29,974 bases of DNA from the IMG/VR virus record IMGVR_UViG_3300032117_000114, positions 1-29,974 of that record; one strand, given 5' to 3'. This document shows, one piece after another, positions 1 to 29,974 of this stretch. This DNA comes from a virus. The notes under the pieces are model-generated. The model was not told where the DNA came from. It did no database searches and saw only the letters and a list, made by a program, of their open reading frames with translations. The number at the start of each line of letters is the position of its first letter. Position 1 is the stretch's first letter. Position numbers and translations under genes: made by a program.

Positions 1-90
1 TTTGCCACCTTCTAAAGTCATGCCACCAAAACGACCACAGCGAGGACGAAACGCTAGTTCGGGTAGCATTTCAAATTCATTTAGTCTCAT
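1..90 (-). CDS. Partial phage protein, N-terminal end only
   Basis: Only the first 30 codons lie in the window and the gene runs off the left edge. The peptide begins MRLNEFEMLPELAFRPRCGR and continues with FGGMTLEGGK. The ATG at 90 overlaps the stop of the upstream acetyltransferase gene by four bases (ATGA), which supports this start. A second in-frame ATG lies at 21-19, at the MTLEGGK segment. I recall MTLEGG-like starts on other phage virion proteins, so the mature gene could begin there. The function cannot be assigned from this fragment. Its place at the distal end of the late operon would fit an internal virion or tail protein, but that is inference. Confidence 0.6.
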   Translation of the reverse strand, partial: MRLNEFEMLPELAFRPRCGRFGGMTLEGGK

Positions 91-512
91 AATTTAATCC
101 CCAAGAATCTGCACTCATCTTTGAGCATCCCATATAAAATTAGATTTGATCCATCAGTACAACCTTGTCTAACTAGACCTTCTCGTTTAAATCCTAGACC
201 TTCATCAAACTTTTGAGCATGTAAGTTATCTTCTCTAACTAACGCTGTTACTCTTTGGCATTTAAGTTGGATAAAAGGATAAGCAAAACATCTCCACAAA
301 AATTCTTTGGTTAACCAATACTTACCAGGTAAAGCTACTACGTGCATACTAATTGAAGCAACTGTGTACATGTTATAAGCAACTGCCCCTATGATTTCAC
401 CGTCTTCCTCCATAGCAAACGCAACAGAATCAGTACGGGAATAACGCTCGTCAATACGAGTTTCCATCCATTGGAGGACACGGTCATCTTCTCCGTACAC
501 AACTTTTTTCAT
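87..512 (-). CDS. GNAT-family N-acetyltransferase-like protein
   Basis: This 141-residue protein has the size and layout of a GNAT fold. A beta strand with EIIGAVAYNMYT lies near residues 38-49. A segment around residues 86-112 (RVTALVREDNLHAQKFDEGL followed by GFKREG) matches the acetyl-CoA binding region, where an asparagine precedes a helix and a G-F-x-x-E-G strand. The family transfers an acetyl group from acetyl-CoA to an amine, and the substrate here is unknown. Small GNAT proteins are common in late regions of phages, where they might modify a host or virion protein. The gene sits after the tail genes and overlaps the next gene by four bases. No strong ribosome binding site is visible before the ATG. 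Confidence 0.75.
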   Translation of the reverse strand: MKKVVYGEDDRVLQWMETRIDERYSRTDSVAFAMEEDGEIIGAVAYNMYTVASISMHVVALPGKYWLTKEFLWRCFAYPFIQLKCQRVTALVREDNLHAQKFDEGLGFKREGLVRQGCTDGSNLILYGMLKDECRFLGIKL

Positions 513-558
513 AGTGCATCAATTTTAACCTGATATACCACATTTTGCCCTAACTATT

Positions 559-1344
559 TTATGTGAAATGAGACCCTTCCGCAATTATCACAAGATTAGA
601 ACCAGCCCCTTGCCCAAGAGTTGGGCCAGTACCACCATAAGCAGTAGATAACCCCCACACGACGTTAACATTAGAACCCGAATATTGCACAACTGGGTCA
701 AACCAAAAAGTACTATAGTCAGTACCATCATAATAAACACTTGACCCTGGGGAAGCATAATGAATAATTGGGGTTGTAAGACTTGTTGATCCCACACTAT
801 TACTATAAACGCCTGAAGAATCCCAGACCATATAAAACGCACCGCCAGAGATCGCTGTTCTAGCAAAGGCAATAGCGTGGTTACTTACTGTAGTCGCAAT
901 CTTAGGAATAATGTGGGGTTGTGTACTTAAGTATGAAACACCGCCCGTATTGTTCATTACAAGCACCCCTGTACCTGTACCAGAATAAGATATTGATGGG
1001 TTTATAGGTTGAAAAATATAAACAGTAGGTCTAGTAACCGCTGAAAATTGCATAGTCCAAGTAATATTGGAGCCGCTTGTACTAGCTATTTTGAACCATT
1101 GAAGGCAGCAATAACCAGAACAATTAAAGAATGGAACAATAATACTAGCCGTTGTTGTAAAGGTAAATGTGTAAAGATTACAAATTGGGGTTGGTATACC
1201 ATAAGAAGCATAATACCCAGCAGCATAACTTGGAAAATCATATTCCGTTACATATGTAGCTCTTCCTGCATACACAAGGTTATATGAATATGAAGAGACA
1301 ATTACTTGTCCGTTATTATTATGAAGGGAGAAACCAAAACTCAT
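559..1344 (-). CDS. Putative tail/virion protein, beta-rich, unknown
   Basis: A 261-residue protein, rich in Ser, Thr, Gly, Tyr and aromatic residues, typical of beta-structured virion proteins. I chose the ATG at 1344 because it overlaps the upstream stop by ATGA. The open frame continues upstream, but that part is out-of-frame shadow of the upstream gene. The N-terminus MSFGFSLHNNNGQVIVSS resembles the N-terminus of the upstream neighbour (MGFGISITQTNSQVFDSTAA). The two may therefore be tandem relatives, similar to the short-to-medium 'MxYG(F/L)' tail proteins seen in many phages. Cysteines are clustered near residues 55-80 (ICNLY, FFNCSGYCCLQW). Function is unknown; a tail-tip or fibre-associated role is inferred from context. 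Confidence 0.7.
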   Translation of the reverse strand: MSFGFSLHNNNGQVIVSSYSYNLVYAGRATYVTEYDFPSYAAGYYASYGIPTPICNLYTFTFTTTASIIVPFFNCSGYCCLQWFKIASTSGSNITWTMQFSAVTRPTVYIFQPINPSISYSGTGTGVLVMNNTGGVSYLSTQPHIIPKIATTVSNHAIAFARTAISGGAFYMVWDSSGVYSNSVGSTSLTTPIIHYASPGSSVYYDGTDYSTFWFDPVVQYSGSNVNVVWGLSTAYGGTGPTLGQGAGSNLVIIAEGSHFT

Positions 1345-1652
1345 ACGGCAAACACCAAAAGTTGAGTAGGTGAATATACTCCAGAAACCCCTGCTCCCGG
1401 ACTCCACGATACGGTTGGGTATCCCCCAGAATAAGTTACCACTGGGACAGCTAAATATAATCCTTGCCCTGCTGCACCAGGCCCCGGGGCCGCACATACC
1501 CCAACCCGAATAGTAAAACCAGCAAGGCTAGGATAAGATTTACTGCTACTATTATTAGCTGGAACAGAGATAATATCAACAATGCAACCAGGGGCAGCAG
1601 TACTATCAAAAACTTGACTGTTAGTTTGGGTAATACTAATACCAAAACCCAT
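1341..1652 (-). CDS. Small putative tail protein, unknown
   Basis: A 103-residue protein starting MGFGISITQTNSQVFDSTAA, with the same start pattern as the next gene. It is Gly, Ser and Val rich, with no charged core, no signal peptide and no membrane segment, consistent with a beta-sandwich virion component. It is tightly linked: its ATG shares a base with the stop of the J-like gene upstream (TAATG), and its own stop overlaps the following ATG. Such coupling suggests co-translation with the tail-tip genes. No enzymatic motif is visible. A structural role is inferred from composition and neighbours only. Confidence 0.65.
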   Translation of the reverse strand: MGFGISITQTNSQVFDSTAAPGCIVDIISVPANNSSSKSYPSLAGFTIRVGVCAAPGPGAAGQGLYLAVPVVTYSGGYPTVSWSPGAGVSGVYSPTQLLVFAV

Positions 1653-3040
1653 TAGAGTTGTCCTATACGAACAACAAGTGAGCCGCCACTATATACATCA
1701 ATACGTTGATTAGTACCGTCAATAAATAAATAGTTTCCCGCACTTTGAGTAAAGGTTGCAGTACCAGCAGTAATAGAACCTAAGTTTGCAGTTATAGCAG
1801 ACAAAGTACTTACGCTTATTTTATCGGCAGTAATAGTGCTAGTAGCAATGTTTCCACCAGTAATAGTAGTAGAAGCAATGTTTCCACCAGTAATAGTAGA
1901 TGAGGATATCTGTGTACCTGTAATAGTGCCTGCAGCAATTTGAGAAGCTGTGATTGAGTTAGCGGTTATTTTTCCGCCATCAATAGTAGTTGAGTTTGAG
2001 TTTACGTCTTGAGCCGCATTAGTTACAACAATATATGAAGACGCTAATTTAGTAGCAGTAATAGAGTTTGTGCCAATACGGTCTGCAGATATAGTTCCAG
2101 CATTAATTTTTGACGCATCAAGATCAGATATCTTGGCATTATCAATAGCTGCATTTGCGATCTTAGCATTTGTAATAGTGCCATCTGCAATATAAGCATC
2201 CCCGATGTATACACCTGGGTTTCGAGTAACACCGTTAACAGTAGTAGTAGATGTTTGTACTATAAATGGTACAACTGGGGAAATTGATGTACCTGGAGCT
2301 GCAATAGCAAAAGAGTCTGCTCGTATTAAAAACGTTGAATAAGGTGCAGCAGAAGTCCCAGTATTGGCTAAACCAAAACCAGAAACATATCCATTTGTGT
2401 CTACTTTAACTGTGTACTGCCCATTCAACGCAGTTACTTGAGTTGTATTAGTAGATATGGTTGTAGCAAGATCAGTATAAAGCTGTGTTGTTGTAATTGA
2501 GTTTGTTAAGCTAGCAATCAAAAGTGCTGGGTTAGTGGCAGTTGCCCCAACTGTTCCACCAGTAGCGTTATAAGGGCCTTTAACATTAGCTAGAGAAACA
2601 AACCTAATCCAGTAATAAGCAGTAAGTGAATTACCAACAGAGTCTGAAAAAACGGCAGCTGAAGTTGAACCTACTAAAGTAGCAGTACCTAACGAGTTAG
2701 TAGATGACCTCCATATTTCTACGTAAGATGGATTAGCATATGTAGGTGTGTCCCATGCCAAGATGATTGTGGCAAATGCACCAGCCACAGAAAATCCTGT
2801 AGGCGCAGGAGGAATTGTGTAATCTGTAAAAGCGTTATAACCACCAGTGCCAGTAGATGTATTTAATATTGCGCTTGATAAACCAGTAGTAATAATTTCT
2901 GAATTCGGAAGCGGCTTTCCTGATATGGCACTACCAAGGATAAGTAATGTTTCCCTCATTGGGCGAAGAACTGCCGCAACATTAGGATCATCTATTGCGC
3001 TTATTGACGGTATGCCAGGAAGTTTAGGAAGCGCTGCCAT
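1652..3040 (-). CDS. J-like tail-tip / central fibre protein
   Basis: A 462-residue protein in three parts. Residues about 78-160 look like a fibronectin type III domain (PPAPTGFSVAGAF, then IILAWDTP, then YYWIRFVSLANVKGPYN). Residues about 203-295 (LNGQYTVKVDTNGYVSGFGL, SFAIAAP, GVYIGDAYIADGTITNAKIA) match the C-terminal part of lambda gpJ-type host specificity proteins, the DUF1983-like region. Residues about 286-440 are a run of short repeats of the type TIT-x-x-x-I, including a nearly exact 10-residue duplication, and probably form a trimeric beta-helix-like stalk. The family contacts the host receptor at the tail tip. It follows the hub-like gene with a TAATG junction. Assignment as a J-like C-terminal fragment is fairly secure; its exact place in this virion is not known. 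Confidence 0.75.
   Translation of the reverse strand: MAALPKLPGIPSISAIDDPNVAAVLRPMRETLLILGSAISGKPLPNSEIITTGLSSAILNTSTGTGGYNAFTDYTIPPAPTGFSVAGAFATIILAWDTPTYANPSYVEIWRSSTNSLGTATLVGSTSAAVFSDSVGNSLTAYYWIRFVSLANVKGPYNATGGTVGATATNPALLIASLTNSITTTQLYTDLATTISTNTTQVTALNGQYTVKVDTNGYVSGFGLANTGTSAAPYSTFLIRADSFAIAAPGTSISPVVPFIVQTSTTTVNGVTRNPGVYIGDAYIADGTITNAKIANAAIDNAKISDLDASKINAGTISADRIGTNSITATKLASSYIVVTNAAQDVNSNSTTIDGGKITANSITASQIAAGTITGTQISSSTITGGNIASTTITGGNIATSTITADKISVSTLSAITANLGSITAGTATFTQSAGNYLFIDGTNQRIDVYSGGSLVVRIGQL
1845..1899. repeat. 30-bp-period direct repeat in the J-like gene
   Basis: Two identical 25-base copies start at 1845 and 1875 (plus strand GCAATGTTTCCACCAGTAAT and onward). They encode the duplicated peptide TITGGNIA in the stalk of the J-like protein. 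Further diverged units of the same ITxxxI type lie on both sides. Copy-number change here would lengthen or shorten the stalk without breaking the frame. Confidence 0.8.
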
Positions 3041-4713
3041 TAAACAGTTCCTATTTCATTCATAGTAGTCGCAATGTTTATACGCCTAACTGGAACGTTA
3101 CCAGTGATTTCAATTTCCCAAACATATGCACGAACAGCGGCAATTCTTACAGGAAAATCCGTTGTTGGGCTACCAGAATAAACGCTTACCCCATCAGCAT
3201 AGATTGTTATTGTAAGACTTGAACCTGAATGAGCAGCCATATATACCCAGTCAGCATGTAACTGTAAAGCCGCATAACTTACAGGTTTAGGGTGTAGAAA
3301 CTTCTTTGACTTCCAATCAAATGTTGTATTGGATGTAGTGCTAGTATCAAGGCTATAAACTTTATTGTCTACGTTACTTAGAATATAAATAATTCCAGTT
3401 GTAGGTTCTATAAATAAACATCTTACAGAAGCTGAAAAATTTACAAGCGGTGGATTATCTTGGCGTAACATAACAACGCCGTTGTAATTTGAACCTACAT
3501 TATAAAAACCAATATACATGTCGTTATAAAGCGCACCTATCATTGACGCTGGGTTTAGCGTTTGCCAATCATCCCTTGTGTAAAGCCCTGTTGTAATAAC
3601 ATCACTTTGACCAGACGTAATAGATACCAAACCATTAGGGCTTGCATAAAGAACGCCATATTGATCTGAGGCAATTGAGAATTTAGATACGCACGGCTGA
3701 AGCATAGATAGCTTGGACTGCGACATAGATGATGGGCTTGTCCCGGTAACAATATACGGTTCTTTTGTTGTACCGACAAATAAAGAACTCTCGAAAGTAC
3801 CTAGACCAACTATAGGGTAATCGGTTGTTAGCATATAACTAACAGGCCAAGCATGGGGTAAATACGGCTCACAAAACCATATTTGGTTTCCTGTAAACCC
3901 AGCCAAAATCCCGTTAGGCAATGCTACTAAACCTTGAAGGGTTGTAGGGGGTGGTGTGAAATAAAGAGAAGGTAGGGTTTGTCCAAGGTTAGCTGAAGTA
4001 ACCGTATCAGAAAAACTTGTAATGGAGTAAGGTATTTGGGCAACCAGTTCATACCCTACAGATGTAGACCCTACAACGGAACGATAAATTCTTTTATAGA
4101 CAAAATTATAATTACCTGATGCGCCTGAGTTTGCAATATTAGCTATAGCTACTGTACCGCCAGAAAAATTTACAGCAATTTCAGCTGATGGTGGACTAGG
4201 TGCAGATTCCTCAAGCACGGAACCAAATTGAGTTACATATGTATAAATATATGTTCTTGTTTCTGTAGGGGCTGTTCCCCCAGAAGCAGTTACAGTAGGA
4301 GTATCAGTTGGAAATGGTACACCCATTTCATAGGAAACATTAGGAAAAGGAGCAGAACCTGCACTATTTCCACTAGCCAATGCCCAATTAGTTTTCTTCG
4401 GGCCGAACGCTGTGCTAGTAAAGTAAAGCCTATCGTCTGTTAAGTCAGCAATTGGCCCGGGGACTACATCAACTACGCTTTCCCACTCTAACCAAATAAA
4501 AGATGGGGTAGTACCAGACGGAGCAAAGAATTTATATATTGTTTGCGTGTCAGAATAATAAGGCGTGTAAGCCAAAGTTGGTGATTTCCAAGGACGAATT
4601 TCACCAGATTGAAGTTTTAAGTTTGAAGCAACTTGAGCTTGGTTTTGGGCAAGTAAAGTGGGGCCAGTGCGTGGACTAATGCCGGAAAAGTTCTCTACCG
4701 TTATTGCACTCAT
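3040..4713 (-). CDS. Putative tail hub/nozzle structural protein
   Basis: A 557-residue protein starting MSAITVENFSGISPRTGPTL and continuing with a QVASNLKLQSGEIRPWKSP segment. I recognise this start as a common feature of a phage structural family whose members carry many short beta-strand blades, suggesting a beta-propeller or nozzle-like body. Blade-like segments include GLVALPNGILAGFTGNQIWF, GTFESSLFVGTTKEPYIVTG and YGVLYASPNGLV. No catalytic motif is visible. A fibronectin-like region may lie near residues 135-240 (YIYTYVTQFGSVLEESAPSP). It precedes the J-like tail-tip gene with a one-base overlap, which suits a distal tail or hub role. The exact function is not established from sequence alone. 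Confidence 0.7.
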   Translation of the reverse strand: MSAITVENFSGISPRTGPTLLAQNQAQVASNLKLQSGEIRPWKSPTLAYTPYYSDTQTIYKFFAPSGTTPSFIWLEWESVVDVVPGPIADLTDDRLYFTSTAFGPKKTNWALASGNSAGSAPFPNVSYEMGVPFPTDTPTVTASGGTAPTETRTYIYTYVTQFGSVLEESAPSPPSAEIAVNFSGGTVAIANIANSGASGNYNFVYKRIYRSVVGSTSVGYELVAQIPYSITSFSDTVTSANLGQTLPSLYFTPPPTTLQGLVALPNGILAGFTGNQIWFCEPYLPHAWPVSYMLTTDYPIVGLGTFESSLFVGTTKEPYIVTGTSPSSMSQSKLSMLQPCVSKFSIASDQYGVLYASPNGLVSITSGQSDVITTGLYTRDDWQTLNPASMIGALYNDMYIGFYNVGSNYNGVVMLRQDNPPLVNFSASVRCLFIEPTTGIIYILSNVDNKVYSLDTSTTSNTTFDWKSKKFLHPKPVSYAALQLHADWVYMAAHSGSSLTITIYADGVSVYSGSPTTDFPVRIAAVRAYVWEIEITGNVPVRRINIATTMNEIGTV

Positions 4714-4726
4714 AGCCCCACATCCT

Positions 4727-5032
4727 TTAAACTTTTAAATCTTCTTCTGTAATAGCTGGAATAACGATTCCGTCACCAAGGTCAACTGTCTTTGGTGCTT
4801 CTGGCTCCGCTTTATCAGCTTTTTTGCGCCCTTTAGGAGCAGCTTCGATTTTAGGTACTTCTGTTATCTTGGCTTCTAACTCAACCAATAACTTTTGCCC
4901 GTCATCATTTAAAGTAAATACACCGTCAATTCTGTCGCCAACTTTTTTACGGTTAGCCATTTGACCGACAATAATATTTCCGCAAACTAACTCAGCGCCA
5001 GAGGCTTGCATAAACTGCTCATAGCTCATCAT
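4727..5032 (-). CDS. Hypothetical small protein, Lys/Glu-rich middle
   Basis: A 101-residue protein. Residues 1-57 look globular (YEQFMQASGAELVCGNIIVG; GVFTLNDDGQKLLVELEAKI), and a disordered Lys/Ala/Pro stretch follows (PKGRKKADKAEPEAPKTVD). The start is the first of two adjacent ATG codons, preceded by AGGAG with eight bases of spacing; the second ATG is possible. It sits between the endolysin and hub genes with short gaps. I do not recognise the family and no function is proposed. Confidence 0.7.
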   Translation of the reverse strand: MMSYEQFMQASGAELVCGNIIVGQMANRKKVGDRIDGVFTLNDDGQKLLVELEAKITEVPKIEAAPKGRKKADKAEPEAPKTVDLGDGIVIPAITEEDLKV

Positions 5033-5043
5033 AATTGAAACTC

Positions 5044-5643
5044 CTAATTGTTTAAGATGGATAGCATTTTTTGAGTCAGGCCAACCCGATCCTCAAGCCC
5101 GATTGTGCCACCATTAATACGCTTGGTCAAAGCAACCCAGTCTTCGTTATCAGCCAAAAGATTGCATTTGTGCGTTTTCCAAAACCAGCCTGCTGACAGC
5201 ATGGCATACATGGGGGTTGAAACCAGATCGGGGGTTGCTACCAAATCTATTTTGATGGTCTGACCGCAGTGCCAATAGTTATCGTGCCCAGTCAACTGAA
5301 TAGCACCTCTCCCACGAAACCTGTACCCGTCTCCACTAGCTTCATCTCTGTTTCCGTCACGGCTAGCGTAAGCTCTGTTAGCTATCCTCTCAGGCTGGTG
5401 TGCGTACTGTGCAGCATTGGAAGCGTTAAAGTGGCTAGGCCAGACACGAACTAAAGACTCAGCAGAGTAATTTAGACCTTCCTCAAGTTTTGTATATCTA
5501 CCACTTTCATGTGCAGTCTGAGCTATAAAAGCCGCTATCTCATCGGCGTTATTAATACCAAACGCTACAAGTGTAGTATTGATCGGTTCAACCCAAATGG
5601 CAGCTACCCCGATGCCATGCAGATGTTGTGCTGTGACGTTCAT
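5044..5643 (-). CDS. Endolysin, GH19 chitinase-like muramidase
   Basis: This 199-residue protein is a single-domain glycoside hydrolase of the GH19 (chitinase class I-like) fold used by many phages to cut peptidoglycan. AAFIAQTAHESGRYTKLEEG carries the likely proton-donor glutamate E46 in A-H-E-S and further acidic residues at E54/E55. The signature GRGAIQLTGHDNYW lies at residues 111-124. There is no signal peptide or membrane segment, so it should accumulate in the cytoplasm and need a holin for release. The ATG overlaps the i-spanin stop by ATGA, placing it at the end of the lysis cassette. The length is normal for the family. Confidence 0.93.
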   Translation of the reverse strand: MNVTAQHLHGIGVAAIWVEPINTTLVAFGINNADEIAAFIAQTAHESGRYTKLEEGLNYSAESLVRVWPSHFNASNAAQYAHQPERIANRAYASRDGNRDEASGDGYRFRGRGAIQLTGHDNYWHCGQTIKIDLVATPDLVSTPMYAMLSAGWFWKTHKCNLLADNEDWVALTKRINGGTIGLEDRVGLTQKMLSILNN

Positions 5644-6104
5644 TTACCCGCCTTATTAAATAATGATCTTACTTCGTTGTATTTTGCGATACAGGAGTTA
5701 AGCTCTGTGATGGCTGCATCTCCTTCTGTTGTGAGGGCGACAATATCTTTAATAGCCTGTCTGTCAGAGTTGCTTGCCTGACTTCCATCTCCAGAGGCGG
5801 TATCTGCGGGGGAGTGTACGGAACAGTTGGACGGGAGGCGCAGCTCGCCAGAGTCAATACGAGCATCAATACTAGCTTGCTTGGATTTAATTTCATCTTT
5901 AGCTTTCCTTAGTTGCGTGGTGATTTGACTGAATTTCTCAGTCACCTGTTGCTCTTTTGTTCTAGCTTCGTCGTTGAGTCTTGCGATTTCGATGGCATCC
6001 TCGGTGGACTTTTGAACGTACCCTTCGTGATGACCATAAGTATAAGTGCCGCCAAGTAAAGCAACAAATACAAGAATAATCCAAGTGTTAGGTATTCCAA
6101 ACAT
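5640..6104 (-). CDS. Rz: Rz-like inner-membrane spanin (i-spanin)
   Basis: This 154-residue protein has an N-terminal signal-anchor at about residues 7-24 (TWIILVFVALLGGTYTYG), followed by a long charged helical region predicted to be coiled coil (about residues 30-90). That is the classic Rz layout. It should sit in the inner membrane with its helix across the periplasm and pair with the lipoprotein o-spanin encoded inside it. Together they fuse inner and outer membranes in the last step of lysis. The gene lies directly before the endolysin with an ATGA overlap. The assignment rests on topology, size, a nested lipoprotein in another frame and neighbours; sequence identity to lambda Rz is not claimed. 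Confidence 0.88.
   Translation of the reverse strand: MFGIPNTWIILVFVALLGGTYTYGHHEGYVQKSTEDAIEIARLNDEARTKEQQVTEKFSQITTQLRKAKDEIKSKQASIDARIDSGELRLPSNCSVHSPADTASGDGSQASNSDRQAIKDIVALTTEGDAAITELNSCIAKYNEVRSLFNKAGK
5669..5896 (-). CDS. Rz1: Rz1-like outer-membrane lipoprotein spanin, nested in Rz
   Basis: A 75-residue protein wholly contained in the i-spanin gene, in a different frame. It begins MKLNPSKLVLMLVLTLASCA: a basic n-region, a hydrophobic stretch and a lipobox L16-A17-S18-C19. It should therefore be lipidated at Cys19 and sent to the outer membrane. The mature part is short and proline-rich at its start (RPTVPYTPPQIPPLE), as in Rz1 proteins. AGGAA lies nine bases before the ATG, inside the Rz frame, so it can be translated independently. 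The nested lipoprotein is the strongest evidence that this pair is a two-component spanin. Confidence 0.87.
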   Translation of the reverse strand: MKLNPSKLVLMLVLTLASCASRPTVPYTPPQIPPLEMEVRQATLTDRLLKILSPSQQKEMQPSQSLTPVSQNTTK

Positions 6105-6105
6105 A

Positions 6106-6570
6106 TTATCCTAACTGTGATCTGATGGTAGCTAAACGCTCACGCTCTGCTTCGTCTAAGACAGGAGGAGAGGTAGGAGGGGGTGGAGGAGTCCATCCAG
6201 AAGCAGGTGCAGCAGCCATAGTAATAGTCTGTACAGGAGGGGCAACATAGGCATCCTTATTGTTTTTAACCGCTGTCATCATATTAGTGGCTTCGTTGGT
6301 TAAACCTTTAGTCATAATACCGCCTATCCCCCCAACTATGAGGAGCACAATATCGTTTAGCATCTTGGTGTATGCCTGGTCAATAGGAGCCATTGACTTA
6401 ATTGGCTGGGTTACAAACGTAACTGAATAGAGGAGAGAGAATGTAATGAACGCAAATATGAGTGTCACCATGACAATCACAAAAGCCCTTACCCTAATCT
6501 CTATCTCATCGGCATTGAGTCGTGGATTGTTGGGGTTGGGGGTTAGTAGTTTGAGCAGGATTTCCTTCAA
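6106..6570 (-). CDS. Two-TM membrane protein, holin candidate (TTG start)
   Basis: A 154-residue protein with two predicted membrane segments: residues about 30-52 (FVIVMVTLIFAFITFSLLYS) and 72-90 (NDIVLLIVGGIGGIMTKGL). A hydrophilic, proline-rich C-terminal tail follows (GWTPPPPPTSPP). The likely start is TTG at 6570, with GGAG seven bases upstream, inside the end of the lipoprotein gene, giving a 65-base overlap. Its place immediately before Rz suits a holin or related lysis protein. The charged tail and the glycine-rich second segment fit a pore-forming protein. A second holin candidate lies at 7818, so which one forms the lethal hole is open. Confidence 0.65.
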   Translation of the reverse strand: MKEILLKLLTPNPNNPRLNADEIEIRVRAFVIVMVTLIFAFITFSLLYSVTFVTQPIKSMAPIDQAYTKMLNDIVLLIVGGIGGIMTKGLTNEATNMMTAVKNNKDAYVAPPVQTITMAAAPASGWTPPPPPTSPPVLDEAERERLATIRSQLG

Positions 6571-6739
6571 TTTTCTTCTCCAGGATAGGGGCTACAAGAT
6601 ATTCAGGGCAAGTTTGATCAAACTCGCAGCGAGGTTTTTGGCATTGGGGAGCGCCGAAGTTGTCAGGATTTTGGCAAAAATACCTGTACTGATCTCCACA
6701 CCCCGCTAATAATATAGTCAATAAAGCGCATATTCTCAT
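6506..6739 (-). CDS. Small Cys-rich lipoprotein, unknown role
   Basis: A 77-residue protein with a short lipoprotein signal: MRICALLTILLAGC, lipobox L11-A12-G13-C14. The mature part holds four more cysteines in a compact region (RYFCQNPDNFGAPQCQKPRC, then CEFDQTC), probably paired as disulfides in the periplasm. It is separate from the Rz1 gene downstream, so the cassette encodes two lipoproteins. I recall similar small Cys-rich lipoproteins in lysis regions of other aquatic phages, but the function is not known to me. Options are a lysis helper or an entry-exclusion lipoprotein. The ATG overlaps the upstream stop by ATGA. Confidence 0.75.
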   Translation of the reverse strand: MRICALLTILLAGCGDQYRYFCQNPDNFGAPQCQKPRCEFDQTCPEYLVAPILEKKIEGNPAQTTNPQPQQSTTQCR

Positions 6740-6936
6740 TGGTTACTCTTGTCTCGTTGGGTTTCAAGTTCTTTCTTCAGCTTCTCAATTCTCTTTAAAT
6801 CTGCCGCCATCAGAATTCTCTCTTGGTGAATGTCCATGTACATGAACCCAATGATGGGAAGTACAAGCACAAACAAGAACGCTAACACTATGATGATAAT
6901 TACGTACCCCCATGTGTCACTCGATTTATTGCCCAC
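6736..6936 (-). CDS. Small single-TM protein with coiled coil (GTG start)
   Basis: I place the start at GTG 6936, preceded by AGGA at a suitable distance. The longer open frame reaching 6999 begins inside the preceding gene and has a non-conserved-looking leader. The 66-residue product has one membrane segment at about residues 11-33 (YVIIIIVLAFLFVLVLPIIG) and a charged helical tail (ADLKRIEKLKKELETQRDK) likely to be cytoplasmic or coiled coil. It overlaps the upstream gene by 37 bases and the lipoprotein gene by four. It probably acts in lysis, for example as an antiholin or accessory membrane protein. That is context-based. Confidence 0.6.
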   Translation of the reverse strand: MGNKSSDTWGYVIIIIVLAFLFVLVLPIIGFMYMDIHQERILMAADLKRIEKLKKELETQRDKSNQ

Positions 6937-7550
6937 ATCAGTCCTGCTATGTAAATTGATACAAAAATTACTGCTACTGTGCAAGCACTTAAAAACCAAG
7001 CCTTATCAGCTAATTCTCTTGCATCTGCCTCCTTTTTAGCTTTCTTTCTAATTTCTGCTTTTCTAGCAATTTCTTGTTTTGTTTTAACCGTCCCGATCAT
7101 TGCGTTGACACGGGAATAAAGGTCTTTTAGCTCTGGGGGAACATGATAAATCATGTACTCCGTTAAGTTAACCCTCATGTCTTCCAGCTGGGTTTTTGCC
7201 ATGACTAGCCGAATAGCTATTTCATACGTATCCCCATCTGGGTCAAAAATCTTTTCTATCCTCTCTTCTTCAGTATGGATTGCATCTGAACAGGCTTTGT
7301 AGTTCTTGAAAAATGCAACTAACTGATCCCCAATTTCCGTGTAAAGTGCTTGCTCGTCAAACTTTACTTTTTTCTTATTGCTAGGTTGAGCCGTTTCTTT
7401 ACTAGCTGTTTCCTTTTGTTTTGGTTCTGAGAACAGACTTGTGATCCATCCCCAGATTCCTGTTACTTCTTTTCCAATTGCCTTTACTTCATTAACTGTC
7501 TTTTGAACATCTTTAACTAGGGCTTTTCCCTCGTTGTACATAGAGCACAA
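6900..7550 (-). CDS. Hypothetical helical protein with C-terminal membrane anchor
   Basis: From a TTG at 7550 the product is 216 residues; an ATG follows three codons later, with AAAGAG upstream. Coding-like sequence continues in frame upstream to ATT at 7607 (IEFILLFQAANAAFAGVKEL), right after the stop of the preceding gene, so the true start may be that unusual ATT. The body is helical and charged: a Lys/Glu-rich linker near residues 40-65, then a long helical stretch (IRLVMAKTQLEDMRVNLTEY; KQEIARKAEIRKKAKKEADA). A single membrane segment lies near the C-terminus (AWFLSACTVAVIFVSIYIAG). It lies in the lysis cassette. I do not recognise a function; membrane-bound tail-anchored topology is the main visible property. 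Confidence 0.7.
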   Translation of the reverse strand: MCSMYNEGKALVKDVQKTVNEVKAIGKEVTGIWGWITSLFSEPKQKETASKETAQPSNKKKVKFDEQALYTEIGDQLVAFFKNYKACSDAIHTEEERIEKIFDPDGDTYEIAIRLVMAKTQLEDMRVNLTEYMIYHVPPELKDLYSRVNAMIGTVKTKQEIARKAEIRKKAKKEADARELADKAWFLSACTVAVIFVSIYIAGLMWAINRVTHGGT

Positions 7551-7609
7551 CTCTTTAACGCCAGCAAATGCAGCGTTGGCAGCTTGGAAAAGAAGTATAA
7601 ACTCAATGG

Positions 7610-7807
7610 TTAAATAGTAGGTTGTTCTTCAGCAGGAGGAGCTAAAGGTGGTTGTACATTTACTGAAGCTTGAGCTTGAGCAGCTTGAGCTTGTGCATTT
7701 GCGCTATCTACCAATTTCTTTAGTAGCGTTTGTAACGCTGCAATCTTGTGTTCAATAGACTGTGCAATTGCTTGAAGCTCTTGTGGGTCATGTGAAAAAT
7801 TAAACAT
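7610..7807 (-). CDS. Small coiled-coil protein, unknown
   Basis: A 65-residue protein. Residues 9-40 form an amphipathic helix likely to be coiled coil (LQAIAQSIEHKIAALQTLLK). An Ala/Gln repeat (AQAQAAQAQAS) and a Pro-rich acidic tail follow. There is no membrane segment or signal. It lies between the holin candidate at 7818 and the tail-anchored protein. No function is assigned. The short heptad-rich helix suggests it oligomerises, perhaps with its helical neighbour. Confidence 0.65.
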   Translation of the reverse strand: MFNFSHDPQELQAIAQSIEHKIAALQTLLKKLVDSANAQAQAAQAQASVNVQPPLAPPAEEQPTI

Positions 7808-7817
7808 TTAGTTTCCT

Positions 7818-8003
7818 TTAGGTTGATGGTGTTTCAATATATCGTAGAACTACTACGACTACAGAAATTATACAACCCACTATCATTTGATGGATAGGAG
7901 TTAGGGATAGCTCAAATAGGAAACCTTGCAATACTGAGAGTATGGCAATAACGATTGCCCACTGCACCTGCTTTGATTTTAGGGTCGTGATGAGTGTGTT
8001 CAT
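7818..8003 (-). CDS. Small two-TM protein, class II holin candidate
   Basis: A 61-residue protein with two predicted membrane helices: about residues 14-31 (QWAIVIAILSVLQGFLFE) and 37-54 (IHQMIVGCIISVVVVVLR). It has a lysine-containing N-terminus and a short C-terminus. Size and topology fit class II holins, which gather in the inner membrane and open at a set time to let the endolysin out. It is the first membrane gene of the lysis cassette, and its ATG overlaps the preceding stop by ATGA. The competing candidate is the longer protein at 6106-6570; this one is the more typical in size. Confidence 0.65.
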   Translation of the reverse strand: MNTLITTLKSKQVQWAIVIAILSVLQGFLFELSLTPIHQMIVGCIISVVVVVLRYIETPST

Positions 8004-8206
8004 GGCAGAGTTCCTATAAATGTTGTCAAGTCTGATCCAGTAATAGGATTACCTTCAGCATCGTTTAAGACTACTCCGTTTTGGATGTCTTTTTTGAATT
8101 GTTGGTAGTCTGTGTTGTCTGGTACAAATGGAATAAAGGCATTGTCTGACCTTTGAACAACCTGAGATGAATTTCCAGATATTATTGGAGGAATTAATTT
8201 ATACAT
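8000..8206 (-). CDS. Small conserved-type phage protein, unknown
   Basis: A 68-residue protein. It contains ...VVQRSDNAFIPFVPDNTDYQ followed by QFKKDIQNGVVLNDAEGNPI. The pattern R-x-S-D-N-A-x-I-P-x(5)-N-x-D-Y-x-x-(F/Y) is one I recall from many small proteins next to tail fibre genes in myo- and podoviruses of aquatic bacteria. Its role is unknown to me; a fibre-associated or fibre-assembly role is possible. It lies between the last fibre gene and the lysis genes, with an ATGA junction to the holin candidate. Confidence 0.72.
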   Translation of the reverse strand: MYKLIPPIISGNSSQVVQRSDNAFIPFVPDNTDYQQFKKDIQNGVVLNDAEGNPITGSDLTTFIGTLP

Positions 8207-8207
8207 C

Positions 8208-9299
8208 TTATAGCTCCGAATTTACTATCAATAAAACACTTCCAGTTGGAGCATTTTCTAACATAACACCGCCTTGACCTGCGTTAATACTTGAAGCTGT
8301 TGCATCAATTAGTAGATTATCTGTGCTTGCGGCAACCAAAGATATTGCAGAAGAGGTGCTATTTCCCCATCCACCACTTTGAGTTAGAAACCATGATACA
8401 GTTCCAAAGGTTACTGTAGGCGCTACCCTCATTGGTTGTCTAAGAGGAAAGCCGCCTCTTACGTTTGTTGTGCTACCACCTTCTACAGACCAAAGATATG
8501 TGTTGTTACCTGCCGCTCTTAAAACATAACAATACCTTTGACACAACTGTAACTCAGTACCATAAGGACGATAATCAAATGATGTTGCTTGGGTTCCTAC
8601 TTCTAGTTGGACTCCTGTTAAATATAAAACAGCATTAGCATTAGCCACCAATTGAACTGTTCCTGTTACATTTAAATAGTTACCAGAAAACCAAGAATTA
8701 GTTGTAGATGTTGATTGCGATGAACCTGTACCAAGATTAAAATCTATAAGAAAACATCCCGCATTAGTAGTGGGAAATGAACCTGATGTTGGGCCAGGTA
8801 CAGTTATAGTTATGTATGTCCAAGTATTAGCAGACGTTATTGTATAAGTTGTTGCATACGTTAACGCATTAGAATAGTTTTGTAATATTAGTGAGTAATT
8901 ACCAGTAACGCTTGCATAAACCCAAAACGATATAGTTACGGCTTTAGCATTAGAAGTGCCCCATTGCAAATCTGAAACATTTAAGCCTTCAATATTTTGT
9001 CTAAGTTGACCATATGTACTAGACCCAATAGAGTAAGCACTAGAACTATTTTGAAGCCCAAAATAATAAGAAAAACCAACAGGCGGTGTTATTGAATTTA
9101 AATTTTGACCTACCGTTAATTGAGAACCAAAATTAAAAGAATGGTTCCATCTATCAATAGCGTATCCACTTGAGGAAAGAGCTACAGAATTTGCCCCATT
9201 GTATTGACTAACTCTAAAATCACCATTAATAATTCTATTCTTCATAGAATAGTATTGCGCTGTCGTTTGGAGCATCCCTGAGGGTACTTGGGTCAACAT
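8208..9299 (-). CDS. Tail fibre / carbohydrate-binding-type adhesin
   Basis: A 363-residue protein with the hallmark MKNRIINGDFRVSQYNGANS at residues 19-38 and YAIDRWNHSF soon after (N-G-D-F...D-R-W). This pattern occurs in many phage fibres ahead of a beta-sandwich carbohydrate-binding-like domain (here about residues 40-240). The hinge FDYRPYGTELQLCQRYCYVL at 241-260 is also a typical fibre motif and joins to a C-terminal domain of about 100 residues, probably the receptor-binding tip. There is no enzyme motif. It is the last member of the adhesin array before lysis. Role as a receptor-binding fibre is inferred from these motifs; the sugar target is unknown. Confidence 0.8.
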   Translation of the reverse strand: MLTQVPSGMLQTTAQYYSMKNRIINGDFRVSQYNGANSVALSSSGYAIDRWNHSFNFGSQLTVGQNLNSITPPVGFSYYFGLQNSSSAYSIGSSTYGQLRQNIEGLNVSDLQWGTSNAKAVTISFWVYASVTGNYSLILQNYSNALTYATTYTITSANTWTYITITVPGPTSGSFPTTNAGCFLIDFNLGTGSSQSTSTTNSWFSGNYLNVTGTVQLVANANAVLYLTGVQLEVGTQATSFDYRPYGTELQLCQRYCYVLRAAGNNTYLWSVEGGSTTNVRGGFPLRQPMRVAPTVTFGTVSWFLTQSGGWGNSTSSAISLVAASTDNLLIDATASSINAGQGGVMLENAPTGSVLLIVNSEL

Positions 9300-9300
9300 A

Positions 9301-9552
9301 TTACACCTTTGCTTGTGATGCTACTTGAGCTTGATAGGCAGAGATTACATCCGCAGTCCATACTGCTTCGCAGATAGCCTTTACCTTTGGATCTTGGGTT
9401 GTGATGTTATCCCCAGGGGTTAGTACCCATCTAGAAAAGTTACGAGCTATTTCATTGCCAGAGTCTGTTATAACCTGAGCTTGGCGTACTTGTACAACAC
9501 CGTTCTCTAGGACTTCGATACGATCTATTGTGGTTGTTGATGCGAGTGTCAT
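9301..9552 (-). CDS. Small protein linked to tail fibres, unknown
   Basis: An 83-residue protein. Its first half is a beta-type sequence (TTTIDRIEVLENGVVQVRQA, followed by ITDSGNEIARNFSRWVLTPG), and its second half is helical (KVKAICEAVWTADVISAYQA). I recall similar small proteins next to fibre genes in other phages, where they are usually uncharacterised. It lies between two fibre genes with gaps of one and nine bases. It may be a fibre-tip cap or assembly helper, but nothing in the sequence proves this. Confidence 0.7.
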   Translation of the reverse strand: MTLASTTTIDRIEVLENGVVQVRQAQVITDSGNEIARNFSRWVLTPGDNITTQDPKVKAICEAVWTADVISAYQAQVASQAKV

Positions 9553-9561
9553 TGTGACTCC

Positions 9562-10077
9562 TTAGAAATTGGCAATATAGGTCATTGAGAATTGAATTTC
9601 ACCACTACTGGATAGGTTGCTGTTTAGTAATTGAGTTGGAGCACCGCCACCATTTGCAATTGCAAATACATTTAAATTTGTTGTTCCCCCTGTACTCGTT
9701 ATTTCAGGGACTGTGCCTGATGTAAACGACAAACCACTAACATAACCAAAAGAGCCAGTTGCTCTTCCATAGGTTGTGCCCCCCAAAGTAAAGGGTAAAT
9801 TTATTGAAATAACCCCACTACCACCAGAATTAGTAGCCCATAACAAACCTACTCCAACAGTAACTATATTTCCAACTTTTGTGTAATATCCTACCTGCCT
9901 GTTATAAGTAAAAGTCCCTGTTTGAAATGCGGGAGTCCAAGTCCCTGTCTCATAGTCAGTCAGCGTAGATGCACCAATAGCACTTGAGTTGTTAAAGTTT
10001 ATACCCGCATTAGATACAGGAATGTTTATATTGCCACTTGAATTGACAAGGCTTGCTAAGTATTGTGCGTTAGACAT
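9562..10077 (-). CDS. Tail fibre protein with GTWTP motif
   Basis: I place the start at ATG 10077, one base overlapping the upstream stop (TAATG) and preceded by GGAG. The open frame reaching further upstream is non-coding shadow. The 171-residue product has D-Y-E-T-G-T-W-T-P at residues 41-49. This is a widespread tail fibre motif that marks the shift from the shaft to a knob-like domain, here a beta-rich domain of about 120 residues with VGYYTKVGNIVTVGVGLLWA as the first strand pair. Such knobs bind host surface receptors. There are no catalytic residues. Confidence 0.78.
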   Translation of the reverse strand: MSNAQYLASLVNSSGNINIPVSNAGINFNNSSAIGASTLTDYETGTWTPAFQTGTFTYNRQVGYYTKVGNIVTVGVGLLWATNSGGSGVISINLPFTLGGTTYGRATGSFGYVSGLSFTSGTVPEITSTGGTTNLNVFAIANGGGAPTQLLNSNLSSSGEIQFSMTYIANF

Positions 10078-11036
10078 TATGCGCTCCTTACCATTGCGGC
10101 TTGAAATGATGCTTGTATTGCGGCAGAACCACAATTTAAATTTCCACCAGAGCTTTGATATGTGTATATTTCAACATAATCAGTTGAGCCGTTTAAATAC
10201 GCTATTGCAGAATTTGTCATTTCAATAGTTGAAATTGAATTTATTGAGTAAGCACTATTTTTGTATCCAGTACCATTTTTGTAAATAGAAACAACCGCAA
10301 TTCCAGAACCTGCTGAAATAGTAATACCTGCATTTATTTGATAATAACCTGCTACAGAAGGAGTAAATCTATAATTTGTTGTTGCATCGTAATTATTGTT
10401 TGTGTCAAATTCTTTTGTGTTATAGGCAATTTTTGTGTAAGCGCCATTTGGAATAGATTGCAAGGCAGAACCATAAGCACTAAAAGCAGGGCCTGTAGCT
10501 CCTACATTACCCGCAAGATTGCTTTGACCCACACTACCCGCAGTATTTGGTATAGCATTAAGCACAGAGCTAACCAAGAATGATTCTGTAGTTACCAGAT
10601 CACCTGCCGTTGCCGCATTAGTTAGAACTACTGTCGTACCATTAGATGCCGTGTAGTCTGCTGATCCCAGTCTTACGCCGTTCCTATATACGCTGATAAA
10701 TCCAACTGTATAAGATGGTGGTGTGAATGTGGTTTGGCTTGCCGTAGCAGTAAATTCTGTTACCGTCCTGTACGCCGTTGTTGTTACATTGGATGCGGGT
10801 ATACCTAGATACCTTGCGCTGATGTTGCCTGTACCTGTTGGGGGCGCGGCTGAGAATGTAAGCGTTGTACCCGATACTGAATATGTGCTTGGGTCTTGCA
10901 GAACACCACCTACGGCAACCAGTACTGATGCTGTGTTAGCAGGAGCCACAGACATTGTAAAGATTTTGGTTGAGTTATCTCCGCTGAACTGATCAGTGAG
11001 AAATGCAACTTGGTAGACGGGGTTTCCTATGTACAT
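10077..11036 (-). CDS. Tail fibre with C1q-like C-terminal domain
   Basis: A 319-residue protein. Residues 1-78 form an anchor-like unit (MYIGN... SVLVAVGGVLQDPSTYSVSG... TLTFSAAPPTGTGNISARYL). Residues about 92-155 are a related second unit (TTFTPPSYTVGFISVYRNGV... DYTASNGTTVVL). Residues about 183-317 match the C1q/TNF-like jelly roll: PAFSAYGSALQSIPNGAYTK, then YDATTNYRFTPSVAGYYQIN and VVSIYKNG. C1q-like domains trimerise and serve as recognition tips. The N-terminal unit is shared with the fibre gene at 11195-12472, so the two likely attach to the same virion site with different tips. It overlaps the next gene by one base. Confidence 0.82.
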   Translation of the reverse strand: MYIGNPVYQVAFLTDQFSGDNSTKIFTMSVAPANTASVLVAVGGVLQDPSTYSVSGTTLTFSAAPPTGTGNISARYLGIPASNVTTTAYRTVTEFTATASQTTFTPPSYTVGFISVYRNGVRLGSADYTASNGTTVVLTNAATAGDLVTTESFLVSSVLNAIPNTAGSVGQSNLAGNVGATGPAFSAYGSALQSIPNGAYTKIAYNTKEFDTNNNYDATTNYRFTPSVAGYYQINAGITISAGSGIAVVSIYKNGTGYKNSAYSINSISTIEMTNSAIAYLNGSTDYVEIYTYQSSGGNLNCGSAAIQASFQAAMVRSA

Positions 11037-11039
11037 TTT

Positions 11040-11195
11040 TTATTCCCCAGTGGGCGCCTCTTCTTTAGGCTTTTGTTGTTCTTGCACTTCTCTAGTAATA
11101 GCATCTATGAGTTGTCTAACTTCCCTGTGAGGTTGGTTATCTAGATACTGCATTAGTCCGTTGAATACTTGTGCTGAGAGTTTGATTTCGTTCAT
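11040..11195 (-). CDS. Small helical protein between fibre genes
   Basis: This 51-residue gene fills the gap between two fibre genes. It begins MNEIKLSAQVFNGLMQYLDN and ends in an acidic, lysine-containing tail (EEAPTGE). The ATG shares a base with the stop of the upstream S74 fibre gene (TAATG), the same coupling used elsewhere in this array, and the stop lies four bases before the next ATG. The product is predicted to be almost all helical. Function is unknown; it could be a chaperone or cap for a fibre, by position only. Confidence 0.68.
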   Translation of the reverse strand: MNEIKLSAQVFNGLMQYLDNQPHREVRQLIDAITREVQEQQKPKEEAPTGE

Positions 11196-12472
11196 TATGC
11201 TACCTTTGCTTCTAGAGCTGTTACTTGTGCGGATAGTTCCTGAATGGCTTTTACCATTGTGGGTATCATGTCACCCATTTTTAAACCAAGTTTTTCTATT
11301 TTGTTAGTTCCATCTTCATTTTCAGAAAAAACATAACTATCAACTAGGTCAGGCAATACAGATTGAACTTCTTGAGAAACAAAACCTACTACGTTAGTTC
11401 CTGTAATTCCTGATTCTGCTTTCCAATCAAACCTTCTTGGTTGCAATTTAATAATTTCAGCAAGACCTGTATCTAAAGGTTTTACATTTGTTTTTAAAGT
11501 TTGGTCAGAAATAGCCGTTATAGATGTACTTGTGGAATAAATTTGACCACTACCAGAAACATAAAATTTATGAGTTCCACCTGTACCATCATATAAATAA
11601 GCATAATCGGTAGCATTAGAATTTGGTGCGTAAAAATAAATTCCTCTGGGGTTTGTTGAATCGTTATTTATTGCTTGAAATATAAAAGAACCGTTTAACG
11701 AAGAACTAAATATTCCAAGATTTGAACCACTTGTACTTGTTAAACCAAGTAATAATTGACCACTATTATTTAGTGTCATTGCTTGGGTGAAGGTACAAGC
11801 AGACCCTCCTGTTCCTGCTGCTGTGCTAATTTGCCAAATATGTTGACCATTTGTTTGGCTATATTGACTTGCATAATTACTTCCGCCAGTATATTTAAAA
11901 TAAGTTGCACCGCCAGAAACATAAGAATTGTGTTGAAGATAAGTTAACAAACTTGTGCTACTAACAACAATGTCAGAAACTGATGTAGATGCACCAATTT
12001 CAATATTTTTAAATCTACTATCAGACCCAACAGGAGTAACTCCTACACCCACGTTTTGTGAGTTATCTATCGTTATTGCAGTAGTACCGTTATTAGTTTG
12101 AAGTAATAAGTTAGTAGATGCGGCACTTGTTATCGTATTGGTTGTTGTTGTTCCACTAAGCGTTAAATTGCTTTGTAGTTGTAATGTTCCAACCGTACCC
12201 GCTGAAGGCTGAATAACCTGTGTGATTAAGCTCGTGTACTCAACCCAGATGTTATTTGTTCCACTTGGGGGCGCAGATGCAAACGTAATCGTGCTACCTG
12301 AGACTGTATAAGCCGATCCAGGATTTTGAATAACGTTAGCTACAGACACAATCATCTGATACACAGATGCCACTGGGCGTGATAGCGTAAACGCAGTTGT
12401 ACTGGCGTTACCGCTGAAGAAGTCTACAGCAGGTGTAAAGCCTTGGTTTTGGGCTGAGTTACCTATATACAT
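11195..12472 (-). CDS. Tail fibre with self-cleaving S74 chaperone domain
   Basis: Start at ATG 12472, two bases after the upstream stop; sequence upstream in this frame is shadow. The 425-residue product starts MYIGNSAQ and shares the anchor unit of the C1q fibre (MIVSVANVIQNP... YTVSGSTITFASAPPSGTNN). A beta-rich shaft with short repeats follows. From residue about 322 comes a peptidase S74 intramolecular chaperone: SDQTLKTNVKPLDTG, then RFDWK, GFVSQEVQSVLPDLV and a C-terminal coiled coil (AIQELSAQVTALEAKVA). The Ser322-Lys327 spacing matches the catalytic Ser-Lys dyad of this family. The domain helps the fibre fold as a trimer and is then cut off at the serine. Confidence 0.88.
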   Translation of the reverse strand: MYIGNSAQNQGFTPAVDFFSGNASTTAFTLSRPVASVYQMIVSVANVIQNPGSAYTVSGSTITFASAPPSGTNNIWVEYTSLITQVIQPSAGTVGTLQLQSNLTLSGTTTTNTITSAASTNLLLQTNNGTTAITIDNSQNVGVGVTPVGSDSRFKNIEIGASTSVSDIVVSSTSLLTYLQHNSYVSGGATYFKYTGGSNYASQYSQTNGQHIWQISTAAGTGGSACTFTQAMTLNNSGQLLLGLTSTSGSNLGIFSSSLNGSFIFQAINNDSTNPRGIYFYAPNSNATDYAYLYDGTGGTHKFYVSGSGQIYSTSTSITAISDQTLKTNVKPLDTGLAEIIKLQPRRFDWKAESGITGTNVVGFVSQEVQSVLPDLVDSYVFSENEDGTNKIEKLGLKMGDMIPTMVKAIQELSAQVTALEAKVA

Positions 12473-12473
12473 A

Positions 12474-12800
12474 TTAAGCGATCTGTAAGACTGATAATGT
12501 AGCGTCCATAGAACTTGCAGTTCCTGAAACAACTGTAAAAGCATCCCCTGTGTTTAACACAAGTTTACCATCACCACCAAACAAGGCAAGTGACCCGCCA
12601 ACGGGGATCGTTGCATTATTAACAATATAGTAGTTAACTGCTGAAGCTGTAACATACACACTAACCGTAATTGGGCTAGTTGTCGTGTTGGCTAAAGTTA
12701 AACCAATTGCAGTAGTCTGCGTTGCAGAAGCTGCAGTAACTAAAACTACCGGAGTAGTACCTACTGATTTACTGTTGTATCTTGTAAATGTATTTGCCAT
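12474..12800 (-). CDS. Small beta-sandwich virion protein
   Basis: A 108-residue protein starting MANTFTRYNSKSVGTTPVVL. Its alternating beta pattern includes IGLTLANTTTSPITVSVYVT and YYIVNNATIPVGGSLALFGG, then KLVLNTGDAFTVVSG. I recall this as a frequent small structural protein near fibres in cyanophages and other aquatic phages, sometimes listed as a virion protein of unknown role. It has no signal peptide or enzyme motif. It lies between two fibre genes with gaps of one and three bases, so it is probably translated with them. Confidence 0.72.
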   Translation of the reverse strand: MANTFTRYNSKSVGTTPVVLVTAASATQTTAIGLTLANTTTSPITVSVYVTASAVNYYIVNNATIPVGGSLALFGGDGKLVLNTGDAFTVVSGTASSMDATLSVLQIA

Positions 12801-12803
12801 GTT

Positions 12804-14432
12804 TTATCCTAATGCAATTGATAAGGCTACCGCTGTTCCTGCAGGGTCTACTTGAAGGTTTGTTTGTGCACCTGCTACTGTGATAGCACCTGTTCCGCCG
12901 TATGCTAACGGTAGGCCACCTGACCCCCACTGAACATTGTTTGGCATAAAGGCATAACCAGCCCACCCACCAGTGGCTGTAGCATTAGACGTAGAGTAGA
13001 AGTACCCCGCTGAACCAGTTACCCCAACAGCAAGAGTATTACCACTACTGTCTTGAATAGTTACGCTACCTGTAGAGTCATTGTCGATGATGTACGCTGT
13101 ACCTACAGGAATAGTTGTCTCATCAGGCAACTTAACAGTTTGATTAGAAGTACCTTTGAAGTTTTGAATATATGTTGACGCAGCAGTCATAGTGGTTGTG
13201 CCACCAGAAGTTGTTACTGCTGTATATCCAGGAGAATCGTTGTTATACGAGACGTTTCCATTAGCATCTTTAGCAACTAATCCACTTGCTGCATTAAGCG
13301 CATTAGCTAGGGCTGTAGCAACACCAGTACCAAGCCCTGATACACCTGTACTAATCGGCAATCCAGTTGCATTAGTTAATACACCACTAGAAGGTGTTCC
13401 TAAGGCTGGCGTTACTAAAGTTGGGCTAGTTGCTAGAACAATTGAACCAGTACCAGTAACCGTATTACCAAGAGCAGTAACTGTGCCGCTTGTAGGCAAA
13501 GTCAAAGATGTAGTAGCCGTCGCAGTTAAAGTGACACTATAAGCACCTGCATGAACTACATTACCTGCAATAGTAATCGTATTTGATCCATTATTTACTC
13601 CTGTACCTCCGTTTGCAGAAGGTAATACACCCGTAACTCCAGTTGTAAGTGGTAAACCAGTTACATTGGTCATTGTTCCACTAGCGGGTGTTCCAAGAGT
13701 AGGAGTAATTAAAGTTGGGCTAGTTGCTAAAACAACAACGCCTGTTCCCGTAGGAGTAGCAGCTAAAGCCGTTGCGATTCCTGTACCAAAACCAGTAATA
13801 CCAGTGCTTAGGGGTAATCCAGTTGCATTAGTTAATACACCACTAGAAGGTGTTCCCAAAGCTGGAGTGACTAGAGTTGGGCTAGTTGCTAGAACAACGC
13901 TACCAGACCCTGTGGGCGTAGCTGCTAAGGCTGTTGCAATTCCTGTACCAAACCCGGTTATTCCAGTACTTAAAGGTAAACCAGTCACATTGGTCAAAAC
14001 ACCACTAGAAGGTGTTCCTAAAGCTGGAGTGACTAGAGTTGGGCTAGTTGCTAAAACAATTGAACCAGTACCAGTGACCGTATTACCCAAAGCCGTTACA
14101 GTACCGCTTGTAGGTAATGTCAAAGCTGTTGCACCAGAGGCTGTTAAAGTAACGCTATAAGCACCGACTGTAGCTAAAGTAGATGAGTTAGCAAGAGTTA
14201 AAGTTCCTGTGGTAGTGCTTACAGTCAACCCACTTATGGTTGTCCCTGTAATTGTCCCTCCTGTAATAGCAACGCTATTAGCAGTTTGTTGGGCCATGTT
14301 GTTAAGCGTAGCAAGAACAACGTTTAAATTAATAAAGTTCGTATCGACTTGCGTATTAGATAGGGGCGCACCAATAACGGTAGCGCCTGTACCTGCAGTT
14401 GACCGTGTACTTAGTGTTGTTGCTAAACTCAT
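12804..14432 (-). CDS. Repeat-rich tail fibre protein
   Basis: A 542-residue protein. An N-terminal region (residues 1-80) is followed by repeats built on LATSPTLVTPALGTPSSGVL then TN(A/V)TGLPLSTGITGFGTGI. Copies start near residues 127, 181, 235 and 333. A longer unit (GAYSVTLTA..TLPTSGTVTALGNTVTG) precedes the first copy and recurs near residue 296. These repeats are typical of phage side fibres and probably form an extended beta-structured trimer shaft. Residues about 395-542 are a separate C-terminal domain (YIQNFKGTSNQTVKLPDETT; TAYIIDNDSTGSVTIQDSSG), perhaps the tip. The gene starts after a short gap. The role as a fibre is secure by repeat type; the receptor is unknown. Confidence 0.82.
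   Translation of the reverse strand: MSLATTLSTRSTAGTGATVIGAPLSNTQVDTNFINLNVVLATLNNMAQQTANSVAITGGTITGTTISGLTVSTTTGTLTLANSSTLATVGAYSVTLTASGATALTLPTSGTVTALGNTVTGTGSIVLATSPTLVTPALGTPSSGVLTNVTGLPLSTGITGFGTGIATALAATPTGSGSVVLATSPTLVTPALGTPSSGVLTNATGLPLSTGITGFGTGIATALAATPTGTGVVVLATSPTLITPTLGTPASGTMTNVTGLPLTTGVTGVLPSANGGTGVNNGSNTITIAGNVVHAGAYSVTLTATATTSLTLPTSGTVTALGNTVTGTGSIVLATSPTLVTPALGTPSSGVLTNATGLPISTGVSGLGTGVATALANALNAASGLVAKDANGNVSYNNDSPGYTAVTTSGGTTTMTAASTYIQNFKGTSNQTVKLPDETTIPVGTAYIIDNDSTGSVTIQDSSGNTLAVGVTGSAGYFYSTSNATATGGWAGYAFMPNNVQWGSGGLPLAYGGTGAITVAGAQTNLQVDPAGTAVALSIALG
13300..14165. repeat. Imperfect direct repeats in the fibre gene
   Basis: Four units of about 110-160 bases lie within the fibre coding region, roughly 14051-13902, 13892-13742, 13730-13620 and 13436-13300. 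Two larger units (about 14165-13987 and 13547-13371) contain the first and last. They encode the ATSPTLVTPALGTPSSG peptide repeats. The copies have diverged mainly at third codon positions, which points to selection on protein. Homologous exchange between copies could change shaft length. Confidence 0.8.
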
Positions 14433-14442
14433 AATTTACCTT

Positions 14443-14886
14443 TTAGCTAATTGTTATAGCCCAAGTAATCGACATTGAATCCAAAGCACCTTTGTTGACT
14501 ACAGCAAAAACTGTATGAGCAAGCATAGTTCCAGCGCTTGAAGCATTAAAAATACCAGCCTCAGTTACAGCTCCTGTACCTACACCAGCCCCTAACGTAG
14601 CTACATATGTACCTGTTGCGCCTGTGTATGTGGCACTAGAAACAGCAGTCCTAGACCCAGAAATTTCAGTTCCAAGCGTAGTGTCTCCAACAGCAGCAGC
14701 AGTTGTGTTTGAACCAACTGCCATATAGCCCATAACAGTTTGGCTTGTATCAAACATACGAGCCACAATAAAGTTTTTACCAACCGTAGTAACTAAATTA
14801 GTTTGACGTTGTTCTTTAACAACACCATCTGGCCCAGTAATTTGAAGCGTAACTAGACCAGTTACAAGTAGTTTTTCTTCGATCAT
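14443..14886 (-). CDS. Phage tail/virion protein, beta-rich
   Basis: A 147-residue protein. It contains TNLVTTVGKNFIVARMFDTS, then MGYMAVGSNTTAAAVGDTTL followed by GTE, and near the end TGAVTEAGIFNASSAGTMLA plus AVVNKGALDSMSITWAITIS. I recognise this order as a widespread phage structural family often found near tail fibres; members have the pattern 'AIGTGTTAAAAGDTALGTE ... EAGIFNA ... F..VNKG..D.L.ITW'. The molecular role is not characterised to my knowledge, but fibre or baseplate association is likely. No membrane or signal segment is present. Neighbours are ten bases away on each side. Confidence 0.78.
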   Translation of the reverse strand: MIEEKLLVTGLVTLQITGPDGVVKEQRQTNLVTTVGKNFIVARMFDTSQTVMGYMAVGSNTTAAAVGDTTLGTEISGSRTAVSSATYTGATGTYVATLGAGVGTGAVTEAGIFNASSAGTMLAHTVFAVVNKGALDSMSITWAITIS

Positions 14887-14896
14887 AATCTACCCT

Positions 14897-15688
14897 TTAA
14901 GAAAATGTTGCAGAAGCTCCGACATAGTCAGCAGCAAAATAAGTTATATCACAATAGCCTTGACACACCAATGATCCAGAACTACCAACTGAAGCAATAT
15001 CAGAACGTGTATCTGCAAAAGACCATGTTAGACCTGAATAAATACTTGTGTCAATTGCAGTGACGGAATCGGAAAAACTTCGATAAAACGTATTATGCAA
15101 TGATATAGCGTCAGAAGATAGTACAGGATCAGAATAAGTGTTGGTAGCAGAGTAATCTGAAGCAAAATAACCAGGGATTGTGTATGTTTGTACACTAGCA
15201 ATAGTAGCTCCTGGCTCATAATATACGTGTGTAAATTGATTACTTCTTACATCAGATTGAGTAAACCCATCTGCAAAAGTTCTGGATGTACTTTTGGCAA
15301 TAGACTCACCAGCTGCAACAGTATCAAAATATTGTCTGTTATAAGCCCAAATAACTCGGTAGTTATCTGTAGCCGACATAACTTCGTAATTATTTTTGCC
15401 ACTAAGAATCGTAACTTGATCTAGTTTACTAACAGAATCTGCATAAACTCTGTTATAAGCCATCCGAACAATCGTATTATCAGATGTAGATACATAATCA
15501 CGAATATAACGAACTCTACCTGTTGAATCTAAAATAACTGCGGCAGCAAGATTTATATAGGCAATTTCCACTGCAGGAATCATATATTCTGCTGCAATAA
15601 TAGGAACCCTATGTGCTTCTGTAACCGATAAGTTTACAAAAGCAACGCTAACTGCTAGGGATTGTCCATTATTTACAGCGTTAACCAT
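14897..15688 (-). CDS. Putative virion protein with degenerate DSV/D repeats
   Basis: A 263-residue protein I do not recognise as a named family. After an N-terminal domain (about residues 1-75) it carries a degenerate motif of the type aromatic-(A/S)-D-(S/T)-V-x(2,3)-(S/T)-D. Examples are VYADSVSKLD (81-90), TFADGFTQSD (137-146), TYSDPVLSSD (184-193), SFSDSVTAID (204-213) and SFADTRSD (223-230). The spacing is uneven, 10-45 residues. The acid-rich pattern could bind calcium or stack as small beta modules in an adhesin. It overlaps the upstream BppU-like gene by one base. A structural, fibre-type role is inferred from position and composition. Confidence 0.65.
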   Translation of the reverse strand: MVNAVNNGQSLAVSVAFVNLSVTEAHRVPIIAAEYMIPAVEIAYINLAAAVILDSTGRVRYIRDYVSTSDNTIVRMAYNRVYADSVSKLDQVTILSGKNNYEVMSATDNYRVIWAYNRQYFDTVAAGESIAKSTSRTFADGFTQSDVRSNQFTHVYYEPGATIASVQTYTIPGYFASDYSATNTYSDPVLSSDAISLHNTFYRSFSDSVTAIDTSIYSGLTWSFADTRSDIASVGSSGSLVCQGYCDITYFAADYVGASATFS

Positions 15689-16020
15689 TAAAACTCTGCC
15701 TTAACTAGAAATTTTAATGTTTGGTAAACTGTTTGCACGCTAGTGTCAGGGAAAGTAATAACAATTTCGCCTTCATAGTTCCCTGCTGCACCAGACAGCA
15801 TTAAGGGGTTAGATATAGGAAAAAAAGTAACTTGCCCTGCACTACCATTAGTAACTGATCCTATTACTGTAGCTTGAAGCGTTGTAGACCCAACTGCTCG
15901 CATTTTTAAAACAACTGTAGCTCCAGCTATATTAACTACTGCCCCTGTAGTCTCGTCTGTAATTGTGCAAACAATTGCTGGTGCTGTGTCACCTTGAACA
16001 AGTTTAATAATGTTGCTCAT
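15688..16020 (-). CDS. BppU-like N-terminal Ig-fold baseplate/fibre protein
   Basis: I chose ATG 16020, which overlaps the upstream stop by ATGA and has AGAGG five bases upstream; a GTG two codons earlier is less well placed. The 110-residue product matches the N-terminal domain of phage upper baseplate proteins (BppU_N type). It has IIKLVQGDTAPAIVCTITDE near the start, NIAGATVVLKMRAVG in the middle, and AGQVTFFPISNPLMLSGAAG with EGEIVITFPD near the end. That domain is an Ig-like fold that docks receptor-binding proteins to the tail. Here it stands alone, so it may be an adaptor for the following fibre proteins. Mild uncertainty only. Confidence 0.78.
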   Translation of the reverse strand: MSNIIKLVQGDTAPAIVCTITDETTGAVVNIAGATVVLKMRAVGSTTLQATVIGSVTNGSAGQVTFFPISNPLMLSGAAGNYEGEIVITFPDTSVQTVYQTLKFLVKAEF

Positions 16021-16688
16021 GTCCACCTCTGGAATTCAATATTGACAGCGGCTCTAGTTAAACCACGGTTAACTCTTTCCCTAACTTCGTTTGTTGCGTC
16101 AAAGAAACGTTTTCTATAGTCCATTGCTGCTTTAGGATCATAGTATGGCTGCCCTGGAGTGCCATAAAGTCGTGATCTTGCACCAAAACAAATCTGCTCT
16201 AAGAAATGTTCATAAATAGGGTATGCAATCGTTGTAGACGCCCTTGTAGGCGCTTTTGCTACTAATACCTTCATGGGTGTTAATGGGTTTGTAAATGACG
16301 GCCTAGGTACGATATTCATTACATGGTTTCTACGGCGGTAAAAATAGTAAGGTTGCCCTTGCATAGTTTGCCAATCATTTGCTCGGTAAATCTTTGTGAG
16401 TTGTTCAACTGATTTAGGTATCAATAGTACGTCACCGTACCAAGCCTCTACGATATCAACTACTGTATATGTTCCATCAATATACTCACCAAGATCATAC
16501 CAATCAATATTAGCTATAGGCGTAATATTACTTACGTTTTCTTGAAGATACCTAGTCTTTTCGCAAAACTCAATTGTTGCATTTCTAATAGCTTGAGTAA
16601 CCACGAGTTCAGGCACATCAGGCAAATACGGGATAAGCTCTGACATAAAGAGGTCGTAACTGACTTCTGTATCTTCATAATAGCTCAT
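16017..16688 (-). CDS. Connector/adaptor-type structural protein
   Basis: A 223-residue protein with the pattern of an all-helical neck protein. It contains MSELIPYLPDVPELVVTQAI followed by RNATIEFCEKTRYLQE, then YRANDWQTMQGQPYYFYRRR and NIVPRPSFTNPLTPMKVLVA. I recall similar sequences just after the first adaptor gene in podovirus-like genomes of aquatic bacteria, usually listed as hypothetical or head-tail joining. It sits directly after the adaptor-like gene with a four-base overlap and before the BppU-like gene, so it probably belongs to the neck or upper tail. There is no signal peptide and no catalytic motif. Confidence 0.7.
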   Translation of the reverse strand: MSYYEDTEVSYDLFMSELIPYLPDVPELVVTQAIRNATIEFCEKTRYLQENVSNITPIANIDWYDLGEYIDGTYTVVDIVEAWYGDVLLIPKSVEQLTKIYRANDWQTMQGQPYYFYRRRNHVMNIVPRPSFTNPLTPMKVLVAKAPTRASTTIAYPIYEHFLEQICFGARSRLYGTPGQPYYDPKAAMDYRKRFFDATNEVRERVNRGLTRAAVNIEFQRWT

Positions 16689-17368
16689 GAATCAGACCCT
16701 CGAACAGCAGGATTACGTACGCCAAGAGCATTGTCAGGTGCAACTTCTTTCTCTGACTTGTCTTTGACAGCGATAGCAGCAGTAAATGTAGACAAATACA
16801 ACTGCGCAAGTTGAAGACCTGGTGCATATTCAGCATCTTTGCTACATGCTCTATACATTATGTAGTCAAGAAGAGCAGATGCGAACACATCAAAAATTGG
16901 AATAACTTGACTAAGAGTTAAGTTGGTAGGCTGTTGGGAATAATTTAACTCAATGTATTGACCGCCTATCTGGGGCGGATAAACATAGAAAGCCATTTGG
17001 TCTTCTATGTCATAAATAAAATTCTTTACTTCGGCAGTCGCTGTATCTGTATGCCAGTAAGGATTGAAAGAATCCATGACTTCACGAGAAATTACACGGA
17101 TAGCACGACCAGGAGTTGCGCCGTCAGAACCCATATTTCTATGAACACGAAGCAACATCCACCCATCGCTAGGTATGGATTGCCTTGTGCCAGCAACAAG
17201 CTGGACATTAGATATCTTAGAGGTAGCATTTGGTTGCATCGTCACAATTTGACGAAGGCCATCATTTAACCACCCTAAAAGCTCGGCAGAAGTCCACCGT
17301 ACGTTAGCGACGTCCGTTAACTGCAGTGCTGCATTATTAACAATGGTTTGCGCTGTAATAGTTCCCAT
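16685..17368 (-). CDS. Head-tail adaptor-like protein (DUF6682-type)
   Basis: A 227-residue protein. The N-terminal segment TAQTIVNNAALQLTDVANVR, with WTSAELLGWLNDGLRQIV directly after, is a known start of phage adaptor proteins; I recall the family as DUF6682. The later segments DQMAFYVYPPQIGGQYIELN and DVFASALLDYIMYRACSKDA also fit. These proteins form the ring below the portal to which tail parts attach. GAGG lies four bases before the ATG. The gene is the first after the decoration-like gene, separated by a hairpin. Function is inferred from family memory and position; the family number is not verified here. Confidence 0.75.
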   Translation of the reverse strand: MGTITAQTIVNNAALQLTDVANVRWTSAELLGWLNDGLRQIVTMQPNATSKISNVQLVAGTRQSIPSDGWMLLRVHRNMGSDGATPGRAIRVISREVMDSFNPYWHTDTATAEVKNFIYDIEDQMAFYVYPPQIGGQYIELNYSQQPTNLTLSQVIPIFDVFASALLDYIMYRACSKDAEYAPGLQLAQLYLSTFTAAIAVKDKSEKEVAPDNALGVRNPAVRGSDS

Positions 17369-17384
17369 AAATCCTCATAGGAAA

Positions 17385-17405
17385 GTAGGGGCACAAGGCC
17401 CCTAC
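17385..17405 (-). terminator. GC-rich hairpin, possible attenuator after decoration gene
   Basis: GTAGGGGC (17385-17392) pairs with GCCCCTAC (17398-17405) around a five-base loop. Read on the minus strand it lies just after the decoration-like gene and is followed by only TTT, then the Shine-Dalgarno of the next gene. That makes it a weak or partial terminator, or an mRNA-stabilising or processing hairpin, rather than a full stop. Confidence 0.6.
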
Positions 17406-17408
17406 AGA

Positions 17409-17852
17409 TTAGCCAGCGTGTGCTGCGAACCAAGTCAGTCCATCTGATGTGATGAACGTTGTTGATTTGACTGTTGTGATACCGAATGGTAAGTTCGCTG
17501 TACCGTAGTTAATTGTTCCACTAAGAGGGGGATAAACCAACAAAGTATTAGCACCATTGTTGAATACAGTAATAAAAGCAGAACCTTGGTTCGTCAATTG
17601 AGCTGTATTGAATGTAGTACCAACAGTATTGAAGTGAGCAATATCATTTACGATCTGATATGGCTGACCTGCTCCGCCTGTAAGCGCTGTAACTGCAGTT
17701 GTAGAAGTTTGGCTTGTACCACTTCCAGTTACTGTAGCTGTTTGTGAGTTTGCAGTGCTTAAAACAATTGGGCCGCTATAGTCACCGCCAGAAACCTGAG
17801 CTGCTGTATTAGACCATTCGCCGACGCTAACAAGTTTTATTTGTGATGTCAT
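17409..17852 (-). CDS. Small head decoration/fibre-like protein
   Basis: A 147-residue protein. The start is ATG 17852 with AGGTG about six bases upstream; a longer open frame reaches the region just after the capsid gene but lacks a good start. The sequence is low in charge and rich in Thr, Gly, Ala and Asn (GPIVLSTANSQTATVTGSGT; AHFNTVGTTFNTAQLTNQGS; FNNGANTLLVYPPLSGTINY). This is typical of small beta-rich capsid decoration or head-fibre proteins. Its place directly after the major capsid gene, between two hairpins, supports a head role. Direct family recognition is moderate; the alternative is a tail-associated minor protein. Confidence 0.68.
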   Translation of the reverse strand: MTSQIKLVSVGEWSNTAAQVSGGDYSGPIVLSTANSQTATVTGSGTSQTSTTAVTALTGGAGQPYQIVNDIAHFNTVGTTFNTAQLTNQGSAFITVFNNGANTLLVYPPLSGTINYGTANLPFGITTVKSTTFITSDGLTWFAAHAG

Positions 17853-17881
17853 TTTTTCACCTATTAATTTGGGTTGGAAAG

Positions 17882-17901
17882 AACGGGGCCGAAGCCCCAT
17901 T
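17882..17901 (-). terminator. UUCG-tetraloop hairpin after the capsid gene
   Basis: Read on the minus strand, AATGGGGC-TTCG-GCCCCGTT forms an eight-pair stem (one T-G wobble) with a TTCG loop. It begins seven bases after the stop of the capsid gene and is followed by CTTTCC. The T-run is too short for a strong intrinsic terminator. It could partly stop transcription or shield the 3' end of capsid mRNA. Confidence 0.62.
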
Positions 17902-17907
17902 CATCTA

Positions 17908-18927
17908 TTAGCCTGCTGCTACCAACAAAGCCAAACCGTTAGGTTGAGTAACTTGAGTACCATAAACATTCAAGCCACGAACCAATGTACCGAAATCATT
18001 GGGATTCTGTAAGCTCTCAACTTTAGCAATTTGTGATGCAAAAGTGATTGCAGACTTATGTCCAGCAATGATAGCGTGACGCTTTAATGCACTGGCTTCA
18101 GTTCCAGTAGAACCGTTGGGGTTTGTCCAAGCGTTACCTGCTGTACCTCTTGGTACTAAGTTAGACACATAAACAGTGAAACGGTCGATCATACCGATCT
18201 TGCCATTACGGAGAATAGAAGAAGCATCACCCATAAACTGAGCCTGAGCCAAGTTAGATTGCATGAGGATTTGACGCTCTGTAGGAGTAATGATTAACCA
18301 ACGATCTGTCTCAGGAACATTAGACTCGTCCAATACGCTTGACAAAGCTGTGATGCTTTGGAGAATATTAGAAGCTGTCAAAGTTACAGGAGCCAAGTCA
18401 GTACCTAGGTTGAAAGCACCAGAAATAGCACCAGCTGTAGCTCCTTGGTTAGCAGCTGCACCTTGGTTGAAGTTTGTGTACAGAACGTCTTTGTCGATCT
18501 GAATCTTCATTTGCATAGAAGCGTCATTGGTGAACATGTCCATCAATTTTGGCTTTGATTGGAGTTCAAGAACGTTGTTAACGTTAACACCGAAGTACTT
18601 ACCATGATTGATAGTCAAAGTAATTGTGTTTGGAGCTGGAACGTCATAATTCAAAGACTGACCAACACTATAAGAATAGATGTTGATTGTTGGGATTGTG
18701 TTGATAATCACGGTATCACCCATACCAGTGATATCGCCTTGCCAATCAGTATTAGCGATTTCGCCGAAAACTGTAGCTGCGTAGAATTTCTGAGCTAATT
18801 TACCAGACCAAAGGGCTGGAATAAATGAACCAGAATAGGCTGTGCCTGAGTAGGCAACCTGACCAGCGGGGCTGTTAAAGCCACCAGAGTTAATGGGATA
18901 GGCTGCTGCTGCGGTAATTGTTGACAT
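17908..18927 (-). CDS. Major capsid protein
   Basis: A 339-residue protein lying directly after the scaffold gene, with AAGGATG upstream of the ATG. Features of a HK97-fold capsid protein include an N-terminal segment (SGSFIPALWSGKLAQKFYAA), GDITGMGDTVIINTIPTINI, the long helix region DMFTNDASMQMKIQIDKDVL, and the A-domain-like stretch VPETDRWLIITPTERQILMQ. Towards the end it has GLNVYGTQVTQPNGLALLVA. There is no N-terminal protease domain, so head maturation probably does not rely on a fused protease. Several hundred copies would form the icosahedral shell. Identification is by sequence pattern, length and gene order; no structural match was run. Confidence 0.9.
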   Translation of the reverse strand: MSTITAAAAYPINSGGFNSPAGQVAYSGTAYSGSFIPALWSGKLAQKFYAATVFGEIANTDWQGDITGMGDTVIINTIPTINIYSYSVGQSLNYDVPAPNTITLTINHGKYFGVNVNNVLELQSKPKLMDMFTNDASMQMKIQIDKDVLYTNFNQGAAANQGATAGAISGAFNLGTDLAPVTLTASNILQSITALSSVLDESNVPETDRWLIITPTERQILMQSNLAQAQFMGDASSILRNGKIGMIDRFTVYVSNLVPRGTAGNAWTNPNGSTGTEASALKRHAIIAGHKSAITFASQIAKVESLQNPNDFGTLVRGLNVYGTQVTQPNGLALLVAAG

Positions 18928-18978
18928 GATTTACATCCTTTAAAAAACAAATTGTGGGATGCAACCAATGTGGGTGTA

Positions 18979-19944
18979 CTATCTTATACGACCTTCAGCA
19001 ATGGCTGCATGGATATCTTTTTCCATTTGAGCCGCTTGAGTATCGTCCAACATTCCCCTTCTCCAGTCTTCGTAAAATTGTGTTATTTGGTTTTGATCCC
19101 AAACAGGTTTACTATCTGAAGTAGCAGGTGGTGGCGAATTTTTCGAGCGAGTCGGTGCTACTTGACGCTGAAGCTGTTGCTGTCTATTTTGTTGGGTTTG
19201 TTGCGCAGGTGCTAATGTAGCTTTATATTGTTTAAAAATATTAGCTGTACGATTTACATCAAGGGTTTCAAACGCATTATTAAGTGCGTACTGTCTTGGA
19301 AGTCCGTAAACTGGATCAACTTCAGCTAACCAGGATAAAAACCCTTGGTCAACATTCATTGCTTCCCAATCAGGGACTTGTTGTGCCAGGCCAGAAAAGA
19401 GGCGGTCTTTATCAGATACCACTTGTCTTTCACTAACATTACCAAGTTTACCTTGTAGTTCGTCAATTTTAGCGGTTAACTGAGCTTCACGATTTCGAAA
19501 ATCCGATACCTTGGCTTCAGTCGCCCTGTCAATCAAATCCAACAAATCAGGCCCAAAGGCTTCTTTGTCTTGTTCAGTGATAAGAGACTTAACGTTAGCT
19601 TGAGCAGGTGCTTGCTGTTGTGTTTTAGCTACGGCGTTTTCTGCAATGAGTTGTTGGAGTTGTCCATTCATCTCACGCATTTGCGCATGTAGCCTAGGTA
19701 CTTCAGCGTCGTACATTCCTTTTAAAGTTAGGTACTTGCGTTCCCATACTTCTTCAGAAACTGCTGGCTTTTGTTCTGGCTCTTGCGAAACGGTTTGCTG
19801 CTGTTCTAAATTAGGAGCTGGCGGATCGTTTGGTGGTGGATCATTTGGTGTAGTCTCCGGGTTTTGCCCGGTCTGCCCATTTAACTGTGCTACCAACGCA
19901 TCTGCTGCGTCAACTTGCTCTTGAACTGCTTTTGGCAATGCCAT
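18979..19944 (-). CDS. Scaffolding protein
   Basis: A 321-residue, strongly helical and Gln-rich protein. It has a Pro/Asn/Gln-rich disordered N-terminal part (residues 20-60), a long coiled-coil region (VWERKYLTLKGMYDAEVPRL through MREMNGQLQQLIAENA, then VSDFRNREAQLTAKIDELQG), and a C-terminal acidic/basic segment (YEDWRRGMLDDTQAAQMEKD). This layout and its position just before the capsid gene fit a scaffold that drives procapsid assembly and then leaves. GGAG lies about six bases before the ATG. No protease motif is visible. The role is inferred from layout and gene order. Confidence 0.85.
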   Translation of the reverse strand: MALPKAVQEQVDAADALVAQLNGQTGQNPETTPNDPPPNDPPAPNLEQQQTVSQEPEQKPAVSEEVWERKYLTLKGMYDAEVPRLHAQMREMNGQLQQLIAENAVAKTQQQAPAQANVKSLITEQDKEAFGPDLLDLIDRATEAKVSDFRNREAQLTAKIDELQGKLGNVSERQVVSDKDRLFSGLAQQVPDWEAMNVDQGFLSWLAEVDPVYGLPRQYALNNAFETLDVNRTANIFKQYKATLAPAQQTQQNRQQQLQRQVAPTRSKNSPPPATSDSKPVWDQNQITQFYEDWRRGMLDDTQAAQMEKDIHAAIAEGRIR

Positions 19945-19958
19945 TTCTATCTCCTTCG

Positions 19959-20068
19959 CTCCGACTACGCTTCAGAACTCCGCCTTGACGGTCTGTTCAT
20001 ATTCGCTTACGGTCTGCTACTTGGTTTAAATTTTCTAATGTGACTCTATGCTCCGACTTAACGGTCTG
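19959..20068. repeat. Imperfect short repeats upstream of the scaffold gene
   Basis: The gap between the scaffold gene and the next upstream gene holds repeated words. CTCCGCCTTGACGGTCTG (19978-19995) and CTCCGACTTAACGGTCTG (20051-20068) match at 16 of 18 positions. TTCGCTTACGGTCTG near 20002-20016 is a third, shorter form, and CTCCGACT recurs at 19959. This DNA encodes nothing obvious on either strand. It may be a leftover of local duplication or a leader/processing region for scaffold and capsid mRNA. Confidence 0.65.
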
Positions 20069-20069
20069 C

Positions 20070-20303
20070 TCAAAGTCTGCGGGTTTTTGCTAGTAAATTA
20101 CCAGCGTCTTCAATAAAATCTAGGAGTTCTTTAAGCTCCAAACTACGACCTTGCAGCCGTGATTTCATTCCTTCGTTTTGCTCAAAACTCAGATTCTCTA
20201 AAGTTTCTAACCTTCGAGCTTTTAAGAATTCTAACAGAGGTTTCATCTCTTCGGAACGTAGCAGTGAAAAACATCTTGCTACTCGCTCGTCAATGCGAAC
20301 CAC
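20070..20303 (-). CDS. Small helical protein near portal, unknown
   Basis: A 77-residue, almost wholly helical protein (FSLLRSEEMKPLLEFLKARR, LETLENLSFEQNEGMKSRLQ, LKELLDFIEDAGNLLAKTRR). It is charged, with no membrane segment. Its stop is followed by the repeat-bearing gap before the scaffold gene. Small helical proteins in this position are common between portal and scaffold in podovirus-like genomes, sometimes as minor head proteins, but I do not recognise a specific family. A head-assembly role is inferred from position. Confidence 0.7.
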   Translation of the reverse strand: MVRIDERVARCFSLLRSEEMKPLLEFLKARRLETLENLSFEQNEGMKSRLQGRSLELKELLDFIEDAGNLLAKTRRL

Positions 20304-20546
20304 TTACTTTGACATTCCGTCTGTTTGGGCTTCTTCAACGTGGTACTCTTTTCCACCACGCTTACCGAGTTCAAAGTTGCCGCCGTCTTTACCGCCAGCG
20401 CCTTCAGACTTGGAGCCTTTAGACATACCATCGCCTTTGCTAGTTTCTTGAGTTAGCTCTTTACCTTCACCTTCGCTTTTGCGCATAGGTTTGTAATCGC
20501 CCTTGACGTTTTCTTCAGAAAAACCTTTTTTCTCGTTAACTTTCAT
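20304..20546 (-). CDS. Small Gly/Lys/Glu-rich disordered protein
   Basis: An 80-residue protein of extreme composition: Gly, Lys, Glu and Ser dominate and hydrophobic residues are rare (KSEGEGKELTQETSKGDGMS, KGSKSEGAGGKDGGNFELGK). It should be unfolded on its own. GGAG lies a few bases before the ATG. It sits between the portal and the small helical protein, and its style resembles the basic small proteins at 24743-25394. It could be a minor head protein that binds DNA or fills the capsid, which is inference only. Confidence 0.7.
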   Translation of the reverse strand: MKVNEKKGFSEENVKGDYKPMRKSEGEGKELTQETSKGDGMSKGSKSEGAGGKDGGNFELGKRGGKEYHVEEAQTDGMSK

Positions 20547-20590
20547 TTAAATACTCCTTTGTGTGAATTATCTACGATGAACGAAGTTTG

Positions 20591-22723
20591 TCAACTACCA
20601 ACCCCGGCTTGAGGCGCAAAGTTGTTAGCTACTGGCGCTCCGTTCATCAATTGAGCACCCATAGTGGGTTTGGGTGGCGTACCGCCCGCTTGTGCTTGAC
20701 CCATCTGCTGGGCCATAGCTGCTTGTTGTTCGGCTTGCTGTTGAGCTTGTTGGTTAGCCATTTTTTGTTTAATGATCTCAACAGGCGGCACAATTTTATC
20801 AGGGTTAAGTTCCAGTTGCTTAGCCATTTGGCGTAAAAGTTCTGCAATTCCGTCCATGCCGACAACTTGCTCAACCACTGGGCTTTGAAGCGCCATTTGC
20901 AAGAACTGAGCTTGACGCTGAGCAGCTTGCTCTTTAACCATGATGGCTTCAGCACCGTGGGCACGTACATTAACGTCGCCCTTCAAGTCTGGATCATCCC
21001 CGTACCTCATGTTGTAAAAGTACAACCTATCAATAGCTGGCTCAAGAACATTCTTGTCGATATTGCCTACAACTTGCTTGATAGATTTACCAGCATTGCC
21101 CATAAGCATAGACATACCAGTTGCTGTTCTACCTGCACCACCCGATGCACTGTCGCCAGTCATATAGCGTGGAATACCTGTGTACTCGTCTGCTAAAACG
21201 GAAAACTTTTCGTAGACTTCCATGAGTTCAGCAGCTAACGAATTAGGCTGGAAGAACTGCATCGGAGGAGCAGAACCTGCAAGTGGGTCGCTAGTAACCT
21301 GCCAAATCTTCCAAGGGAACATCTGCGTTAAGTTTTCACCCTGGGGTAGACGATCTACGTTGTAAACAACCTGAGGGCCAGATGCAATAGACAAGTTATT
21401 GACTAAAGACCTTGCAGCAGCGTTACAGACGTCCTGGGTATCTCTGGCTAGGTCAGCTACTGAATTGCCCCAAAAAGCCCCTGGAATCTCTTCATAGGAC
21501 GCTTTAAAGTACGGTTTGCGACCAAGTGGATCAGGATTGATAACAGCTTTAATAACCCAATTACCAACAGTCCATACTTCTACAGGGTAATCAAGAAGAG
21601 CGTCTGGAACTTCTTCCTCATCCATACCCCAGTCAAGCAATAGTTGTCCTTGTACATTTCCCCAAAACTGAAGCGCATCAATCAACTCAGACGGGTTTTG
21701 CTGAACGCCCATTGTTGACTTGCCTTCAGCAGCGGCCTTGTTCATGTCAACGTAAATCCAGTCACGCAGACCGCCTTTACCGTATTCTTCTAAAACGCCT
21801 CTGATCGCTCCATCGCTGTAGCCTTCTACGCCAAGCAAAGCAACTAGATCTCCCCTGTGAAGCTTATGTCTCTCGATTAAGTAGCCGTCGTCAATGTAGG
21901 ACGAGTCAGCAGCTGGATAAATATTAAACGGGTCAACTCTTTCCCATTCAAGGGTTAGTTCATCTTTAATGTCAAGAACGTAATCTTTGCCTTGTTTAAC
22001 CCATTCCATCTTAGGCTTCTTGCGAACAACAGGCCCTTTTAAGATCGCACTTGGGAAAGTAACAATATCATCAATGAATTCTGTAAACGCTTTTACCCAG
22101 TTGCCCTGCGACAGCTGATCTTCCATCTTAACTTCCATACGCTCACATGTACGCCACGCAACATCTTTCATGTGTGACGTAGCCGCATCTTTCATCTCAA
22201 GCAAACGCTCACGTACTTGTTGATCTGTAGGAGGCTGACCGCTTAGGTAGAGCTGTTTAATCTCTTGCTCAGCTTGTTGAATAATACTTTCAACTTCGTT
22301 AGGCGGTAGGTCTGGTATTGGGCTTGGCTCTATCGTCCAAGGTTTATCTTCTGAAGCTTGTAGTAATGTATCTTTTAACCAGCTTGATGCAGCCCTGCAT
22401 TTATTGGCTGTAAGCATCATGTATATTGTTGAGCTTCCTTGCTCACGTAGCTGAGCTAACTTATCAGGGTCGTATTCACCTCTACGTTGGCGAACACTTT
22501 GAAGCATTTTATTTTCTGCAGTCTGCTGCTTTGCAAGCATACAAGCTGTCCATTTCATCTTGACATAACTTGCAAGACTACGGACTAATGTTGAAGAATT
22601 TTCTATCTGCGCTTTCGCTCGCTCTTCTTGTTGAACAGCTTTCAATGACTTAATGTTTACTAGCCCGCCGTAGTTCACAGAACCCGGCGCAGCTGAATTA
22701 GTCATGTTTAAACCTAATTGCAT
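20591..22723 (-). CDS. Portal protein
   Basis: A 710-residue protein directly after the large terminase gene, the usual place and size for podovirus-type portals. Recognisable segments are LTLEWERVDPFNIYPAADSS, YLIERHKLHRGDLVALLGVE, the helical AFWGNSVADLARDTQDVCNA, and SGPQVVYNVDRLPQG with IPRYMTGDSASGGAGRTATG. The C-terminus is a long Gln-rich coiled segment (residues about 645-680; QKMANQQAQQQAEQQAAMAQ), common in this portal type. Twelve copies form the DNA gateway at one capsid vertex, contacted by terminase on one side and the adaptor on the other. GGAA is seven bases before the ATG at 22723; a second ATG at 22705 is possible. Confidence 0.9.
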   Translation of the reverse strand: MQLGLNMTNSAAPGSVNYGGLVNIKSLKAVQQEERAKAQIENSSTLVRSLASYVKMKWTACMLAKQQTAENKMLQSVRQRRGEYDPDKLAQLREQGSSTIYMMLTANKCRAASSWLKDTLLQASEDKPWTIEPSPIPDLPPNEVESIIQQAEQEIKQLYLSGQPPTDQQVRERLLEMKDAATSHMKDVAWRTCERMEVKMEDQLSQGNWVKAFTEFIDDIVTFPSAILKGPVVRKKPKMEWVKQGKDYVLDIKDELTLEWERVDPFNIYPAADSSYIDDGYLIERHKLHRGDLVALLGVEGYSDGAIRGVLEEYGKGGLRDWIYVDMNKAAAEGKSTMGVQQNPSELIDALQFWGNVQGQLLLDWGMDEEEVPDALLDYPVEVWTVGNWVIKAVINPDPLGRKPYFKASYEEIPGAFWGNSVADLARDTQDVCNAAARSLVNNLSIASGPQVVYNVDRLPQGENLTQMFPWKIWQVTSDPLAGSAPPMQFFQPNSLAAELMEVYEKFSVLADEYTGIPRYMTGDSASGGAGRTATGMSMLMGNAGKSIKQVVGNIDKNVLEPAIDRLYFYNMRYGDDPDLKGDVNVRAHGAEAIMVKEQAAQRQAQFLQMALQSPVVEQVVGMDGIAELLRQMAKQLELNPDKIVPPVEIIKQKMANQQAQQQAEQQAAMAQQMGQAQAGGTPPKPTMGAQLMNGAPVANNFAPQAGVGS

Positions 22724-22724
22724 A

Positions 22725-24125
22725 TTAATTCCATACGTAAGGTACTTTGTGAACTTTCACCGCCTTCTTCTCCCATGCGTCTCCGTTAACATTTCCGTCG
22801 GCATGTAGACAAGCATACTGATGAGCATCAGCAATGTGTGAGTGCGAATTTTTTTCCGGCTTGTCATCAGCTTCGCCGTTTTGTCGTATTTTATACCGAT
22901 ACCCGCCTCTTAGTGCAGGAATTAAATGTACACAACTCGGATCAATTAAATGACCGGGCTTTCCGTCAACTGTTCTAGTGAGAAATTTATCAACTGCGTT
23001 TACCCTTGCAACAACGCTGTTTGACTTGGCTGAAAGAACTCTAAACCCCTCAGCCTTCAAAATATCAAAGACGCTTTTCTCGTCTGTCTGCGCCCGCTGA
23101 CTACCTGCTGGGTCTCCGATGATTAGCACATTCATACCAGGAAACTTGTTGGCAAGCAGCGGTTTTAGTTTCTCTCTACTGAACCGTAAAATACCCATGC
23201 CCTCTGAAACAAGGTCTGCAAACGTAAGCAATCTACCCTGCATATCCACTTGATTTATAGTGCAAGCTGGGGTTAACCCGAAGTCCATCCCAATAATTAA
23301 CGGGTGGGTCGCAAGTTTTATATGGATCAGTGGTTTTTTAGCAACATGAATATCTCTATCAAATGAACCAAACACAGGTTGACCACTTAAAGATTTACCA
23401 AACTTACCATGAACGTATACGTCAATCCAGTCGTCTGACTTGCCTTCACACAGATTTTCGTAATACCCATCAGGCAAAAACTCAACCCAGTCAGCTTCTT
23501 GTGATAGCCCTGATGGCTGTATTGTCACGTGCATGTTGCTTGCAGGATCAGCAAGTATTTTTTCCCAAAACGTATCAGCGTCCGGTGGGTTAGTAGCTCC
23601 CCACACTTTGTGAACCTGCTTGCCATTATCGTCACAGGCTCCAACACCGTTCATGGTTTTGTCAGGGTATCTACCTAGACGACCCGTTAGGGCATTGTAA
23701 ATATCAGGATTTATTTCCCTGAACTCATCCATAACTCCGAAAGTAAGCTGTAGAGATAACAAGCGCCGTACATCATTAGCATCATCCAGCCCCCTGAAAA
23801 GAATTTCACACTCTACGTCGTTGAACTTGAGCAAAAATTTACTGTTTGTCTTCTCTAAGATACCTGCTTCCCCGTCTGGAAACCATTTTAAAAAATCAGG
23901 GATTGTCGTATCCCATAGCATCTGACGAGTATTACGAATGACAGCGCACCGACTGCGGCGTATGCCGTCACTACCAGCTTTAATTTTTGCTGCCTCATAA
24001 CTAATCTTAATTAACGAAGCCGTTGTTTTTGTCGAACCAACGGGGCCAACAACGAAGTTAGCAAACTTCTCACTGGTTAAGAACGGTACAACTGAAGGAC
24101 TTGGTGTGTAGACTAGGTTAGCCAT
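22725..24125 (-). CDS. terL: Terminase large subunit
   Basis: This 466-residue packaging motor and nuclease has an ATPase part and an RNase H-like nuclease part. The Walker A-type loop is GPVGSTKT at residues 27-34, where the usual last glycine is threonine. Walker B is LTFGVMDEFREI, with D133 and E134. The nuclease has acidic residues D281 (IIGMDFGLT), D338 (LIIGDPAGSQ) and D433 (IADAHQYA), in the normal order. It cuts concatemeric phage DNA and pumps it through the portal. Its ATG overlaps the small subunit stop by eight bases. Subtype (headful or cohesive-end) cannot be read from this sequence alone. Confidence 0.93.
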   Translation of the reverse strand: MANLVYTPSPSVVPFLTSEKFANFVVGPVGSTKTTASLIKISYEAAKIKAGSDGIRRSRCAVIRNTRQMLWDTTIPDFLKWFPDGEAGILEKTNSKFLLKFNDVECEILFRGLDDANDVRRLLSLQLTFGVMDEFREINPDIYNALTGRLGRYPDKTMNGVGACDDNGKQVHKVWGATNPPDADTFWEKILADPASNMHVTIQPSGLSQEADWVEFLPDGYYENLCEGKSDDWIDVYVHGKFGKSLSGQPVFGSFDRDIHVAKKPLIHIKLATHPLIIGMDFGLTPACTINQVDMQGRLLTFADLVSEGMGILRFSREKLKPLLANKFPGMNVLIIGDPAGSQRAQTDEKSVFDILKAEGFRVLSAKSNSVVARVNAVDKFLTRTVDGKPGHLIDPSCVHLIPALRGGYRYKIRQNGEADDKPEKNSHSHIADAHQYACLHADGNVNGDAWEKKAVKVHKVPYVWN

Positions 24126-24636
24126 CTATTGTTACAGGCTGTGAACCTTTGGGTATGTTGATCGTAATACTAAACTGTGGTTTGCCGTCCCCAGCACTAG
24201 CTTCTTTTTTAGGCGCTTTGATCCCTGCAATCTCAACGAGTGAGTTAAGCACCGCTTGCTTTTGAAGAATAGTACTGTCTGTACCTATGGTTTGCTTGAA
24301 TAACTCATTCATCAACTGATCTGCCATAAGGCCAGCTTTAAGCCTAAACGTAACGCCTTCTTTCTCAAACTGCGCACGTTGATTTTGAACCGCACTAATG
24401 AACGGCCCCCACTGAGAGATTTGCTCCCAGCGTTCATTAGTCAAGCCTAAGCGTCTTGCAATATCGGCCGGATTCTCCAACCCTGCAGCGCACTCCCACA
24501 CCAACTGGGGCGGGACATCCAACGTTACATGAGGTTGACTAATGTCTGCTGGAAGCGCAAACTCATAACTGTCTAAAAACCTAGATAGATCGTCTTCATC
24601 CATTTTGCTTTGGTTTTGAATTAGCAAGGAATCCAT
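24118..24636 (-). CDS. terS: Terminase small subunit (putative)
   Basis: A 172-residue protein. Residues about 45-85 look like a helix-turn-helix (CAAGLENPADIARRLGLTNE, then RWEQISQWGPFISAVQNQR) as used by small terminases to read the packaging site. A helical middle (LMADQLMNELFKQT; LQKQAVLNSLVEIAGI) and a short beta C-terminus (QFSITINIPKGSQPV) follow. AGGAGA is well spaced before ATG 24636, which lies inside the 3' end of the ribbon-helix-helix gene. It is directly followed by the large subunit with an eight-base overlap. Assigned by domain pattern and position. Confidence 0.85.
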   Translation of the reverse strand: MDSLLIQNQSKMDEDDLSRFLDSYEFALPADISQPHVTLDVPPQLVWECAAGLENPADIARRLGLTNERWEQISQWGPFISAVQNQRAQFEKEGVTFRLKAGLMADQLMNELFKQTIGTDSTILQKQAVLNSLVEIAGIKAPKKEASAGDGKPQFSITINIPKGSQPVTIDG

Positions 24637-24742
24637 TCAGCGCTCTCCTCATTAATTCTGACATCGTTAGTCCAGTTTCTTCAGACTGCTTACGCAGTTC
24701 AATGATAAGAGGCTCAGGTAAATAAAAGTTGTATCGTTTCAT
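24596..24742 (-). CDS. Small ribbon-helix-helix-like protein
   Basis: A 48-residue gene in the gap before the terminase genes, overlapping the small terminase gene by 41 bases. It begins MKRYNFYLPEPLIIELRKQS, then EETGLTMSELMRRALNGFLA. This is the classic Arc/CopG-like pattern: a short basic beta strand followed by a helix with L-x-x-x-x-x-x-G-x-(T/S)-x-S-E-(L/I)-x-R-x-A-(L/I). Such proteins form dimers that bind DNA through the strand and often repress their own operon. Its ATG starts right after the preceding stop (TAAATG). A regulatory role over the terminase region is inferred. Confidence 0.78.
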   Translation of the reverse strand: MKRYNFYLPEPLIIELRKQSEETGLTMSELMRRALNGFLANSKPKQNG

Positions 24743-24988
24743 TTAGCATTTCCAAGCTTTGAGAGACTTATTAATCCTTGAATCAGGATCATTCTTCTTC
24801 TCTGTACCAGTCAGCTTCTTTTTCATTCCTTCCATACGAGCACAGAAAGAATCTTTGCGTGGGCCGCCTTCTGGTTGTGGTGGTTTAAGGTTGTGACCTT
24901 CTTTTTTAGCAGAGGCCCTCCCCTTGGCGTTTAGACCGCCGTTAGGATTTTTGCCTTCCTTGCGTTGCCAAGCGGGAGTTGTAGCCAT
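24743..24988 (-). CDS. Small basic phage protein (DUF6321-like)
   Basis: An 81-residue, Lys/Gly/Pro-rich protein. It carries TPAWQRKEGKNPNGGLNAKG, then PQPEGGPRKDSFCARMEGMK and NDPDSRINKSLKAWKC at the C-terminus. I recognise this closely as a widespread phage family (I recall DUF6321; the number is unverified) found in aquatic phages. Conserved features are NPxGGLNxKGR, KxPQPEGG, (K/R)DSFCARMxGMKKK and a C-terminal KWKC-like end. Two cysteines and many lysines suggest a nucleic-acid or virion-binding role, but the family function is unknown to me. It overlaps the upstream stop by one base (TAATG). Confidence 0.8.
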   Translation of the reverse strand: MATTPAWQRKEGKNPNGGLNAKGRASAKKEGHNLKPPQPEGGPRKDSFCARMEGMKKKLTGTEKKNDPDSRINKSLKAWKC

Positions 24989-25170
24989 TATTTTTTCCTT
25001 AGTTTACCTAGTGTTTCTGCTAGACGAGCTTCCTTGCCTTCCTTACCAGGCTTCTTAGCCGCCGCTTCAAGCTTAGCTTTAGGAATTTTTTTACCTTCGG
25101 GTACTCCAAGTTTTTCATGCAAAGCCCCTTTGTTTTTTGTTGCACCAGCGATCCAATTTTTTGTAGCCAT
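24988..25170 (-). CDS. Small basic protein, unknown
   Basis: A 60-residue, strongly lysine-rich protein (MATKNWIAGATKNKGALHEK; VPEGKKIPKAKLEAAAKKPG). It starts with a conserved-looking W-I-A-G-A segment that I recall on small phage proteins beside the DUF6321-like protein. It has no cysteine and no membrane segment. The final segment (KEARLAETLGKLRKK) is a basic helix. It may pack with DNA in the head or act as a small regulator; nothing proves either. It starts two bases after the upstream stop. Confidence 0.73.
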   Translation of the reverse strand: MATKNWIAGATKNKGALHEKLGVPEGKKIPKAKLEAAAKKPGKEGKEARLAETLGKLRKK

Positions 25171-25172
25171 GA

Positions 25173-25394
25173 TTACTTTCCTTTCTTAGCGTACATTGCA
25201 GGAGACTCTTTACCAGACTTAAGTCGTTTAGCTTCAGCCATCAAAGTTTTAGAAGAGGCTTTCTCGCCTTCACCCTTTTCACCTTTAACGTACTGCTTTT
25301 CGCTAATCTTCCCTTTCTTTAAATCTTTAGCTTCTGTCATCTCTTCTTTTTTAGATTCTTTACCTTTGAATATTTTTTTCAGATTGGTAGCCAT
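25173..25394 (-). CDS. Small Lys-rich protein, first gene of the late block
   Basis: A 73-residue protein. The start is ATG 25394, preceded by a perfect AGGAGG with five bases of spacing; the frame extends upstream but with no good start. About a third of the residues are lysine, mixed with many Glu residues (KKIFKGKESKKEEMTEAKDL; KGEKGEGEKASSKTLMAEAK). It is first in the leftward block and so directly downstream of the divergent region. The strong Shine-Dalgarno suggests high expression. Together with its two basic neighbours it may form a set of nucleic-acid-binding or head-associated proteins. Function unknown. Confidence 0.75.
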   Translation of the reverse strand: MATNLKKIFKGKESKKEEMTEAKDLKKGKISEKQYVKGEKGEGEKASSKTLMAEAKRLKSGKESPAMYAKKGK

Positions 25395-25475
25395 GTCATC
25401 CTCCTGTGATAAAAGTTGTATTATCATACACAACGCAACGTTTTTGTTGTTTTTAATTTTTTCCGGAGAAAAATT
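25395..25475. promoter_or_regulatory. Divergent promoter/control region
   Basis: This 81-base AT-rich gap separates the leftward late block from the rightward genes, so it should hold start sites for both. It contains an inverted repeat GTTGTATTATCATACACAAC (25415-25434). On the minus strand TATGATAAT within it resembles a -10 box, but no convincing -35 is placed 17 bases away, so I do not assign exact promoters. On the plus side, CCGGAG precedes the ATG at 25476. Confidence 0.55.
25415..25434. promoter_or_regulatory. Inverted repeat, candidate operator 1
   Basis: GTTGT (25415-25419) and ACAAC (25430-25434) flank ten bases. A near copy of the whole site occurs at 25796-25816, sharing ATACACAAC at its right side. 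It lies in the divergent gap and could bind a dimeric repressor. Binding is inferred from symmetry and recurrence. Confidence 0.4.
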
Positions 25476-25736
25476 ATGCTAGACCTTATCGAGACAATCC
25501 TTCGTGAATTTCGTATCTTTTCCCAAGATTTTTATACTTTTCGTGACCAAATGCAAGCATTTATTGACTCCCAGTCTGCGGTTACTGATGCTGTGGCTCC
25601 TGCTGTTGCTGATCCCGTTCCTGCCGTGGCTGCTCCAGAGCCTACTCCAGCTTCAACTGTCGAGCCAACCCCATCTGTTGTAGATAATGTTGCTACTGCT
25701 GATACTGTAACTATTGAAGTTACCCCAAGCGCTTAA
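25476..25736 (+). CDS. Small protein with Ala/Pro/Thr-rich tail, unknown
   Basis: An 86-residue protein. The start is ATG 25476, with CCGGAG about seven bases upstream; the frame reaches farther up but runs into the divergent region. Residues 1-33 are an amphipathic helix-rich head (MLDLIETILREFRIFSQDFY). The rest is low-complexity Ala, Val, Pro and Thr (VAPAVADPVPAVAAPEPTPA) and is probably disordered. It is followed by a clear intrinsic terminator, so it forms a one-gene unit facing right. It may be abundant and virion-linked or regulatory, but I cannot assign a function. Confidence 0.7.
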   Translation: MLDLIETILREFRIFSQDFYTFRDQMQAFIDSQSAVTDAVAPAVADPVPAVAAPEPTPASTVEPTPSVVDNVATADTVTIEVTPSA

Positions 25737-25756
25737 GTCTTAGACAATTTAGTGCT

Positions 25757-25778
25757 GCCCACTTCGGTGGGCTTTTTT
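25757..25778 (+). terminator. Rho-independent terminator
   Basis: GCCCAC (25757-25762) and GTGGGC (25767-25772) form a perfect six-pair stem with a TTCG loop, followed directly by six T residues. It lies 20 bases after the stop of the small Ala/Pro-rich gene. This is a textbook intrinsic terminator on the plus strand. Confidence 0.93.
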
Positions 25779-25794
25779 ATGGGCGCTCGGTATT

Positions 25795-25817
25795 TGTTGT
25801 GGCTAATATACACAACA
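25795..25817. promoter_or_regulatory. Inverted repeat, candidate operator 2
   Basis: TGTTGTG (25795-25801) and CACAACA (25811-25817) are perfect reverse complements around a nine-base AT-rich spacer. The site shares its outer half-sites and the ATACACAAC word with the inverted repeat at 25415-25434. It lies just after the terminator, ahead of the next rightward transcription unit, which is a plausible repressor site. Confidence 0.45.
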
Positions 25818-26157
25818 TGTAAAAATTTGACCTTGCGATGTGTGAAACGGATGAGGTGGGGGGCGGCGTGTCATGGGCGTGTCCCTCTCCCTCTCCCCTG
25901 CTGTCGTTTGTCGTGTCAAAACCATTAGTGTAGGGACGATCGTGTCTCTCGCTTCAAGCTCATTAAATTGGCAACGTGTTTATATTTGTGCGGTACTTCG
26001 TGCCTTTGCCTTAGTGTATCAGGTCAAGTGTCGAGAACATGGGTATATTTGCGTGAAGTTTAATCATTAAAAATTCGACTCTCGGATGTGGCTAATGCGT
26101 GTGCATTTTCGTCCCGAGCGCTCTTTGTAGGTGAGCGTGAGCTAACTACCGATATTA
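25818..26157. other. Non-coding stretch of about 340 bases
   Basis: No gene with a good start and ribosome binding site is seen on either strand. A 65-codon plus-strand frame (25873-26070) lacks a Shine-Dalgarno and has a composition unlike its neighbours, so I leave it out. A G-rich run (GAGGTGGGGGGCGG near 25853) and a C/T-rich run (near 25882-25898) are present. I see no tRNA. Part of it may be a 5' leader or promoter region for the gene at 26285. Confidence 0.5.
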
Positions 26158-26220
26158 CCCTTGCATCATCTAAACCCCTAGGGGCATGGTGTAAACACAC
26201 ACGGCAAAGTGTGGCAAGGG
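26158..26220 (+). ncRNA. Foldable leader element with nested stems
   Basis: CCCTTGC (26158-26164) pairs with GCAAGGG (26214-26220), closing a 49-base interior. Inside, CACAC (26198-26202) pairs with GTGTG (26209-26213) around GGCAAA and abuts the outer stem. The interior also holds the perfect ten-base palindrome CCCCTAGGGG (26175-26184). It ends 64 bases before the ATG of the next gene, so as RNA it would be a structured 5' leader. The fold is by eye only. Confidence 0.4.
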
Positions 26221-26239
26221 GATTTTAATGTGTGTCTTA

Positions 26240-26249
26240 ATCCTAGGAT
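26240..26249. promoter_or_regulatory. Palindrome ATCCTAGGAT upstream of the unknown gene
   Basis: ATCCTAGGAT is a perfect ten-base palindrome 35 bases before the ATG at 26285, loosely flanked by TGTGT and ACACA. It shares the CCTAGG core with the palindrome at 26175-26184, 65 bases upstream. The pair could be sites for a dimeric DNA-binding protein, or this one could be part of a leader hairpin. Confidence 0.35.
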
Positions 26250-26284
26250 ACACATACACAATCAATTTACTTAAGGGGAAACTC

Positions 26285-26692
26285 ATGGAAAATAATCAGC
26301 TCACAATTATCGACGTAGATGCAACTTACTCATTGTCGGTTAGAAAGCCCGAAAAAGTCGGTTCGCTATCAATGCTTATCGCCTTCGGTGATTCGACTAG
26401 CCGTAAAGGTGTAGCCGAAGATCTTTTAACTCGCCAATACTTAAGTGGTACTTATCGTCCCGTACTTCGTGACCTTGGTAATAATTTGCTTAACTCTAAA
26501 ACAATCGTATTCTTTCCCGAAATTACCGAGTCCGGTGCATTGAATAAAACCCGCTTTATTGACGCATGTAAACGCCTCTATAACGCATTGAACAATGGTA
26601 AAGAGTTAAAAGGTAAAAGGGCTTTCTACTTCGGATTCTTAAAGCATGTAGTTGAAACTGCTACTGTTCGTGAAACTGTTCTTGAGGCTTAA
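26285..26692 (+). CDS. Hypothetical early-region protein
   Basis: A 135-residue protein. AAGGGGAAACTC lies just before the ATG at 26285, which fixes the start; an upstream in-frame ATG at 26228 lacks a comparable site. The N-terminal part looks beta-rich (QLTIIDVDATYSLSVRKPEK) and is followed by a mixed region (TYRPVLRDLGNNLLNSKTIV) and a C-terminal helical, basic part (RFIDACKRLYNALNNGKELK; AFYFGFLKHVVETATVRE). I do not recognise the family. It follows the foldable leader and palindromes and is followed by a small gene 64 bases later. Early expression is inferred from strand and position only. Confidence 0.75.
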   Translation: MENNQLTIIDVDATYSLSVRKPEKVGSLSMLIAFGDSTSRKGVAEDLLTRQYLSGTYRPVLRDLGNNLLNSKTIVFFPEITESGALNKTRFIDACKRLYNALNNGKELKGKRAFYFGFLKHVVETATVRETVLEA

Positions 26693-26756
26693 ATTAATCT
26701 ATCCTAGTCACGATATTAAACTGACTACCACTTAACAACTTATTGAGGATTTTATT

Positions 26757-26972
26757 ATGCGAGTACATTTATTGCCTAAAGGTGTAAGTATTGCACCATT
26801 GCCTAGTTTAGTTAAGATTGAACCTGTAAGCAAACTCCAAGGTGGTTTACCGCCTGTGCCGTATCGTTCAGCTAATCGTGCTATTGTCGGATTTCATAAG
26901 CGTTCAATCGTTCGGTGGTCAGCGTACACCAAGTCGGTTCGTGCCCCGTCAGCGCCAAAAATCATACGATAA
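26757..26972 (+). CDS. Small basic protein, unknown
   Basis: A 71-residue protein rich in Arg, Lys, Pro and Val (MRVHLLPKGVSIAPLPSLVK; SANRAIVGFHKRSIVRWSAY), with a strongly positive charge and no acidic cluster. GAGG lies about nine bases before the ATG. Its stop is three bases before the first GGAATATTC-type palindrome. The basic nature suggests nucleic acid binding, possibly at that palindrome cluster, but this is speculative and no known domain is recognised. Confidence 0.62.
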   Translation: MRVHLLPKGVSIAPLPSLVKIEPVSKLQGGLPPVPYRSANRAIVGFHKRSIVRWSAYTKSVRAPSAPKIIR

Positions 26973-26974
26973 AT

Positions 26975-27304
26975 GAATATTCCAGTGTATTCTTATAGAA
27001 TAAATAAGAGAATATTTGAAATGTGTTGATTTCATTAGGGTTTTTGGTATGAATATTCCAATATTCCAATATTCTATACAAATACATACATATATACATT
27101 TATGTGTTGCTCTCATATGGTGATGAAATGCGGATACATATAATCCATTACATACATCACACACGAAAGTCGTCTGACCCTTTTCAAAACTTGGAATATT
27201 GGAATATTCAAAATCCGAATTCTCAAGATGCCCTATTCATGGGGCTTTCCGTGTAAGTAACCACTCACGAGAATATTCCAGCCCTAAAAATCATTGGAAT
27301 ATTC
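26975..27304. repeat. GGAATATTC palindrome cluster, candidate origin/control region
   Basis: Eight copies of a nine-base word built on the palindrome GAATATTC lie in a 330-base non-coding stretch. They are: 26975-26983; three back to back (AATATTCC units) at 27051-27075; two back to back in the opposite sense (GGAATATT units) at 27193-27209; 27271-27279; and 27296-27304. A spaced version, TATTC-TTATA-GAATA, is at 26988-27002. Between the two tandem groups is an AT-rich segment (27076-27110). Such iteron-like arrays mark replication origins or multi-site operators. No function is proven. Confidence 0.55.
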
Positions 27305-27427
27305 ACCCCATCGAATTCTTTAATCTCACTCCTGCATAGCAGGAGTATACAAGTCAATTTCCCTGTTGTCAACTGGCTTGTATCTTTTCAACGACAACAA
27401 TCCAAACTTACTTACGGAGCACCTATC
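27305..27427. promoter_or_regulatory. Leader region with hairpin and inverted repeats
   Basis: ACTCCTGC (27328-27335) and GCAGGAGT (27339-27346) form an eight-pair stem with an ATA loop. Immediately after it, ATACAAG (27347-27353) and CTTGTAT (27377-27383) are an inverted repeat 23 bases apart, and GTTGTCAAC (27365-27373) is a small odd palindrome between them. There is no T-run, so the hairpin is not an intrinsic terminator. The region ends with ACGGAGC before the ATG at 27428. It looks like a promoter/operator or a structured 5' leader for the small-gene train. Confidence 0.5.
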
Positions 27428-27619
27428 ATGGCTTTACACCATCTAACTTTACGCAGAGACAACCCCGAGTACGCCGACATTGACTACGAATTTGATGAGT
27501 TCGTGATCGACTTTCCAGAAATGGCGGACTACATCATGGAGGAGGAACGCCACTTTACTTGGTATCTCAACCAGTTAACCATGCCCCATAACGCATTGAA
27601 TTGGAGAAATTATGTTTGA
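27428..27619 (+). CDS. Small acidic protein, unknown
   Basis: A 63-residue protein with a strongly acidic middle (NPEYADIDYEFDEFVIDFPE) and an aromatic C-terminal part (HFTWYLNQLTMPHNALNWRN). GGAG lies eight bases before the ATG. It is the first of a train of seven tiny genes. It overlaps the next gene by eight bases (ATGTTTGA). Small acidic phage proteins can mimic DNA or bind host enzymes; nothing here confirms that. Family not recognised. Confidence 0.65.
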   Translation: MALHHLTLRRDNPEYADIDYEFDEFVIDFPEMADYIMEEERHFTWYLNQLTMPHNALNWRNYV

Positions 27620-27788
27620 AAAAGTAATACAAATTAACTATGTCGGATTGACTGCGCTATCGTCGATGATGATGTGTGCAGGTGCATGGAATCAGACAAG
27701 TTACGCATTAATTAACCAAATGCTATTGGCTTTTGGTGCGTTCATCTTTGGAATAGTAACTGCAAAGGCGGTCAATCATGGAGACTAA
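27612..27788 (+). CDS. Small two-TM membrane protein
   Basis: A 58-residue protein starting MFEKVIQINYVGLTALSSMM. Hydrophobic segments at about residues 9-26 and 34-52 (YALINQMLLAFGAFIFGIVT) suggest two inner-membrane helices. The ATG lies inside the end of the preceding gene, with GGAG nearby. The C-terminus overlaps the next gene by 11 bases. It is far from the lysis cassette, so it is more likely an early membrane protein, for example one that changes host membranes or blocks superinfection. That is inference. Confidence 0.6.
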   Translation: MFEKVIQINYVGLTALSSMMMCAGAWNQTSYALINQMLLAFGAFIFGIVTAKAVNHGD

Positions 27789-27966
27789 ACCCACAATAAC
27801 TGTGCAAGTTAAACCTGTATACGGGAATGTCCTAATATATCCTGTGTGTACAAACGCTACACTATTTGCAAACCTAACCAAGACTAAAACACTGAGCAAA
27901 GCAAACCTAAAGGATATCGAATCCCTTGGGTATGAGGTAATTAAACAACCATTCACTGGGGAGTAA
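27778..27966 (+). CDS. Small protein, unknown
   Basis: A 62-residue protein (METKPTITVQVKPVYGNVLI; LSKANLKDIESLGYEVIKQP). The first half is beta-like; the second resembles a short helix-strand unit. It starts inside the preceding gene (11-base overlap) and ends one base before the next ATG. I do not recognise the family. The composition is ordinary coding, and its place in a tight train supports it as real. Confidence 0.65.
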   Translation: METKPTITVQVKPVYGNVLIYPVCTNATLFANLTKTKTLSKANLKDIESLGYEVIKQPFTGE

Positions 27967-27967
27967 C

Positions 27968-28186
27968 ATGGAAGACTATCACTTGCCTATCTGTACCAAA
28001 TGCTATGCAGTAAGGGTAGAACCACATCGGGCTAAGATGCTACGACCAACTTGTATGTCGTGCGGTGAGGTACTTGCCAAGGAGGTTAAGCGTACAGTTG
28101 TGCCCATGCACAAATCAAACTATCTACTCATTACAGATTTAAATGATCTTAAGGGTATCAACAACAAAGGAGGTAACTTTAGATGA
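27968..28186 (+). CDS. Small zinc-ribbon protein
   Basis: A 72-residue protein with two CxxC knuckles, C9-T-K-C12 and C29-M-S-C32, spaced 16 residues apart. That is a typical four-cysteine zinc ribbon. The intervening residues are basic (RVEPHRAKMLRP). The C-terminal half (KRTVVPMHKSNYLLITDLND) has no motif. Zinc ribbons of this size often bind nucleic acid or an RNA polymerase. Start supported by GGGGAG upstream. It overlaps the next gene by four bases (ATGA). Confidence 0.78.
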   Translation: MEDYHLPICTKCYAVRVEPHRAKMLRPTCMSCGEVLAKEVKRTVVPMHKSNYLLITDLNDLKGINNKGGNFR

Positions 28187-28314
28187 TTGAGTTAATGCAG
28201 GACTACAACTATAAATTGTTCGCATGGTTTGCATCTCGACTTGATGCACGTCGCCTTATAAGGGAGAACTGTGCGAGGATTCACCTATCACGAACCAACG
28301 GAGTCAGACCATGA
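28183..28314 (+). CDS. Small basic protein, unknown
   Basis: A 43-residue gene (MIELMQDYNYKLFAWFASRL, then DARRLIRENC and a basic end). The ATG overlaps the zinc-ribbon stop (ATGA) and has GGAGG eight bases upstream. Its stop overlaps the next ATG by four bases. Its helical N-terminal part and Arg-rich C-terminal part give no family. It is called real because of the strong ribosome binding site and two exact junctions. Confidence 0.6.
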   Translation: MIELMQDYNYKLFAWFASRLDARRLIRENCARIHLSRTNGVRP

Positions 28315-28517
28315 AGTCAAACTATAAACGCTACACCGTCGCAGGTGTTGGTGGTATTAATTGTAGATGTTGTGTGTCTTATGGTGCAAAACCTACATAT
28401 AAGAAGCAAGCCAAGCGTAGATTCAACGAATCAATCCAACAACTAATCCTTAAGGAGATCGCAGATGGAGACAAGCCAACTAAATCTATGGGTAGAAATA
28501 CCATTGCAAGTGACTAA
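28311..28517 (+). CDS. Small basic Cys-containing protein
   Basis: A 68-residue protein, strongly basic (Lys, Arg), with three clustered cysteines in GGINCRCCVSYG (C18, C20, C21). Downstream lies a helical stretch (FNESIQQLILKEIADGDKPT). GGAG lies about seven bases before the ATG, within the end of the preceding gene. The cysteine group could bind a metal with other ligands, but the usual CxxC pairs are missing. Function unknown; nucleic acid binding is possible because of charge. Confidence 0.62.
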   Translation: MKSNYKRYTVAGVGGINCRCCVSYGAKPTYKKQAKRRFNESIQQLILKEIADGDKPTKSMGRNTIASD

Positions 28518-28519
28518 AA

Positions 28520-28621
28520 ATGAAACTACTTAAAGAAAAGCTAATTCACTTTGCAATCAATCTGTTATTGACTGTGGTATTTATTGGCATAGTCATGAGA
28601 ATCATCTGGCTCATAGCCTGA
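28520..28621 (+). CDS. Tiny single-TM protein
   Basis: A 33-residue frame, MKLLKEKLIHFAINLLLTVV, followed by FIGIVMRIIWLIA. A basic N-terminus and a 22-residue hydrophobic helix (about residues 9-31) are what a minimal membrane protein would show. It lies two bases after the preceding stop. The ribosome binding site is weak, so the call is less sure than its neighbours. It could regulate a membrane partner, such as the two-TM protein at 27612. Confidence 0.5.
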   Translation: MKLLKEKLIHFAINLLLTVVFIGIVMRIIWLIA

Positions 28622-28677
28622 GCTAGTCAGTAACTAATTAAGATGAACATAAGCGTAGAACTTATGAGTATAGAGAT

Positions 28678-28699
28678 GTGCTAGGGTTTTCCCTAGTAC
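28678..28699 (+). promoter_or_regulatory. Strong hairpin upstream of the ATPase gene
   Basis: GTGCTAGGG (28678-28686), loop TTTT (28687-28690), CCCTAGTAC (28691-28699) form a nine-pair stem with a single G-T wobble. No T-run follows, so it is not a standard terminator. It lies 31 bases before the ATG of the ATPase gene. It could be an RNA processing site, a structured leader, or a DNA operator; phage-type hairpin promoters are another thought. Confidence 0.55.
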
Positions 28700-28730
28700 G
28701 AAGTTCCCAAACTAACTAACGGAGTAATCC

Positions 28731-29735
28731 ATGAAATATTCAGATATTGAGCGTTCAGTCAAAGCCAACTTTGCCAAGGGTAATTTACTTGTACCCTACA
28801 TCGTGGGTAAACCAGGTGGTGGTAAGTCATCCCTTGCCCGTGCAATTGTCAAGTCACTTGGCATCAAACCCGAGAGAGTTGTGGAGTTTAATCCTTCCCT
28901 GCGTGACCCAGTGGATATCATGGGTATACCTAGAACCGATGCGGATGTAGCCAAGTGGGTTCCGATGCCTGAGTTTTACCGTATTCGTGACGATGGTATC
29001 AATGAGCCGTGTGCGTTAATCATCGAGGAGTTAAGCGATGCGCCTATACCGATGCAAAATCCCATGTGTCGTGTCATCCTTGATCGTTGTGCGGGTGAGC
29101 TTAAACTACATCCTAAACTACACATCATTGCATCAGGTAATCGTACCGAGGACAAATCAGGTGCTAATCGTATGAGTACCAAACTGGGTAATCGTATGCA
29201 GACTTTAGTGTTCGACGAGAACCTAGACGACTGGTGTGCGTGGGCGTTGGAGTCTAGTATTGCAGTCGAGATGATTCAATTCCTCAGGTTCAGACCTAAC
29301 TTACTATCCGACTTTGACCCCAACCGCAGTATCAACCCGACACCAAGATCATGGGAGATGGCGAACCAAGTGGATACCGAGTTGCCTAGTGATCTTTACT
29401 TCTCCAACATTGCAGGTTGTGTGGGTGAGGGTGCGGCGGCTGAGTATACAGGGTTCAAGCGTATCTATGAGGGACTACCTAATATTGACGGCATCTTACT
29501 CAACCCAAGCAAGGCGCAAGTACCGACCGACCCAGCGATATTGTTTGCGTTGACTGGTGCTTTGGCTCATAAGTGTAGTAAGGATAACTTCGATAGAGTT
29601 ACCGAGTACATCGACAGATTACCAAATGACTTCCAAGTTATGTGTATCTATGATGCTCAGAAGATCAAGCCTGAGATTCGCAATACCAAGGCGTTCATCG
29701 CATGGTCTGTTAAAAATGCTAGTGTGTTAATGTAA
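28731..29735 (+). CDS. MoxR-like AAA+ ATPase
   Basis: This 334-residue AAA+ protein has Walker A at GKPGGGKS (residues 26-33), Walker B-like ALIIEEL (95-101; the first acidic residue is Glu, not Asp), and a sensor-1 region IIASGNR (133-138). A conserved R-x-S-T-x-x-x-x-R-M region follows (about 147-156; NRMSTKLGNRM). The pattern fits the MoxR/AAA_5 group, which remodel partner proteins, often together with a von Willebrand factor A-type protein encoded downstream. CGGAG lies about eight bases before the ATG. It is followed by another gene with AAGGAG. The phage role and partner are unknown. Confidence 0.87.
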   Translation: MKYSDIERSVKANFAKGNLLVPYIVGKPGGGKSSLARAIVKSLGIKPERVVEFNPSLRDPVDIMGIPRTDADVAKWVPMPEFYRIRDDGINEPCALIIEELSDAPIPMQNPMCRVILDRCAGELKLHPKLHIIASGNRTEDKSGANRMSTKLGNRMQTLVFDENLDDWCAWALESSIAVEMIQFLRFRPNLLSDFDPNRSINPTPRSWEMANQVDTELPSDLYFSNIAGCVGEGAAAEYTGFKRIYEGLPNIDGILLNPSKAQVPTDPAILFALTGALAHKCSKDNFDRVTEYIDRLPNDFQVMCIYDAQKIKPEIRNTKAFIAWSVKNASVLM

Positions 29736-29756
29736 TTTACTTAAGGAGATACCAAC

Positions 29757-29974
29757 ATGAATTTAAATCTTACAACCCTTGCATCCAAGGCGATGCTAGT
29801 CAAGCTGACAACAAGGCGGGCTAACCTAACCAAGCGTGACATGGTAGCCGAGGAATACCTTCAAGCCGAGCTAGGGGATACGGCGTTCATTGTGAATAAG
29901 AAACTATTCCGTGACCCGATGAATCCAATCAATCAAATCATGAGTAAGGCAGGGGAGGTGTACACCTATCACAA
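29757..29974 (+). CDS. Partial protein downstream of the ATPase
   Basis: The gene is cut by the right edge; 72 codons are visible. It starts MNLNLTTLASKAMLVKLTTR, preceded by AAGGAG eight bases upstream, and continues basic and helical (ANLTKRDMVAEEYLQAELGD; FRDPMNPINQIMSKAGEVYT). I recall similar proteins placed directly after phage MoxR-like ATPases, themselves followed by a VWA protein. No catalytic motif is visible in this fragment. A link with the ATPase is inferred from adjacency. Confidence 0.68.
   Translation, partial: MNLNLTTLASKAMLVKLTTRRANLTKRDMVAEEYLQAELGDTAFIVNKKLFRDPMNPINQIMSKAGEVYTYH

Follow-up and report, generated by a model that had tools for sequence, protein, structure and literature searches.

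What function is served by a cluster of short repeated boxes in a noncoding stretch of the genome of a freshwater bacterial virus? The stretch of DNA analyzed here (the window) comprises the 29,974 bases of an IMG/VR virus record. Its minus strand encodes a podovirus-like module (terminase, portal, major capsid, and internal virion protein), and a rightward module on its plus strand, beginning near 26.2 kb, contains the gene for a MoxR-type ATPase. The array (26975-27304) lies between an ORF ending at 26972 and one starting at 27428, in agreement with the coordinates and noncoding location given in an earlier note on this DNA, which had offered a replication origin, a centromere-like site, and an operator as possible functions. 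The 8-bp tandem spacing and opposite orientation that it had described are likewise borne out; the two tight groups (27051-27074 and 27193-27209) are head-to-tail 8-bp repeats in mirror orientation, and the 20-nt arms at 27050-27069 and 27191-27210 form a perfect inverted repeat.

To reach the count of eight nine-base words given in the earlier note, one must include near copies; exact GAATATTC is found at five positions of the window (26975, 27051, 27202, 27271, and 27297), always inside the array, against an expectation of 0.47. The better unit is the 8-mer AATATTCC/GGAATATT, with seven exact copies in the 330 bp of the array, weaker copies at 27010 and 27068, and a single exact copy elsewhere in the window (11709). 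In 500 order-3 Markov simulations, this 8-mer appeared on average 1.6 times per window and at most three times within 330 bp. Nor is the word equally common elsewhere in the genome, an outcome that the earlier note had named as counting against its reading; in a near-identical 45.8-kb record, the box words are nearly absent outside the cluster, being found there only as isolated single sites. The cluster is thus real. A search of Rfam retrieved no structured-RNA match for the element, the parts of which are listed in Table 1.

Table 1. Parts of the repeat element and two genes near it, in window coordinates
Feature	Positions	Strand	Remark
Outer-left box GAATATTCC	26975..26983	+	Position kept in relatives
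Weak outer-left box AGAATATTT	27009..27017	-	
IHF-like site AATCAACACATTT	27019..27031	-	One mismatch to WATCAANNNNTTR
Inner-left tandem, three 8-bp units, GAATATTCCAATATTCCAATATTC	27051..27074	+	
Spacer	27075..27192	.	Candidate unwinding region
CTGACCC short motif	27174..27180	+	Near inner-right tandem, kept in most relatives
Inner-right tandem, mirrored, GGAATATTGGAATATTC	27193..27209	-	
Outer-right box GAATATTCC	27271..27279	+	
Outer-right box GGAATATTC	27296..27304	-	
48-aa ribbon-helix-helix (RHH) protein	24596..24742	-	Adjoins terminase genes
MoxR-type AAA ATPase	28731..29735	+	First large gene right of cluster, synteny anchor

Using the MoxR ATPase as an anchor, we retrieved 57 related loci, and among those extending sufficiently to the left, 20 have a GAATATTC array 1.1 to 4 kb upstream of the ATPase. 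Other loci display the same layout at the same place with a different word (AATTTTCC, TGAATTTG, AATTAGAC, AATTATCC, or AATAATCC), and genomes reached via the primase yielded further arrays with AAATATCC, AATTATTG, AAAAAGAC, AATAAGAC, and CACTAGAC. In all, several dozen related viral contigs have the element at this place, as does the cultured Pseudomonas phage Rollin, in which a 9-bp version, TTGCATACTTTGCATACTTTGCATATT, is situated near the start of the record together with an IHF-consensus site. The layout that is kept consists of outer boxes, a putative bend site, an inner tandem of 8-bp period, a spacer, and the mirrored other half; the inner arms retain the same orientation throughout the relatives, and the gap between them is mostly 114 to 129 bp (92 bp in locus L045). 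Some arrays contain mixed-word tandems (CAATTAGACAATTAGACAATTATCCAAG), and in one locus, L236, the left arm is made of AATTAGAC and the right arm of AATTATCC, so that mixed arrays are the route by which the word drifts. Conservation thus applies to the architecture, while the box word itself changes. Hence, relatives do have a cluster at the same place, and the expectation that the word would be conserved while its flanks drift fails at larger distances.

The reach of the element has limits. In Rhizobium phage RHph_TM3_14A, an IHF-like pair is visible with no clear boxes; no array was found in two further genomes, G023 and G032; and searches of the most distant primase relatives (L259-L264 and L269) returned only chance-like hits. 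A hit in L256 also looks like a chance match, with no array visible there. The relatives in genome collections include contigs of Limnohabitans and Rhodoferax assemblies, which suggests that the hosts are burkholderial.

The surroundings of the array have features of their own. The gene directly upstream of it (26228-26692) is swapped in relatives for unrelated cassettes of at least four types, and the type of cassette is independent of the box word, so that a hot spot of gene exchange adjoins a conserved element; the product of this gene was accordingly discarded as a candidate reader of the boxes. A palindrome of the CTCCTGCGTACGCAGGAGTATA type is present near the array in the window (27329-27349) and in L015, L019, L021, L023, L036, L054, L056, and L230, upstream of the array in some genomes and downstream of it in others. 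The minus strand of the window has a strong match to a sigma70-like promoter at 27372-27344, and the arrays of one clade (L046, L051, L054, L056, and L233) are surrounded by dense GTGTATACAC/CATACACA repeats situated near the starts of small genes. The CTGACCC motif is found on one side of the spacer only, 12 to 16 bp from the inner-right tandem, in the window and most relatives. As for the spacer itself, the A+T content of its first 40 bp is 75% in the window and averages 59% in the relatives, against a background of 50%; the enrichment is thus clear in the window and only mild in the relatives, a point that speaks against an origin. Helical phasing of the inner distance was non-discriminating, as every test period looked significant because the inner lengths are conserved.

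The place between the outer and inner boxes is occupied by a match to the IHF consensus, WATCARnnnnTTR (PMC8407004). Exact WATCAANNNNTTR occurs 21 times in the cluster windows (1.7/kb) versus 11 times elsewhere in these loci (0.038/kb), the 21 matches coming from related loci and thus not representing 21 independent events. The window has an IHF-type site with one mismatch in its left arm and none in its right arm, and many relatives have the exact consensus at the place of the left-arm site. Between clades the site switches strand and its NNNN part varies, as would be expected of a real IHF site. In several relatives, an element of the AACCCGCATGGAT type takes the place of the IHF-type site. 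A 19-bp element with complementary ends, CCCAGTATCCATGCGGGTT, is also carried by many arrays where others have the IHF-type site (L255 at about 757-775, L019 at 3571 and 3743, L033 at 1468, L046 at 2323, and others).

The association of repeated boxes with IHF-type sites raises the possibility of a packaging site (cos or pac), at which the boxes would be targets of the small terminase or the neighboring RHH protein and the DNA would be bent by IHF. The model for this is lambda cosB, which has an IHF-binding site between the terminase sites R3 and R2 (PMC4856287). The box-IHF-box order indeed resembles R3-I1-R2 of cosB (PMC4856287), and the terminase operon, which also encodes the RHH protein, is about 2.3 kb from the cluster. 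However, one genome, G050, separates the array from the packaging genes. It shares the replication genes (DNA polymerase with 49% identity, SNF2 helicase, nuclease, and primase), it has no match to the terminase or portal of the window, and it nevertheless possesses an array, in which the boxes are GCGTTACGT and the two sides differ, one having a AACCCGCATGGAT element and the other an exact IHF site. It is therefore the replication module that the element follows. Furthermore, contig ends, which provide an indirect test of virion DNA ends, are scattered around the cluster and not located at it; neither the RHH protein nor a 172-aa TerS-like protein has positions that switch with the word; and the two-armed symmetry is unlike cosB. 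On these grounds, we regard a packaging role as quite unlikely.

The linkage to replication genes is also apparent in the near-identical 45.8-kb record, in which the region to the right of the cluster encodes a family A DNA polymerase, a PD-(D/E)XK nuclease, an SNF2 helicase, and a DUF927-domain protein of 986 aa. The cluster is at 19.7 to 20.0 kb of this record and the gene for the DUF927 helicase at 36.7 to 39.6 kb, about 16.6 to 17 kb to the right, and this helicase is present in all 14 genomes checked. The earlier note had predicted that cumulative GC skew should turn at an origin. In G001, G002, G003, G017, and G010, the turn comes no more than about 1.5 kb from the cluster; in G011 and the Rhizobium phage, it is only loosely near it, and G008 and G012 show no turn there. 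Since transcription also diverges at the cluster, the GC skew is weak evidence.

A profile of the 986-aa protein matches SCCmec Cch (PDB 5dgk; E = 2.6e-18) and SaPIbov1 Rep (8tch; E = 1.4e-7), the DUF927-type Cch being a known relative of SaPIbov1 Rep (PMC7581432). For its last 217 aa, we obtained a predicted model with a mean pLDDT of 81, for which the best PDB matches found by Foldseek were again 8tch and 5dgk, with a low TM-score of 0.33 to 0.37. Given that SaPI Rep recognizes the iterons of its origin via its C-terminal domain (PMC7581432), the equivalent region is a candidate reader of the boxes. Across 20 genomes, the distance between words correlates with the distance between helicase C-terminal regions when the remainder of the helicase is controlled for (partial r = 0.36, permutation p = 0.0005), in a test that does not fully remove shared ancestry, related genomes not being independent. 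A sliding scan over 26 genomes placed the peak of covariation with the word at helicase residues 801 to 925; with a same/different word score, this C-terminal peak is gone and moves to residues 726 to 800. Taken together, the divergence of the word appears to follow the C-terminal, DNA-binding-like part of the helicase and not the RHH protein. We also noted that the "putative integrase" of RHph_TM3_14A (MN988472.1, 42239-45322; L097/L098) overlaps the DUF927 primase-helicase match, and hence this name looks wrong.

Palindromic 8-bp boxes repeated with an 8-bp period are suited to RHH proteins of the MetJ/Arc kind. This fit, along with the presence in most relatives of one RHH protein adjoining the terminase, is what would favor an operator, to which the RHH protein would bind cooperatively, as MetJ does to met boxes, to control the rightward early operon. 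The RHH protein was an attractive reader in view of the 8-bp period, but covariation lends it no support: the residues of its DNA-contacting strand (R, N, and F/Y/H) are nearly constant while the words change, and the partial correlation between this protein and the word is weak (0.13, p = 0.08), with nothing left of it once the helicase C terminus is taken into account. Moreover, promoter-like sites are not enriched, the adjacent genes are swapped cassettes, and simple repression needs no two IHF arms, all of which makes an operator unlikely. Apparent RHH-like genes beside the Rollin and G050 arrays had no Pfam support at the cutoff.

RHH adaptors and clustered repeats are also typical of partition sites, and the array might on this account be a centromere-like site bound by an RHH adaptor working with a ParA or ParM ATPase. 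Against this, none of 13 genomes encodes a ParA-type ATPase in a search for PF13614, the one partition-ATPase profile covered, and only one of the 13 encodes an integrase, so a maintained prophage is unlikely; we consider such a site very improbable. The scarcity of integrases bears equally on an attachment site akin to lambda attP, in which the boxes would be arm-type sites for an integrase. The resemblance, consisting of arm sites and IHF sites flanking a core, is superficial; a tyrosine integrase occurs in only 1 of the 13 genomes, no common core was seen, and there is scarcely any likelihood that the array has this function.

Among the three options of the earlier note, an origin is clearly favored over a centromere-like site and an operator, because the element follows the replication module, has IHF-type sites, and comes from genomes that encode a helicase of the SaPI-Rep type, with the ParA-type ATPase absent from all 13 genomes. 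On the basis of these observations, the cluster is probably a replication origin of the PICI/SaPI kind, used by a large group of tailed phages and extended by outer boxes and IHF-type sites. In the mechanism that we envisage, the C-terminal domain of the phage DUF927 primase-helicase would recognize the 8-bp boxes, and in each arm the DNA from the outer to the inner boxes would be bent by host IHF. This bending would allow two helicase assemblies to form on the mirrored inner tandems and to melt the intervening spacer, where replication would start.

Comparison with known replicons is instructive in this regard. PICI origins always consist of two iteron sets flanking an AT-rich region (PMC6092414), and the origins of SaPIs and Gram-negative PICIs share with the present element this flanking of a central region by two sets (PMC6092414) as well as replicon-specific iteron words. 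The initiators too are comparable, in that the helicase homologue finds its best PDB matches in SaPIbov1 Rep and SCCmec Cch and in that specificity is tied to the initiator C-terminal domain in SaPIs (PMC7581432), as may be the case here. Unlike PICIs, the carriers are phage-type genomes of 45 to 63 kb, the boxes are 8-bp units accompanied by extra outer boxes and IHF-type sites, and the helicase is part of a 986-aa primase-helicase. The SaPI origin is located directly 3' of the rep gene, whereas the array is about 17 kb from the helicase gene; because this defining position differs, we call the element PICI-origin-like in its proposed working, yet not a member of that family. The putative SCCmec Cch/Cch2 origin offers a further likeness, having short direct repeats and a helicase (DUF927 for Cch, D5-type for Cch2) with a domain at its C terminus that binds double strands (PMC7581432), but has three 5-nt iterons on one side in place of two mirrored arms with IHF-type sites. 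The iteron origins of pSC101 and R6K gamma resemble the array in their repeated initiator sites, AT-rich region, and IHF (PMC5043065); they differ in having mostly direct repeats in helical phase and a DnaA partner, as opposed to an 8-bp period with mirror symmetry. Similarly, in lambda cosB an IHF site separates repeated sites for a protein (PMC4856287), but cosB is one-sided and adjoins the nicking site, whereas the array is two-sided and linked to a replication module. A literature search on P4 alpha found nothing relevant among the papers covered.

A statement from 2018 held that no other known bacterial replicon has the two-armed layout of the PICI kind. We tentatively propose, as a possibility that is somewhat short of an even chance, that a large, still unnamed group of tailed phages, for which IMG/VR contains more than 590 primase-helicase relatives, initiates replication at an origin of this kind, two-armed and bent by IHF, and that the word of this origin drifts together with the C-terminal domain of the helicase. 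As two distant relatives, Pseudomonas phage Rollin and Rhizobium phage RHph_TM3_14A, are cultured, this proposal is testable. If true, it would locate, to the base, the origin used by a widespread group of phages and would link the replication modules of phages with those of PICIs and SCC elements. It would also provide a natural series of initiator-origin pairs, with about ten natural word variants from which origin recognition by DUF927 helicases could be learned.
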